DNA of 64,000 nucleotides from Cordylochernes scorpioides (lineage: Eukaryota; Arthropoda; Arachnida; Pseudoscorpiones; Chernetidae). The stretch is from assembly GCA_030710605.1 (NCBI GenBank), contig CP092880.1, positions 9,505,131-9,569,130 of the forward strand, written 5' to 3'. The translations under genes were made by a program, and so were the position numbers. Of this stretch, positions 1 to 64,000 are shown one piece after another. Below the pieces are notes generated by a model that was given only the letters and a program-made list of their open reading frames with translations, did not search any database and had not been told where the DNA came from. Position 1 is the first letter of the stretch; each line of letters starts with the position of its first letter.

Positions 1-640
1 TAACTTTTCTATTTTTAATTCTGTATGCTTGTTCATGCCCATTCTCAACTGATTGATTTAATCTCATATTTCTTCTCGTCTCCTCTTCTTTTAGAGTTTG
101 TTGAATCTCTTCTACTGTTGCCTCTCTCTTAGATCGTAAGACAATAGCAATATTTTCATACCTTGGATGTATGCCTCTGACAATATGAAATGAAAGTTCT
201 CTTGTGGTAAATTGATGCCCTAATGATGAACTTCTAGCAGCAATATTTTTTGCCCTCGTTATATATTCATCTACAGTTTCATTATCTTTCATTCTAATGT
301 TCTTTAATTCTAAGCCTATATCAATAATTTTATCTTCCAAATTGCCTGTGTATGTTTTTCTCAGCGAGTCCCATACTTTCTTAGCATTTGTTTCTCCTAT
401 GAACATTCCAGCTTGTTCATTTGTCAACGTAGTGATGATTATCCCAAATGCTTCATCATTTTTATCACTCCAAATCTCCCAAGAACTTTTGTCTTCCATA
501 TCAGGTTCTGGATCGGAAATTACACATTTAAATAATTTTCTTCCTCTTAAAACTGCGGCGATTTTTAACGCCCATATTTGATAATTAGTTCCTGTTAATG
601 GTTCAATTTTTGTTTGGGATAAAAAATTATATTCAGCCAT
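1..640 (-). CDS. Ty1/copia-like Gag, N-terminal part, runs off window
   Basis: Reading the minus strand from the ATG at 638-640 gives an open frame of 213 codons with no stop before the window edge. It starts MAEYNFL and carries the pattern of copia-type Gag (UBN2/DUF4219 family): an N-terminal LTGTNYQIW segment, then KKVWDSLRKTYTG, ELKNIRMKDNETVDEYI and IVRGIHPRYENI. Gag would form the cytoplasmic particle that packages element RNA. No zinc knuckle is visible; it would lie beyond the edge. The start is the first ATG after the primer-binding site and LTR to its right. The lack of stops suggests a fairly young copy. Confidence 0.85.
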   Translation of the reverse strand, partial: MAEYNFLSQTKIEPLTGTNYQIWALKIAAVLRGRKLFKCVISDPEPDMEDKSSWEIWSDKNDEAFGIIITTLTNEQAGMFIGETNAKKVWDSLRKTYTGNLEDKIIDIGLELKNIRMKDNETVDEYITRAKNIAARSSSLGHQFTTRELSFHIVRGIHPRYENIAIVLRSKREATVEEIQQTLKEEETRRNMRLNQSVENGHEQAYRIKNRKV

Positions 641-878
641 TTTCGCCTTTTGAGCTAATATAAACAAAAACCAATATAATTTAAAAACAAATATATTTTT
701 TAAATTTATTTAAATATTAGATAGATTTTAAACATGCAATACATAGATATAATTTAACTTAGTCTATATAAATACCTTTAATCTTCTTAGAAGTGCTTCA
801 GTTTACCGATCAGAATAAACTTCTTGCTTAATCTTCAGATTAAATATTTTCGCTTTTGAGCTTTATTTCAAACAACTA

Positions 879-892
879 CGCTCTGCTACCAA
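879..892 (-). other. Primer-binding site, initiator tRNA-Met type
   Basis: On the minus strand the sequence TTGGTAGCAGAGCG follows the LTR end (AACA) by about two bases. TGGTAGCAGAG is complementary to the 3' end of animal initiator tRNA-Met (CTCTGCTACCA), the usual primer of copia-type elements. It fixes the right-hand boundary of the leader and supports the Gag call. Confidence 0.8.
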
Positions 893-893
893 T

Positions 894-1249
894 TGTTGAA
901 TTTGCTTAGAATTTTTTAATGAAGCTGATTCCAATAATTATTAATTAAACATTATATTTATTGATTTACAAGAGAGAGAACAAAATATAAAAGGGAAACT
1001 AATATTGAACAAAGGAACTTTTTATCTGTTTCGGTTAGCGCCTATTTACCTGTGAGCTTACACACACTCTGTGGAACAATTAATTAATATATATACCACA
1101 AGTTTTAATGGGCAGATTCGCCTTAATCCAAAATCGGGTTCTCATCCCCCTGGGCCATATACATGGAGTTTTTCTCCCTCTCATTAAAAATTAAATAATT
1201 TTTTTCCAATATCTTCATGCACATTTATATTAAATATACTTAAATGACA
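894..1249 (-). repeat. Putative 5' LTR of the copia-like element
   Basis: The stretch is bounded on the minus strand by TGTCATTT at its start (near 1249) and ATTCAACA at its end (894), giving TGT...ACA-type ends directly before the primer-binding site. The PBS-side boundary is firm. The outer boundary is inferred because the partner LTR lies outside the window. It is AT-rich with no coding signal. Confidence 0.55.
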
Positions 1250-1315
1250 TCCCCCCCCCCATTAATATTTTATAATACCTTGAAAAAGGTGGAAATTTTG
1301 TTGGGAGGATATTGA

Positions 1316-1552
1316 TCTAAAGAGACAAGGGTCGCCTCTCCCGTCAAAATGGACGTCAAACTAGACGCCATCTATTGACCGTCACCGCTAGTTTGCGAAC
1401 AATGGTCTCTAGGTGGACGCTTTTCAGTTTTCCAAAGCTGGTGTTGTGGCTTTGTCACCGACCCGAGACCTCTATTTTGCGGTAACGGTCAATAGATGGA
1501 GTCTGGTTTTGACGTCCATTTTGACGGAAGAGGCGACCCATGTCTCTTTAGA
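1316..1552. mobile_element. Palindromic MITE with about 75-bp inverted arms
   Basis: The left arm starts TCTAAAGAGACAAGGGTCGC and the right arm is its near-perfect reverse complement, ending GTCTCTTTAGA. Both arms include CGTCAAAATGGACGTCAAA and CCATCTATTGACCG. The centre is short and non-coding. No transposase is present, so this is a non-autonomous foldback-type element. Superfamily and target duplication are not clear. Confidence 0.7.
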
Positions 1553-1589
1553 CCTTGAAAATGGTTGGCGTTCAGCCACAATTGAAATA

Positions 1590-2365
1590 TCTATATATAT
1601 ATAAATGAATGTTTGTATGTTTGTTTGTATGTCCGGTATACAAATTCGCAGTAGTTCACTAATTCAAACCAAAATTTCCATACATAGGTAAAAAAAAAAT
1701 ACGGGGAAGACGATAGGCTATTTTAAAAAAAATATATAAATCAATTATTAAAACTATATATTTTTAGTCAGAAAATGATGATGACGATATTGCTGTACCA
1801 TGTTTGATTATCAGATACAAAATTATATCGGGAAAAATTCCACAATTGAAATATCTATATATATATAAATGAATGTTTGTATGTTTGTTTGTATGTCCGG
1901 TATACAAATTCGCAGTAGTTCACTAATTCAAACCAAAATTTCCATACATAGGTAAAAAAAAAATACGGGGAAGACGATAGGCTATTTTAAAAAATATATA
2001 TAAATCAATTATTAAAACTATATATTTTTAGTCAGAAAATGATGATGACGATATTGCTGTACCATGTTTGATTATCAGATACAAAATTATATCGGGAAAA
2101 ATTCCAAAAAGCAGAGACCACGGGTGAAACCAGTTCATTATTTTGTACGCAGGAACAAAATTCTAACAGAAAAACATTCATTCGAGCAGAAAACAAAAGC
2201 CAGATCATCTTTCTATAAAAATTTCGCTTCTCAGACACAAAGTTTGGAGCGGGACGTTTCACAAGAGTGACATCCACGACGCCAATTTATAATTGTAACG
2301 AAGAGTATTTGAATAAAAACATTTAATCGGGTAAAACCCGGGCGTTGACTAGGTCATTCGGCTAG
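1590..2365 (+). mobile_element. Non-autonomous Helitron (type A) with duplicated 5' end
   Basis: A 5' TCTATATATATATAAATG end occurs twice, at 1590 and 1854, because 1576-1839 is repeated almost exactly at 1840-2103 (period 264). The second copy continues to a Helitron-like 3' end: CGGGTAAAACCCGGGCGTTG, a degraded hairpin, then TCATTCGGCTAG followed by T (CTAG at 2362-2365). There is no Rep/helicase frame. The internal text CAGTTCATT...AACAAAATTCTAACAG...GCCAGATCAT recurs in other type A copies. Confidence 0.75.
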
Positions 2366-2374
2366 TATATTATA

Positions 2375-3420
2375 TATATAAAAGTCAGTGTATGTATGTA
2401 ATATTGTTGCAAATGTGATCCTGCCGACGTATGGATAAACTGGCAGTCGTGTACGTGAGGCGAGTGTTGATGTTCTTCCCACACGCGGACAACAAGAAGC
2501 AGAGGCAGGGCTGGATGTTAGCACAGAGAGTGATCGGGGACAGCCCACGAGACAGAGGTAGAGGCCATGACAAACTTGGATGCTTATCACCGAGACATGG
2601 AGAGCGAGACTGTGAGAGAGAGACAGAAGCCGTCTGTCGATCGACACACTCTAGAACATCTGCTAAAACTTGTCCTGTTTACAGGGGTCGTCTATAATCC
2701 CTGGAGGGAGGAGGGGCCCCCATCTGGGCTTTGGCATTTTCCTCCTCTCTCCCCAGCTGACCGCTCTTTGGATTTTCATTTTGACGTCACCAATTTTAGT
2801 TTAAATACAAATAGGGGTTTACAGGTATTATTAATAAAGATATAGCATATATACAAAATATGGGATGATAGCAAATAGAAACAGTGTACATTTTAATAGA
2901 AGGGTAGGATCTTATAAGGTATCGGCTCTAACAAATTGGAAGATATGTGACATATACTAAAAGTGTCATTATTTATACAGTGTAAAATATACGATATGTA
3001 TTTTTGTCGGCTATACAAATCCTCAATATGGACCTAATCCGGCTGGAATTTCAACAGGAAATAGAGAAAAATCTGGAAGAGATATTTGTCAGATTTTTAG
3101 CCAAGAAAAATTTAAATTGACCAATCTCTAGGCGAAAATGGTTGCTTTTTAGTCAGGAAATGGTGATGACCCTATTGCTGTATGTTTGATTGTCAGATGC
3201 AAAATTATTTCGGGGAAAATTCTATAAAGCAGACCTAAAGCCAGTTCATTTTTAGAAGGCAAGAACAAAATTCTAACAGCAAATCACTCACTCGAACAGA
3301 TAACACGAAGCCAGTCGCTTGAGCTTCAAAGCCTCGAAGCCTTTTGGCTGAGATCATAGTGAAGAAGAGGTGGATCTTCCCGCAAGAGGACCTTCCGCCC
3401 GGATCCGGAGGACCAGAAAA
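2375..3420 (+). repeat. Helitron A-like copy with GC-rich insert
   Basis: It opens with a Helitron-like 5' segment (TATATATATAAAAGTCAGTG) and from about 3000 follows the type A interior (GGCTATACAAATCCTCAATA, AAAGCCAGTTCATTTTTAG). Between about 2400 and 2790 lies a GC-rich block unlike its surroundings. That block has open frames but nothing I recognise; it could be a captured fragment or a solo LTR. No clean 3' hairpin/CTAG end was found before the next Helitron at 3568. Confidence 0.45.
3334..3357 (+). pseudogene. U2 snRNA 5'-end-like fragment
   Basis: The run CGAAGCCTTTTGGCTGAGAT resembles U2 snRNA bases about 3-28 (TCGGCCTTTTGGCTAAGATC). It occupies the same place within the Helitron A interior as the clearer copy at 5375-5404. 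It is too short and diverged to be a functional U2 gene. Confidence 0.5.
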
Positions 3421-3567
3421 AGACCCCTTTGTACCATATATTTTTTTTTGCATTCGTTCTTTATATTTTAATTTGTGAATTTTTTATAACTTTGTTTTCA
3501 AGCATCTCCTATGTTGAGCATGTATTTTTTGGAATTGTTCAATAAAATGCTTTATATCTATCTTTCT
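3421..3567. repeat. AT-rich tail with polyadenylation-like signal
   Basis: This stretch ends AATAAAATGCTTTATATC followed by a pyrimidine-rich run just before the Helitron at 3568. It could be the 3' end of a retroposed sequence. No coding frame is evident. Confidence 0.3.
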
Positions 3568-4532
3568 TCTTATATATATAAAAGTCCATGTGTGTTGTAT
3601 GTTTCGCGATAAACTCAAAAACTACTGAACCAATTTGTACCAAATTTTTCATGTCGCTTTTTATAAACCTGAGGAAAATTTCGGCTACATTTTGATTAAT
3701 ATTTTTGGCTTTTTTTTTTTTTCATTTAAATAACTTTTTTTTACGCGGAGTAAATACGAGAGGAAGTAACAATTCCATGCCAATTAAGCGACCAATGAGC
3801 GTTCTGCATTTTATTTTTTTCGAGTTGCTTGCGTACTTTTTTTTAAATATATTTTTATTCGAGTGTTACTTTTTTCACAAAAGTATTGAGAGAGAAATTT
3901 ATATTACTAAGTTACGATAAGTGCACACCTTTCAATTAAAAAAAAAACTTTACAAAATTAGCATTACTAGGTGTAAATAATGGCTTTCGTATTTTTTATT
4001 AATTTTTGTTCTGGCCTTTTTTTAAATCTATTTTTAAAAAATCGTTTAAAATGCAGTCGCAGTCATTAGCAAACACATATGTTTGCCTAATTTCCATGTG
4101 CTCTTTTATTTTTTTACAGAAAAATATTTACATGCCAGTATTTTTGATTATTTTTTTATTAACCTATTTTTTCTTATTTTTACTGAGAATGGGCATCGCA
4201 GTCAAGATCCATCGCAGTCACTCACTCAACTCAGGCAATTTCAAGGGTTAATGCGCTGGAGCAGGTACCTCGGGGTTGGGTGGAAAAGCTGCCATTTATT
4301 TAAACTATATTAATTTTTAAACAACTAAATGGATTGCAAAAAAATTAAATCAAATATCTAAACACTAATATAATACAATTTTTGCCATCACAAACACTTT
4401 TTGCCTGTGGTTTATGTGTTATTTCTGTATTGCTATTCTATGGCACTTCTACTATTTATTATTGATGTACTTTCAGTATGAAGGAAATTGCACTCTGGGA
4501 AATTCTCGGGCGAAGCCGGGTCATTCGTCTAG
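3568..4532 (+). mobile_element. Non-autonomous Helitron, 965 bp
   Basis: The 5' end is TCTTATATATATAAAAGTCC. The 3' end is TCGGGCGAAGCCGGGTCATT followed by CGTCTAG and host T (CTAG at 4529-4532). The GGGCGAAGCC hairpin about ten bases before CTAG is the Helitron 3' signature. The interior is AT-rich; short hydrophobic open frames there are chance products of T runs. No Rep or helicase is encoded, so mobilisation would need a partner elsewhere. Confidence 0.75.
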
Positions 4533-4540
4533 TTATCCCT

Positions 4541-4659
4541 ATATATAGTCACGACCGCCTTTCCTCAATTCCTCAATTCCTCATCGGCCGCTGTCACGGA
4601 TGCGCGCGCATCATCATTATGATCATTATCATTATCTAATGATAATAATAATAATAATA

Positions 4660-4696
<37 letters not shown>

Positions 4697-5004
4697 GTCA
4701 CGACCGTCTTTCCTCATTCCTCATCGGCCTCTGTCACGGATGGCCATTGGACGGCTACGATCACGTGTCATCGTTGGCGCGCCGGTGACCTTGAGTAACG
4801 TAATGCCCCCCCCCCCCCCTGCCGGCGGCGCGCGCCCGTTGGCTGCCGGCGAGCACGTACATAGGCAGATAAAGCACATAGGCTATAGTTATTAACTAAT
4901 ATATGCATTTATTTAAGGCGGCAATTTACAATTGTAACAAATAGTATTTTAATAAAAACATTCAATCGGGTAAAACACGGGCGTTGCCCGGGTCATTCGG
5001 CTAG
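4541..5004 (+). mobile_element. Helitron B-like copy with internal direct repeat and microsatellite
   Basis: The 3' end is textbook: ACACGGGCGTTGCCCGGGTC, then ATTCGGCTAG (CTAG 5001-5004) and T. The interior shares GATAAAGCACATAGGCTATA and ATGCATTTATTTAAGGCG with the type B copies at 21.8, 24.2 and 44.6 kb. A segment TATAGTCACGACCG...CTGTCACGGATG occurs twice (about 4541-4600 and 4691-4742) around a trinucleotide repeat. There is a run of C near 4807-4820. No protein is encoded. Confidence 0.7.
4637..4691. repeat. Palindromic (AAT)n/(ATT)n microsatellite
   Basis: A run of AAT triplets switches to ATT triplets, so the array can fold on itself. It separates two direct copies of the TAGTCACGACCG segment. 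The apparent polyisoleucine frame through it is an artefact. Confidence 0.9.
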
Positions 5005-5009
5005 TATAT

Positions 5010-5460
5010 ATATAAAATTCAGTGTGTGAATGTATGTTTGTCGGCTATACAAATCCTTAATATGGACCTAATCTGGCTGGAATTTTAACAGGAAATAGAG
5101 AAAATCTGGAAGAGATATTTGCCAGATTTTTAGGTAATAAAAATTGAAATTGACCAGGTTCTGAACAAAAATAGTTGTTTTTAGTCAGGAAATGATGGAA
5201 ATATTGCTGTATCATGTTTGATTGTCAGATATAAAAATTATTTCGGGGAAAATTCCATAAAGCAGACCTAAAGCCAGTTCATTTTTAGAAGAGACAGGAA
5301 CAAAATTCTAACATTAAATCACTCACTCTCAAGCAGAAAACTCGAAGCCAGATCATTTCTCTATAAAAAAAAATATCGCTTCTTAGTCTTTTGGCTGAGA
5401 TCATAAAACAGAACACGGGCGAAGCCAGTTCTTTTTTAGTAGCAGGAAAAAAAATGTTTA
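5010..5460 (+). repeat. Helitron A fragment carrying a U2-like segment
   Basis: It matches the interior of the type A copy at 3.0-3.4 kb (CGGCTATACAAATCCTTAAT, AAAGCCAGTTCATTTTTAG, ACTCACTC..AAGCAGAAAAC) and contains CACGGGCGAAGCCAGTTC. No intact 3' terminus is seen before the next AT-rich boundary near 5510. Confidence 0.6.
5375..5404 (+). pseudogene. U2 snRNA 5'-end-like fragment (best plus-strand copy)
   Basis: ATCGCTTCTTAGTCTTTTGG followed by CTGAGATCA matches the first 29 bases of U2 snRNA (ATCGCTTCTCGGCCTTTTGG, CTAAGATCA) with a few transitions. It lies inside Helitron A sequence, directly after a CTCTATAAAAAAAAAT run. Nothing of the rest of U2 follows, so it is a fragment, not a gene. 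Confidence 0.65.
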
Positions 5461-5550
5461 AGAGCAAAACATTCACCCGAACGACATTGTAGTATTTATA
5501 TATACTCTCTATATATAAATGTCATATATATATTTATCAAAATTCTCTAC

Positions 5551-5790
5551 GAGGAGTCTGTCCGCGTCTGCTACCGCTGCTGTGGCTACGGCCACAACGC
5601 CGATAGATGCACCAAGGCTACGGTCACCTGCTTCCACTACGCTTCTGGTGACCACCAAGGCCGAAGCTGTCCAACTCTCGCCAACCCACGCACGGCAAAG
5701 TGTGCCAACTGCTCAGCCAAGGGCCTCTCTGCCGACCACGAGGCAAGATCAATGCCTTGCCCAACTGCCAGAGCTAGAGCTGCAAAGTTC
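5551..5790 (+). pseudogene. LINE ORF1-type zinc-knuckle fragment
   Basis: The frame beginning GAG GAG TCT at 5551 encodes three cysteine clusters in a row: CYRCCGYGHNADRC (a perfect CX2CX4HX4C knuckle), CFHYASGDHQGRSC (the second Cys replaced by Tyr) and CANCSAKGLSADH. Triple CCHC knuckles are typical of the nucleic-acid-binding Gag-like ORF1 of Jockey/I/R1-type LINEs. Only about 80 codons survive. The piece is GC-rich and sits between AT-rich Helitron-like edges, so it may be a captured fragment. The overlapping Ser/Ala/Pro-rich frame is a shadow. Confidence 0.6.
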
Positions 5791-6420
5791 TAGTCCTCCC
5801 GCCTTCTTCCTGCCTCCTGACCTCCGTGGACCCAATCCGGCCTAACCTGCCTCTTCCCTGACGGAGATCCTGTTCCAAGCCTCTCCAGCCTGGTCATAGT
5901 GGTTTATATATATTCCGCTTTACGCGGCCATTGGGGCTCAAAAATCATTTTATTTTGGTTAGCAGCCCCGTAAATAAAGATATTTCCGTTTAACACAAAG
6001 CAATAACGCGCCATCTATATATATAAAATAAAAGGATTTAAAAGCGCGAATGTTTCTTTTATACATAATACAAACTTCTACTGTCCTTACTGCGATGAAA
6101 AATATATTGGGAGGGCTGGCTCATCAGCTTATGCTATTATAATAAAGCTTATAGTATAGCTATTATAAGCTTATGTCCATAGTTTTCTTGAAAACCATTT
6201 CTGAGATTCCATCTTTCAGTGCTGCGTATATAAGCAGAATCGTCCAATACAGTATAAGAGCTCTTAAAAGCGGTCTGGTGGATTAAATTGGCGAAACCGC
6301 TGGGAGGGTTCACCACTGATGAGCCAAGCCCTCCCAATATATTTTTTCATCGCAGTAAGGACAGTAGAAGTTTGTATTATGTATAAAAGAAACATTCGCG
6401 CTTTTAAATCCTTTTGTTTT

Positions 6421-6745
6421 TGTTGTGTATTTTAAAATTACCTCGTCGTTCTTTAAGCAAATTATTCCAACTCACCTTTATGCTTCTATTCTTGTATTCA
6501 TTTAGATAACATTCCTTAGGATTAATAAATTATTTATTTCAGTATTACATTTAATACAGCAGTTAATAATAAACAACTTAATTATATAAAAAGTTTTACA
6601 AAAAGAAAAACGCGGTCATTTGTTTACCGCCAACCAGAAAACTATATAAAAAATCAGGAGATGATGATAAATCAAATAATTATATTTGACCGGTCAATAT
6701 TCAAAATTAAATATAATATTGACTAGTCATACGAAATATACATCA
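6421..6745 (-). repeat. 3' LTR of the RT-less Ty3 element
   Basis: Minus-strand ends are TGATGTATATTTCG and ...ACACAACA, the TG...CA form expected of LTRs. It is preceded by a polypurine tract. It matches the copy at 9413-9737 base for base as far as I can read. Confidence 0.9.
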
Positions 6746-6760
6746 TTTCCTCTCCTCTTC
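6746..6760 (-). other. Polypurine tract
   Basis: On the minus strand GAAGAGGAGAGGAAA abuts the first TG of the 3' LTR. This is the expected plus-strand primer site of an LTR element. Confidence 0.8.
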
Positions 6761-6776
6761 GGAAGAGCGGAACTCT

Positions 6777-7277
6777 TCACAGGTTCAATCTCGTAGTTGG
6801 TCTTCGAATCCTACTAGATCTCCGGAGAGGAATCACTGGAGGGGATTTAGGATCCGGTGGTGTACTAGTCCGGGGACTCTGGGCTGGTTCAGTAGAAGAC
6901 TGCGGCTCCGATGTCACTTCCTGGTGTTGAGGAATCAGTTCTTCTGACTCGGTGTTGAGATCAGGCTCGGAGACTCCGGCGTGGTCTTCGGTAGCTTCAC
7001 CTCTCTTGTCAGGAATGTGAGATCTCCGCACTTGGTCCCAATGCCTTCTAGCTTGTCCTCTGGCTGTTTGTAAAGTCACTAGACGGTTTCCCGTAGTGTT
7101 TTGGATGCTCGCTTGGTCCCATTTTGGCTCTGATTTGTAGGTTCGGTACCAAACCGACTCTCCTACCTTAAAGCCTGGTTCCTCCGATTTACCAGGATTT
7201 GGTAAAATCAGATCCAAGCGACTCCGAATATTATGGCCAAACATCATTTCGGAAGGAGACTTTCCAATGCTGGCTAT
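6777..7277 (-). CDS. Ty3 integrase C-terminal region and tail, shifted frame
   Basis: This frame continues the integrase after a one-base shift at the G6/C6 run 7278-7283. From MMFGHNIRSRLDLI it has the usual C-terminal integrase pattern (GFKVGESVWYRTY, KWDQASIQNTTGN, RRHWDQVRRS), then a Ser/Pro/Glu-rich tail ending RRPTTRLNL and a stop 30 bases before the purine tract. The first ATG-like codon (7245-7247) is unlikely to be a true start; the protein is expected only as part of the polyprotein. It could be made if the extra base is a sequencing or assembly error or if frameshifting occurs. Confidence 0.75.
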   Translation of the reverse strand: MASIGKSPSEMMFGHNIRSRLDLILPNPGKSEEPGFKVGESVWYRTYKSEPKWDQASIQNTTGNRLVTLQTARGQARRHWDQVRRSHIPDKRGEATEDHAGVSEPDLNTESEELIPQHQEVTSEPQSSTEPAQSPRTSTPPDPKSPPVIPLRRSSRIRRPTTRLNL

Positions 7278-9318
7278 GGGGGGTCCTTCTATAGCCCAAC
7301 AGTATCTCAGCTAGGCGTTGAGATATGCTTCCTTGTTGTACTTTCTTAAGACCAGTTTTAATGGTTTGCACGGCACGTTCAGCTAAGCCATTGGAACTTG
7401 GGTGGAAGGGTGCAGTCCGTAGGTGACGGATACCATTTCTGGTCATGAACTGTCTGAATTCTTCGGAAGTGAACCCGGTACCATTATCAGATACTAGTGT
7501 TCTTGGAATGCCAAACCTGGCAAATAGACAGCGTAGTTGTTCGATGGTTTCTCTGGTGGAAGTGTTAGGAACAGGAATGGCTTCTATCCACTTGGTACAA
7601 GCGTCCACTACAATCAGGTACAGGTTTTGTTCAAATGGCCCCAGATGATCAATATGAACTCTATCCCAGGGTTGGTTGGTGGGCGGCCAATTGACTGGTG
7701 TAGTTCGGGGTGGCATGCTGGCATGGCTTTGGCAGCAGTTACACCGTCTAACGGTCTCTTCAATATCCTTGTCCAAACCAGGCCACCAAAACAAAGTTCG
7801 GGCGACACTTTTTAAACCAACAATGCCTTGATGACTATTATGTAATTCATCCAACATTTTGGCTCTTAAATTTGTAGGAATGATGACACGATTTCCCCAG
7901 AACAACAGACCCTCACAGGCTCCCAGCTCACATCTACGGCTCCAGTAAGGCATGAGTTCTATTTCCTTTGGTGTCTCTTCACTCCAACCTTGGAGAGTAT
8001 AATTCAAGGCTTGTCTTAAAGCAGGATCTCCTGGTAAGCTTGCCCGAATATCATCAGATGTAACTGGTGAACTGTCTAAAGCGTCCATCAATAATACCAT
8101 TTCCACAGGTTCTGAAGCAGGATGATAGCAGGGTAATTTAATCATGTCAACCTTGTATGGCTGGGTTGGTAGTATTCCCAATGCTTCCATCCAATTCCGA
8201 CCACAAAGGCTAGGACCTTCACCTCCAACAACCATCAGTGGTAGGGTCTGAGTACTATTCTGGTATTGTACGGGCACATCCAATGTACCTAACACTGGCA
8301 AGGGTTGGCCACTGTAGGTTGCCAACTTAACTCTTAATGGATCGGCAGGACATGGATTAGGTAGTCTAAAGAACCTTCGAGTGGATTCGGATATGAGGCT
8401 GTAGGCAGAGCCGGTATCATATTCAAATGACAGTATCTTATCATTGATTTGTACTTCAATCTTAATTGGATCGGTTGTTCTCCATAAATTTACGATTTTG
8501 AAGATTTGACTGCTGATTTCCGTCTCTGCGATGGCGTGTACTTTATTTCCATCCTTATTTGCAGTATAATTGCGTTGTGGCTTTCTTTTTAGACAACTTC
8601 TCCCCAAATGTCCAATTTTACCACAGTTGAAACATTTGGCTTTCAGATGAGGGCATTTTTCTTGCTTATGATCCTTAGCTCCACATCTTATGCATGTATA
8701 GCTTTCTGACCTGGTAAACTTTCCTGTAGTAGATGGCTTTAACCTCCAATTGCCTTGCTTAATTTTCATAACAACCTCTGGATTTCTTTGACTTTGTAAA
8801 TCTTTTGCATCTTGTGCTGCTGCTTCTAAAGCAAGAGCAATTTCAATAGCTCTATGCAAGGTCAAACTATCACCTTCCCCTAACAGTTTTCTTTGAATGT
8901 TGTCATCCTCAATTCCAGCTATTAGTCTATCACGGATAGCTTCATCTATCGTAGACCCAAATTTGCAATATTCAGCCATCTTCTTTAATTCAGCAATGTA
9001 TATTGAAATTTTTTCACCTGGCCTCCTTGCTCTATTTGAAAACTTTGAACGTTCAACGATAGCAGATGGGGTGGGGTTGAAATGGTTTTTTAATTTGCTC
9101 ACTAGAACTGGGTAAGTATTTTCTACATCAGATAATTTTTTTGGTATGCAAAGATCATATAAAAGGTTGTACACAGTTGGTGTTAGCAAGGTCAAGAAAA
9201 TAGCTTTCTTTTTATTTTGATCAATGTTATTTGCCTCAAAAAAATATTCCAATCTTTCGGTGTATCTTTCCCAACTTTCTGTAGTCTCTTCAAATTTTTC
9301 AATTGTAAAAAGAGACAT
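7231..9318 (-). CDS. Ty3/gypsy Gag-protease-integrase fusion, RT/RNase H deleted in frame
   Basis: An uninterrupted 695-codon frame starts MSLFTIEKFEE. Residues 1-200 are Gag. Two CCHC knuckles follow at 209-222 (CIRCGAKDHKQEKC) and 229-242 (CFNCGKIGHLGRSC). The aspartic protease active site is DTGS at 301-304. At about residue 393 the protease end (YKVDM) passes directly to the connector that normally follows RNase H (EPVEMVLLMDAL, PVTSDDIR). The integrase comes next: zinc-binding H..H..CX2C at 493-529 and catalytic D557, D611, E647 with the canonical DD35E spacing. No YxDD or RNase H motif exists anywhere in the element. The layout resembles K02A2.6-type Ty3 polyproteins. The last about 14 codons before the stop are out of frame with the integrase because of the C-run at 7278-7283. 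Confidence 0.9.
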   Translation of the reverse strand: MSLFTIEKFEETTESWERYTERLEYFFEANNIDQNKKKAIFLTLLTPTVYNLLYDLCIPKKLSDVENTYPVLVSKLKNHFNPTPSAIVERSKFSNRARRPGEKISIYIAELKKMAEYCKFGSTIDEAIRDRLIAGIEDDNIQRKLLGEGDSLTLHRAIEIALALEAAAQDAKDLQSQRNPEVVMKIKQGNWRLKPSTTGKFTRSESYTCIRCGAKDHKQEKCPHLKAKCFNCGKIGHLGRSCLKRKPQRNYTANKDGNKVHAIAETEISSQIFKIVNLWRTTDPIKIEVQINDKILSFEYDTGSAYSLISESTRRFFRLPNPCPADPLRVKLATYSGQPLPVLGTLDVPVQYQNSTQTLPLMVVGGEGPSLCGRNWMEALGILPTQPYKVDMIKLPCYHPASEPVEMVLLMDALDSSPVTSDDIRASLPGDPALRQALNYTLQGWSEETPKEIELMPYWSRRCELGACEGLLFWGNRVIIPTNLRAKMLDELHNSHQGIVGLKSVARTLFWWPGLDKDIEETVRRCNCCQSHASMPPRTTPVNWPPTNQPWDRVHIDHLGPFEQNLYLIVVDACTKWIEAIPVPNTSTRETIEQLRCLFARFGIPRTLVSDNGTGFTSEEFRQFMTRNGIRHLRTAPFHPSSNGLAERAVQTIKTGLKKVQQGSISQRLAEILLGYRRTPHSQHWKVSFRNDVWP

Positions 9319-9390
9319 TTTGAACTAATTTGTTTACTTATCTTTAAAAGGAAGATCCCTAATTTGTTTACTTATCTTCAATTGGAATAT

Positions 9391-9406
9391 CCCGTGCTCG
9401 TCGCCA
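9391..9406 (-). other. Primer-binding site of the Ty3 element
   Basis: TGGCGACGAGCACGGG on the minus strand lies six bases inside the 5' LTR. The TGG start fits the CCA end of a tRNA. I could not name the tRNA. Confidence 0.65.
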
Positions 9407-9412
9407 ATTTAC

Positions 9413-9737
9413 TGTTGTGTATTTTAAAATTACCTCGTCGTTCTTTAAGCAAATTATTCCAACTCACCTTTATGCTTCTATTCTTGTATTCATTTAGATA
9501 ACATTCCTTAGGATTAATAAATTATTTATTTCAGTATTACATTTAATACAGCAGTTAATAATAAACAACTTAATTATATAAAAAGTTTTACAAAAAGAAA
9601 AACGCGGTCATTTGTTTACCGCCAACCAGAAAACTATATAAAAAATCAGGAGATGATGATAAATCAAATAATTATATTTGACCGGTCAATATTCAAAATT
9701 AAATATAATATTGACTAGTCATACGAAATATACATCA
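9413..9737 (-). repeat. 5' LTR of the RT-less Ty3 element
   Basis: It is 325 bp and appears identical to 6421-6745. It is followed on the right by the second copy of the GTTTT target duplication (9738-9742). It should hold the promoter for the minus-strand transcript. Confidence 0.9.
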
Positions 9738-9819
9738 GTTTTATATATTTCCGTTTATCAAAATCCAAAAAATAAGAAATTGTCAGCAAATATTCCTTCC
9801 CTCCTGAATAGATTTTTAT

Positions 9820-9961
9820 AGAATATTTATATATAAATGTCTTCATACAAATCGATTCAGTAGAGAGAGTATGTTACTCGGAGAAAATAATTTTAATCTA
9901 ATATTCATTAGGTTAACTTTCACACTCCTAAAACCCGGGCGAAGCCGGGTACTTCCGCTAG
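9820..9961 (+). mobile_element. Short Helitron or Helitron 3' end
   Basis: The 3' terminus AACCCGGGCGAAGCCGGGTA followed by CTTCCGCTAG and T (CTAG 9958-9961) has the GC hairpin just before CTAG. A TATTTATATATAAATGTC segment near 9825 could be the 5' end, which would make a very short copy of about 140 bp. Confidence 0.6.
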
Positions 9962-10040
9962 TTGGTAAATAAATTATATTTTGATCTAATATATGTCTTT
10001 TTAATTAAACTACCTATAGGTCTCTTATACAATGTATATA

Positions 10041-11355
10041 CAGAGTCCATTATGAAAGAAATGAGCATTTACTGGCAAAATACATTTATTGATCGTAATT
10101 TGTGCAAATGTTCAATATTCTTCAAAATACATTCCTCCTGCATCAATACACTTGGGAGACGCGTTTGCCACGCCTGAAAGGCACCCTGAAACTCTTCGGC
10201 TAGAATGCTTCTCAGGAACGTTGTAACATGGTGTTGGATGTTTTCCACGGTTTCCCAATGTTTTCCTTTCATCTCTCTCTTGAGTCGCGGAAACAAAAAG
10301 AAGTCACATGGAGCTAAGTCGGGACTGTAAGGGGGGTGAGGGATCACCGGGGTGTTGCTCCGGGCCAGGAAGTTGGTAATGATGAAGGCTGTGTGGCTGG
10401 TGGCATTGTCATGGTGGAGCTTGACCGTGTCTTTAATGTCAGTCCTCACGCGTGCGATCCGGCGTTTCAATCTCCTGAGCACCTCCAGGTAAAATTCTGA
10501 GTTTACAGTTTGTCCCTGCGGTACAAACTCACAATGGACTATTCCTCGGATGTCAAAGACGACAATGATCATCGTTTTGATGCGTGACTTGCTCATTCGC
10601 GCTTTCTTGGGGCGTGGGGATGATTTTGTGTGCCATGCACAGCTCTGCCTTTTCGACTCTGGGTCGTATTCAAACATCCAGGATTCGTTTTCGGTTACTA
10701 CAGAGTTCAGAAAGTCCAGTTCATTTTGAATCAAATCCAACAATTCTTGACAGCGCAAAACTCTAAGTTCTTTCTGGTCTTGCGTCAACACTTTCGGCAC
10801 AAGCTTCGCACAGACCTTACGCATTTGCAGATCCTCGGTCACTATCCCATGTACCACAAATGTGGACATGTGTGATGTGTCAGCCATTTTCTGGATGCTT
10901 AATCGACGGTCGGTACGCAAAACTTCGAGCACACGATCCACGTTCTCGTCAGTTCTGGCCGTTGTTGAGCGTCCTGAACGGGGTTCGTCGGCGACCTCCT
11001 CCCGGCCCTCCTTGAACGCCTTGTGCCACTTCCCAGACTGTGATCTTGAAATGCAATCGTCCTTGAAGGCTTTTTGCAGCATCTGGAATGTTCGGTTGCA
11101 TTTTTTCCAAGTCTCACGCAAAACCTTATGGCGTATCGTCGGTTCAAGCGAACGCTCCATCGCGCTATGTTACAAAAGTTGAAAACACACTTCAAGCGGA
11201 GGCATGTATCTCCCCTCACACTGCTCGAACTCAACTGACGACCGGATGGATTGAAAGGGCATATCCCTCCACCACATCTCCCACGGTTTTACCGTGCTGC
11301 CATCTATCGTCGCGTCACAATAACATTATGCTCATTACTTTCATAATGGACCCTG
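10041..11355 (-). mobile_element. mariner element, nearly full length, TA-flanked
   Basis: Terminal inverted repeats of about 28 bp bound the element: CAGAGTCCATTATGAAAGAA on the left, and the right end reads inward as CAGGGTCCATTATGAAAGTA. TA dinucleotides lie at 10039-10040 and 11356-11357. Length is 1315 bp, typical for mariner. It carries one minus-strand transposase frame. The few mismatches between the repeats suggest a moderately recent insertion. Confidence 0.9.
10069..11160 (-). CDS. mariner transposase, open frame but catalytically altered
   Basis: The 363-codon frame has the mariner core: WHKAFKEGREEVADEPRSGR, VVHGIVTEDLQMRK, FDIRGIVHCEFVPQG, LHHDNATSHT (D251) and YSPDLAPCDFFLFP (D286), giving the DD34D spacing. 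The first catalytic Asp, normally in a GDESW context, is Asn158 (TENESW), so the DDD triad is broken. Residues about 6-27 read out of frame relative to the family: the next frame gives NRRYAIRFCVRLGKNATE, so two compensating indels have scrambled the first DNA-binding helix. Near the C-terminus (after QTRL) another indel replaces the normal end and lengthens the protein beyond the usual about 345 residues. Despite the open frame it is unlikely to be active. Confidence 0.85.
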   Translation of the reverse strand: MERSLEPTIRHKVLRETWKKCNRTFQMLQKAFKDDCISRSQSGKWHKAFKEGREEVADEPRSGRSTTARTDENVDRVLEVLRTDRRLSIQKMADTSHMSTFVVHGIVTEDLQMRKVCAKLVPKVLTQDQKELRVLRCQELLDLIQNELDFLNSVVTENESWMFEYDPESKRQSCAWHTKSSPRPKKARMSKSRIKTMIIVVFDIRGIVHCEFVPQGQTVNSEFYLEVLRRLKRRIARVRTDIKDTVKLHHDNATSHTAFIITNFLARSNTPVIPHPPYSPDLAPCDFFLFPRLKREMKGKHWETVENIQHHVTTFLRSILAEEFQGAFQAWQTRLPSVLMQEECILKNIEHLHKLRSINVFCQ

Positions 11356-11361
11356 TAAATA

Positions 11362-11583
11362 CTAGCGGATGCGTACGGCTTCGCCCGGGTTTTATCCGAG
11401 TGAAAGTTTGCCTAACGAATATTATTGATAATAATATTCCGGAACACACAGAATATTATGATAATAATGATAATAATATTCGTTACATTATATATTTATA
11501 TAATATATAAAATATATTTTTCGAGCAAAATATCCAATCTCTCTATTGAATAGATTTTTAAATATATATATATAAATATCTAG
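11362..11583 (-). mobile_element. Helitron, minus orientation, abutting the mariner
   Basis: The plus strand begins ACTAGCGGATGCGTACGGCT then TCGCCCGGG, the reverse complement of a Helitron 3' end (GC hairpin, spacer, CTAG, T). The other end is a TATATATATATAAATATC run near 11580. It begins five bases after the mariner's TA and points the opposite way to the Helitron end at 9961. Confidence 0.6.
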
Positions 11584-11586
11584 AGA

Positions 11587-11624
11587 TATACTACATGATC
11601 TTAGCCGAAAGGCCAAGAAACGAT
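11587..11624 (-). pseudogene. U2 snRNA 5' fragment, clearest copy
   Basis: On the minus strand ATCGTTTCTTGGCCTTTCGG then CTAAGATCATGTAGTATATC aligns with U2 snRNA bases 1 to about 43 (ATCGCTTCTCGGCCTTTTGG, CTAAGATCAAGTGTAGTATC) with few changes. The match stops at the Helitron edge at about 11583. On its other side is Helitron A interior, as in the copies at 3.3 and 5.4 kb. Confidence 0.7.
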
Positions 11625-11627
11625 ATT

Positions 11628-11772
11628 TTATATATAAAGATGACCTGGCTTCGTGTGTCTTCTGCTCGAGTGAATTTTTCGCTGGTAGAATTTTGTTCCT
11701 GCCTATTAAAAATTATTATCTGGCTTCGCCCGTGGTCTGCTTTAGTGAATATTCCCCTAAAGAATTTTGTTT
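11628..11772 (-). repeat. Helitron A interior fragment
   Basis: Reverse complement of the type A interior: CAGACCACGGGCGAAGCCAG, GGCAGGAACAAAATTCTACC, ACTCGAGCAGAAGACACACG. It leads straight into the U2-like segment. Confidence 0.6.
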
Positions 11773-11908
11773 ATAAAACAACACTTGAAGTTGCACCGCA
11801 TAAGTTGCTTTTCTGTGGAAAAATCAATATTTATTTAAAAGACAAATATTTACCATTTCTAACTTTTTTGGATGAAGTATGAAAGGGTGAAAATATGAAG
11901 GGTAATGG

Positions 11909-12016
11909 CGAACGGAAAAATAAAAGTGTCCAGGGATGGGAATCGAACCCACAACGTTCCGCTTACCGGGCAGATGCCATGTCCACTAGATTACCCTGGA
12001 CGTATTTTTCCGTTCG
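11909..12016. repeat. 14-bp perfect inverted repeat bracketing a tRNA-like sequence
   Basis: CGAACGGAAAAATA at 11909-11922 is exactly reverse-complemented at 12003-12016. The pair encloses the tRNA-like sequence nearly flush with its acceptor stem, so the transcript or single strand could form one long stem continuing the tRNA acceptor helix. Confidence 0.8.
11928..12000 (-). tRNA. tRNA-like sequence, anticodon position reads GGT (Thr), possibly pseudogene
   Basis: A 73-base cloverleaf can be drawn on the minus strand. The acceptor stem TCCAGGG/CCCTGGA is perfect and is followed by TA at positions 8-9. The anticodon stem TCTGC/GCGGA has loop CCGGTAA. The T arm is GTGGG TTCGATT CCCAT. Box A (TAATCTAGTGGA) and box B (GGTTCGATTCC) are present. 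Against a working gene: the D stem pairs poorly, base 33 is C instead of T, and there is no encoded CCA (normal for eukaryotes) or clear T-run terminator. It could also be the head of a tRNA-type SINE. Confidence 0.55.
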
Positions 12017-12376
12017 TAAATAATACTTAAAGTAACTTATAATACATTATAAAGGACTGCGGCGTATGATTATAAAACAACACTTGAAGTTGCACCGCAT
12101 AAGTTTCTGTTCTGTGAAAAATCAATATTTATTTCAAAGAGAAATATTTACTATGTCAATCAAGCATGATACAGCAATATTGTCATCATCATTTCTGACT
12201 AAAAAAATATTGTTGCTCAGAACTTGGTTAATTATAATTTTTCTTGGTTAAAAGTGCGACAAAAAACTCTTCCAGATTTAACTCTCTGACTTGTTCAAAT
12301 TTCAGCGAGATCAGTTACATATTGAGGGTGTGCATAGCCGACAAACATATATACACATGTGTATATATATATATGT

Positions 12377-12715
12377 TGCCAGCTTCGCCCGGTTTTTACC
12401 CGAGTAAAAGTTTGCCTAACGAACATTTGTTAAAACGATTCTAGCAAACATCCAATCCCTACTGAATCTATACGTGTCTATACTCTCGATAATTTGAAAT
12501 ATTTTTATCGATCCCTTGAAAATTACTTGATAAGTTGAATAAAATCAATATTAATTGGTCCACTCGGTAATTTGAAGTTGAAGGAATAGTATATTTCCAC
12601 AAACGAACATTTGTAAATAACTGTATTTAGCGAATGTACCCGGCTTCGCCCGGTTTTTACGCGAATAAAAGTTCGCCTAACAAACATTTGTTGAAACGAT
12701 TCTAGAAAACCTCCA
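12377..12715 (-). repeat. Two Helitron 3'-end-like fragments in direct repeat
   Basis: GCTTCGCCCGGTTTTTACCC then AAAAGTTTGCCTAACGAACA occurs at about 12380-12455, and a diverged copy at about 12643-12715. They match the segment just inside the minus-strand Helitron end at 11.38 kb but lack the terminal ACTAG. Confidence 0.5.
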
Positions 12716-12779
12716 AATCCAAATATATATTTATAAACGTATATAAATATTGTTATATGCGTATAAATATATTTTTGAA

Positions 12780-13197
12780 ACATAATTTTTTGAAAACATT
12801 TATTAAATTTTAAATAAGATATTTTATTTAAATATATATTAATATTGAAATGCCAAGTTTTTTTACAACGTCATTGGAATATTATATATTACTATAAATC
12901 CTCAAATTAAATATTAAATTTAGTATACTTGGAACACATTTGAGAATTTTTACAATTTATAAATGTAAGTTCACCAGATACCGTGAGAGGCGCTGCTTGT
13001 GAGTGAAAGTAGAAAATTTGCAAATAAAATTGCAAAGAATATTTATTTCAAATCAAATTCAAACCAGAAACCTTCTCAGTAGTATAGTAAATAACTTCCT
13101 AAAGTTTCACGGCGATTGGATAATCGTACGTTTTAAGAACATTCATCGTGTTGTAGGATGGTTGCGTGATGTGTTGGTGTGGCTTGTGGAAAGGCCG
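12780..13197. other. AT-rich stretch, nothing recognised
   Basis: Mostly A/T with short open frames of no recognisable content. No hairpin termini, target duplications or RNA genes were seen. Confidence 0.4.
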
Positions 13198-13199
13198 CT

Positions 13200-13439
13200 G
13201 ATAAAATTATAATTAAAATTAATTTATTTAAAGCCAGAAATATATAAAGAGAAAAGAAGTAACGGTTGAAGTAACGGCCGTTGGAGCAGGCCTTGTTGTT
13301 TACCGCGCGTGCCAGATCAAGTGTCGGAAGACGCCCCACGCGCATGCGTAGTCAGGTTGCCGAGGCCGTCCACTGCCCCGTGTGTGTAGTGGAGCTTTGT
13401 CCCAGTTCGCGCTCGCTGAAGCAAAGTGTAATCGCCACA
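13200..13439 (-). repeat. 3' LTR of the decayed Ty3 element (left end uncertain)
   Basis: The minus-strand start TGTGGCGATTACAC directly follows the purine tract GGAGGGGGAGAAG (13440-13452). The far end is not fixed because no second LTR copy is present; an AT-rich region ending near 13198 is a reasonable guess. Confidence 0.55.
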
Positions 13440-13483
13440 CTTCTCCCCCTCCAGTAGGATCTTTCCAGCGATCCTATGCAATC

Positions 13484-14455
13484 TTATTGGCTTGCCAAGT
13501 TCGGGTCTTGGGAAAACATCGGTCCTTCTAATGTGAAAGCATGCTTGAGGCGGTCGATTGACACCCACGTGGATCTCTTTTTAATTTTCAGTTTGTAAAT
13601 TTTGGGTTTCCTAAAAAGGACTTTATATGGACAATCGTATGGTGGAGCTAGCGGTGGCAATATCAGGTCCAGACGTAGATAGACATGGGAACATGTCTCA
13701 AGTGGCTTGGGCACGTAAACGTGGCGGTTCCCATGTGGCCTGCTTGGTGCAGGTTTCAGGAATGCCATGGCGCGCTTGAAGTCCTCCAGCCACTGTTCGG
13801 TAGGCGAGCTTGCAGAGGGGGGGTCCTCGAAAAATTTTCCTGGAAGGGGTAGGGGCTTCCCATAGACCTGCTCAGCGGTTGTGGTGTTGAGATCTTCCCT
13901 TAGCGACGAACGAATCCCTAGGAGCACCAGGGGAAGTTTCAAGGACCAGCTCGTGGAATCGTGACAGCGAAGGGAGTCTTTCAGCTCTCTGTGGAATCTT
14001 TCTACCAGGCCGTTTGCTGCTGGGTGGTAGGGTGATGTCCTTATTCTGTTGATTCCCAGAAGTCGTGTCAACTCACCGAAAAGTGCTGATTCAAACTGCC
14101 TGCCTTGGTCTGTAGTCACTTTTGCTGGCACGCCAAAACGAGATATCCAGACCGATAGGAAAGCATTTGCTACTGTTTTGGCGGTGATGTCCTGTATGGG
14201 CAGGGCTTCGGGCCACCTAGTGAATCGGTCGACGCAGGTGAATATGTACCGATAGTTTTCACTCGGTGGTAATGGTCCGACCAGGTCAATGTGAACATGA
14301 CTGAACCTTCCGTCTGGGGGACTAAACGACTGAAGGGGCGTTCTTGTGTGTCTAGTGGTTTTGGAGACTTGGCAGCGGTGGCAGGCGCGAATCCAAAGTG
14401 CGCAATCCTTCTTGACGGCCGGCCAGACGTAATGGGCGGTGACCATCCTTGTAGT
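13484..14455 (-). pseudogene. Ty3 integrase
   Basis: The 320-codon frame opens in the zinc-binding region ([20 protein letters not shown]). The DDE core follows: D in [12 protein letters not shown] in TTDQGRQF and E in [14 protein letters not shown]-terminal part contains [11 protein letters not shown]. The first His residues of the zinc finger lie upstream in the same frame, behind a TGA that looks like a decayed CGA Arg codon. Integrase inserts element DNA in the nucleus; this copy cannot be made intact. Confidence 0.85.
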
Positions 14456-14458
14456 AGC

Positions 14459-15830
14459 TCATACTCCGGGGTGAGACAAGTTGTGGTATGCAGAAAAAAT
14501 TATGCGGCGACAGGATGCGGGTACGAATGGTCTGGGTTTTACTGTGGAAGCGTCACAGTACAAGGAAATGTTCGTTTCTGGGATTTGTACTTTTTCCAGT
14601 TGTAGTGAGCTGCGGTTTTCCGATGTCAAGAGAGCTTGTAGCTCCTGGTCTACTGCTTGCGCTTCGGCGAAGGATTTCGGGTCATAAGGTTGGTGATGGG
14701 AGATGGGTTCCACACGTGGCAGGAAATCTGCAGGTACATTTTCACAGCCCGCGATGTGGCGGATGTCTGTTGTGAATTGCCCGATGAAATCGAGGTGTCG
14801 ACATTGGCGCGGTGAGGCCTTGTCCAGATTTTGTTGAAAGGCGTATGTGAGAGGTTTGTGGTCCGTATAGACCGGAAATTGCCGCCCTTCCAATAAATGC
14901 CTGAAATGTTTGATAGCCAAGTATAACGTCAGGAGTTCTCTGTCGTTTGCGCTGTATTTCCTTTGTGCAGCGTCTAGTTTCCTTGAGAAAAACGCTATTG
15001 GTTGGAAATTGTTGCCAACCTGCTGGTGAAGCGCGGCGCCCACAGCAAAATCCGAGGCATCTACCATAAGGCAGAGAGGCGCTTCTGGAAAATGATGGTG
15101 CAAGAGGGCAGCGTTGGCTAGTTGAAGTTTGCACTGGTCGAAAGCCTGGAGTGCTGTTGGCGTCCATTGGCAGGATGCGTTCTTGCGCCTTTCGACCATG
15201 GCGTGGAGTGATGCCTGAGTACTAGCGGCATTGGGGAGGCAGCGCCGATAGAAATTTAACATACCCAGAAAACGCCGAAGTTTTCCGACAGTATCAGAGA
15301 TTGGGATGTCTTTAATTGCTTGTACTCGCTGAGGGTCCAGCAAGATTCCGGCGTTGGTGATGATAAACCCCAAGAATTTGACTGAAGTTTGGCCGAAGGT
15401 GCATTTGGTTTCGTTGATCGTCAGGCCGTAGTCTCGAAGGCGACCAAAAAGTTGTTGAAGATGGGATATGTGTTGATTTTCTGAATCGGATGCGATAAGC
15501 ACGTCGTCAATGTAGGCATATGCAAAATCCAAACCTTAGAGTACTTCGTTGATGAGCCTTTGAAAGGTTTGGGCTGCATTACATAGGCCAAAGGACATGC
15601 GGGGAAACTCAAAAAGGCCGAAAGGCGTAATAACGGCAGTCTCAAGGATATCACTAGATTCCACGGGCACATGGTGGTACGCTCTAACCAGATCGATAGT
15701 AGAAAATATATTCTTACCATGCAGATGCGATGCAAAGTCCATAATGTTAGGGACTGGATATCGGTCGGGGACGGTAGCGGCATTTAGTTTCCTGTAGTCC
15801 CCACATGGTCGTAACGAGCCGTCTTTTTTG
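14459..15830 (-). pseudogene. Ty3 reverse transcriptase and RNase H
   Basis: Fingers and palm motifs are visible: [55 protein letters not shown] and the catalytic YIDD (about 15503-15514). RNase H follows with D in LMVDASDFAVG, E in NDREL and D in YTDHKPLTY, then the connector. A TAA at 15536-15538 interrupts the palm eleven bases' worth of codons before YIDD, and a one-base shift near 15823 separates the KKDG start. Confidence 0.85.
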
Positions 15831-15889
15831 TACTAGGTGGAGAGGGCTGGCCCACGGTGATTTGGATGGACGACAGATGCCTTTCTCCA

Positions 15890-16480
15890 TCATGAAGGCG
15901 AATTCTTTCTTTGCCGCGGCGAGTTTGTCCGTGGGGAGTCGTCGCGGTTTTGCTGCAATCGGGGGCCCTTTGTGACGATATGATGAGTCACTGAGTGACG
16001 GGGAGGACCTTTTACAAGATTCTGACTAGTGAGCTCTGGGAATTGTCTGAGTATCCTGGAGTAAGGCGAATTGGCGATTGTAAGGTGAATGCTAACAGCG
16101 GGGGAAGGGGAAACTTGTCCAATGGAGTGAAGGGAAGATACTGGGTCGTTCAGCCGGTGATTCCGCAGGTCTACTGTCAGCCCGTAATGTCGGAGAAAGT
16201 CTGCGCCGACTACACGCCGACGTCGGCTATGATGAAAGGCCAACGGAATAATCGTCCGAGACCGAGGTCAAGCTCAAGACGTCGTTCCCCGTAAGTGTGG
16301 ATGATAGATCCGTTAGCTGCGAAAAGCTGCCTGTGCGAGGGCCTAGCGTTTTTTACTGGTGGTGGAATCACTGAGACTTCGGCTCCAGTGTCGACCAAAA
16401 ACAAATAGGCGCTGCGTCGGTCCGTAATGAAGAGCCGGCAAGTAAGGCCTGCGTTCACCTCTGTTACAACTTGATTACCA
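15890..16480 (-). pseudogene. Ty3 aspartic protease and spacer
   Basis: The protease active site is in FLVDTGAEVSVIPP, with the flap-side text HTYGERRLELDLG and the later GADFLRHYGLTVDLRNHRL. A frameshift near 16.21 kb separates the two halves and another near 15.96 kb, in a G/C run, separates the spacer from RT. Upstream of about 16.48 kb the similarity to a Gag end fades. Confidence 0.75.
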
Positions 16481-16559
16481 TCAGCTAGGGAACATAGTTG
16501 ACTATCTTCAATGACAACACTATCAGCTGTGCACCTTCTGTGGGATTAGTAGTTTACCT

Positions 16560-17077
16560 CTTTATTGGAAAGTGAAATGACAGAGGACGAAGTCATTAGT
16601 TCTCTCTCCAGCAATAGACATTTTTTACATAATTTTCATCATTTGGAAGGTCCCGATTTGCTACTTCTATTAGCTGGATAGAGGCGGGCTCGATTCTGTA
16701 TTTCAATTCTGAGTATGAACTATTCTTGGGAGCATCCTCAAAAAGGTATTTTTCAAAGAAGAGTGTATCATCAGCTGAGTCAATTGTCGCCCTGGATAAC
16801 TAGTCATGACTGCAATCCTCCAGGACGACAAATTCAAAAATTAGGTTAAATAAAGATTATGATTTCTAATGAAAAGTATGATGATAATTGGTGTACATAT
16901 TCTGTTACAACAGTTAGCATATGTTGTTACCTTTGTATTTCCTGGAAAAGGCTCAATATGGCATAATAATTTTATTCTTGAGCTTTGTTTCCGAAAATTA
17001 CTATAATAACTCCCAAAAACTAGGTCTGGATTTTCCCAAACATATATCTTTGTGAAGTTTTCACCTTTTCGAGACAT
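16560..17077 (-). other. Possible two-exon coding remnant, unidentified
   Basis: On the minus strand a frame from MSRKGENFTKIYVWENPDLV reaches ...EPFPGNTK followed directly by GTAACA, a possible splice donor. About 120 bases later a second frame (DDTLFFEKYLFEDAPKN, ELKYRIEPASIQLIEVANRD) runs to a stop, with AATAAA some 25 bases further on. Phases are compatible if the acceptor is the AG of GACTAG. Neither piece resembles a transposon protein I know. It could be a host gene fragment, a retrocopy or chance. Confidence 0.3.
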
Positions 17078-17099
17078 TTTGATTTATTCTTGATACCAT

Positions 17100-18650
17100 G
17101 GATTTCTTTTTTTTTTCTCACATGTCCACTTAATTATTTACAAGTCTTTACTTAAAATTAAAGAAGGCTTAAAACTAAATTTTTATAAAGCTTAGTAAAT
17201 TTTTGAGCTTCAATTTTTATATTTGTATTTTTTTATAAAAGACTTATCATTTAATGCGCATTTATTTCTTATTAAAAAAAAAATAGTTAGCATTTTCCCT
17301 AACATATATATAAGCCTTATAATTAAAAGAACATATGTCTTTAAATATATATATTTTGGTATTTTAGAGTAGCCCTTATTGTTTTTGGGGAAGTAGGTTT
17401 CAAACTTGACTTTCAAAACTAAACTAAAATTCTTATTAAAGAAAAAGTATTAATAATGCAAAACGTTACGATGAGCTTTTAAATATTTTATTTTATATTA
17501 TATTCATAAAAATCAATTTAAAATTTAGACTTTAATTTAGAGAACGAAATTTAGGCTAAAATCAACTTCGCTCTCTTTATTTTCGATTTGTTAAAACAAC
17601 AGAGTTGTTTATTTCCTATTGCGCAAGTTTTTTTTTTAAAGAAGTTGGTCCACCTTTAGTCATATGTTTTGGTTATCAATTTTTATTCTTTGAGCAAAAC
17701 ATAAATTTTATATAAGATTTAGCGTTTTTTAAAATATTTAAACTTAATATATCAACTGGCTATAATCAAGGGCAGGAATTGTTTTTAAAGGTATTTAGAA
17801 ACTTATTTCGCCCATTTTCTAATCAATGTTTATTGCCATACCAATAGATATCCTGTTTCCTACACAAATATATAGAGAATATAAATCAATTATATTAATA
17901 ATAATTAGGATGCAAATAATGCTTGGTATTAATGACTTAAGGCTTCAATAATTTAAAGTAATACGATTTTCAACAATGTTATTGCTTCCCATAGTAAACA
18001 CGCAGTGTCCCTTTAGTTTTAAACTCGAAAAAATACATGCATACATACAATATATTTATACAAGAATTTAAAACTTAAATGTGTATCCAAACAGGTTTAA
18101 CCTCTTTAATATGTATGACCAAGTGTATAAATAAGATTTTATAAATCAAAAACACAAGCACAACAACTCAAAAACCTCATTAGATGGTCTTGTGTAAAAT
18201 TATTTTTTAAATTGTTCTGTACTCACCTTTTGTTTGAACTATATTAAAGTGTATCATTAAAAAAAATTAAATATAAAGTTATCTTTTAAACATATATATA
18301 TTTTTGTCTTCAAACTATTGAAAATATTCCTCATTAAAGAAAAAATAGTCATAACAGAATCTTGCATATTCTTTCAAATAAATGTTTATTGTTAGAATTA
18401 AACAAGTTTTGACCTTGGAATATTTTTGCTAAACTTCCTTGAAGACATACTTTCAATTTGTTTGTGTTTTGGCGTGGCAGTAAAATGAAACTTAATGAAA
18501 TCTGATTTTTCATTTATTTATGGAGGTAAAAAACCAGCTTTTATATAAAGTTAGGCCCAAGTTGGTCATTAGAGTAGTTGATAGAACTATATGGCTTTAA
18601 GGAAGCTAATCTAATTTTTAATCTATAACCTAAGAACAACTGATAATATT
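17100..18650. other. AT-rich 1.5 kb, no gene seen
   Basis: Strongly A/T-rich with many T and A runs. It holds only short low-complexity frames. No RNA gene, inverted termini or recognisable repeat was found. Confidence 0.5.
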
Positions 18651-18792
18651 GTAATATAGAAAATTAGGAAAGACAAACTTCAGAATGACACAGTAATTTA
18701 TTTAAGGCAAGAACAAAATCAACATTTATATAAGATAAGCAATGAGGGCAGTTTCCAGAGTAGAAAAATATAAATAAAATAAACATCAATTT

Positions 18793-19194
18793 AAGAAAAA
18801 AGCATCTCTTTATCGTGCAACTGAAAGTTGCTGATGGCTTGCACCATCTATCGGAATAAATATAAACTATTCTCGTTGATTTTTAATTATTCCAGAATTG
18901 GCCAAATACAGTGGTACCTCGACATACGAGTTTAATTCGTTCCGCAACCTTGCTCGTATCTTGAATTACTCGTATCTCGAAGCAAATTTCCCCATACAAA
19001 ATTCCCATTTAAAATCACAGATTAATATCTTCAACACTACCGAACCGAACTCGTATCTCGAATTTCGCTTGTAACTCAAAGCAAAAAATCACTTGCTCGT
19101 CGGCTCTTATCTCGAAAACCTCGTATGTTGGGGCGCTCGTATGTCGAGGTACCACTGTACTTTCAGTTGCATGATAAGGAGATGCCTTTTTCTT
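18793..19194. mobile_element. MITE type H with TTAA-like flanks, split by a Tigger MITE
   Basis: Ends GAAAAAAGCATCTCTTTATC and, inverted, GATAAGGAGATGCCTTTTTC are flanked by TTAA on both sides. The interior TTGCACCATCTATCGGAATA is shared with the copy at 28.75 kb. A 249-bp Tigger-type MITE occupies its right half. Confidence 0.65.
18909..19157. mobile_element. pogo/Tigger-type MITE, TA target
   Basis: Terminal inverted repeats CAGTGGTACCTCGACATACG and its complement, flanked by TA at 18907-18908 and 19158-19159. This terminus is the Tigger (pogo) pattern. No transposase is encoded. Confidence 0.85.
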
Positions 19195-19349
19195 AATCTA
19201 TGCACCTTATCCCAGTACAATATCATATTTGTACTAATTTTTCATAAACATCAAAGTTGATAATCTGTATATAAAATATAAATACATAGCTCCTTCTCTA
19301 TGGGAGCTGTGACCCACAGATTTCAAATATTGTAGTTACTGACATGGAT

Positions 19350-19574
19350 CTAACATGTTTCTACCAAGGATTCTCTTAGTCTTGAAACTTTGTCCTTAGT
19401 AGCTTCACATCTTTTCTCTTGCGGCGTGAAGAGTGACTTCAGTGTTGTATCGTCAATAGGTACATCGTCTTCTTGTAGGGAAGTCTTGACTTTGACATAG
19501 CAGTGGAATCCTGAAGTCAGTCTTGGAAAATGTAAATCACAGCATTCAAGGCCTTGAGGTATTCTCAGAGATCC
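19350..19574 (-). CDS. Short unassigned open frame inside the LTR-like element
   Basis: Seventy-four sense codons lie between an upstream TGA and a TAG. The translation is of mixed, protein-like composition (GLECCDLHFPRLTSGF, VKTSLQEDDVPIDD, SLFTPQEKRCEATK). It has no ATG near its start, so it would be part of a longer or spliced product. It may be a remnant of gag or a captured exon. I cannot name it. Confidence 0.3.
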   Translation of the reverse strand, partial: GSLRIPQGLECCDLHFPRLTSGFHCYVKVKTSLQEDDVPIDDTTLKSLFTPQEKRCEATKDKVSRLRESLVETC

Positions 19575-19970
19575 TCAGTTTGTCTTCTCTAATCTACCCA
19601 GTATCTCCACCAAATGTCACATAGAAAATTAGGAAAGACAAACTTCAGGAAGACACAGCAATTTACTTAACAAAATCAACATTTAAAAGATACAAGATAA
19701 GCAATGAGGAAAGTTTCCAGAGTGGCAAATAATATAAATATCAAAAGTAATAATCTGTATTTAATAAATATGTTGCTACAATAAGTCCCCCACATTGTTT
19801 GCCACAGCTTAACCTGAGAAACTAACCCAACCTATCAGTGGCCACAATCAGCATCAAAAACAATGAGAAGGACAAGAGAGTAATGTTCTACCTCCAAAAT
19901 CTCACATTTTGTTAACTAATCAACAATTTAAAATGTGCATCCCTTTGTGAAAAATTATTATTTTTTTGTT

Positions 19971-20193
19971 TATCCCTAGTACAAGCAGTACAGGCCATGA
20001 TAATCATGGTGGGTAGAAGTTGGCTTTTACTGTAATTGCACCACATGTCTACAAATGTGAAAAGCAATTCGACTTAGCACTTACAAATGTGCCAGAGCCT
20101 CGTTTGGTTACTTGCACTCACTGGTGGGGTTGGACTTTTCCAGAATCGGGGGCCATTTTTTTTTTTATCCGAAAAAGTGCCCAATTGGTGAAT
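19971..20193 (-). mobile_element. tRNA-type SINE, truncated copy
   Basis: Matches the SINE found full length at 41.65 kb: TATCCCTAGTACA...GGCCATGATAATCATGG...AAAGCAATTCGACTTAGCAC...CAGAATCGGGGGCCATT. It stops in the tRNA-related head at GTGAATC, where a pogo-type MITE half begins. Confidence 0.75.
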
Positions 20194-20262
20194 CCGCTCC
20201 CTAAAGGACACTTTGGCTCTGCAATTAGGTGTCCTTTACAGGGAGGTTCTACTGTCTTCAGA
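20194..20262. mobile_element. Half of a pogo-like MITE (type P)
   Basis: CTCCCTAAAGGACACTTTGG...GGAGGTTCTACTGT is the right half of the type P palindrome seen complete at 20919-21072. Confidence 0.65.
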
Positions 20263-20345
20263 GATATAAAAACATCTGTATCATATTCTCTCTCTTCCTT
20301 GAGGTAACCAGGATTCCAGGAGCCATGTACTAAAGCCTCTACCAT

Positions 20346-20772
20346 TCTATATACAGTTATCAGCGTCATGCGTTCTGTCACCGTTTGCTTTTGGTGGCGT
20401 GATCGTAGCGAGCCAATAGGAGAGCGCCATTCAGGTGTCACCGTTTGCTGCGCCACCACGTGGCGCGACGGTGACCTTGAGTGACGTAATGACAGGGTAG
20501 GAACAAGAAATCACTTGCTATCATTATCATATCATTTTATGTATATATCAGATTTAAAATATATTCATACAAAAAATCTATATAATACAATTTTCAAATA
20601 TCGTTGTGAAAATTTACATTTTTATTTTTGTATTTTAAAAACACACAAAGATTGAAGCGGGACGTTTCAAAAGAGTGCCATCCACGACACCAATTTATAA
20701 TTGTAAAGAATAGTATTTTAATAAAACATTTAATCGGGTAAAACCCGGGAGTTGCCCGGGTCATTCGGCTAG
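20346..20772 (+). mobile_element. Helitron B
   Basis: The 5' end TCTATATACAGTTATCAGCG and the 3' end ACCCGGGAGTTGCCCGGGTC then ATTCGGCTAG (CTAG 20769-20772) and T bound a 427-bp copy. The hairpin loop region has one change from the usual GCGTTGC. Confidence 0.75.
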
Positions 20773-20918
20773 TATTATATAATACAATGTTTACTTGAAT
20801 GGCTCTAATGTCTGTGTTTATAACAGCATCACTTTGGAATAAGATTTTAGATTGTTGAAACCATTGAGACTTTGTTCTAACCAAGTTGTCAGTTATACCA
20901 AGGTTCTCTGGTATATAC

Positions 20919-21072
20919 AGTAGAACCTCTCTGTAAAGGACACCTAGTTGCAGAGCTAAGTGTCCTTTAGGGAGAAGTGTCCTCTTAATGGAGAGTTCTT
21001 TGATGGTAAAAATGGTAAACAATGAAAACTGTCCTTTGTAGAGAGGTGTCCTCTCATGGAGGTTCTACTGTA
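20919..21072. mobile_element. pogo-like MITE type P, complete
   Basis: TA-flanked palindrome: CAGTAGAACCTCTCTGTAAA ... CTCATGGAGGTTCTACTG. The arms carry GGACACCT, TGCAGAGC and GTGTCCT motifs. Copies recur throughout the window (23.75, 37.3, 37.7, 42.8, 50.9, 51.5, 56.1, 57.6 and 58.75 kb). Confidence 0.8.
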
Positions 21073-21177
21073 TGGTAAACATCTTCTCTACAAAGAGGTG
21101 AAGAAAATAGAGAAGAGTGGAATGATTGGTCAGAGAGAGGACTGTATTACATGGTGCTACTCCCACAATGTGGTATA

Positions 21178-21554
21178 TCTTCTATATATATAAAAATGTT
21201 TGTATGTTTGTTTGTTTGTATGTCCGGTATACAAATTCGCAGTAGTTCACTAATTCAAACCAAAATTTCCATACATAGGTAAAAAAATATGGGGAAGACG
21301 ATAGGCTATTTTAAAAAATATATAAATCAATTATTAAAACTATATATTTCAAATTATTCTACTTAGCTCGCGAGCAGCGCCTCTAGCGGTGAAGATGGGA
21401 GGTAATATCAGCTGACCTAATGTACATGTAAAGTTTGGAGCGGGACGTTTCACAAGAGTGACATCCACAGCGCCAATTTATAATTGTAACGAATATTGTT
21501 TGAATAAAACATTTAATCGGGTAAACCCGGGCGTTGCCCGGGTCATTCGTCTAG
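21178..21554 (+). mobile_element. Helitron A, short complete copy
   Basis: The 5' end TCTTCTATATATATAAAAAT follows A. The 3' end AAACCCGGGCGTTGCCCGGG then TCATTCGTCTAG (CTAG 21551-21554) precedes T. The shared text GTATGTCCGGTATACAAATT and GGGACGTTTCACAAGAGTGA links it to the copy at 1.6-2.4 kb. At 377 bp it is one of the clearest complete copies. Confidence 0.8.
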
Positions 21555-21768
21555 TCTTCTATAAAGGCATGCTTACCAAGGTCCTATTATTGAGGATCCT
21601 TGAGGTTGTTTTTCTAAGGGCATTAAAAAAAGTATCTTGACAAATAAAGGAAATCAATATTGTCTGTATTAGAGGTGTATTAAACCTGTGTTCTTATACA
21701 AATATTTGTGTTTGTGAACTTGAGGCTCTACCTTTTGCTCATTACTGATTAGGTTCAATTTGGATTAT

Positions 21769-22289
21769 TCTATATACAGTTACGAGCGTCATGCGTCGTC
21801 AATTCTTCATCTCTGTCACCGTTTGCTTTTTTTTTTTGGAATGGCGCTCTCCTATTGGTTGGCTACGATCACGTAGCTACGATGGCGCCGCCACTACGCG
21901 AGACACTTTGTTTTTTGACTTTGCCCCCCCACTCGCTCTTTGGTTGTTGTAACTATTGTGTTGGAGCGGGTCGCTCCTTAAATAAATGCATATATTATTT
22001 GTAACCCCAAGGAGAATCCTCTGTAAGACCTGTGTGTCTTAATAAAGGCTTTTGTGTGTGTGTAAATGCATATATTAGTTAATAACTAAATGGAATCCTC
22101 TCTTTCTTTTTCCCAGTAAGAGACGCCTACGGAAGCCAAAAGTACATAGACAGATAAAGCACATAGGCTATAGTTATTAACTAATATATGCATACATTTA
22201 AGGCACCAATTTATAATTGTAACAAATAGTATTTGAAACAAAACATTCAATCGGGTAAAACACGGGTGTTGCCCGGGTCATTCGGCTAG
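21769..22289 (+). mobile_element. Helitron B containing a tiny LINE insertion
   Basis: The 5' end is TCTATATACAGTTACGAGCG. The 3' end is ACACGGGTGTTGCCCGGGTC then ATTCGGCTAG (CTAG 22286-22289) and T. It carries the type B centre TGGCGCTCTCCTATTGGTTG. It is longer than its sisters because a 65-bp LINE tail sits at 21998-22062. Confidence 0.8.
21998..22062 (+). mobile_element. Extremely 5'-truncated LINE, 65 bp, with 15-bp TSD
   Basis: TTTGTAACCCCAAGGAGAAT ... AATAAAGGCTTTTGTGTGTG matches the 3' end of the LINE at 54542-55678. It is flanked by TAAATGCATATATTA at 21983-21997 and 22063-22077. Only the last bases before the GT-repeat tail were copied. Confidence 0.85.
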
Positions 22290-22395
22290 TAGATTATAAA
22301 CACAGGGTAATAAAACCATATCCAAATAAATAGTGTATGATGTTTTGGTAATAGTCGTTACCTTTACTCATTACCTCTCATTATTTTGTGTTGCT
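22290..22395. mobile_element. Foldback MITE (type F), partial
   Basis: AGATTATAAACACAGGGTAA then CCAAATAAATAGTGTATGAT matches one arm of the type F palindrome; the other arm is missing. Confidence 0.55.
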
Positions 22396-22544
22396 TGATG
22401 CTCTCAGTTTCTACTCTGAAATCCTGTTTACAACATGTTGTTGTTGTTAGGCACACAGCCCAAGTACAGGATCCCAGTTGGTAGATATTGGTGACAGCTC
22501 ATATATTCTAAGTACTCTACATGTCTTCACACTCTAGAAGCAGT

Positions 22545-23640
22545 TTTAAATTTTGCACTTGCATAGTATCAAACCCCACTTTTGGTTACTTGAATACTTG
22601 CATGGATTTGGTCTTATTACCTTGTGTCGAACTTGCATGGTATGAGACTTCAGTTTTGGTTACTTGAACTTGCATAGTATTATATCCTAGTTTTGGTTAC
22701 CTGCACTTGCATAGTATGAGGCATACTTTTGTTTACTTGCCTTTGCATAGTACGAGAGCCCAGTTTTGGTTACTTTCCCTTGCGTAGTATGAGACTCCAG
22801 TTTTGGTTACTTGAACATGCATAGTATTATATCCTAGTTTTGGTTACCTGCACTAGCATAGTATGAGGCATACTTTTGTTTACTTGCCTTTGCATAGTAC
22901 GAGAGCCCAGTTTTGGTTACTTGCCCTTGCGTAGTATGAGACTCCATTTATGGTTACTTGAACATGCATAGTATTATATCCTAGTTTTGGTTACCTGCAC
23001 TAGCATAGTATGAGGCATACTTTTGTTTACTTGCCTTTGCATAGTACGAGAGCCCAGTTTTGGTTACTTGCCCTTGCGTAGTATGAGACTCCAGTTTTGG
23101 TTACTTGAACATGCATAGTATTATATCCTAATTTTGGTTACCTGCACTTGCATAGTACGAGAGCCCAGTTTTGTTTACTTGCCTTTGCATAGTATGAGAC
23201 CCCAGTTTTGGTTACTTGAACATGCATAGTATTAAATTATAAAACTATTTTAGAGGCGTAATATTCTTTTTAAAATAAAACTTTTATTATGCCTCTAAAA
23301 TAGTTTTATAATTTGATAACAGATGGCACTCTAGTACATTGTAATGCATAGTATTATATCCTAGTTTTGGTTACCTGCACTTGCATAGTACAAGAGCCCA
23401 GTTTTGGTTACCTGCACTTGCATAGTACAAGAGCCCAGTTTTGTTTACCTGCCTTTGCGTAGTATGAGACCCCAGTTTTGGTTACTTGCCCTTGTGTAGT
23501 ATTTGACCCCAATTATGGTTGCTTGAACATGCATAGTATTATATCTCAGTTTTGATTACTTGAATATACATAGTATGAGACTCCAGTTTTGGCTGCTTGC
23601 ACTTGTGTAGTTTGAGACCCCAGTTTTAGTTCCTTGTATT
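22545..23640. repeat. Satellite with 36-37-bp units in a 147-bp higher-order repeat
   Basis: Units of the form GCATAGTATGAGACCCCAGT TTTGGTTACTTG repeat for about 1.1 kb. Four unit variants recur in the same order, so the marker TATATCCTAG appears at 22681, 22828, 22975 and 23122, an exact 147-bp spacing three times in a row. Edges are more diverged. All frames contain stops. Confidence 0.9.
23234..23314. mobile_element. 81-bp palindromic MITE inside the satellite
   Basis: AAATTATAAAACTATTTTAG with AGGC is mirrored by GCCTCTAAAATAGTTTTATA with ATTT. It interrupts the satellite at a GCATAGTATT unit start, and a further 29 bases of foreign text follow before the repeat resumes. Confidence 0.7.
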
Positions 23641-23752
23641 TACCCCGAACCTGATCAACCCATTTGCTTCAATTCAACTGGCTATAATTCACAGCACCTA
23701 CTTTAAAATATAGTACCTGAGCATATCCCAGACTTCTGAATCGTACAAATAC

Positions 23753-23914
23753 AGTAGAACCTCCCTGTAAAAGACACCTAATTGCAGAACCAAAGCGTCC
23801 TTTAGGGAGAGATGTCCTCTTACCGGAGAGTTGCTAAATAGTAAAAATGGTAATTTTGCAAATGAAATCTGTCCTTTGTGGAGAGGTGTCCACTAAAGGG
23901 AGGTTATACTGTAT
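23753..23914. mobile_element. pogo-like MITE type P
   Basis: TA-flanked CAGTAGAACCTCCCTGTAAA ... GGGAGGTTATACTG palindrome, diverged centre. Confidence 0.75.
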
Positions 23915-24174
23915 ATGTCTGTAACTATCTGGTCCACACACATACTTTAATTAAACACCACTTGCAACAAAATGTCCTAGAAAAATAACCCCTCTCAAGT
24001 GAATGTTGACATGAATTGATAATCATCTTAGCACACTATAATTTAGCAGAAAATTTTGGTTCTTTGTGGTGTTGAAGAAATTTGACTGTTTGGTTGGTCT
24101 TGTTACCTTTCAAACCATTGTGGGGTTTGTAAACAAAGCAATATTACCCAACTATCTCATGTCCCTTCTATAAT

Positions 24175-24588
24175 TCTATATACAGTTACGAGCGTCATGC
24201 GTTCTTAATTCTTCATTTTTCATCTCTGTCACTGTTTGCTTTTTTTTTGGAATGGCGCTCTCCTATTGGTTGGCTACGATCACGCACCTTTGCCCCCCTC
24301 CCCCATCATGCCCCCCTCACTCGCTTCTTCGTTTTTGTAACTATTGTGTTGGAGCGGGTCGCTCCTTAAATAAATGCATATATTAGTTAATAACTAAATG
24401 GAATCCTCGCTTTCTTTTTCCCAGTAAGAGACGCCTACGGAAGCCAACAGTACATAGACAGATAAAACACATAGGCTATAGTTATTAACTAACATATGCA
24501 TTTATTTAAGGCGCCAATTTATAATTGTAACAAATAGTATTTGAATCAAAACATTCAATCGGGTAAAACACGGGCGTTGCCCGGCTAG
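24175..24588 (+). mobile_element. Helitron B with trimmed terminus
   Basis: The 5' end is TCTATATACAGTTACGAGCG. The 3' hairpin reads ACGGGCGTTGCCCGG and runs directly into CTAG (24585-24588), so the usual seven-base spacer (TCATTCG) and part of the stem are missing. Confidence 0.7.
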
Positions 24589-24818
24589 TGATCTAATATG
24601 TATGTGAGGGTATATATATGGTTTCTTGTAACCCTAGCTTCCATCTGTTGTCTGTGAGGGAACATTCATGGCCACACCTCCCTGAGTATTACGTTACATA
24701 GAGATTATTTAGATTTCTGCTCTTGTTACCTTGTGTTGTGTCTTTTTAACTCAATTATTGCCAGTTCCATCTATTCTTAATGATAATTTACCAAACTTCT
24801 TTGGATTACATAGAAAAT

Positions 24819-25122
24819 GGGGGGGTCGGTGGAAGGCTGGTTAAACCGTTTGGTTTACGACCACTACGACCCGGGTTCGATCCCCGCATTGGACACTTTT
24901 TTCTGTTTAAAAAAAAAAAAAAAATGCTCCAATGGCCCCCCGATTCTTGCAAAAGTCCAACCCCACCAGCGAGTGCAAGTTACCAAACGGGGCTCTGGCA
25001 CATTTGTAAGTGCAAAGTCGAACTGCTTTCACATGTGTAGACATGTAGTGCGCTTACAGTAAAAAGCAGTCGCTAACTACCCACCATGATTATCATGGCC
25101 TGTACCAAGTGTACTAGGGATA
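24819..25122 (+). mobile_element. tRNA-type SINE with target duplication
   Basis: Head: GGGGGGTCGGTGGAAGG, then a box B-like GGGTTCGATCCCCGC. The body runs CGATTCTTGCAAAAGTCCAA ... CATGATTATCATGGCCTGTA, ending CTAGGGATAAGC plus an A run. ACATAGAAAAT lies on both sides (about 24807 and 25137), a plausible 11-bp target duplication. About 300 bp, non-coding, transcribed in principle by Pol III. Confidence 0.85.
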
Positions 25123-25179
25123 AGCAAAAAAAAAAAACATAGAAAATTATAATGAAACAGCAACCAGACCAAGCAAGTA

Positions 25180-25440
25180 CATGGTACAAGTAACACAAGA
25201 AAATAAGACCTAATCCAAATAATTTAATAGTGTGTGACATTTCGGCATCAGAATTTTTGCCAACATCAGACAAAAGAATACATGAGAAAAAATATCAAGT
25301 TTTTAAATAGTACTTTTTTCTCATTTATTCTTTTGTCTGATGATGGTGACAATTCTGTTGCCGAAACGTCACACACTATTAAATTATTTGGATTAGGTCT
25401 TATATTTCTTGTATCTATAATTCAAATTGTGCTTTATCAT
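25180..25440. mobile_element. Foldback MITE type F
   Basis: Long inverted arms: AAGACCTAATCCAAATAATT ... GTGTGACATTTCGG, and CCGAAACGTCACACACTATT with GGATTAGGTCTTAT. The centre contains TTTTGTCTGATGATGGTGAC. No coding frame. Confidence 0.7.
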
Positions 25441-25547
25441 GGTACAAGTAAATTAATAGCATGGTGTCTTCTTGGCAGCCACATTGCTAATGTCCCTTCT
25501 GACTCATCTCTATGGATTTTGGCTTGTTAATTAGGGTAAAAAAAAAT

Positions 25548-25690
25548 AACGGGGCTCTGGCATATTTGTATGTGCAAAGTCGAACTGCTTTTCACATGTG
25601 TAGGCATGTGGTGCACTTACAGTAAAAGCAGTCGCCTTCTTCTACCCACCACGATTATCATGGCTTGTATCTCGTGTACTAGGGATAAGC
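25548..25690 (+). mobile_element. SINE fragment, 3' half
   Basis: Starts at AACGGGGCTCTGGCATATTT and ends CTAGGGATAAGC plus A run; the tRNA-like head is missing. Confidence 0.75.
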
Positions 25691-26007
25691 AAAAAAAAAA
25701 ACTGTTGCTCTATTTAAACTTGGTCACTTGAATGCATGGGAGCCTCAAGACACAACCTATTTCTAATCTATTACCTATTAATATTAGAATAATTTAAACC
25801 ATGAATTCAGTCTCTGTGACCTTGTATACAATAGGATAATAATAAAAAAGAAAACTTTGTCATATTTGAAAGTTTGAACTGTTTCTACAGGTTTAAACAT
25901 GTGGTCTTACATTGTGTTCAGCAGCCATCGCAAAACACATACTCACCATGATTACCATTTAAATTTACTGGCAATTCATTTCTTTTAAATATCATCAAAT
26001 ATTATCT

Positions 26008-26115
26008 CTACAGACCTTACTGCAATGATATGAGTTATTGAATGAGAGGGCTTGGCTCATCAGTAGTGAACCCTCTCAGCGGTTTCGCCAAATTAATCTC
26101 TAGACCGCTCTACTA
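26008..26115. mobile_element. MITE type G fragment
   Basis: GAGAGGGCTTGGCTCATCAG then CCCTCTCAGCGGTTTCGCCA matches the interior of the type G element. Confidence 0.55.
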
Positions 26116-26510
26116 TTTTATTGGACTGGTTTTGTTATATACCCTGCATTTTCTATGGAAGGCAGCTTAGGGGTGTTTGATTACCATGATTACCATTACT
26201 AATGAGCTAGCTGGGTTATCAAGTATAGACCCTGTCTATGTTCAGTCTCATTATATAACAGCCTCTTTTATAACAACAACTTGGTTATAACAACATCACA
26301 ATGTCCTAAGTTTTAAGTGCCAACTGTTTTAACTGGTGTTATTACACAACATAGTGTTTTAAATAGTAACTGGTTCTGGTTCAAATTCACATAAATAGGT
26401 ACCGCTCAGCAAGAGCAACCTAGTTCATGATAATTGAAGAATGAATAATATGTGAAGGGTATTCACATATTAAACAAATTTTAACGCGGGATTTAATCCC
26501 GGTTCATGAC

Positions 26511-26636
26511 TGTCGGGAATCGAGTGTGTTACCCTCTCATCCACCGACTTATTGTCGGGAATCGAGCGTGTTACCCTCTCATCCACCGACTTATTGTCGG
26601 GAATCGAGCGTGTTACCCTCTCATCCACCGACTTTA
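26511..26636. repeat. Three tandem 42-bp units with tRNA-like text
   Basis: TGTCGGGAATCGAGYGTGTT then ACCCTCTCATCCACCGACTT AT repeats at 26511, 26553 and 26595, exact 42-bp spacing. On the minus strand each unit reads GTCGGTGGATGAGAGGGTAA then CACGCTCGATTCCCGACA, which has a box A-like and a box B-like part and pairing ends (GTCGG/CCGAC). There are no spacers, so it is not a CRISPR array. Confidence 0.8.
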
Positions 26637-26654
26637 AATAGTAACTGTTATCAA

Positions 26655-26820
26655 TAATTCTGTGTTTATCAGAAAACTATCTAAAAAAATGGTTTTTATC
26701 CACTTTTAATTCTAAGAATATAATATTCTGTGTTTATCAGAAAACTATCTAAAAAAATGGTTTTTATCCACTTTTAATTCTAAGAATAATATTCTGTGTT
26801 TATCATAAAACTATATTCTT
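26655..26820. repeat. 66-68-bp tandem duplication
   Basis: TTCTGTGTTTATCAGAAAAC then TATCTAAAAAAATGG begins at 26659, 26727 and (partial) 26793. Non-coding. Confidence 0.8.
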
Positions 26821-27139
26821 CTTATCTGCTATCTTGACAACATAGTATTAAAAACCCAAGATATACAGAATGGATTTTTTTTTTCCTCCTTTCTCAAGCC
26901 TCAAGTATAGCCAGAGTTTTGTGAAGTCACTGCATGCGAGTCTGGTGCCAAGCAGTTCTCCGGGTGGTGTTTTGCCAGGGTGGTTACCCCTTCCTTTAGT
27001 AAACAAGGATGGTCAAATCCTGGATCTCTTTGATGATCTTACCTCCTCACGTTCACTAAATGAATATAACACTTGAAACTCACATTAAATTAGGGAGAAA
27101 TTTCACTTTTTTTTTCCATTATCCATATTATGGTACAGG

Positions 27140-27480
27140 CCATGATATTCATGATGGTCTTCTTCCTCTTCATTCTTATCTCCACACTGGGTGAAGTAGA
27201 ATGCCTTTGTCATTAAGACTGGGAGCACTACTCAGTGGCAGGCCGACTTAGCTCCAAAATAAATGGCCTCCTATGACATGAGGAACAGATGCCATGTGCA
27301 GCCGCTCCTAACATGGAGTACAAACACTGCTCATCCTGTATACCTGGATTAGGAGCCCTAACAGGGTACTATCAGCCGGGCCAGCTGAACCCAGGTTTTT
27401 TAGTGAGCTTGTTACTGCTCCCCCTCCTCCTTTTTCATCCGGGCTTGGGACCGGCAAGGGCGGAGTTTTCATGAAGGTAA
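27140..27480 (-). mobile_element. LINE-derived composite retroposon, copy
   Basis: Shares CATTAAGACTGGGAGCACTA, ATGAGGAACAGATGCC, TACCTGGATTAGGAGCCCTA and CATCCGGGCTTGGGACCGGC with the complete copy at 62287-62659, in the same orientation. The far end is diverged. Confidence 0.65.
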
Positions 27481-27492
27481 TAATTGGCAACT

Positions 27493-27653
27493 GCATTTAC
27501 TGTAAGAGCACGACTGGTAGAAAGCAGTTTGACTTTTGACTTGGAAATGTGTTAGAGCCCTGTTTGATTACTCATTGGTGGGGTTGGACTTTTGCAAGAA
27601 TCGGGGCCATTAGAGCAATTTTTTTTTTATTCAGAAAAAAAAGTTCCCAATAC
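27493..27653 (-). mobile_element. SINE fragment, old
   Basis: Diverged match: GAAAGCAGTTTGACTTTTGA, CATTGGTGGGGTTGGACTTT, GCAAGAATCGGGGCCATT. Confidence 0.6.
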
Positions 27654-27805
27654 AGGAAATTTTGTAAATTGTTGGTAATCTTACATTGAATACTTGAAAT
27701 TGAAAAAAAAAAAACTGTTACCAGGAACGTTGAAGAAAAGTTAATATTAACACTCGCAAAGGAAATACCTATCAACCAAAGATAGAATTATCTATAATGA
27801 ATGAA

Positions 27806-28058
27806 GGCATTAAGACACGAATGTTTCTTTTCACAAATAAATCAAACTTTTCTACTGTTCATACTGTGAAAAAATATTGGGAGGGCTTGGCTCATCAGTG
27901 GTGAACCCTCCCAGTAGTTTCGCCAATTTTTTAATCTACCAGACTGCTTCTTTAAAAGCTCTAATACTATACTGGATCATTCTGCTTTTATATGTTAACA
28001 CTGAAGGGTGGAATCTTAGAAATGGTATTTAAGCAAACTATGGAGCTTTTAGGACAGT
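27806..28058. mobile_element. MITE type G copy
   Basis: Left arm CGAATGTTTCTTTTCACAAA ... ATTGGGAGGGCTTGGCTCAT and interior GTGAACCCTCCCAGTAGTTT are present; the right arm is truncated. Confidence 0.65.
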
Positions 28059-28234
28059 AGAATTACATAGAATTATCTGTTTAAACATAGCTAAACTACC
28101 AGCCAGATTGGCTCTCCAATCTATACCAGTTTGATTGTGTAGTTGAGCCAGCTTCCTCTGTGAGGGATAGGGTTATATTAATTTAGTTTCAAAATGTACT
28201 AAACAATTACAAAATTGCATGAAACAATAGTGAA

Positions 28235-28434
28235 ATGGCTTCTTGTCGCGCAGAAAAATCAGGGAGCGCTCAGAGCTTAGGCAGAGGGCTCTGTTCGAAA
28301 AATAAACAACAGTCTCCAAATACTAAAATCTCAATCTTTCAATGCAACATAAACGGAATATCCTCTCAAAGAACTAAAACTAAACTAGAAGAAATCCTAA
28401 AAATGGCAGACCACCTCAAAAGATTAAATAAGGT
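28235..28434 (+). pseudogene. LINE ORF2 N-terminus (endonuclease start), fragment
   Basis: The frame encodes TKISIFQCNINGISSQRTKT then KLEEILKMADHLK. The IxxFQxNxNGI..KxxELxxxL pattern is the start of an APE-type LINE endonuclease domain. The match stops after about 65 codons; the sequence beyond 28440 is unrelated. Confidence 0.6.
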
Positions 28435-28747
28435 TAAATGATTAATCACTTGACAGAGTTCTCCAAGGCCTTCTTCCTTACTCACTTTAGCCACACTTTC
28501 ATGCTCACCTTCTGTTTCAATACATTATTGTCTCAAACATTTGTTTTATTGGTCACTAGTTTTCAAGTAAAGCACACGAGGTGGTTTATATTTGAATCAC
28601 AAATTCCCAGTCAATGGGATCTCATTGCAAAAAATAACGGAAAATAGGAAGGTAACAAATCCCAATAAGGGAAAGAGTTGATAGACAGAATATATAATGT
28701 GAAAAATAGTACAAAAGTGAATTGTAACTGGATCAGGTGGATAAATT

Positions 28748-28939
28748 GAGAAAAAAGGCATTTCCTCATCGTGCAGTGGTTAGCGTGTGATGCTTGTGGT
28801 TAGCTTTTCAAAAAATGATATTTTGGTCAATTCTGGAATAATTAAAAAGTCATCGATTAGTTGATATTTATTCCGATAGATGGCGCAAGCCATCAGCAAC
28901 TTTTAGTTGCACGATCAGGAAATGTCCTTTTTCTCAAGA
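28748..28939. mobile_element. MITE type H, intact copy
   Basis: Ends GAGAAAAAAGGCATTTCCTC and its inverted partner GGAAATGTCCTTTTTCTC; interior TTTATTCCGATAGATGGCGC. Same family as the split copy at 18.8 kb. Confidence 0.65.
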
Positions 28940-29218
28940 ATATATAATGTTCACGCCTATTATGTAAACTTTGTTACTTTAGTTAGACATGCAAATTTTA
29001 ATTGTATAAAACTGCCAGCTGGATAAATAAAACCAGTTTTGTAGTAGAATCGGTCTAGTTCTTTGAGTCTGTGCTCCAGTCAATTAGCGTTAAAAGATTC
29101 ACCTAGTTGAAGAGGGTTGATGTTGCTCATGTAGTCAGAAAGTTATATGATGGATCGAACAGCTCTAATTTAAGGGTAATAATCAGCTGAAAAGGTCTGG
29201 CCTATCTATATACAGTCA

Positions 29219-29400
29219 CACTTTACCAAAAAAATTTTATTGGTCCTTCATGAGAGGCTAAAAAAAATCATTTTTTTTAGTGGTTGCTGGTTTTTCGTGG
29301 GAGCTCACCACGATAGTAGGCTTACAAGTGAAATTCTATCATACCTTACAAGGGTGGTTGCTCCTGGAATGAGTCGCTCATGAGAGATTCTACTGTATAT
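29219..29400. mobile_element. pogo-like MITE, separate family
   Basis: Begins TATACAGTCACACTTTACC and ends GAGAGATTCTACTGTATA, with TTCATGAGAGGC and TTTTTTAGTGGTTGCTGG inside. A relative lies at 49.61 kb. Confidence 0.6.
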
Positions 29401-29518
29401 AGAAAAGATAGATTACATTTTAAATAAAGGCTTGTAATTTTCTATATTATAAATTTAAAAAAAGAAATTATAATATCATCATTTGGTGTTAACCATCGAC
29501 AAATTTCAAAAGAAGTAA

Positions 29519-29620
29519 ACTTTTTTTTCTTATCCTTTTAGTCTAAATTGACAAGATCTTGGAGGTCGTGCTCGTAAAGAAGCACAAGAACTCTTCTTGT
29601 GCACGACTCCATATAGGTTA
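29519..29620 (-). pseudogene. LINE 3' end fragment
   Basis: TTATCCTTTTAGTCTAAATT then GACAAGATCTTGGAGGTCGT is the reverse complement of the end of the LINE frame at 34.1-34.4 kb (ending ..LYEHDLQDLV). Confidence 0.7.
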
Positions 29621-29659
29621 TATGCCAGTTACGTTAAAGCACTGGTTTTATCCAACATT

Positions 29660-29905
29660 TCCCCGAGGTCACCTACAGAGAGGTGTAACTTGGACTTTGA
29701 CCTGGTATTAAATGGCCGCCTCTAACATGAGGAACCTTGTGCAGCCGCTCCTAACATGGAGAACAGACGCTGCTGAATATCCTGTAACCCAAGAATAAGA
29801 GCCCTTACTGGGTGCTATCAGTCGGACCAACTGACACCTGGTTTTTTAACGAGCTTGTTACTGCTCCCCTTCCTCCTTTTACATCTGGGCTTGGGACCGG
29901 CAATG
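29660..29905 (-). mobile_element. LINE-derived composite retroposon fragment
   Basis: GGCCGCCTCTAACATGAGGA, AGCCGCTCCTAACATGGAGA and CATCTGGGCTTGGGACCGGC match the composite family. Confidence 0.65.
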
Positions 29906-30154
29906 ACGGAGTTAAGTAGTTAAGTAATAATTGTTAAAATCCACAATTTCAAAATATTTAATCAAGAAGAGGAACTAAATTATTTAACAACAAACTATTT
30001 AAGAATTTCATTCTAGAAAAATATACAACATGGGAGTTATGTAGCAGTTCTTTCTAACACCTTGTAAAGTTTATTTGTTAAAATAAAGTATCTGTCTGTG
30101 AAATAGTTATTAAACAGGTTCCTGTCTACTTTGTGTGCGTGTGTTTTTTTTTAA

Positions 30155-30365
30155 TTATCCCTAGTACACGTGGTACAGGCCATTATAATCATGGTGAGTA
30201 GTTAGCGACTGATTTTACTGTAAGCGCACCACATCTCTACACATGTGAAAAGCAATTCGACTTTGCACTTACAAATGTGCCAGAGCCCCATTTGGTTACT
30301 TGTACTCGCTGGTGGGGTTGGGCATTTGCAAGAATCGGGGGCCATTGGAGTATTTTTTTTTTTTT
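30155..30365 (-). mobile_element. SINE copy, head missing
   Basis: TTATCCCTAGTACACGTGGT ... GAATCGGGGGCCATTGGAGT followed by a T run; it stops before the tRNA-like head. Confidence 0.8.
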
Positions 30366-30561
30366 ACTTTGTATTCTACTTTTGTATAATGTTCCCATTT
30401 ATAATGTCTTATCACCAATGTCCTTCAATACTTTCGCCAGATTTGTAAATTTTTCATATCTCTCTATATAATACATATTTCTTCGAAGAAAAAAAAAGAA
30501 AGAAAAAAGTTAAGAAAAGGTATCCAAGGATTGTTCCATTGTTGTAGTTGAGATTTGACTG

Positions 30562-31218
30562 GTGTCAGAGATGGATGTCCTTAGGCGTGTTTTTCCTAGG
30601 CTGTGCCTAGCTTGTTTCACTGTTGTAGTTCTGTTAGGTTGCTTTTTGGTAGTGTACCCACTGTTATGTTTACCTGTAGCAATAGTTAAAGCTGTTGTGT
30701 CCGTTGTGTCTCTGGTTTGGCCTTGTGCCATTTTCTATTTCAGATACTCGGATTATATTGGGTATCCACGTTTTATTTACAAGATTGTGTTATTTTGCTT
30801 TGTCAGGCTAAGGGACCTTTAAGGGCTTAAAGCAATAGGGAAGCATTGGCATTTTTTAATCAAAATTCTTTTTTCATTGGCATTTTCAATTCAAAATTTT
30901 TTTATCAGGTCCCTAAGCCCGGCAATACAGAATGAGACAATCGTGTAATATAAAACGTGGCATATTCCAATATAATTCAGAGTAGCTGGAATAGAGAGTG
31001 GTACAGGATCTGACCCTAGGCACTACTAATACAGCAGAGTTAACTAATGTTGCAGTAAGCATAATTGTTGGGTACACTACCATTAAGTAACTTGGCAGAA
31101 CTACAGCCTTGAAATGAGTTAGACATGGTCTAGAAAAACCGTCTTTGGGCATTCCATCTCTTTCACTGGTCCGTCTCAACACAGTTCGGATGGTCCCTCC
31201 CTGATGCCAGGCTCTCAT
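30562..31218. repeat. Inverted pair of diverged segments with similar hydrophobic frames
   Basis: The plus-strand frame at 30562-30822 and the minus-strand frame at 30913-31218 point towards each other and translate to similar hydrophobic text: SEMDVLRRVFPRLCL/SERDGMPKDGFSRPCL, TVVVLLGCFLVVYP/KAVVLPSYLMVVYP, YIGYPRFI/YWNMPRFI. A GGTCCCTTAGCC-type motif lies near each inner end. It is either an old foldback element or two copies of a membrane-protein-like exon. No family recognised. Confidence 0.45.
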
Positions 31219-31344
31219 CCTTGGGTCCCTTGAAGTCCTCTGATCAACTGAAGTCCTGCCTGCTGGAAACCAACCATCAAATCTCCTGCGGGGAATCCCA
31301 AGAAGGAATTGTACTAATGATGGAGAATATCAATTTGCTCATTA

Positions 31345-31566
31345 TCATTTGCTCTGATCAATAAGCCCCTTGGAATAAATTCCTTGATACCAGTGATCCT
31401 CCAGCTGAAGACTTCTTACATCCTCTCTGGTGACGTCCACAAGATACCTCTTGGATTTAAAATGGAATTTCTTGAACCAAGACTCTGAGCCCCAAATCAT
31501 CTTTCTATTGTCATCTGGAAATATAAACCCCTGCTCCTCTCTCTCAGCATATACCTGGCCTTCCAC
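31345..31566 (-). CDS. Unassigned open frame next to a minisatellite
   Basis: Seventy-three codons of protein-like composition (EGQVYAEREEQGFIFPDD, WFKKFHFKSKRYLVDVTRED, LEDHWYQGIYSKGL). The start of the frame overlaps the first minisatellite unit. No domain recognised, no splice context established. Confidence 0.25.
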   Translation of the reverse strand: MEGQVYAEREEQGFIFPDDNRKMIWGSESWFKKFHFKSKRYLVDVTREDVRSLQLEDHWYQGIYSKGLIDQSK

Positions 31567-32045
31567 AAGCTGGCTTCAATGTGACCAACCTGAGATACTG
31601 GAAATACCCATCCTCAATCTCTTTAATGCCATCCCACTCTATCATATACCTGGCATCTTTCTCCTACGAAGTGCTTCAAAGGGACCATCCTGAGATACTG
31701 GAAATAACCATCTTCAATACCATCCCTCTCTCTAATCATATACCTGGCATCCTACAAGCTGGCTTCATTGGGACCACTCTGAGATACTGGAAATAGCCAT
31801 CTTCAATACCATCCCTCTCTCTCAGCATGTACCTGGCCTTCCACAAGCTCACTTCAAAGGGACCTCCTCGAGATACTGGAAATAACCATCTTCAATACCA
31901 TCCCTCTCTCTAATCCTATACCTGGCATCCTACAAGCTGGCTTCATTGGGACCACTCCGAGATACTGGAAATAGCCAATTCTCCTCTTCAATACCATCCC
32001 CTTCTCTCACCATGTACCTGGCCTCCCACAAGCTAGACCAACAAC
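31560..32045. repeat. Minisatellite, about 88-bp unit, five copies
   Basis: TGAGATACTGGAAATAACCA then TCTTCAATACCATCCC...TACCTGGCATCCTACAAGCTGG recurs at about 31589, 31690, 31778, 31866 and 31956. Pairs of units alternate small variants. Confidence 0.85.
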
Positions 32046-32945
32046 CACTGGAAATCTTCTCTACCTTCCCTCTCTTGACTGATCATGTGTATGACAGAGG
32101 AAGAATAAAATCAATTATTGTAATAAGAGTTTTCTATAAAATTCCATCAGAAGTCCTATATATATTCACCCAGAGTAGGTTGTATGGCAACAAGTGGACA
32201 TTTCCACATCTTACAGTGAAAGAAAGAGAGAATATGGTTTTATGGGCTAAAATAAACAAAGTGTATGATTTTCGAGACCAAAAACAGCAAGCAGAAAAAC
32301 CCCATTGCACTGTAGCAAAGTATCAAGGTGCTGCACGTGACCCAGGTTGTTCAAAAGGTTAGATTCCCCAGGCCAAGGAAGAGAGACAGGTGTGGATTAG
32401 ATAAGAAGAGTAAATAAAACAGGCATATTTCAACAGGTCTTTTTGTAAAAATAAAAAACTTTTAAGTGAAATAAAAATAAATTGGTTAATAAAAAATTTT
32501 GCCTATATTTAATTTTTTTTTTTTTAATTGAGGTATTTATCAAGGATTAGATTAATTTTGGATTAATTTTTAGATTAGATAAGAAAGAAGTAGAAGATCA
32601 AGGATTAGCATTGAGAGAACCAGTATTAAGACAACCAACTACAAAAGTACACCAGAGATTGCATAGTGTGTTCAAATGAATCGTTGCATAAGTCGATTTC
32701 TCGATCGGCCCGCGCCGTCGACTTGCCAAACCATTTTCCTTCTGTCGTGGGGTTACAGAGACAGCGTCAGGGAGGATCACATATGCAGAGCAGGTTGCGA
32801 AACTGATCTTAAACAGCGGCACATGCCAGAGGTAGTCTATGAGCGGCCGATAATGACCGGTGTTAACCATGAGGTGAGAAGTCAGGTGATCAGAATCCGC
32901 CATACGGACGCGTGGCTTAAGTCTATCAGAGGCCTTTAGGAACTC
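32046..32945. other. Unassigned 0.9 kb
   Basis: One open frame crosses the end of the minisatellite into LTVKERENMVLWAKINKVYD-like text, and a GC-richer block lies at 32690-32940. Neither resembles a family I know. An A/T tract lies at 32440-32530. Confidence 0.3.
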
Positions 32946-33862
32946 TAGGCAGGATCGCCAAGTGCTCCTTTTGAAAATAAAGTGTCTTTAAGTGACTGGG
33001 GAGTGTACCCCAAATCTTTTTTTTTGCTTATCTCTAGTACACGTGGTACAGCCATGATAATCATGGTGGGTAGAAATTGACGACTGCTTTTACTGTAAGT
33101 GCACCACATGACTACACATGTGAAAAGCAGTTCGACTTTGCACTTACAAATGTGCCAGAGCCCTGTTTGGTTACTTGCACTTGCTGGTGGGGTTGGATTT
33201 TTGTAAGAATCGGGGGCCATTGGACCATTTTTTTTTTTTTTTAATCAGAAAAAGCGCCCAATGTGTGAATCGAACCCGGGTCGTAGCGGTCAAAAACCAA
33301 TGGTTTAGACCATCCTTCCACCGACCCCCTTGTACCCCAAATCTACTGCACAGATGGAGAGAAGCCGGACTCTTAAGGGCATCAAGGCTGCTGCACTCTA
33401 TCACAATGTGTAACAGAGTTTCTACTCTGTCAGGGTTGTAGTAAGGGCAGGAAGGATCGTCAATGACGCTATCCTGTGGGCGAAGCTGTCCGTCCACATG
33501 TGTCCCGATAGCAGGCCAACCACAATGTGCTCGCTAGGATCGATGTATGCATAGCTTTTGTCTAAAAGACTCATTGGAGTTAGCCCAAAGCGGGTGTGGA
33601 TAGAACGAGCTAGAGAGAGGAATCTGTTTTCCTATGTTTCACTCGCCCGCCCATAGATTGATGATTTTACCAACAACAAAGAAGATAGTTTGTAATAGCT
33701 TGGTGTATCAGACTCCGCATCCCGCTTTGCGAGTGTGTCCGCAATGTCAATACCCACGATCCCACTGTGGCCCTTGATCCATTGTATGGTGCACCCATTG
33801 CGATTAAATCATGAAATCAGTAGCAGAGCTCTGTTGATGAGGTATTTACCAGTAATTGTATC
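32946..33862 (-). pseudogene. LINE RNase H and C-terminal fragment, interrupted by a SINE
   Basis: The minus strand encodes RNase H-end text GCTIQWIKGHSGIVGIDIAD then TLAKRDAESD (the QWxxGHxGxxGNxxAD motif of Jockey/I/R1-type LINEs). Further on comes a zinc-finger-like C-terminus (SCPYYNPDRVETLLHIVIEC). Stops and shifts are present. A SINE at 33018-33331 splits its 3' part. The left end (33862) is cut by a Helitron B 5' end. Confidence 0.7.
33018..33331 (-). mobile_element. SINE with clear 13-bp target duplication
   Basis: A full-length copy is inserted in LINE sequence. GTACCCCAAATCT is present at 33005-33017 and 33332-33344. The T run at 33018-33025 is the retroposition A tail. The head reads on the minus strand GGGGGTCGGTGGAAGGATGG with GGGTTCGATTC. 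Confidence 0.9.
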
Positions 33863-33865
33863 ATT

Positions 33866-33922
33866 CTATATACAGTTACGAGCGTCATGCGTTCTTAATT
33901 CTTCATTTTTCATCTCTGTCAC
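33866..33922 (+). mobile_element. Helitron B 5' fragment
   Basis: TCTATATACAGTTACGAGCG then TCATGCGTTCTTAATTCTTC followed by an abrupt end at CTGTCACC; no 3' end. Confidence 0.65.
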
Positions 33923-34099
33923 CCCAATCCACAGAAACATGTCGAATCTTGCACAGCACAAGAAAAAACCTGAAATTTCCATGATCTGTGATAAATTGTG
34001 AATTATAATAGTTTGGTCGAAAATATTTCGGAATATCATAAGGAAAGAAACTTTGAAATGTTTGATTAGTATTCTTTTCAGTAAATCAATCCTTGATAT

Positions 34100-34392
34100 A
34101 ATGAAATCTTTGAAAAACAGACCCTCCAACTAAACAGAAGGGAATCGACACAGTTGGCCAGATGGAAATCTGGTCACCTGCGCCCTCTAGTCTATAAAGA
34201 GGGAGCCAAAAGCTTCCCCATGTGCACTAGGTGCAAAACCGAAGAGGCCACTCCCCAACATTTACTAAATTGCATTGGAAAGGACAAAAGATCCCTGTAC
34301 AGTGAACCAAGAAGAGTTCTTGAGCTTCTTTACGAGCACGACCTCCAAGATCTTGTCTAATTTAGACTAAAAGGATAAGTAAAAAAAAAAAA
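34100..34392 (+). pseudogene. LINE C-terminal zinc-finger fragment with 3' A tail
   Basis: The frame reads RRESTQLARWKSGHLRPLVY then FPMCTRCKTEEATPQHLLNC (CX2CX8HX3C) and ends ..LYEHDLQDLV stop. A run of A follows at 34379-34392. This C-terminal SGHL + finger arrangement is common in LINEs of arthropods, spiders especially in my recollection. The copy is 5' truncated at about 34100. Confidence 0.75.
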
Positions 34393-34439
34393 TCTTTGAG
34401 TATACCTGGAATATACAAATCATAAAATTGTTTATCTTC

Positions 34440-35070
34440 TGTTGATAAATAATTCAACTCATATAACCTATAATTCTAGATTCCATATAATCAGTGATCA
34501 AAGGAATATTGGCTGGGGTGTGAACACAGTTATAACTGGTTGTTTTATATGTTTGGGTACACCATAGCAGAATTTGATATTGCATTGAGTTCAGTTTGTA
34601 CATATATTTTTTGCTAATAAATTCAAACCATATTTCTGCTCCGTAAGTTAACGTTGGTCTTATTATAGATTTATAAAGTGTAAGCCTTTTTTGGGTGCTA
34701 AGACCCCAAGATTTTCCACATATTGAAAAAAGAAGGTTTTTCAATCTTTGGGTTTTGTTTAGTATAATGTTAAGGTGAGGGCCAAAATTCAATTTGTTTT
34801 TCCATCTATGATTCGCAATCGTAATTCCAAGAATTTTAATTTCTTCTACGGGCACAATAATATTGTCTCTAAAATTAATTGAAATTTTGTCTTTAGTGTG
34901 CAAGTGTAAAATACTAGTTTTATCAAGATTGATATTTAGCTTATTATCATTACACCATTGATCTATTTTTTACAAATTAAACTCAATCGACTTTTTTAGA
35001 TTTGTTAACCCATTATTCCAACATATAATAGTTACATCATCAGCATAAATTTAGAGGTAATCATGAAACA
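34440..35070 (-). pseudogene. LINE reverse transcriptase fragment
   Basis: Contains the catalytic box IYADDVTIICW, then NDNKLNINLDKTSIL, EEIKILGITIANHRW and a long C-terminal part (KRLTLYKSIIRPTLTYGAEI). Stops lie just before the YADD box and in the following helix. Both ends are truncated. It is in opposite orientation to the LINE end at 34.1-34.4 kb. Confidence 0.75.
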
Positions 35071-35170
35071 AATTGCACGCGCAGTGCGAAAAAAAGTAAA
35101 TAAAAAGTCCTGATTACACAATCAATAAAAATATAATACAATGGTATTTTTTATAGTTATTTTGATTATA

Positions 35171-36408
35171 CCAGGTCTATTAGTATGAAACGCGAAAATG
35201 GGCGCCAGAGGCCGCTGTGCAACTTTATTTGAGTCGACGGTGGCGCTGTTGTAGGCGTTTTGTTCTTTGACTCACGTGGCATCAGCATGCGTGCAGTTTT
35301 AGAAAAATTCAAATCGTGAAAATTTTCTGGAGCCTGTGGAAAATGACGATTTCCGAGCCAAAAAGTGCCACTGAAGCCCACCGAATGCTCGAGGAAGTTT
35401 ACAGCGACCACGCTCTGAGCAAATCGCAGTGTTACAGGTGGTTTAAAAAATTCCAAAGTGGCGATTTTGAACTTGATAATGAACCACGTGGAAAACCGCC
35501 CCAAAAGTTCGAGGACGCTGAACTGCAAGCTTTGTTGGATGAGGACAGTACCCAAATGCAGGAGAAACTCGCAAAACAGCTCCAGGTGTCTCAAGGTGCT
35601 GTTTCTCTACGTTTAAACAGCATCGGAATGATCCAAAAGCTTTCCAGATGGGTCCCCCACGAGTTGAGCGAAAGGCAGCAATAACGGCATCTGGTAACCT
35701 GCGAAGGGCTGCTCGCCAGGCATGAAAAGAAGTCATTTTTGCACCGAATCGTAACTTCTGTTGAGAAATGGATCCACTTCAGCAATCCTACGCGCCAAAA
35801 GTCGTGGGGCCTGCCTGGCCAATTTCCAAAACAGACGCCTAGGCCCAATCGCTTCGGAAAAAAGGCAATGCTTTGCATATGGTGGGATCAGACCAGCGTA
35901 GTATATTTCGAGCTCCTGAAACCTGGCAAAATGGTCAATACTAGTCGCTACGAACAACAAATGCACAGTTTGAGAGAGGCGTTGAATGAAAAAAGACAGG
36001 AATAGCGTGAAAAGCACAACAACCTGATACTGCAGCATGACAACGCTCCAGCCCACAACGCTACGGTGGTCAAAAACACCATAAAAGACTTGGGCTGAGA
36101 ACTCTAACCCCACCCGCCGTACTCACCAGACTTAGCGCCGTCTGACTACCACCTTTTCACATCTTTAGGACACGCCCTAAAAAAACAGGAATTCACGAAC
36201 TCAGACATACTCCGAAAATGACTTGTTGACTGGTTCGACTCAAAAGGAATAGAAATTTTCAGACAAGGAATTCGAAAATTGCCTGAAAAGTGGTCCGAGT
36301 GTATAGCTAATCAGGGCAGTTACTTTGAATAAAAAATCTTTTGTTGTATGGAATTGGTGAACTTTTGAATTCACTGAAAATTTTCGCGTTTCATACTAAT
36401 AGACCTGG
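35171..36408 (+). mobile_element. Second mariner, dead, TA-flanked
   Basis: Ends CCAGGTCTATTAGTATGAAA (then CGCGAAAATG) and the exact complement at 36380-36408, with TA at 35169-35170 and 36409-36410. Length is 1238 bp. The transposase frame includes CYRWFKKFQSGDFELDNEPR, LQHDNAPAHN and YSPDLAPSDYHLF with DD34D spacing, but stops fall in at least four places (after SERQQ, NEKRQE, KDLG and ILRK). The CCAGGT terminus recalls the mauritiana group. It is a different family from the mariner at 10 kb. Confidence 0.9.
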
Positions 36409-36424
36409 TATATTTGGGGGGTTA

Positions 36425-36575
36425 TCCTGATAAGGCACAATTTGGATTATAGATTAGAACTACAAGGTATTAAGACCAAATACAAATAAATAGTTTGTGA
36501 TGTTTCAGTAACAACGCTGTTAGCAAAATGTCACACATTATTTATTTAGATTTGGTCTTAGTACCTTGTTGCGGT
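36425..36575. mobile_element. Foldback MITE type F
   Basis: AAGGCACAATTTGGATTATA ... GACCAAATACAAATAAATAG and TATTTAGATTTGGTCTTAGT ... ACCTTGTTG arms. Confidence 0.7.
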
Positions 36576-37278
36576 TATGCTAAAAAAAAAAAACATCCAC
36601 TAGCAGTGAATGTTGTGATGAAATCATTTAATTGACTTTATTTCAATGCTTACTTTAATTAATCCGAAAGTTCTGATTCTTTGGGGCGTCAAATTAAAGG
36701 AGGTAAGAATGTATACAGTTTTATGCTAAAAAAAATGTCCACTAGCAGTGAATGTTGTGATGAAATCATCTAATTGACTTTAATTCAATTCTTACTTTAA
36801 TTCAGCTGAAAGTTCTGATTCTTTGGGGCGTCAAATTAAAGGAGGTAAGAATGTATACAGTTTTATGCTAAAAAAATGTCCACTAGCAGTGAATGTTGTG
36901 ATGAAATCATCTAATTGACTTTAATTCAATTCTTACTTTAATTAATCCGAAAGTTCTGATTCTTTGGGGCGTCAAATTAAAGGAGGTAAGAATGTATACA
37001 GTTTTATGCTAAAAAACTGTCCACTAGCAGTGAATGTTGTGATGAAATCATCTAATTGACTTTAATTCAATTCTTACTTTAATTAATCCGAAAGTTCTGA
37101 TTCTTTGGGGCGTCAAATTAAAGGAGGTAAGAATGTATACAGTTTTATGCTAAAAAAATGTCCACTAGCAGTGAATGTTGTGATGAAATCATCTAATTGA
37201 CTTTAATTCTTACTTTAATTCAGCCAAAAGCTCTGATTCTTTGGGGCGTCAAATTAAAGGAGGTAAGAATGTATACAG
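36576..37278. repeat. Five tandem 141-142-bp units
   Basis: AATGTCCACTAGCAGTGAAT ... TCTGATTCTTTGGGGCGTCA ... GTAAGAATGTATACAGT repeats; TTATGCTAA markers fall at 36721, 36863, 37004 and 37145. The last unit runs without a break into the MITE P start at 37278. A lone diverged unit occurs at 62.26 kb. Confidence 0.85.
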
Positions 37279-37456
37279 TAAAATCTCCATGAGGAACAAT
37301 CTTGCTAGAGGACACCTCGCTTTCCAAAGGACAGTTTTAGAGCAGCAAAATGACCATTTATTTAGCTGTTTTCTCCTATAGAAGGACACTTTCTGTGGCC
37401 TTTGTGAAGGGCCTTTGACTCTGCAACTAGGTGTTGTCTTTTAGAGTGAGGTACAT
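37278..37456. mobile_element. pogo-like MITE type P, diverged
   Basis: CAGTAAAATCTCCATGAGG ... GAGGACACCTCGC ... CAACTAGGTGTTGTCTTTTA. Confidence 0.6.
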
Positions 37457-37711
37457 CCCCTATAGGTGATTTTCTCTATTCCGTTTCTCAAAAAGCGTCT
37501 CCAACCTACAACTGTGATGTCCCCATATCATTTGCCTCTCTGTATGTGTGTTCTGTCATCCCCCAATTTAGCTTTATCATTTTCACAGAAGATCAGAGGG
37601 AGATTAGGGAGATAGGCAGTTTATCATACGGAACTTTGATAATGACTCAGCAAAGTGGTCAAATGGTATAGAACTTACTATATATTATATAACCCTTTCT
37701 ATCTAAAGGAA

Positions 37712-37888
37712 TTGCAGTAGAACTTCCCTGTAATGGACAATACCTAGTTGCAGAGCCAAAGTGTCCTTAAGGAAGAGTGTTCCCTTTAGCAGAAAAAAGT
37801 AGCTAAATCGTAAAAATGGTTATCTTAGTGATAGAAAAAAATGATCCTTTGTAGAGGGGTGTCCTCTCATAAAGGTTCTCCTGCAATG
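37712..37888. mobile_element. pogo-like MITE type P
   Basis: CAGTAGAACTTCCCTGTAAT ... TGTCCTCTCATAAAGGTTCT palindrome. Confidence 0.7.
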
Positions 37889-37936
37889 AATAATGAATAG
37901 GAATAAAGATGCGGCAACATTTTAAAATTCAACATA

Positions 37937-38237
37937 CACTGCGTGGCATTAAAAATGGAACACTAAGAAAGAGGGACCAGAAAGTGATGATACTTGGCAA
38001 ACAGAAAGGCCTGGCATTATCTGCTATTACATGTGCCTTGTTTCAAAACAAGAACAAAATTTCTACAATGATTTTACTTGAAGAAATGACACGAATACTG
38101 TCCTTTCTGCAAGTTCCTACCCTTATATCTTACTCCACATGCGTAGAAGAGCTGGGCATTTCACATCATTTGCATAACTCAGTGAGGTGCGTCTACCCTT
38201 GCCACTCTTGGCGTTCAATTTTCAATGTCGCGCAGTG
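37937..38237. mobile_element. Tc1/mariner-type MITE, 301 bp
   Basis: Ends CACTGCGTGGCATTAAAAAT and, inverted, CACTGCGCGACATTGAAAAT, with TA on both sides (37935-37936, 38238-38239). The 123-codon open frame that covers it lacks any transposase motif and is treated as chance. Confidence 0.7.
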
Positions 38238-38532
38238 TATATACAATCATCACTATGGTTTAAAATATAGGGGTTTTTAATATCTAAGGACAAAATAACT
38301 ATGAGATATGATGACAGTTTGACAACAGCATTATTACCCTCATCATCATGTATTGTCACCATTTTTAAACTAACAAATTGTGATGTTAAGTCACACAGCA
38401 TTTGTCCACTTCTATTGGCCTTTCTTGTGGTTGCCATCGACAATTCCAAAAGGAATTACTTGAATGGACATGCTAGGAGTGGCAGCATCTCAATACTCTA
38501 TGTAAACAAATCCATATTTATCAACCACGTTA

Positions 38533-38680
38533 AGGTACAATTTGGATTATAGATTATAAACACAAGAAGACCAAATCCAAATAAATAGTGTGTGAAGTTT
38601 CAGTAACAACGCTATTTCCAAAATGTCATACACTATTTATTTGGATTTGGTCTTATTACCTTGTGTTTATATCAACAATG
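38533..38680. mobile_element. Foldback MITE type F
   Basis: GGTACAATTTGGATTATAGA ... GTGAAGTTTCAGTAACAACG and ACACTATTTATTTGGATTTG. Confidence 0.7.
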
Positions 38681-38849
38681 TGTTATAATCACTACAATAT
38701 CAATCCAAGCTAGATTAGCCATGTTAAATCTGTACAGGTTTCTCAGGTCCCCCCTCAGCAGAGGGTATGCTTATCTAGCCCAGCTTCCTTAGAAGTACAA
38801 GGTCAAAATGACGATGGACAAGTTGCATTAAAGATTAGAAACATAAGGT

Positions 38850-39151
38850 CTTCTTCTTTCTTATCTCCACACTGGGTGAAGTAGATTGCATCTGCCTTTG
38901 TCATTAAGACTGGGAGCACTACTCAGTGGCAGGCCAACTTAGCTCCAAAAGAAATGGCCGCCTCTAACATGAGGAACAGACGCCATATGCAGCCACTCCT
39001 AACATGGAGTACAAACGCTGCTCATCCTGTATTCCTGGATTAGGAGCCCTTACAGGGTACTATCAGCCGGGACAGCTGAACCCAGGTTTTTTAGTGAGCT
39101 TGTTACTGCTCCCCCTCCTCCTTTTTCATCCGGGCTTGGGACTGGCAAAGG
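38850..39151 (-). mobile_element. LINE-derived composite retroposon, near-complete
   Basis: Starts CTTCTTCTTTCTTATCTCCA and ends CGGGCTTGGGACTGGCAAAG. CATAAGGT on both sides (38842-38849, 39152-39159) is a plausible short target duplication. It is inserted in what looks like a type F MITE arm. Confidence 0.7.
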
Positions 39152-39535
39152 CATAAGGTAACAAGACCAAATGAATAAATTTTGTGTACCTTTCAGTAAT
39201 ACCTTTCCATTCCATTAAAAATATCATCGTTATAATTTACTTTGTAATTTTTAAATAATAAACTACCCCATATAACAAACCAAATTTTAAATCCCAAAAT
39301 AATAAATTCTATTTAAAATACTAGGCTTTTATATAATTAGCTTAAAATTGTAATTAATAGCTTTCTAAACAACAAAAAATTGAGCATGTTTCAGCTCGCA
39401 GTTTGTGACTTCAAACGATAAATTTAGCAGCATAGTTTGTTATAACTAGGTTGGTATAAAGGAAGCTGGGTTCCACTGTATGTAGAAATATTTTTTAACT
39501 TTTGTACACATGATTATCATGTATCTTCTTCTTTT

Positions 39536-39790
39536 TTTATCTCCACTCATCATATTAGGGTATCAAGCTTGTAGAACTTGAGGCTTTTGATGGTGTCTGC
39601 TGGGGAGGAGTAGAGCTCATCAATGGATGAGCCAATACTGTCAATAATATGGTTTGAGGTTGCAGGTTGAGAATTGTACCTAGTACATAGTGGGAAAGCC
39701 TGCAGCCATTCTGGAAATTCATTGTCCGTAGATGACCTGACTTAAGTGTGGAAATCAAAGACTGTTGTTGGCGACATAATTGGTGCTTGT
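39536..39790 (-). pseudogene. LINE 3' end with C-terminal coding text
   Basis: The minus strand reads SGHLRTMNFQNGCRL and, after a shift, a finger-like C..C..H region and PADTIKSLKFYKLDTLI stop, then GTGGAGATAAAAAAAGAAGA as the tail. This is the parental-type 3' end shared with the composite retroposons. Confidence 0.65.
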
Positions 39791-39817
39791 CCTTCCTTCT
39801 CTGTTGTTTTGTTTGCT

Positions 39818-40446
39818 TATCCCTAGTGCACGTGGTACATGCCATGATAATCATGGTGGGTAGAAGTTGGCGACTGCTTTTACTGTAAGTGCACCACATA
39901 TCTACACATGTGAGAAGCAGTTCGACTTTGCACTTACAAATGTGCCAGAGACCCGTTTGGTTACTTGCACTCGCTGGTGGGGTTGAACTTTTGCAAGAAT
40001 CGGGGGCCATTGGAGCATTTTTTTTATCAGAAAAAAGTGCCCAATGCATGAATCGAACCCGGGTCATAGCAGTCGAAAACCAATAGTTTAGACCAGTGAT
40101 TCTCAAACAATGTGCCACGGTAATTTTGTGTGCCGCGAAATTCTAAAAATGTGCCGCCGAATTTTAGTCATATGATTATGTTCATGTTTGTATTGGTTTT
40201 TCTTTTTCATTTTTTTACTTTTTAAAATAACGAAATTAGCAAATTGAATGTTAGAGATGTATATTACTTATATTTTGCATAGAAATATTGATACATAAAA
40301 TGAATTTTCTTGCATTCAAGTTAGCAAAAGTGTGCCGCGAAATTCTAAAATTGTGCCGCCAAATTTTCAAATCTTTAAAATAATGCCGCAACAAAAAAAA
40401 GGTTGAGAATCACTGGTTTAGACCATCCTTCCACCGACCCCCCCTT
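39818..40446 (-). mobile_element. SINE interrupted by a hAT MITE
   Basis: Full SINE body (TTATCCCTAGTGCACGTGGT ... CGGGTCATAGCAGTCGAAAA) with its head resuming after the insertion (GACCATCCTTCCACCGACCC). Confidence 0.85.
40094..40415. mobile_element. hAT-type MITE, 322 bp, 8-bp TSD
   Basis: Inverted ends CAGTGATTCTCAAAC and GTTGAGAATCACTG (hAT/Charlie-like), flanked by the 8-bp duplication GTTTAGAC (40086-40093 and 40416-40423). The interior has GTGCCGCGAAATTCTAAAA twice. No transposase. Confidence 0.9.
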
Positions 40447-40770
40447 CCTTCTCCGTCATGTGTATCAGCCAGTATTGCTGGGTATTGCGACAAAGCAGGT
40501 CCACACAAGAACTATTATTACCCAGCAGGGTGCGTTCGTTGCTCCTCTGTGATAACATTTGATAGGCTGGCCGACCACCTCTTTTTATCTCTTCCCCTTT
40601 CTTTCTCTCACTCTGTTGACCTGGTCACCTCTCTCTTGGAGATATGACAGTAAGTTGGATGGCTCTTTGACATGTTGAGCTGTGCTTTCCATCTGATGAG
40701 CTGTAGGATTTCCTCAGTTTGAATTGGAGATATGGATACACTTAACATGGTTGTTTGAATAGTATTTATT

Positions 40771-41082
40771 GTTATTATCCCTAGTACACGTGGTACAGGC
40801 CATGATAATCATGTTGGGTAGAAGTTGGCAACTGCTTTTACTGTAAGTGCACCACATGTCTACACATGTGAAAAGCAGTTCGACTTCTGCACTTACAAAT
40901 GTGCCAGAACCCCGTTTGGTTACTTGCACTCGCTGGTGGGTTTGGACTTTTACAAGAATCGGGGGTCATTGGAACATCATTTTTTTTTTTAATCAGAAAA
41001 AAGTGCCTAATGCAGGATTCGAACCCGGGGTTGTAGCGGTTGAAAACCAACGGTTTAGACCATCTTTCCACCGACCCCCTTG
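40771..41082 (-). mobile_element. SINE, full length
   Basis: TTATCCCTAGTACACGTGGT to CATCTTTCCACCGACCCCCT. TGTTTGAATAGTA on the left and TGTTTCAATAGTA on the right form a near-match target duplication. Confidence 0.85.
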
Positions 41083-41565
41083 TTTCAATAGTAATTTGGT
41101 GTAATTTGAGTGTGGAGAACTCACCATGCTGACACCAACAGGATAATGTTTTATTGGATTTTGTCAATTTGAATGATATTACAAAACCTTCTTTTTTTCT
41201 TCTTATGTGGTACTTTATATGTGATGTCTTGGTGTGTATTTATGCCAAATTTATTCTAAATTTTTATTACCTCTTCGAATGTTGAATGAATATAGAATCT
41301 AGAATACCCATGCTGGATGTACAGTTCAGATGTGCTGGAGCTCTTGCTTTACATAAATAAGATACCAAATTTCAATCATTTGCATGTTTGTTTGAAACCT
41401 CTTTGTTGTATACATATTTTCAGGTAAATCAGACTTCTTCTAGGGTGTGTTGGTTTTTTTTTTTTTTTTAGAATGTAACCCCTTTGATTCAACTAACTTT
41501 AATTCAACACTTACTTTAAATCAACCATTTTTATTAATCCCAATCATCCTATTTACTATATAAGA

Positions 41566-41639
41566 GGCCCATTATCTCAGTTGGTTAGAGCGTCATGCTA
41601 ATAACGCGAAGGTCGTGTGTTCGATCCCCCCATGGACCA
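41566..41639 (+). tRNA. tRNA-Ile(AAT)-like, probable pseudogene
   Basis: GGCCCATTATCTCAGTTGGT TAGAGCGTCATGCTAATAAC GCGAAGGTC... has the tRNA-Ile layout with anticodon AAT in loop CTAATAA, box A and box B (GTTCGATCC), and a T run (CTTTTTTAG) just after. The acceptor stem has one mismatch, the anticodon stem one, and the T stem (GTGTG/CCCCC) pairs poorly. A SINE head begins immediately downstream. Confidence 0.75.
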
Positions 41640-41644
41640 TCTTT

Positions 41645-41950
41645 TTTAGGGGGGTCGGTGGAAAGATGGTCTAAACCGTTGGTTTTCGACCACTACGACC
41701 TGGATTCGATTCCCACATTGGACACTTTTTTCTGATTTAAAAAAAAAAAATGCTCCAATGACACCCGATTCTTGCAAAAGTCCAACCCCACCAGCGAGTG
41801 CAAGTAACCAAACGGGGCTCTGGTACATTTGTAAGTGCAAAGTCAAACTGCTTTTCACATGTGTAGACATGTGGTACGCTTACAGTAAAAGCAGTCGCTA
41901 TCTATCCACCATGATTATCATGGCCTGTACCACGTGTACTAGGGATAATT
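41645..41950 (+). mobile_element. SINE, full length, adjoining the tRNA-Ile-like gene
   Basis: Head GGGGGGTCGGTGGAAAGATG with TGGATTCGATTCCCACATTG; the body ends GTACCACGTGTACTAGGGAT. It starts within a few bases of the tRNA's T run. Confidence 0.85.
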
Positions 41951-42901
41951 TAAAATATATATATATTTAACCAACACTAATTCAACACCGACTTTAATTC
42001 AACCAAAAATTCATGGTGTTGAATTAAATAATAGCAGTAATATGTAGGTACTGCATTATTTTGTGTATTGAGTTCATTGACTTTGAAATAAAAAAGTTTT
42101 GCTAAAGTTTAGAGAGTTAGTTACCAGGTATTTGACTAAGTATTTATCTGCATACTTCCTAGGGGAGTTAATATTGTCGCAGAGATAAATAAAGCAAGGG
42201 CAAATTTGGGAATAATTTATTTTAAAGGGTGTCAAGCAGATTTCGTCTGCGACCTTTGGAATCTGAAATTTACCATTTAATTCCAATGCTCAACTGACCT
42301 GCAATCACAGATTTTAACAGTCAAGGGCCCTTTTTCCACCAAGTTCTTCTGGCTCCCAGTATTGTACACTCCTGGTGTAAAGCGGTGACATTGATTAGAA
42401 TAGAGGGCCATTTTACTAGCCTTCCGTTGATGTGCATTGATGGAAGGATTATAAAGGGTATTTACCTTTTAGTTCTCCAATAAAATTATATACAAGAGGT
42501 ATTTATAGGGAGAGAGAGTCAGATAATAATACAACTTACCCCAAGGTAAAGATAATACTAATGAGCGTCGTCAGCCACCGAGGCGTCCCGTTTTCCTTAT
42601 TTGCCGATCAGATTCCGAGAACCCCTCACACCCGTGGTCCCCCCCTGGAGTCCAGGGATGATTGACAGGTGTCCCATGGGGCCTCTTGTGGAGCCGCAGA
42701 GCCACTTGACAATATAATCAATTTGCTATACACTTGACAACTTTGGATGTTTTGTAAACCTCTGTGCATGATTTTATGGCTGAATAAGATCAGCATGTAC
42801 AGTAAAACAACCTCCCTGTAAAGGACACCCAATTACAGAACCAAAGTGTCCTTTAAGGAGAGTTGTGTCCTCTTACAGGAGAGTTGCTAAATAGTAAAAA
42901 T

Positions 42902-43098
42902 CTTCTTCTTTCTTATCTCCACTCAATTATATTAGGGTATTAAGCTTGTAAAGCTTGAGTTACTCTGTATATATCGTTATTTCCTTTGTCTCACTGCTTT
43001 GTTCTTATGCATACCTCTGGTGAATCCTGTATAGGGTCAGTGACCCTAAATAAAGGCCTTTTTGTTGTTGTTGTAAAGCTTGAGATTTGACAACCATC
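42902..43098 (-). mobile_element. LINE-derived composite retroposon 3' fragment
   Basis: CTTCTTCTTTCTTATCTCCA then TATTAGGGTATTAAGCTTGT and, after the inner insertion, GCTTGAGATTTGACAACCAT. Confidence 0.65.
42960..43070 (+). mobile_element. LINE tail, 111 bp, with 14-bp TSD
   Basis: Ends AATAAAGGCCTTTTTGTTGT plus TGTTG repeats. TTGTAAAGCTTGAG is present at 42946-42959 and 43071-43084. A 5'-truncated retroposon. Confidence 0.85.
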
Positions 43099-43784
43099 AA
43101 AATGGTAATTTTGTAAATGAAAACTGTCCTTTGTAGACAATTGTCAATTAAAATAATTTTATTGACATCTTGTCAATACATGCAAAGTGCACAGTCTACA
43201 CTATTTAAAAGAAAAGATAATTATATATATATGCATTATACTATATAATTGCTAAATAGTAAAAATAATAATTTTACAAAAGAAAACTGTCCTTTGTAGA
43301 GAGGTGTTCTCTAGCATGAGTGTCCTCTCATGGAGGTTCTACTGTACATAAATGCCATATAATATTCATGTGCAGTTGTAGCCATGTCAGCCCATGTGTG
43401 TCATGTTATGACACATAGTGATGCAGCTAAAATATTATTTCTAAAATCTTGATTCTCCCCAATCTTAGTCACTTACAGTATATAACCTTTTTAAACCAAA
43501 CTGACTTTAATTCAACACTATTGAGTTGACTTTAGTTCATCACTAACTGAAAATTCTTCCAATTCCTTGAATTGAAGAAATTGACTGTATATGTAAGTAT
43601 CTTGTTGTTGTTGTTTTGTAAAGTTTTGTTATTTGCATTTTTTAACATTAGGCTTCTAAGGGAGCTGGGTCAAATGAACATACACTCTACAGGTAATAGA
43701 AACTGGCACAGAGTTTCCAGCTAATCTAGGTTTACTATAATAACCTAGCTGGTATTTTACAACTATAGCACCTCTTCATATCCA

Positions 43785-44082
43785 CAGTCGGCAGAAGGAT
43801 GGTCTAAACTGTTGGTTTTTGACCGCTACAACCCAAGATCAAATTCCGCATTGAGCACTTTTTCTAATTAAAAAAAAAATGCTCCAATGGCCCCCGATAC
43901 TTGCAAAAGTCCAACCCCACCAGTGAGTACAAGTAACCAAATGCTTTCTGGCACATTTGTAAGTGCAAAAGTCAAACTGCTTTTCACATGTGTAGACATA
44001 TGGTGCACTTACAGTAAAAGCAGTCGCCAACTTCTTCCCACCATGATTATCATGTCCTGTACCATGCGTACTAGGGATAGTA
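43785..44082 (+). mobile_element. SINE, full length, diverged
   Basis: GTCGGCAGAAGGATGGTCTA ... GTACCATGCGTACTAGGGAT. A GCATTTTTNANCATTAGG/GGGAGCTGGGTCAAATGAAC segment flanks it on both sides (43.63-43.76 and 44.10-44.26 kb), a larger direct repeat of about 150 bp. Confidence 0.75.
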
Positions 44083-44347
44083 TTAAAAAAAAAGTGTTGT
44101 TATTTGCATTTTTCAGCATTAGGTCTCTAAGGGAGCTGGGTCAAATGAACATACACGCTACAGGTAATAGACAGAAACTGGTACGGAGTGGCCAGCTAAT
44201 CTAGGTTTGCTATAATAACCTAGCTGGTATTTTACAACTATAACACCTCTATATTTCCACAGTTGATAGATGGAACTGTTTTGGTGAGTGTATGATTACT
44301 GACACACATCTTGGTTATCATTTTTTAATTCCAATTTAAGTTTGTAC

Positions 44348-44460
44348 AGTCAAACCCCTGTTTATAACAACAGCATTTGTTATAGCCATGTTGTTGCCAT
44401 AGATGGAAAATTTATAATTACAGTAGAACCTCCCTTTAGGGAACACCTCGCTATCTCTTC
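44348..44460. mobile_element. pogo-like MITE fragments
   Basis: CAGTCAAACCCCTGTTTATA (a Tigger-like end) followed by CAGTAGAACCTCCCTTTAGG (type P end). Confidence 0.5.
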
Positions 44461-44644
44461 ACAACTGACAGTTTTTGCTGCCAAAATTGTCCTCCCCATT
44501 GAAAATAAGCTCCCGCTAGCGGACATACAGCTGAACAAGTGTGTACTGGCTAGAGAGATTGAGATTTAAAGTACTTTTTATTTCAAAGTCCATATAAGAT
44601 TATATAAGGTTAAATACAGAATAAATATAAATATGAATAAATAT

Positions 44645-45075
44645 TCTATATACAGTTACGAGCGTCATTCCTCATCTCCTAATCAACAATCAGTCATCAG
44701 TTTTCATCTGTCACCATTTGCTTTTTTTTTTTTAATGGCGCCCTCCTATTGGTTGGCTACGGTCACGCCACCTTTGCCCCCCCCCCCCCCCCCCCCACTC
44801 GCCTTTTCGTTTATGTAATTATTGTGTTGGAGCGGGTCGCTCCTTAAAAAAATGCATATATTAGTTAATAACCAAATGGAATCCTCTCTTTCTTTTTCCC
44901 TGTAAGAGACGTCTACGGAAGCCAACAGTACATAGACAGATAAAGCACATAGGCTATAGTTATTAACTAACATATGCATTTATTTAAGGCGCCAATTTAT
45001 AATTGTAACAAATAGTATTTGAATCAAAACATTCAATCGGGTAAAACACGGGCGTTGCCCGGGTCATTCGGCTAG
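44645..45075 (+). mobile_element. Helitron B, complete
   Basis: TCTATATACAGTTACGAGCG to ACACGGGCGTTGCCCGGGTC and ATTCGGCTAG (CTAG 45072-45075), T following. It contains a run of about twenty C. Confidence 0.8.
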
Positions 45076-45129
45076 TGATTATATAATGATAAATATAGGA
45101 AAAAAATATATAAATAGATAAAAATATAT

Positions 45130-45310
45130 ACAAGTCGTCATTGGTGGTGCCCACCGCGGGAAAGACTCCGCCACTAATTGACTGCGAAGGTTCTTTCCCA
45201 CAGAGTGGACAGGTCGATGTTATGGATGGCATTACCCAACTCAAGACCAAGATGGTACTTGTAGATGGTAGCTTTCGCCACACTTGTTAGTTTCACTGCC
45301 TCGGGATGGA
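45130..45310 (-). other. GC-rich unassigned fragment
   Basis: A minus-strand frame includes TSTCPLCGKEPSQSISGG, a single CPLC pair, but no domain I can name. A GA-dinucleotide repeat borders it at 45317-45337. Confidence 0.25.
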
Positions 45311-45483
45311 GGCTGAAGAGAGAGAGAGAGAGAGAGCGGGTCAATCAGTGCTCAGTAGTGACGTAGGATATCCCAGGACATGGCCTATTGCCATGAGATA
45401 ACACCAGGTTGATAACACCTAGTTGTGACACCATTCCTTCTGTTCTGTATTGTTTGTTATTGTATTGTGGGAATAATTTTTTC

Positions 45484-45640
45484 CAAGTACATGTGGTACA
45501 GGCCATAATAATCATGATGGGTAGTTAGCGGTTGCCATTGACTTTAAGTGTATCCTGTGTTTATACAAGTAGAAAGCAGTTAGACACTTACAATATGCTA
45601 GAACTCATTGGTAGGGTTGGAATTGTGCAAGAAAAGAAAG
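45484..45640 (-). mobile_element. SINE fragment, old
   Basis: CAAGTACATGTGGTACAGGC, ATAATCATGATGGGTAGTTA, ATTGGTAGGGTTGGA. Confidence 0.6.
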
Positions 45641-45829
45641 CCATTTTGGGAAACCAATGTGGGATTTGGTCCTGGGTTGAGGTTTGTGGAAATTTCCAAT
45701 GTGTTCCACTCTTCCAACTCCTAATGTATGTAAGGTACAATTTGGTCTTTTTTTCTTGAGATATTTATACTGTGGTATCTTTTATTTTAAATCTTAAGAT
45801 TGTATAGTCTCTGTGGTGATGCTAGAGGT

Positions 45830-46250
45830 TGTTGTTGTTGTGTCCAATAAAGAGCCTCACATGTCTCCATACATCTCTATCACAGCAGCAGCAATATCCT
45901 CTATCTTGGGTGTGTAAAGTTTCTGTTCTGGCTCCATGTCAATTTTATGTTGTTGTCGTGTCCAATGAAGAGCCTCACATGTCTCCATACATCTCTATCA
46001 CAGCAGTCGCAATATCCTCTATCTTGGGTGTGTAAAGTTTCTGTTCTGGCTCCATGTCAATTTTCTGCAAGGTTACGGCTATTGCTGGGCATGAGAATAT
46101 GTGGGTAGGTGTTAGTTCCAAACCAGGACAATTTTTGCATGTCCTGTAGGTTCTTGTGCCATCTGGATGTATTGTCATTCCTTTGTAGTGTTTAGTTCTG
46201 AGTCTTGTTATTGTTTTTGTAATTCTTCTCTCAGAATTTATTACGCATAT
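45830..46250 (-). pseudogene. LINE C-terminus, with its 3' end duplicated
   Basis: The minus strand encodes TIHPDGTRTYRTCKNCPGLE then LTPTHIFSCPAIAVT (CX2CX8HX3C) and ends PKIEDIATAVIEMYGDM stop. The last about 125 bases (AAGAGCCTCACATGTCTCCA ... CTGTTCTGGCTCCATGTCAA) are repeated in tandem at 45848 and 45966, so two copies of the 3' end lie head to tail. Confidence 0.7.
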
Positions 46251-46369
46251 TTATCTTTCTTTATCTTTTGTTGAATTATCTTGTATTTTGTCAAAGCATC
46301 AGCATCAAATACAGACATTTGTTCTTTCCTTTTGGCTCAACTTTCTGACTTCCTTTGCTAATGGTAGAG

Positions 46370-46620
46370 GTGTCCTTGTGGTTCAATTTTGATAGCCAGG
46401 ACCTTTGATTAAAATCTGTATTGGACACTTTTTTTTTTGCTAATTAATAAGAAAAAAGTTTCAATAATTCCCACTTCCTGAACAAGTCTAAACCTGCCAA
46501 TAAGTGCAAATAACCAAAAAGGGCTCTGTTAAGTGTAAAGTCAAACTTTTGTTGGCATGTGGTGCACTCACAGTATAAAAGCAGTTGCTAACTGCCATGG
46601 TCTGTACCATATTGGTTCAT
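46370..46620 (+). mobile_element. SINE, old diverged copy
   Basis: CTGTATTGGACACTTTTTTT, AACCTGCCAATAAGTGCAAA, GGCATGTGGTGCACTCACAG. A further inverted remnant may follow to 46700. Confidence 0.55.
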
Positions 46621-47006
46621 ACATATGTGAAAGCAGTTCCCTTACAAAGTGCCAGTTTAGTTACTCTCATTGGTGGGGTTAGACAGGTGACAGAGGCCAT
46701 GGAAGTGTGTGTTGTATTAAAAAATAATCCATTTACCCACCACCCATGATGTTCTATCTATTGGAAATAATGAGTTAATTATTCAACAGTTAGCCATTTT
46801 GGCAACATTGGCTAGAATTTGGATGTTTTCAGTTTTAAACACCAGATCAACTATAGTCAAGCCTTGGTAGAATATCACTTGGGACCAATATATTTTTTTA
46901 TAACCACAGTTGAAACACTTTGGGACTCTAATATTATGATGTTATACCCAAGTTGATTATATTAGAAAAGAGAGGACAATTCATGAAAGAGTTCTCAATA
47001 AAATAT

Positions 47007-47325
47007 ATATAGTTAAACCTGTCTATAGCGCCCCCTCTAAATAGCGCTTTCCTCTCTATAGCGCCCGATTTTAAACATTAAAATGTAAACATTTTAGAAC
47101 ACAAGGTAATAAGACCAAATCCAAATAAATAAATAGTGTGTGACGTTTCCATAACAGCATTATTATACAACGTCTTATTACCTTATTTTATAATCTATAA
47201 TCCAAATTGTGCCTTATCAAGTAAACATTTTACATTAAAAGTGACCTGTCTATAGCACCCCCTCTCTATAGCACCCTATTTTGGTGAGTCCCAAGAGGGG
47301 GCGCTATAGGCAGGTTTAACTGTAT
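47007..47325. mobile_element. pogo-like MITE split by a type F MITE
   Basis: TAGTTAAACCTGTCTATAGC and, inverted, CTATAGGCAGGTTTAACTGT bound it. A type F piece (ACACAAGGTAATAAGACCAA ... AAATTGTGCCTTATC) occupies 47096-47222. Confidence 0.7.
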
Positions 47326-47687
47326 TTTTAGAAACATTGCATTAGAAATTTATATAATTGTGTTATCACCATAAAAGAGGCTGTTATAACTAGTTATAAT
47401 CAGTACAAGCTACTCAATTATCACTTGTATTTATCCAAGGGAAGGAACAAACTGAACCAGAAGTTGACCGCCGCCTCCAGAACCAGTCCTCCAGGTTTAT
47501 TTACGAGGCCTTTCTATCACTCCTTGTTTCTTCACCGTGATGATGTCATTCGAGGATGTAATTTTTTTCCCAAGTTTCCTCACAATTTCCCCTTTAACTT
47601 GTTTGTAAAGGTAACTAGGATGAACTTGGGCTTTGTGAAAGGTGCAGTGTTCAGATTGGGTGTACAAAAGTGAATCCATGATAAAGC

Positions 47688-47800
47688 ACAATTCGGATTA
47701 TAGATTATAATACAAGAAAATAAGACCTAATCCAAATAATTTATTAGTTTGTGACGTTTCAGCAACAATATTGTCATCAGACAAAAGAATAAAATGATTC
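47688..47800. mobile_element. MITE type F, half
   Basis: AAAGCACAATTCGGATTATA ... TTTGTGACGTTTCAGCAACA, one arm only. Confidence 0.6.
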
Positions 47801-47814
47801 ATTGGAAATTATAG

Positions 47815-47935
47815 TGAGCTTGTGTTACTGCTCCCCCTCCTCCTTTTTCATCCGGGCTTGGGACCGGCAAGGGCGGAGTTACCTTTGTCATTAAGACTGA
47901 GAGCACTACTCAGTGGCAGGCTAACTTGAGTTTAC
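47815..47935 (-). mobile_element. LINE-derived composite fragment
   Basis: TGCTCCCCCTCCTCCTTTTT, CATCCGGGCTTGGGACCGGC, then CATTAAGACTGAGAGCACTA; the order of the two parts is rearranged compared with complete copies. Confidence 0.6.
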
Positions 47936-48330
47936 TGATGGTCATGGCAAGGCATGGGATCATTTGTAAAAATATTTGTGAAGTAAATATTCAGTGGATT
48001 TAGAGGTTGTTGAAACTTGGAAGAAAACAATTTTAATGGAATTTTTTGTGAATTTGAAATGGTTTGAACCAAAAGATGTGTTCAATTATGATGAGACTGG
48101 AATTTTTTAACAACTTCAACCAAATAGAACCTTAATTTTGAAAAATGGAAAATGTTTTGGGGCAAACAAAGCAAAGAAAGAATTACCATACTAGTTTGTG
48201 TGAATATGACAGGGAATTAAAAAATTCCTCTGCTGCTTGTCATAAGGAAATAAATTTAAAAAACGAAGTTCTTTGGCGTGAGTGTCAAAATCTATATTTG
48301 TGTCACATTGTATTACTTTTAAGCACGGTA
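47936..48330 (+). pseudogene. pogo/Tigger transposase relic
   Basis: The frame reads DVFNYDETGIF-stop, QLQPNRTLILKNGKCFG and K-rich text, the DDE-core start of Tigger/CENP-B-like transposases (catalytic D in the YDETG motif). Many stops follow. It probably marks the autonomous family behind some pogo-like MITEs here. Confidence 0.65.
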
Positions 48331-48392
48331 CACATATTCTAACTATGTTCGCTGTTCCCTGCAGGCCAAAAGCATTGTACAAATGAAAACAC

Positions 48393-48660
48393 CAAAACGT
48401 GAATGTTTCTTTTCACAAATAAATCAAACTTCTACTGCCCTTACTGCGATAAAAAAATATTGGCAGGGCTTTTGGCTCATCAATTGTGAACCCTCCCAGC
48501 GGTTTCGCCAATTATATAAATCTACCAAACCGCTTCTTTAAAGCTCTAATACTATATTGGATCATTCTGCTTTTATATGTAACGCTGAAAGGTGAAATCT
48601 TAGAAATGGTATTTAAGCAAACTATGGACATAAGCTTTTAGGACTGTAGCATTACATATA
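48393..48660. mobile_element. MITE type G copy
   Basis: CGTGAATGTTTCTTTTCACA, GTGAACCCTCCCAGCGGTTT, ACGCTGAAAGGTGAAATCTT. Confidence 0.65.
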
Positions 48661-48764
48661 AATATTTGCATTGAGCAATGCTCTTCCACAAACAATAAGG
48701 ACAAGGCCAGTTAGGCATAAATTAATACATAGCAATAACGTGCCATCTATATAATACAAAAGAA

Positions 48765-48955
48765 AACACTAAAACGCGAATGTTTCTTTTCACAAATAAA
48801 TCAAACTTCTACTGCCCTTACTGCGATGAAAAATATTGGGAGGGCTTAGCTCATCAGTGGTGAACCCTTCCAGAAGTAAGGACAGTAGAAGTTTGATTTA
48901 TTTGTGAAAAGAAACATTCGCGTTTTGGTGTTTTCATTTGTATTATATAGATGGT
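48765..48955. mobile_element. MITE type G, short palindrome
   Basis: AAACGCGAATGTTTCTTTTC and its mirror GAAACATTCGCGTTTTGGTG at the two ends, with most of the interior deleted. Confidence 0.75.
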
Positions 48956-49454
48956 GTGTTATTGCAAAAGTATTGTATTTTTAGCAATAAATTTATATTC
49001 AGAAATAATTACCTAATGTTGTTGAAATTTGATTTAAAAATGGGTTGAATTATCCATAGTGTTGAATTATCGTAAGGTCAGATTAACATTTGCTATTTGA
49101 TAGACTGGAGGTGGTTGGGACATGAGAAAATATTGAATTACAACAAATGTTGAATGCTGAGCTATCAAGAAATTAGGTTTTAAGGCCAAACTTAACGCTG
49201 TGTGTATGTGTGAACATGATAAATTTGAAACAATGTAATATAAAAAAACAAAATTTCTTCGGCAGAATGTAGTTTCTGTGTTTCAAAATTATTGGGCTTA
49301 TACTGTATTTGAATTAATGATATTCATTTTGATACTATTGGAACTTTTAAACAAATTTTTTCTAAATGTTTCTTGTTCAACTTTTAAGTGCTGGATAATG
49401 TTGAATTTTTGTAATGCCATTTTTTAACAAAGGAAAATTATAAATATTATTTTA

Positions 49455-49590
49455 GGTGATAAACACAAGGTAATAAGACCAAATCCAAATAAATAAATGG
49501 TGTGTAACGTTTCGGTAACAGCGTTGTGTTTATATTGTATTTATCACCTTGCGTTTATAATCTATAATCCAAATTGTGCCTTATCACTTT
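49455..49590. mobile_element. MITE type F
   Basis: AAACACAAGGTAATAAGACC ... GTAACGTTTCGGTAACAGCG ... CCAAATTGTGCCTTATCA. Confidence 0.65.
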
Positions 49591-49609
49591 TATTATCAAA
49601 TTGAATTTT

Positions 49610-49770
49610 TTTTAATAGTTGCTCATAAGAGACCCAAAAAATTGTTTTTTAGTGGTTGCTGACCATTCACTGAGATAGTCTTTGATGGGAGACTCATTAC
49701 ATTAGGCTTACAATGGAAATCTATTCATGCTTTACAAAGTTGGGCACTCATGAGATACTCAACTGTATAT
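49610..49770. mobile_element. pogo-like MITE, second family
   Basis: TAGTTGCTCATAAGAGACCC ... TTTTTTAGTGGTTGCTGACC ... CTCAACTGTATA; relative of 29.22 kb. Confidence 0.55.
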
Positions 49771-50154
49771 AACATTAATTTAATATATTTTACTCTCCAC
49801 TTTTATTTTAACCTCTTTTTCTTTAAATCTCTCAGGAAAAAAATATTTTTTGTACTAAACTAAAAAATGCCTTAATAAAGATTATATAAAAGAGCATACC
49901 TGGATCTGTAAAGAAAAAAATTGTTTTTTGTTACTTTACACATCCAGGTATAATCTTTATTGATGGATCGCCTTTTGACTCAAGCCTTAATAAAGGCTTT
50001 GTGTATTTAAATATTTCTACTATCTTTTAAGCTCATGCCCATAATTCCCTTATTTACCTTTACTAAAATTTTCTCTATAATGCTGCTGGCTATAACAAGT
50101 GTTTAAAAAATGTAGACATGGATTTGTAATCTCTCGTTTTATAACTAAAATTCC

Positions 50155-50420
50155 ATAACTTCTACTATCCTTACTGCGATGAAAAAATATATTGGGAGGG
50201 CTTGGCTTATCAGTGGTGAACCCTCCCAGCTGTTTCGCCAATTTAATCCACCAGACCGCTTCTCAGAGGCTTCTCAGAGCTCAAATACTGTATTGGACGA
50301 TTCTGCTTATATACGCAGCACTGAAGGATGGAATCTCAGAAATGGTTTTCAAACAAACTATGGACATAAGCTTATAGGATAGTATAATTACATTCAAATA
50401 TTTGCATCGAGCAATGCTCT
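50155..50420. mobile_element. MITE type G copy
   Basis: CTTCTACTATCCTTACTGCG, TGGGAGGGCTTGGCTTATCA, CAGAAATGGTTTTCAAACAA. Confidence 0.65.
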
Positions 50421-50897
50421 TCCGCAAATAATAAGTTTCTTAGGTTCTTAGAATGTTTTCAAATTAGACAAAGAGAGGTAATTTGTATCTAGGAAAGGCA
50501 TACACAGGAGTATGTCTAACAGGAAATAACATTATAAGATGTGAGAGAGATAAGACAGATCAAAGTTGGAGATAGAAACAGCTCCCACGTGATAATGGAA
50601 TCAACTCAAGGTGACGATCCCCCTGATAACTCTGCTGTCATATCTTGGAGACGAAACTACTGACAGGATCTTAAAGTAAGCTCTTATAACAAGATTCCAC
50701 TGTATTTCTTAAAATGGGGCAATAAGAATCTACTTCAATTTTCAAAGTAAAAGCACAGACTTCTTCTTCCATGCCTTATCTTGATGTTGGTGACATTGTG
50801 TATGACATTTGTTGAACAGTTCCTTTTTATCATCCAACTATCTCCTTCTAGGCTGTCCTCTGACATCCCTGCCCTGAAGTGAGTGTTGTGAGAGATA

Positions 50898-51080
50898 CAG
50901 TAGAACCTCCATGAGAGGACACTCATGCTAGAGGACACCTCTCTATAAAGGACAGTTTTCATTTGCAAAATTACCATTTTTACTATTCAGCAACTCTCCG
51001 ATAAGAAGACACCTCTCACCTAAAGGACACTTTGGCTCTGCAATTAGGTGTCCTTTACAGGGAGGTAGTTCTACTGTATA
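50898..51080. mobile_element. pogo-like MITE type P
   Basis: CAGTAGAACCTCCATGAGAG ... GGGAGGTAGTTCTACTG, TA-flanked. Confidence 0.8.
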
Positions 51081-51548
51081 TAGAAAAAAGTGGGGGACTC
51101 AGACAAGAGCCTTAAGTCTTATTATAGTTGTGATCAGTTTTTTGCCCTGCACCTTACTGTTAGCATTTCTTTCCTGGCAATTATTAGAGAGAGGAGGGGT
51201 TTATAGAAAATGACTATCAATATTGAGACCAGGATGACACTCTTGTACTTGGGAGAAAGACAATTAAGCTAGGGTAACGAGACTGAACCCAGATAAGTGA
51301 AAGATAATTTACTGCTAACATTGTTATCTGATACTCGTGTGATGACAATGTTATCTTTGCTGGGCCCCGATGAATGTTGGTTACTGCATAGTTCTTGCAC
51401 TACTGTAGAACTCAAACATGATAAACCTCTCAGTGGACATTGGATTAGCCCAAGTCATTTTTAGAAAGGGGGTCGCTCAAAGAGGTGATCAGATACTCTT
51501 GGAAGGTTTTCCTGTCACTCTCTGCTATAAAATATTATGTTTATATAT

Positions 51549-51728
51549 ACAGTAGAACTACCTCCCTGTAAAGGACATCTAATTACAGAAGAAAAGTGTC
51601 CTTTAGGGAGAGGTGTCTTCTTATAGGAAAGTTGCTAAATAGTAAAAATTATAATTTTACAAATTAAAACAGTTCTTTGTAGAGAGGTGTTTTCTAGCGG
51701 GAGTGACATATCATGGAAGTTATACTGT
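51549..51728. mobile_element. pogo-like MITE type P
   Basis: CAGTAGAACTACCTCCCTGT ... TGGAAGTTATACTG, TA-flanked. Confidence 0.75.
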
Positions 51729-51889
51729 ATTAACCACCTTAATTCACCTCAGTATCACTTCTAAGTTTTCAATAAAGTGAGGCAGAGACTCGATAGCTGC
51801 AACATTTGGTAGTCTCTTAAAACTATACATTTATTTAAACATTGTTTTTGTGAATTTTCTCTATTTTTCGGCAACATTTTGTAAATTAA

Positions 51890-52430
51890 TCCATGGTGGC
51901 AATCTATAAATGTCTTCTGGATATTCCTTTTACCAAGTGTTCAACCATTTTATTTTCGCTCATATCAGTATCCACTTCTTTGCACAAATGGAGAACGTCT
52001 TGGGTGTAAGCGTCACTCAACTCTCCCTTTCCCTGGCCGTGAGTTTTGAGGTTTTTCCCAAAGCTTTTGAACAATGTGATGCCCAAATATCAGAGTGAAC
52101 ATCTTCATAAAAATATCCCAGGAAGTTATTTGATCTTCTATGTTTCCCAACCAAACTTGCGCTGTTCCCGAGAGGAAAAAAACATTTGCCAGGCAGATTG
52201 AGTTGTCACAGCAGTTGAAGCAAGCAACACGATGAAAGTTTTTTTAATCAGTTCTCCAGCTTCTGATTGGGTTCTCCCATGAAAAAGAAAGGGCTTCTGA
52301 AGAGTTGAAAGTGACCCCTTTGGGGTCTTTGTTTCTTGTTTTATTGTTCTAGAGGTTGTAGACCTTGGAGTCTTTGGCTTCTTCTAACGGCAGCGAGGAG
52401 ATAATCCTCCATCAGTTGTCACAGTAGTGA
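51890..52430 (-). pseudogene. Ty3/gypsy Gag relic
   Basis: Two frames on the minus strand carry Gag text: FFLSGTAQVWLGNIEDQITS then WDIFMKMFTLIFG, and after a shift ELSDAYTQDVLHLCKEVDTD then MSENKMVEHLVKGI. This matches the capsid region of Ty3/gypsy Gags (L.GTA..W......TSWD.F, and Y.QDVL.LC..V...M.E...V.HL.KGI). It may belong to the same kind of family as the pol at 13.5-16.5 kb, but that cannot be shown here. Confidence 0.6.
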
Positions 52431-52439
52431 TGACGAGGG

Positions 52440-53025
52440 GAGAGTTGTTTAATTAAGATAAACACAATTTTGGCTAAATTAGATGCACTAAATAGGACCT
52501 TTGGGAGAGGCCGCTGCTTATCAACAAACAGCTCGAGGAGCATGAACTCATAGAATTTGTGTAATATTTACACAAGGGGATAAGAAACAACAACACAATG
52601 TTTATTTATAAATAAGATAACACTGGTTATACAGATCAAAATCACACATTTATAATATTATCAACAAGGTACATGAAACAGCAGTAGGGTAATTCTTTAA
52701 TCAGCGATAATTTAATATTTAATTGAATATTAACTGACAATGTTTTAATTGGAATCCTCTTGACCACTAATTATGGTGGTGGTGCTTTCTCCATGGTTAA
52801 ACCAATTCCTGAAGTCCACCCCTCTCCAATTTTGCGATGGTAGTTATAGGTCTGGAAAATAGGTCCTCTATTGTCAGTTCTGAGCATGACAAGATATGTT
52901 CCGGAGAAGCTTCTGCACTAGTCTTGCTAAAGCTGTTTGTTGATTTCTATTGAGTTTTTCAAATTCTTCTAATTGTTTCAATGGTTTGTACCAGTGATCA
53001 TTTGGATAAGCTGTCAGTTTTGATT
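52440..53025. other. Unassigned, with one short minus-strand frame
   Basis: The minus strand at about 52890-53020 encodes SKLTAYPNDHWYKPLKQLEE then FEKLNRNQQTALARLVQKLL before a stop. It looks like a protein but matches nothing I recognise. The rest is AT-rich. Confidence 0.25.
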
Positions 53026-53029
53026 TATT

Positions 53030-53175
53030 TTCTATACACTAATTATAGATATAATGATGTTTGTGTGATGTTTTGGTAATAGCGTTGTTACCGAAATGTC
53101 ACACATTAATTATTTATTTGGATTTGATCTTATTATCTTGTGTTTCTAATCTATAATCCAAATTTTACCTATCAT
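53030..53175. mobile_element. MITE type F
   Basis: GTGATGTTTTGGTAATAGCG/CGAAATGTCACACATTAATT palindrome centre and TCTAATCTATAATCCAAATT end. Confidence 0.65.
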
Positions 53176-53384
53176 CATATGGAAAATAAGCTTTAATAAA
53201 CATTTGGTTGATATTTACTCTGCTAGATTGTACTCTGCTGTCTAAAATGTTCATTTGAGAGATCAGGGCTATTTAGTCATTTTATTACCTGACACATCAC
53301 AAGTTTCTTTTATGGAAGTTCTTGTGTTCAGCTAGCTGCAATGTCTGATCAACCCAATATTTGTTCATTTGGAGTTGTTCTCAG

Positions 53385-53600
53385 TCTCTTATCTCCACTC
53401 AATCATATTAGAGATTCAAGCTTGTAGAGCTTGAAACTTTTGATGGTGTCTGCTGGGGATGAGTAGAGCTGATCAATGGATGAGTCAATACAGTCAATAA
53501 TGTGGTTTGAGGTTGCAGGTTGAGAATTGCACTTAGTACATAGTGGGAAAACCTTGCCACCATTCTGGAAAGTCATTGTCCGTAGATGACCATATGTTGT
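53385..53600 (-). pseudogene. LINE 3' end
   Basis: CTTATCTCCACTCAATCATA ... GATGGTGTCTGCTGGGGATG ... GTTGCAGGTTGAGAATTGCA, as at 39.54 kb. Confidence 0.65.
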
Positions 53601-53869
53601 TTTCAGTGTTACAACAGGTTGTTCATACAGCCACTATCCTGAAGTCACAGATTTTACCATTTCCAAACACCATGGGGATCCTGGGGATAGTAACAAATGA
53701 GTACACCTGATGATAACTGAATCCTCACAAAAAAAACATTTTTATCTTTGCTGATAAATTGTGCAATTTTTCTCCAATTACAATAGAATTTTAGCACCCC
53801 TAAATATAGTTATTTTAATATCTCTTCTTGTATAAGTGATCCTAAACCAACTCCTCTCTTCTTAGATTT

Positions 53870-54140
53870 AATGAAGAGTTTCTTTGTTTGGAATCCAATG
53901 TTGTGAACATGGGATCCACATTCTAATACAAGAAAATAAGACCTAAAAAAGATTTAATGAAGAGGTTCTTTGTTTGGAATCCAATGTTGTGAACATGGGA
54001 TCCACATTCTAATACAAGAAAATAAGACGAAGATGTTAGTGGCAATGTTGTTGCTGAAACGTCACACCCTAATAAATTATTTGGATTAGGTCTTATTTTC
54101 TTGTATTACAATCTATAATCCAAATTGTGCTTTATCATTA
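53870..54140. mobile_element. MITE type F with a tandem duplicated flank
   Basis: GATTTAATGAAGAGTTTCTT ... ACATTCTAATACAAGAAAATAAGAC is present twice in a row (about 53868 and 53950), followed by the type F right arm ending AAATTGTGCTTTATCA. Confidence 0.6.
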
Positions 54141-54324
54141 GGATCCACATGTTCAGGTAGATCTTGTTTCCATCCATGAAGACCTGTTCTTAAATATAAT
54201 GATATAAGAGAACCATGCATTAGCTTTTCACAAATTCTGGGAAACAGCACAGACAATAGGCATAAGGCAGACGATGGATCCAACTATAAGAAAGGTCGAT
54301 GTTAATATCAACTTTCTGTAGATA

Positions 54325-54400
54325 ACTGTTATGTTTACCTCTGTTTACCTATTTAGGAGAATCCTGAATGGGATGAGTGTCTTTAATAAAGACTGTTGTT
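54325..54400 (+). mobile_element. LINE 3' tail fragment
   Basis: GTTTACCTATTTAGGAGAAT ... AATAAAGACTGTTGTTGTTT; same tail type as 42960-43070. Confidence 0.6.
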
Positions 54401-54541
54401 GTTTTGATATAAGAGAACCAAGTTAACTTAGGTAAGGATCAGAGCAAATTCCTTGTAATTTTATATAAAAGTGGTTGCCAGGGAGGTTGGTGTTCCATAT
54501 GGAGTTTATTTCACTTTGCACATTCTAGTTTCTAATCAGTT

Positions 54542-55220
54542 ACTAATTCTAAAGTTCTGGTTAAGAATATTAAAAATGGAAAAATCCAGATTGCCCGCAA
54601 TCTGCCTAGCCCAATTATGGGAAACGTCCACTCTGACGAATGCCTTTATAGGTTTTACAGAAAATTTAATGAATATCCTAAACTCAACTGGATTCATGTG
54701 GTTAAAGAATTGTTCAGACCCCAATATTCTACAGAAAGCAATACCTCAAATTATCAGAATCACTATAGAACAGTCTATCCAAACCGACCAATCAAGAATA
54801 ACCAATTCGAAGCTACACACACACTACAAATATTTACATAAAACATTCGCAGCAGAGAACTATCTACTAAGTGAACTCCCACTGCCGGCTAAACGCCTCA
54901 TTGCGCAATTGAGAATTCTATTTGTTTTATATCGAGAAGACCATATAAAATATCTAAGGACAGAAGACTTGTATTGCCAACTATGCCAAAATAGAACCGA
55001 AAATGAATTAGAACATTATATATTTGAATGCATGCCTCTTGACACGGAAAGAAAAATACTCTTCTCTAAGATAGGCCATACACACTTCACATTATATTCT
55101 TTATTATCCAACTTTATAGACAATAGTTCAGTAGCTCTAAATCTATATAACTTCCATAAAAATGCTGTAAAAAAGAAAGACTTAACCGAACATTCAAACA
55201 TACCAAAAATTTCTGTTTGA
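54542..55220 (+). CDS. LINE ORF2 C-terminal domain, 5' truncated, frame intact
   Basis: The frame enters at the insertion point (..LILKFWLRILKMEKSRL) and runs to a stop at 55218-55220. A zinc-finger motif CQLCQNRTENELEHYIFEC (CX2CX9HX4C) lies two-thirds along, as in the post-RT region of many LINEs. Codons upstream of 54542 in the same frame are host flank and should not be counted. The absence of stops or shifts suggests a young insertion. It has no RT catalytic box, so it is not functional alone. Confidence 0.7.
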
Positions 55221-55678
55221 TAAGAAAGACAGAACCAACATCCAATTATTTGTTTAGGCAGATACGATAAGTTAACAATGATAAAACGGTGTTTACCTTA
55301 CAACCCTGAACACGAGGATTTCCTGGGAAATCTCTTAAAGATTCCTTAAAAAATACATGGCCCACCTGTGCTGTGTGAGAGCTTAAATGGTCTTGCTCCA
55401 TATGTAAATACCTGTTTTCTTTCCTCTTTTCGCTCTCCACTTCTCCCATCCATATTTCCAAAATTTTTTTTTTTTTTTTTTTTCTCTTTTTTTGATTTTT
55501 TTTATTCTTCTTATTTTTTATTCTTTCTTATAATCTGTATATATTTACCAAATGTATATAATCTTTCTCCATTTTTTATTTCCCACTTTCATAGGTTTCT
55601 CCGTTTTGTAACCCCAAGGAGAATCCTCTGTAAGACCTGTGTGTCTTAATAAAGGCTTTTGTGTGTGTGTGTGTGTGT
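54542..55678 (+). mobile_element. 5'-truncated LINE with 14-bp TSD
   Basis: GTTTCTAATCAGTT is present at 54528-54541 and 55679-55692, exactly bounding the insertion. Inside are the last about 226 codons of ORF2, a 458-bp 3' UTR and the tail AATAAAGGCTTTTGTGTGTG with GT repeats. The same tail ends the 65-bp insertion at 21998-22062. Confidence 0.85.
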
Positions 55679-56147
55679 GTTTCTAATCAGTTCTACTGCC
55701 ATTTCCAATCATTTCTCATTCTCATTTAGAGAAACTCCAAACTAGCTGGCATATCACTCTTTCTAATGGTTGTCTAAACTTCTTGGCTGTTTGTAATATG
55801 CAAACGAGGAGCCAGTTGGTCATTTCAAGCCAGAATACATTGTAGAAGTGTGAGAGGATAGAGTATTTATGTTCAAAGAAGTCATGTTTAATAGTGTTTC
55901 TTCACATTGACTAATATATGCCTTAATGTGTTCTTATATACGTATGAATCATTAGCTCATACATCTTTTATTGGAAATTCAAGCTATTTAGGACTTGTAT
56001 GTTTCTTTTAAAATTATATAATTTTCTACTTGCCCATATTATAATGATAAAAATATTGGGAGGAGGTAGGAAATTATTTAAAAAGAAACACACATATCAT
56101 AAAAAGTTCAATTTTCCAATATATGTATGTATGTGTGTATATATATA

Positions 56148-56308
56148 TACAGTTGAACCTCCCTTTAGTGCCCATCTCTCTACAAAGGACAGTTTTCATT
56201 TGAAAAAAATATCATTTTTACAATTTAGCAACTCTCCGGTAAGAGGACATCTCTCCCAAAAGGACACTTTGGCTCTGCAATTAGGTGTCCTTTACAGGGA
56301 GGTATATG
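56148..56308. mobile_element. pogo-like MITE type P
   Basis: CAGTTGAACCTCCCTTTAGT ... GTGTCCTTTACAGGGAGGTA. Confidence 0.7.
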
Positions 56309-57030
56309 TCATAATATTTATATACTCTTCCAGGAATAATAAAGCAAACCTAGAGCCAGCTCAGAGAGAGACGGGATGTAAAGTCCGGTCACTTTAGACA
56401 TCAGCGACATTCCAAGGGGCGACCACTGGGGCCGTTACTTGGAACCTCAGGACTATTAAGACAGTTGGGGATTGTGGTGCGAAACGAACGGCCGCCCGGC
56501 TGTTGCCGAGCCCGTCTCTCCCCCCCTCTCTCTGGTTGTCTGGGGTTCCTCTTCCAAACTTGTGATGTGATTATTTCTCTTCTCACCTATTATTATATTG
56601 TCACATATATATATATAGGGATCTAGGTTGTTCTCTTGCTCATTGGCCTTTTTTTTTTATTCCTAGGTCCATCAAAGTGGTGCATGCAGCATTTATTTTT
56701 CTTCAACCTACATTTATACCACATGCTGGTCGGTGGGACTCATGTACAAGCTCTGTGGCCAAGTGTTGTGTAATCTTGCTAAGTGTCAGAAGTGGCGGCC
56801 TGTATTAAGGTTAATGAATCCAAGCAGAAGCCACAAGTTTCTGCCACATGTGCAATGTTCTAGTAAATATAATAATTAGAGTATCCAGGAACTCTGTGGT
56901 GTCGTCAGCCAATGATAGTCATTGTTGAGTGGAGTGACTGAATCACCAGCTGTGGTCTTCTATTCTTGGTCCTTCTTCCCTGATTTACTATCTCAGTGAT
57001 TTACTTTTGTACTTTATATCACACAACCAG
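56309..57030. other. No gene recognised
   Basis: A GC-rich patch at 56380-56540 and mixed sequence after it contain only short open frames. Nothing matches the repeat families named above. Confidence 0.4.
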
Positions 57031-57034
57031 GGTT

Positions 57035-57335
57035 CAATGGAAGGGGGGTGGTCTAAACCGTTGGTTTTCTACCACTACGACCCGGGATCGAATCCCGCAT
57101 TGGGAACTTTTTTTATAATTAAAAAAAAAGAATGCTCCAATGGTTTGCGATCCATGCAAAAGTCCAACCCTACCAGCGAGTGCAAGTAACCAAATGGGAT
57201 TCTGGCACATTTGTAAGTGAAAAAGTCATACTGATTTTCACCTGTGTTAACATGTGGTGCACTTAGAGTAAAAGCAATCGCCAACTTCTACCCACCATGT
57301 TTATTATGGCCTGTACCAAGTGTACTAGGAATAAT
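57035..57335 (+). mobile_element. SINE, full length
   Basis: TCAATGGAAGGGGGGTGGTC with GGATCGAATCCCGCATTGGG; the end reads GTACCAAGTGTACTAGGAAT. Confidence 0.8.
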
Positions 57336-57568
57336 AATAATAAAAAGTAATAGTATATATATATCTATATCACATAACCTTTGTTTTCAATTATCATTGG
57401 TACATATTGTATAGGCCTTCCTGGTGGTTTGGTCTTATTACCTTGTGTTCTGCAAAAAGGTATTGTCCTTCACAGAGATGTTCTTCTGTATTGATATTTT
57501 GGACGCCCTATCTATGCTTTTATATATAAACATCAATATATTTTTTATTATTTATGATAAAATATATA

Positions 57569-57745
57569 CAGTAAAACCTCCATGAGAGGACACTCCGGCT
57601 AGAGGACACCTCTCTACAAAGGACAGTTCTCATTGTCAAAGTTACAATTTTTACTATGTAACAATTCTCCGGTAAAAGAATACCTCTCTCCATAAAGGAC
57701 ACTTTTGCTCTGTAACTATGTGTCCTTTACAGAGAAGTTTTACTG
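57569..57745. mobile_element. pogo-like MITE type P
   Basis: CAGTAAAACCTCCATGAGAG ... CAGAGAAGTTTTACTG, TA-flanked. Confidence 0.75.
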
Positions 57746-58054
57746 TATATATAAAAAGTGATAAATGTGCTCTTATCGGGGCAGTTAAATTATGGGGGGG
57801 AAAATCTGATTGTTTTACAAAGAATTGTTGATGGTTTGTACCATCATTTAGGTAACTTTCAAATAAATTAACCATGAATTCCAAACCAATTGCTTTAACT
57901 GTAGAATGATAACAACATGGTTGTGTAACTACATAAAGCATTGGTCCCAAATGATGTTGGTATAGTGAGGTTTGACATTACTCTCTACCCAAAATGGTGA
58001 TCATAAACTTGTACTTTGCATACCATTATTTTGAGTTTAAAAAACATGACCAAT

Positions 58055-58245
58055 GAGTTATAAACACAAGGTAACAAGTCCAAATCCAAATAAATAAATA
58101 GTGTGTGACGTTTTGATAATAGTACTTTTGTCTGAAGATGGTAACGACGCTGTTACCGAAATGTCACACATTATTTATTTATTTGGATTTGGTCTTATTA
58201 CCTTGTGTTTATAATCTATAATCCAAATTGTGCCTTATCATGACC
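58055..58245. mobile_element. MITE type F, complete palindrome
   Basis: ATAAACACAAGGTAACAAGT ... TGTCTGAAGATGGTAACGAC ... CCAAATTGTGCCTTATCA. Confidence 0.75.
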
Positions 58246-58289
58246 AATGAGTATGTTTGAGTTTATTAAAAGCTTTAATTCAACCATGT

Positions 58290-58990
58290 CTGTCCATCTA
58301 CAAATATTGCAATCAATTTTTAACATACAAACCACCTGCTTCTTTAATGCCTTCCTCTACTGAGGGTCAGCCAAATGGCCTCTCCATATCTACCGCCATC
58401 TGCTTTATCTCCTTGTATATACGTCATCCATATTCTCTCTCCGTCTTTGTCTGCACCGTCTCTTCCTGTGGATCTTTCCCTTCAGAACCGTCAGCAGATG
58501 TCAGCTTTCATTGCTTTATGAACATCATAAGCTGGCGCTCTGTTTCCATTCGATCATAGTCCTGATTGTTTGTCATCATATCTGTTCATGGAAGTGCTCT
58601 TCTATAAAGATACATCTCGAAGACCTATTTGTATGACTGAAGATTTTATCAATGTCCATGTCTCACATCCATATATTAATATGGGCTAGATTAGTGTATT
58701 GATCAGTCGTTGTTTCACCATAATGTTAGTAGTTCCCCTCAATATATACAGTAGAACCTCCCTTTAGCGGACACCTCTCTATAAAAAGACAGTTTCCATT
58801 TACAGAATTGCCATTTTTACTATTTAGTAGCTTACAGTAAGAGGACACCTCTCTCTAAAGGACATTTTGCCTCAGCAATTAGGTATCCTTTACAGGGAGG
58901 TTCTACTGTATTTTCTGTTCCAAAAAGCTTGTTTTTCCATTGCAATTTGACATTTTATTTCCATGTCCAATCTTCCATCATCTGAATATG
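58290..58990 (-). pseudogene. LINE reverse transcriptase C-terminal relic, split by a MITE
   Basis: On the minus strand the order is YSDDGRLDMEIKCQIAMEKQ then AFWNRK (58.93-58.99 kb), the MITE at 58749-58912, and INTLI-stop-PILIYGCETWTL, with a RxRWMDD-like end further on. The (I/T)xxGR...EI..RI..AK.AF and YGCETWTL motifs are typical of RTE/CR1-type reverse transcriptases. Several stops. Confidence 0.7.
58749..58912. mobile_element. pogo-like MITE type P inside a LINE
   Basis: CAGTAGAACCTCCCTTTAGC ... GGGAGGTTCTACTG, TA on both sides; LINE coding text resumes on either side. Confidence 0.8.
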
Positions 58991-59264
58991 TGTATGTCGC
59001 TGTTTGATTTATAATGAACAACAAATAGGCACAGCCACTTCTCTGGCTGGTCGATCAGTTGGCCTTCCCAAAAAATGTTGTCAGTGTGGTCCAGACTAAT
59101 TTCTACATTTCCTTTCAAATTCTGTGATCAATTTTTAATATACTTTCAGACAGTTTGAACTGCCACGAGTTGGTGGCAAGAGAGTGTGAATCTCAGAGGA
59201 TAACATGTCTTCCACCCCCATTGCACTCGCTCACTAAACCAAGAATAAATGCTAGCTTGGCAGC

Positions 59265-59600
59265 ATTTTCAGTACTTTTGTCTGATGATGGTAACAACAT
59301 TGTTAATGAAATGTCGCACACTATTTATTTGGATTTGGTCTTATTACTTTGTAGTTGGTTGTTTTACTAAAGTCATTTACTCTTTTGTCTGATGATGGTG
59401 ACAATGTTGTTGCCAAAACGTCACACACTAATACATTATTTGGATTAGGTCTTATTACTTTGTAGTTTTACTAAAGCCATTTACTCTTTTGTCTGATGAC
59501 TGTGACAATGTTGTTGCCGAAATGTCACATACTAATAAACTATTTGGATTAGGTCTTATTTTCTTTTATTATAATCTATAAACCAAATTGTGCTTTATCA
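59265..59600. mobile_element. Two or three type F MITE halves in tandem
   Basis: TTTTGTCTGATGATGGTAAC / TTTTGTCTGATGATGGTGAC / TTTTGTCTGATGACTGTGAC each followed by a GTC(A/G)CA..ACTA..TATTTGGATT..GTCTTATT arm at 59277, 59381 and 59489. Confidence 0.7.
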
Positions 59601-59892
59601 TTCTTGGTTGTTTTACATTAGATGTTTATACATTCTGGTGCTATCAAGCATGATAAGGAAGACCTTGGTGGTGGGTGGGGGTTCACAGAACAGGAACAGG
59701 AAGAAAGATAAGAGCTGTCAGGGATTCCAGTTCATTACCACATTGTTGTAATGTACCTGCTGGAATTACCTTATGTGGTAGCAACCACTTCTACACCTCC
59801 AGTTGTGTTTTCTTCTCCCACACCTATCATTACAGATAGCATCAAAATTCCCTCTTTTTTTTTTTCAAACACAATATATATTTATTTTTTAT

Positions 59893-60190
59893 TATCCCTA
59901 GTACACTTGGTACAGGCCATGATAATCATGGTGGGTAGAAGTAGGCGCCTGCTTTTACTGTAAGCGCACCACATGTCTATACATGTGAAAAGCAGTTCGA
60001 CTTTGCACATACAAATGTGCCAGAACCCCGTTTTGGTTACTTACACTCGCTGGTGGGATAAACTTTTACAAGAATCGGGGGCCATTGGAGCATTTTTTTT
60101 AATCAGAAAAAAGTGCCCAATGGCGGGAATCGAACCCGGGCCGTAACAGTTGAAAACCAACAGTTTAGAACATCCTTCCACCGAACTCCT
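59893..60190 (-). mobile_element. SINE, full length
   Basis: TTATCCCTAGTACACTTGGT to CATCCTTCCACCGAACTCC; head with GGCGGGAATCGAACCCGGGC. Confidence 0.85.
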
Positions 60191-60240
60191 TAAGAACACA
60201 AATTTAACACAAGGTAACAAAGTCAAATTCAAATAAATAA

Positions 60241-60381
60241 CACTGATAGACAAAACTTAAGGAAGCTGTACCTTATAGCGTGTATATGTCGGGATTCGGA
60301 AAGTAACTCTGAGAGATATTTTCTGAATCCCGATATATATGTGCTATAAGGTACAGCTTCCTTAAGTTTTGTCTATCAGTG
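60241..60381. mobile_element. 141-bp near-perfect palindromic MITE
   Basis: CACTGATAGACAAAACTTAA (GGAAGCTGTACCTTATAGC) is mirrored exactly at the right end; TAA lies on both sides (60238-60240, 60382-60384). The loop holds TAACTCTGAGAG. It is inserted at the edge of a type F arm. Confidence 0.8.
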
Positions 60382-60384
60382 TAA

Positions 60385-61340
60385 TCTACTTATATATTTG
60401 CCTTATTCTGTCTGTATGTCTGAAGCTCACGGATAGAATGCGCGCCCATTGGCTGCCAGCGAACACGTGGCCTCCCTGCCCCCCTCTAGACAACCCTGTT
60501 ATCAGCTGTGCGATACATCCACCTGTCTATACATACACCTGTCTATAGCGGCCACTCTAGACAACCCTGTTATCAGCAGTGTGCTACATCCACCTGTCTA
60601 TACATACACCTGTCTATAGCGGCCACTCTAGACAACCCTGTTATCAGCAGTGTGCTACATCCACCTGTCTAAACAGACCACCCTGTCCATAGCGGTCACC
60701 TTAGGCAACCCTGTTATCAGATGTGTGATACATCCACCTGTCTATACAGACCACCCTGTCTATGGCGGTCACCTTAGGCAACCCTGTTATCAGCTGTGTG
60801 ATACATCCACCTGTCTATACAGACCACCCTGTCTATAGCGGTCACCTTAGGCAACCCTGTTATCATCAGTGTGTTACATTCACCTGTCTATACAGACCAC
60901 CCTGTCTATAGCGGACACCTTAGGCAACCCTGTTATCAGCAGTGTGATACATCCACCTGTCTATACAGACCACCCTGTCTATAGCGGTCACTTTAGGCAA
61001 CCCTGTTATCAGCAGTGTGATACATACACCTGTCTATACAGACCACCCTGACTATAGCGACCACTCTAGACAACCCTGTTATCAGCTGCCTGTCTATACA
61101 GACCACCCTGTCTATAGCGGTCACTTTAGGCAACCCTGTTATCATCAGTGTGTTACATTCACCTGTCTATACAGACCACCCTGTCTATAGCGGTCACCTT
61201 AGGCAACCCTGTTATCAGCAGTGTGATACATCCACCTGTCTATACAGACCACCCTGTCTATAGCGACCACCCAAGACAACGTTTTTAAAATATATTTGCA
61301 CTCGGGTAAACCCCGGGCGTTGCCAGGGCCTTTCGTCTAG
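60385..61340 (+). mobile_element. Helitron filled with a minisatellite
   Basis: The 5' end TCTACTTATATATTTGCC follows A; the 3' end ACCCCGGGCGTTGCCAGGGC then CTTTCGTCTAG (CTAG 61337-61340) precedes T. Most of the interior is the tandem array 60490-61275. Confidence 0.75.
60490..61275. repeat. Minisatellite, 71-73-bp unit, about eleven copies
   Basis: Units of GACAACCCTGTTATCAGC..GTGTGATACATCCACCTGTC TATACAGACCACCCTGTCTATAGCGGTCAC repeat; AACCCTG markers at 60492, 60563, 60634, 60707 and 60780 give spacings of 71, 71, 73 and 73. The open frames across it are repeat artefacts. Confidence 0.9.
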
Positions 61341-61344
61341 TTAT

Positions 61345-61510
61345 AGTATAACCTCGTTAATTTGACATGTGCGGGTAATTCGACCATATTTTAATGTCCC
61401 GACCTCCAGCCTATCAAATAGAAAACGTTAATTCGACCAAGCAATAATTTGACACTAATGATAATTCAAAAAAGTTTTTCCCAAAATCAAATTTCAACAA
61501 GATTAGCTAA
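61345..61510. mobile_element. pogo/Tigger-like MITE remnant
   Basis: AGTATAACCTCGTTAATTTG and AATTCGACCAAGCAATAATT resemble a Tigger-type end and its interior; the right end is not clear. Confidence 0.5.
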
Positions 61511-61769
61511 TTCTTGTTAAAATACAAATTTATTGTTAAAAATACAATACTTTGGCATGCTGGGCACAACGACAATAGTTGGTATATGTGCACCACGCTT
61601 GAAAGTGTTACAATGTGCCGTAAATATTGGCACCAATGTGGTAAGCGATATGTTTACTCCTAGACAATATACACCTAACTTATTTGTGCTAGTCATGATT
61701 TAAACAATAAGGTATCTTTAAAAGTAAAATAAATTATTTAGCCTTTTCTTTATTTTCTAAATATATTCA

Positions 61770-62010
61770 ATTTCTTATCTCCACTCAATCATATCAGGGT
61801 ATCAAGCTTGTAGAACTTGAGACTTGATAACCATCATGACTGGGTGAAGTAGAATGACTTTGTCATTAAGACTGGGAGCACTACTCAGTGGCAGGTCGAC
61901 TTAGCTCCAAAAGAAATGGCCGCCTCTGACATGAGGAACAGATGCCATATGCAGCCGATCCTAACCCTGCTCATCCTGTATCCCTGGATTAGGAGCCCTT
62001 ACAGGGTGTC
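61770..62010 (-). mobile_element. LINE-derived composite retroposon, internally shortened
   Basis: CTTATCTCCACTCAATCATA ... CATTAAGACTGGGAGCACTA ... GATTAGGAGCCCTTACAGGG, flanked by TCTTTATTTTCTAAATATAT on both sides (61747 and 62008), a long direct flank that acts as target duplication. Confidence 0.75.
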
Positions 62011-62286
62011 TTTATTTTCTAAATATATTCAATTTTTTATCATTGCATTTATCCACATATATTAAAATAGCATTTGTATTTTTTTTTTGTTCAAAAAATG
62101 TATTAAGGCAATTTTTATCCATCCTGAAAATTTGATCCTGAAACCTTCTGGAAATAATAGTCCCAATGGGGGGTATTAAATGAAATTGTTAATTAAAATA
62201 TATCACAAAAGTATTTTCTAAAATGATTATTTTAATTATATACATGGTTATATTTCAGAAAAATGTCCACTAGCAGTGAATGTTGT

Positions 62287-62659
62287 CTTCTTCTTTCTTA
62301 TCTCCACTTAATCATATTAGGGTATCAAGTTGTGACCCTTGATGGTGTCTGTTTGACAACCATCATGACTGAGTGAAGTAGAATGCATCTGCCTTTGTCA
62401 TTAAGACTGGGAGCACTACTCAGTGGCAGGCCGATTTAGCTCCAAAAGAAATGGCCGCCTCTGACATGAGGAACAGACGCCATGCGCAGCCGCTCCTAAC
62501 ATGAAGTACAAACGCTACTAATCCTGTATCCCCGGATTAGGATTTATTCCATACAGGGTACTATCAGCAAGGCCAGCTGAACCCAGGTTTTTTAGTGAGC
62601 TTGTTACTGCTCCCCCTCCTCCTTTTTCATCTGGGCTTGGGACCAGCAAAGGCGGAGTT
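62287..62659 (-). mobile_element. LINE-derived composite retroposon, complete with 12-bp TSD
   Basis: AGTGAATGTTGT at 62275-62286 and 62660-62671 bounds a 373-bp element. On the minus strand it starts AACTCCGCCTTTGCTGGTCC (an RTE-like 5' region) and ends GGAGATAAGAAAGAAGAAG (the LINE 3' tail). It has no coding capacity: a LINE 5' piece joined to its 3' piece and mobilised as a unit. Confidence 0.8.
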
Positions 62660-62975
62660 AGTGAATGTTGTGATGAGATCATCTAACTAACTTTAAGTAA
62701 GAGAGCCGAAAGCTTCGATCCCTTGGGTTGTTGAATTGAAGAGGTTAGACTGTGTGTTATTCCACTGCATCAGTGATGGCATGCAGGATCAGTAAGGATC
62801 TCTGTTTGACTACTTTACCATTGTGTACATTCATGGTGAACAAGGCAAGTCATATACAGGGAGTATCATCTAACAGACATGTTCAACAACAGGGAGGATA
62901 ATGACCTAATTCCTGGTCAACAGATGGAGATCTCTGCCCCGTCCCCTCCCCATTCAGTTATTCATAGTGTGAACA

Positions 62976-63100
62976 CATCTTCTTCTTCTTTCTTTTCTCC
63001 ACTCAATCATATTAGAGTATCAAGCTTGTAAAGCTTGAGATTTTTGATGGTGTCTGCCGGGGAAGAGTAGAGCTCATCAATGGATGAGTCAATACAGTGT
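62976..63100 (-). pseudogene. LINE 3' end fragment
   Basis: TTCTTCTTTCTTTTCTCCAC ... GATGGTGTCTGCCGGGGAAG ... CATCAATGGATGAGTCAATA. Confidence 0.65.
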
Positions 63101-63194
63101 GAACACATGTGGCTCTGAACTGACCCTGCTTGCTACTACCACAGCATTGTGGAAGCTTTCTTTCTTTCATCTTCGTGACAATACAACGAATAAT

Positions 63195-63405
63195 GATAAG
63201 GCACAATTTGGATTATAGATTATAAACACAAGGTAATAACACCAAATCCAAATGGTATGTTGTAAACACAAAGTAATAAGACCAAATAATTAAATAGTTT
63301 GATGTAAACACAAGGTAATAAGACCAAATAAATACTGTGTGTTCCCGGGCAGCGCACCAAATTGACACACTATTTATTTATTTGGATTTGGTCTTATTAC
63401 CTTGT
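63195..63405. mobile_element. MITE type F with tandem inner repeats
   Basis: AAGGCACAATTTGGATTATA, then GTAAACACAAGGTAATAAGA-type text three times, and the inverted arm TATTTGGATTTGGTCTTATT. Confidence 0.65.
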
Positions 63406-63939
63406 GAATATAACAAATATATGTATGATGATATTTGAAGCATATTACTTAATTATAACTGATTCATGTTTATTTATCTTGATTTTTGCCTATAATTCCA
63501 AGGATGTTAGAAATAGAAACCTGAATTTTTGGATTTCTGTTTCTTTTAGGCCATGAACAATACCGCTGAAACAATCAAGTTTCAACTCCCAGCAGTTTGT
63601 GATTTGAAACTGTGTATCCCAGACAGACATAGTATTTATATAGAAGATAGTCCTTAACAAGGACTGCAGATAATTGAATCTAAGTTTTGGCTTTCCCAGC
63701 AAGGTGAATTGACTAAATATATATATATATAGTTGAGGTAATACACAATAGGTTTTGTCCTGACATGTCACACAGTGTCATGTTGGTTCAAACTGGCTTG
63801 TCTGGAACCATCAGAAAATTGGGTAGCCTAGTCTCCAAACTTTCCCTCACAGGTAAACAATGTGGTCATCGTGGGACAAAGAGGGAACTATATCTTGACC
63901 TAGTTCTCTTTTAGATGCTCCAGGTACATCCATGACACA

Positions 63940-64000
63940 ACACTCCTGCTAGAGGACACCTCGCAACAAAGGATCATTACCATTTTTATAGTGTGTTAGT
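63940..64000. mobile_element. pogo-like MITE type P, cut by window end
   Basis: ACACTCCTGCTAGAGGACAC then CTCGCAACAAAGGATCATTA matches the type P left part. Confidence 0.55.

Follow-up and report, generated by a model that had tools for sequence, protein, structure and literature searches.

Can a Ty3-type LTR retrotransposon that has lost its reverse transcriptase (RT) still be copied and inserted in that deleted form? The question was raised by a locus of Cordylochernes scorpioides (assembly GCA_030710605.1), where a complete LTR element on the minus strand contained a Gag-protease-integrase (Gag-PR-IN) frame from which the RT-RNase H block was absent. The window (i.e., the whole 64,000-nucleotide stretch analysed) covers positions 9,505,131-9,569,130 of contig CP092880.1, and the element occupies window positions 6421-9737. 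All genome-wide counts refer to the 2.62 Gb assembly. The features of the element, in window coordinates, were as follows:

6416..6420, no strand: target-site duplication GTTTT, left copy (sequence)
6421..6745, minus strand: 3' LTR, 325 bp, TG..CA in coding orientation (LTR comparison)
6746..6761, minus strand: polypurine tract CGAAGAGGAGAGGAAA (sequence; identical string in 21 of 23 RT-less copies and in 11 of 13 RT+ copies with the segment)
6777..7247, minus strand: ORF of the integrase C-terminal region, in another frame, the window copy being frameshifted (ORF list, copy comparison)
7231..9318, minus strand: 695-codon ORF with Gag, two CCHC knuckles, protease, and integrase zinc-binding domain and catalytic core (ORF translation, Pfam)
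7399..7623, minus strand: integrase catalytic core, Pfam rve (E 5.9e-16)
7723..7881, minus strand: integrase H2C2 zinc-binding domain (Pfam, E 7.8e-14)
8117..8136, minus strand: 20-nt filler at the junction in place of RT-RNase H, diagnostic of the RT-less form
8137..8520, minus strand: aspartic protease region with DTGS motif (weak Pfam match, E 0.006; motif by eye)
8593..8637, minus strand: second CCHC zinc knuckle (Pfam, E 0.0012, just under the cut-off)
9389..9406, minus strand: primer binding site (PBS)-like site TGGCGACGAGCACGGGAT (string comparison between RT-less and RT+ copies)
9413..9737, minus strand: 5' LTR, same as the 3' LTR (LTR comparison)
9738..9742, no strand: target-site duplication GTTTT, right copy (sequence)

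The LTRs at 6421-6745 and 9413-9737 agreed at 325 of 325 aligned positions, as the original prediction had claimed, and the clean GTTTT duplication that it described was present at 6416-6420 and 9738-9742. The string TGGCGACGAGCACGGGAT is set 6 nt in from the edge of the 5' LTR, and we take it to be a primer binding site matching the 3' end of tRNA-Ser. The TG..CA LTR pair, 5-bp target duplication, PBS-like site and polypurine tract (PPT) are those of a Ty3-type LTR retrotransposon. The pol order PR-RT-RNase H-IN was missing from the window copy and was found in RT+ partner copies.

Within the 695-codon ORF the H2C2 and rve domains scored above the Pfam cut-off, while the two CCHC knuckles and the DTGS and D,D35E motifs were identified by eye in the translation. 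No RT or RNase H model matched this ORF at E 0.01 (Pfam). The RT-loss junction fell directly after codon 394, where it had been placed at about residue 393 with the frame kept. The proposed single frame from Gag through the CCHC knuckles and protease to integrase ran through the H2C2 and rve domains; the integrase C-terminus lay outside it, in the other frame at 6777-7247.

A full-length relative was found in the same genome. Eighteen copies were classed as RT+: L012-L016, L018-L024 and L043-L046, with RT-RNase H between protease and integrase, and L017 and L025, in which no RT motif could be read. Unlike the ORF of the window copy, the RT+ interval matched RVT_1 and two RNase H models in one copy (Pfam), and its best match among solved structures was Ty3 Gag-Pol (7q5b; E 2.3e-76; one copy tested). 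An RT probe found 87 places in the assembly, one of which was an inverted piece inside L026. For LTR ends, PBS and PPT, the most frequent string was identical between the RT-less and RT+ forms, and short and long LTR types were both present in each. Gaps between protease-side and integrase-side probes were surveyed at 100 listed of 120 protease-side sites: 46 gaps measured 1327-1421 nt, 23 measured 20 nt, five measured 152 or 170 nt, four were longer, and 22 sites were without an integrase-side partner.

The window copy was not unique. A 301-bp probe spanning the junction gave 23 full-length matches in the whole assembly, the window included, at 91-100% identity. The filler occurred at exactly these 23 places, spread over 14 of 24 contigs, and, with up to one mismatch allowed, at no other site of the assembly (control matches: 0). 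The source of the filler was not found, and no stretch of it of at least 11 nt occurred in the five RT+ copies tested. Perfect 5-bp target duplications flanked 14 of the 16 copies in which both flanks were read, and had 13 different sequences; L031 and L032, 73 kb apart on one contig, had the same duplication. Median LTR divergence within copies was 0.32%, with zero divergence in 10 of 22 RT-less copies (L006 dropped; for six of the 22 the comparison spanned just 247 nt), and mean divergence between copies was 2.6% (66 pairs among 12 copies). LTRs alike within copies and unlike between them are expected if both LTRs were remade from one RNA. An element without an essential enzyme, yet with 23 copies and 13 different sequences among 14 perfect duplications, is a non-autonomous derivative. 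The 23 same-junction copies and the presence of a closely related RT+ family support the original proposal that it was the deleted form itself that was copied and inserted. Five of the 23 RT-less copies were free of frameshifts and stops; the remaining 18 had at least one, several of them in homopolymer runs, and one Gag indel was common to three copies.

Away from the junction, the RT-less and RT+ forms drew on one common pool of polymorphisms. Forty-two substitutions occurred in at least two of 21 RT-less copies, and 35 of these were also found in RT+ or other-deletion copies. All RT-less-majority alleles outside the filler were likewise present in RT+ or other-deletion copies, and RT-less copies interleaved with RT+ copies in five of five segment trees. 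Compared with RT+ partners, the RT-less form had mostly the same LTR ends, PBS, PPT and common polymorphisms, and differed by RT-RNase H. L026 kept the RT-less junction and also carried an inverted RT segment of 392 bp, 98.7% similar to an RT+ copy, that had entered at an 8-nt shared stretch; its LTRs were identical and its target duplication perfect.

Linkage to the junction was measured against 16 copies of other forms (11 of the 18 RT+ and five other-deletion, or B, copies), with shuffles that ignore relatedness among copies. Mean r2 between junction and SNP was 0.158 within 250 nt (11 sites; reached by 0 of 5000 shuffles) and 0.037 beyond 400 nt (55 sites; reached by 11 of 200). On the integrase side alone, with identical neighbouring sites collapsed, the values were 0.198 (6 sites) against 0.037 (20 sites), with 0 of 2000 shuffles reaching the result, and the nearby value was about 0.22 whether the B copies were all left out or three diverged copies were; several of the integrase-side sites were carried by the same three copies. 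Raised linkage beside the junction on this side is as for a single origin. The decay of linkage was shown on one side only, since the single SNP within 250 nt on the protease side gave r2 0.003, lending no support there, and one Gag site 639 nt from the junction gave r2 0.23.

These observations very probably describe a young non-autonomous Ty3-type subfamily, in which a single loss of RT was followed by co-packaging with RT+ RNAs and template switching. One RNA or cDNA of the family would have lost RT-RNase H, leaving the 20-nt filler and keeping the protease-integrase frame. RT-less RNAs would since have been packaged together with RT+ RNAs of the family and, having LTR ends, primer site and polypurine tract in common with the partner, been copied by its RT and integrated with 5-bp duplications. 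Template switching during copying would keep exchanging the rest of the element, and RT loss would then be a deletion polymorphism within one recombining family. We infer co-packaging, RT supplied in trans and template switching as the mechanism; recombination between the two forms is indirect evidence for mobilisation by the partner. The mosaic relationship suggests that single particles contained both RT-less and RT+ RNAs, which goes further than the original prediction; gene conversion after insertion could account for part of the mosaicism.

An assembly artefact has next to no probability: homopolymer indels among the copies could include consensus errors, but one junction with its filler was found at 23 places on 14 of 24 contigs, within differing target duplications. 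The pair L031/L032 is what a segmental duplication would give, and DNA-level duplication or Ginger-like, integrase-only cut-and-paste might be invoked for the copies in general. This is extremely unlikely given 13 different sequences among 14 perfect duplications, LTR pairs similar within and different between copies, a primer site and polypurine tract that mostly match those of RT+ copies, and sequence exchange with RT+ copies. A slim chance is left to a junction that recurs, e.g., by splicing of the family RNA, every RT-less copy then having an RT+ parent of its own. In RT+ copies the junction's 5' side does fall on a GT (ATTAAA/GTAACA), the two forms interleave in all five segment trees, and the sole near protease-side site is unlinked; the filler, however, has no stretch of at least 11 nt in five RT+ copies and is absent elsewhere in the assembly (up to one mismatch), integrase-side linkage is raised beside the junction, and the breakpoints of the two other deletions are different, one of them lying at a 7-nt repeat. 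Recurrence is largely refuted. A splicing origin in particular was set aside because the filler is missing from the five RT+ copies and the rest of the assembly and integrase-side linkage is raised.

The two other RT deletions, found in two and three copies, both keep the frame, and their breakpoints are unlike those of the 23-copy junction. Relative to the modal gap of 1418 nt, the net losses at the three RT-less junctions were 1398, 1266 and 1248 nt, all in frame. It is possible, although we lean against it, that RT loss is beneficial or the frame required, an in-frame Gag-PR-IN fusion being made and aiding its own RNA in cis while RT is the one enzyme cheap to borrow. Three of three junctions in frame have a chance of 1 in 27 if independent, and no out-of-frame loss above 91 nt was seen at the 74 sites with gaps in these size classes (46+23+5 of the 100 listed). 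Five of 23 RT-less copies have an open frame, and the cis-acting fusion protein reported for mouse IAP I-delta-1 is a precedent (PMC6466679). Against a benefit in cis stand the 18 of 23 copies with a frameshift or stop and the small sample of three events, of which one, form B1, may have arisen twice, in a census blind to deletions that reach the probes. Shared RT-less substitutions comprised 19 nonsynonymous (N) and 23 synonymous (S) changes (omega 0.32). Purifying selection on the RT-less proteins was considered on this low N/S and rejected: with 35 of 42 shared substitutions also in RT+ or B copies, the ratio stems mostly from the common pool and cannot be credited to the RT-less form, and substitutions private to, yet shared among, RT-less copies (N 3, S 4) were too few to show selection. 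Somewhat unlikely, in our estimate, is the stronger version in which RT loss is a segregating, selected allele of a freely recombining family, with at least three origins, each in frame because an RNA that still makes Gag, protease and integrase in cis and borrows RT would be replicated no less well than a complete one. A benefit of the fusion in cis would extend the explanation by co-packaging and template switching and is compatible with it.

LARD, TRIM and TR-GAG elements are non-autonomous LTR retrotransposons with no genes or gag only. The window element is not a LARD or TRIM, having a 695-codon ORF where these have no coding capacity, nor a TR-GAG, having integrase domains where these have Gag only. 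Ginger-like integrase DNA transposons have terminal inverted repeats instead of LTRs and no PBS, unlike the window element with its 325-bp direct LTRs and PBS-like site.

The closest precedent is IAP I-delta-1 of mouse (PMC6466679), which loses 1.9 kb of gag and pol, forms a gag-pol fusion and is mobilised in trans by other family members, as tested experimentally. It is alike in its internal deletion, novel fusion frame, non-autonomy, success as a copied form and, probably, mobilisation in trans; a deletion that keeps an open fusion frame was seen in five of 23 RT-less copies, the window copy being frameshifted in integrase. The window element differs in keeping Gag, protease and integrase and shedding RT-RNase H only, and in belonging to another retroelement family. 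PMC6466679 also describes MusD/ETn, an autonomous/non-autonomous LTR pair of one lineage, as are the RT+ and RT-less forms here; unlike the RT-less form, ETn has no coding capacity. RLG_Cereba and RLG_Quinta of wheat centromeres (PMC11302176) are an autonomous/non-autonomous pair with common LTR ends, primer site and polypurine tract, and recombination among Quinta lineages is attributed there to template switching. Quinta encodes only Gag and a domain of unknown function, is without RT and integrase, and split from Cereba long ago, whereas the RT-less form keeps integrase and protease and is inseparable from the RT+ form outside the junction.

No LTR element retaining Gag-PR-IN and missing RT only was described in the titles and abstract openings among the literature matches listed, or in the available parts of PMC6466679, PMC11302176 and PMC3286476. 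The original prediction called the form unusual; similar deletion forms such as IAP I-delta-1 are known. The known non-autonomous LTR elements compared here have lost all or most of their genes, or segments of gag and pol; the RT-less element sheds RT-RNase H only, keeps the frame across the junction and seems to be in open genetic exchange with its helper. It offers a natural system for asking which proteins of a retroelement are needed in cis and how frequently two RNAs end up in one particle, questions that can be read from sequence and tested in the RT-less/RT+ pair.

A point against the explanation by co-packaging concerns the RT+ partners themselves. All 16 RT+ copies with a readable motif (of 18) had ALDD where Ty3 has YLDD; their RT may be inactive, and the RT used by the RT-less form might come from another family.

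As predicted, the LTRs of the retrotransposon were identical and its target duplications clean. The features of the element were:

6421-9737, minus strand: LTR retrotransposon with two identical LTRs of 325 bp, the target duplication GTTTT on both sides, a stretch resembling a primer site, set 6 nt in from the 5' LTR, and a polypurine tract ahead of the 3' LTR
7231-9318, minus strand: ORF of 695 codons with CCHC knuckles, protease, integrase H2C2 and integrase core
6777-7247, minus strand: ORF with the integrase C-terminal region, in another frame than the main ORF

The 695-codon ORF matched the Pfam integrase H2C2 domain and integrase core, and weakly the protease; two CCHC knuckles were read by eye, one of which matched Pfam, weakly. 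No Pfam match to RT or RNase H was found in this ORF at E up to 0.01, in agreement with the original prediction that this block is gone. The predicted single frame held for the knuckles, protease, H2C2 and core; the integrase C-terminal region, which the prediction did not mention, lies in another frame in this copy. Because that frame break sits within a homopolymer run, it may be an assembly error. The element was inserted at the very end of a MITE-like stretch (6025-6420), whose 78-nt inverted arms are 99% complementary and lie 240 nt from each other, and its target duplication is the last 5 bases of that stretch. Also in the window were a mariner-type transposase ORF of 363 codons (10069-11160, minus strand; matching Transposase_1) and fragments of a second Ty3-like pol gene (13484-15532, minus strand; YIDD motif read by eye).

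The assembly searched comprised 2.62 Gb in 24 contigs (window at G000:C18:9505131-9569130). A 301-bp junction probe (222 candidates, 40 scored) was fully covered at 23 places, including the window, among 43 matches listed. The same 23 places were recovered with a 29-mer of filler and right flank (up to 2 mismatches; 0 control hits) and with the 20-nt filler by itself (at most 1 mismatch). The window copy is not unique, and these 23 copies constitute the RT-less form A; as analysed, the sequences of seven (L001, L003-L008) lacked the outer portion of the 3' LTR. On the protease side a 33-mer occurred at 120 places, and on the integrase side a 35-mer occurred at 121; the 100 listed places of each were joined where a partner lay within 8 kb. 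Among the best 100 listed of the 120 protease-side sites, 46 had a gap of 1327-1421 nt (mode 1418; form C, RT+), 23 a gap of 20 (form A), two a gap of 152 (B1), three a gap of 170 (B2) and four a longer gap (1648-6951). No partner within 8 kb was found for 22 of the 100 protease-side sites, nor for 22 of the 100 listed integrase-side sites. An RT 33-mer occurred at 87 places, one being an inverted piece within the form-A copy L026.

Form C provided a full-length relative, with RT-RNase H between the two probes. The interval was tested in L015 (RVT_1, E 1.4e-25; RNase H, E 3.9e-34), and the best solved relative was Ty3 (7q5b). Three RT+ copies (L014, L020, L024) all lacked a stretch that separates the integrase core from the 3' region, a deletion differing from that of the RT-less copies and perhaps another deletion form that multiplied. 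The RT active-site motif was ALDD, compared with YLDD in Ty3, in all 16 readable copies (L012-L016, L018-L024, L043-L046) of 18 classed RT+; such a replacement is unusual at a catalytic motif.

The RT-less form itself had been copied. Both flanks were available for 16 form-A copies, and 14 of these had perfect target duplications of 5 bp, in 13 different sequences. The two that were identical belonged to L031 and L032 (contig C6, 73 kb apart, both RT-less), likely one segmental duplication; their LTR pairs had six mismatches and none, respectively. The duplication of L027 had one mismatch, and L035 was left unjudged because of a truncated LTR match. LTR pairs were without mismatch in 10 of 22 form-A copies (L006 excluded; for six, the comparison spanned 247 nt), with a median divergence of 0.32% and a maximum of 6 mismatches (L031, L035). 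Between copies, mean divergence was 2.6% (5' LTRs of 12 copies, 66 pairs). Similarity within copies and dissimilarity between them is the pattern that reverse transcription produces, in support of the prediction that the deleted form itself was copied and inserted. Among RT+ copies, the young group (9 copies) had the same median as form A and the older group (7 copies) 0.94%.

In trees of the LTR, Gag, PR, IN and 3' region, form-A copies were interleaved with form-C copies. Linkage was measured in young copies, 22 of form A and 16 non-A, after setting aside seven old RT+ copies together with L031 as a duplicate. On the integrase side, r2 with A status fell from 0.52 at 17 nt to 0.06-0.22 over 74-214 nt and to 0.01 by 426-457 nt. 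It rose again (0.13-0.21) at five sites farther along, ahead of the 3' LTR; at three of these the alleles belonged to one set of three non-A copies. Upstream, r2 was 0.00 and 0.03 at two PR sites and 0.23 at one Gag site 639 nt away; the single near site gave 0.003. Of the 66 SNP sites, the 11 lying within 250 nt averaged an r2 of 0.158, which none of 5000 label shuffles reached, and the 55 lying more than 400 nt away averaged 0.037, reached by 11 of 200; these figures are descriptive because shuffling ignores relatedness. After identical neighbouring integrase-side sites were collapsed, r2 was 0.198 at the 6 near sites compared with 0.037 at the 20 far ones, a result that none of 2000 shuffles matched (relatedness again ignored); near r2 was 0.22 without L011, L041 and L022, or without all B copies.

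Among 21 A copies (L031 and L036 dropped), 42 substitutions were common to at least two, 35 of them also present in B or C copies, and no A-majority allele outside the filler was missing from all B and C copies. Short and long LTR types occurred in both forms, with the short-type gap present in 8 of 21 A copies and in 4 of 15 others. The integrase-side r2 values, common substitutions, LTR types and unique filler together give the picture of a single deletion event, apparently carried onto many backgrounds by recombination. Since LTR pairs are alike within copies, this recombination most likely occurred during reverse transcription, between co-packaged RNAs. L026 (A junction, identical LTRs, perfect target duplication) contained 392 bp of inverted RT, 98.7% like an RT+ copy and entering at an 8-nt stretch common to both; it looks like a template switch between co-packaged RNAs. 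A 235-bp integrase piece within the RT-RNase H region of the RT+ copy L019 reads as a further sign of template switching.

Relative to the modal 1418-nt gap, the losses were 1398 (A), 1266 (B1) and 1248 nt (B2), each a multiple of three. This has a chance of 1 in 27 given independent events and is suggestive only. B1 (L011, L041) had breakpoints at a 7-nt repeat and could have arisen twice, because its two copies are separated in the PR tree; B2 (L009, L010, L042) breaks at another place, with a few extra bases. Against the frame of L005, five of 23 A copies had no frameshift or stop and 18 had at least one, several breaks falling in homopolymers. In 21 A copies, singletons gave N 65, S 40 and 5 stops against about 4.5 expected (omega 0.63, p 0.02). 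Substitutions shared between copies gave N 19, S 23 and 0 stops against about 1.7 expected (omega 0.32, p 0.0004). These counts point to constraint on the family as a whole. Crediting it to the RT-less proteins was set aside because the shared substitutions were mostly from a common pool, those private to A being N 3, S 4.

That an internally deleted LTR form can be mobilised in trans is already known. I-delta-1 has part of gag and pol removed, whereas the window element has lost only RT-RNase H. Wheat Quinta keeps Gag and is without RT and IN (PMC11302176), whereas form A keeps integrase; mosquito LTR elements without coding sequence have also been described (PMC3286476). No description of an LTR element shedding only RT-RNase H was found among the matches listed from the open-licence literature. 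This restricted loss, together with what looks like free exchange with the helper, would set the element apart as a variant within that known kind.

In the most probable mechanism, the RT-less RNA, which has a complete set of LTR, PBS and PPT signals, enters particles together with RT+ RNA, is copied by the partner's RT and is integrated by either integrase. Among the six commonest strings listed, the primer site (9389-9406 in the window) was GAGCACGGGAT in 13 of 23 RT-less copies and GAGGATGGGAT in four, perhaps reflecting priming by two tRNA species.
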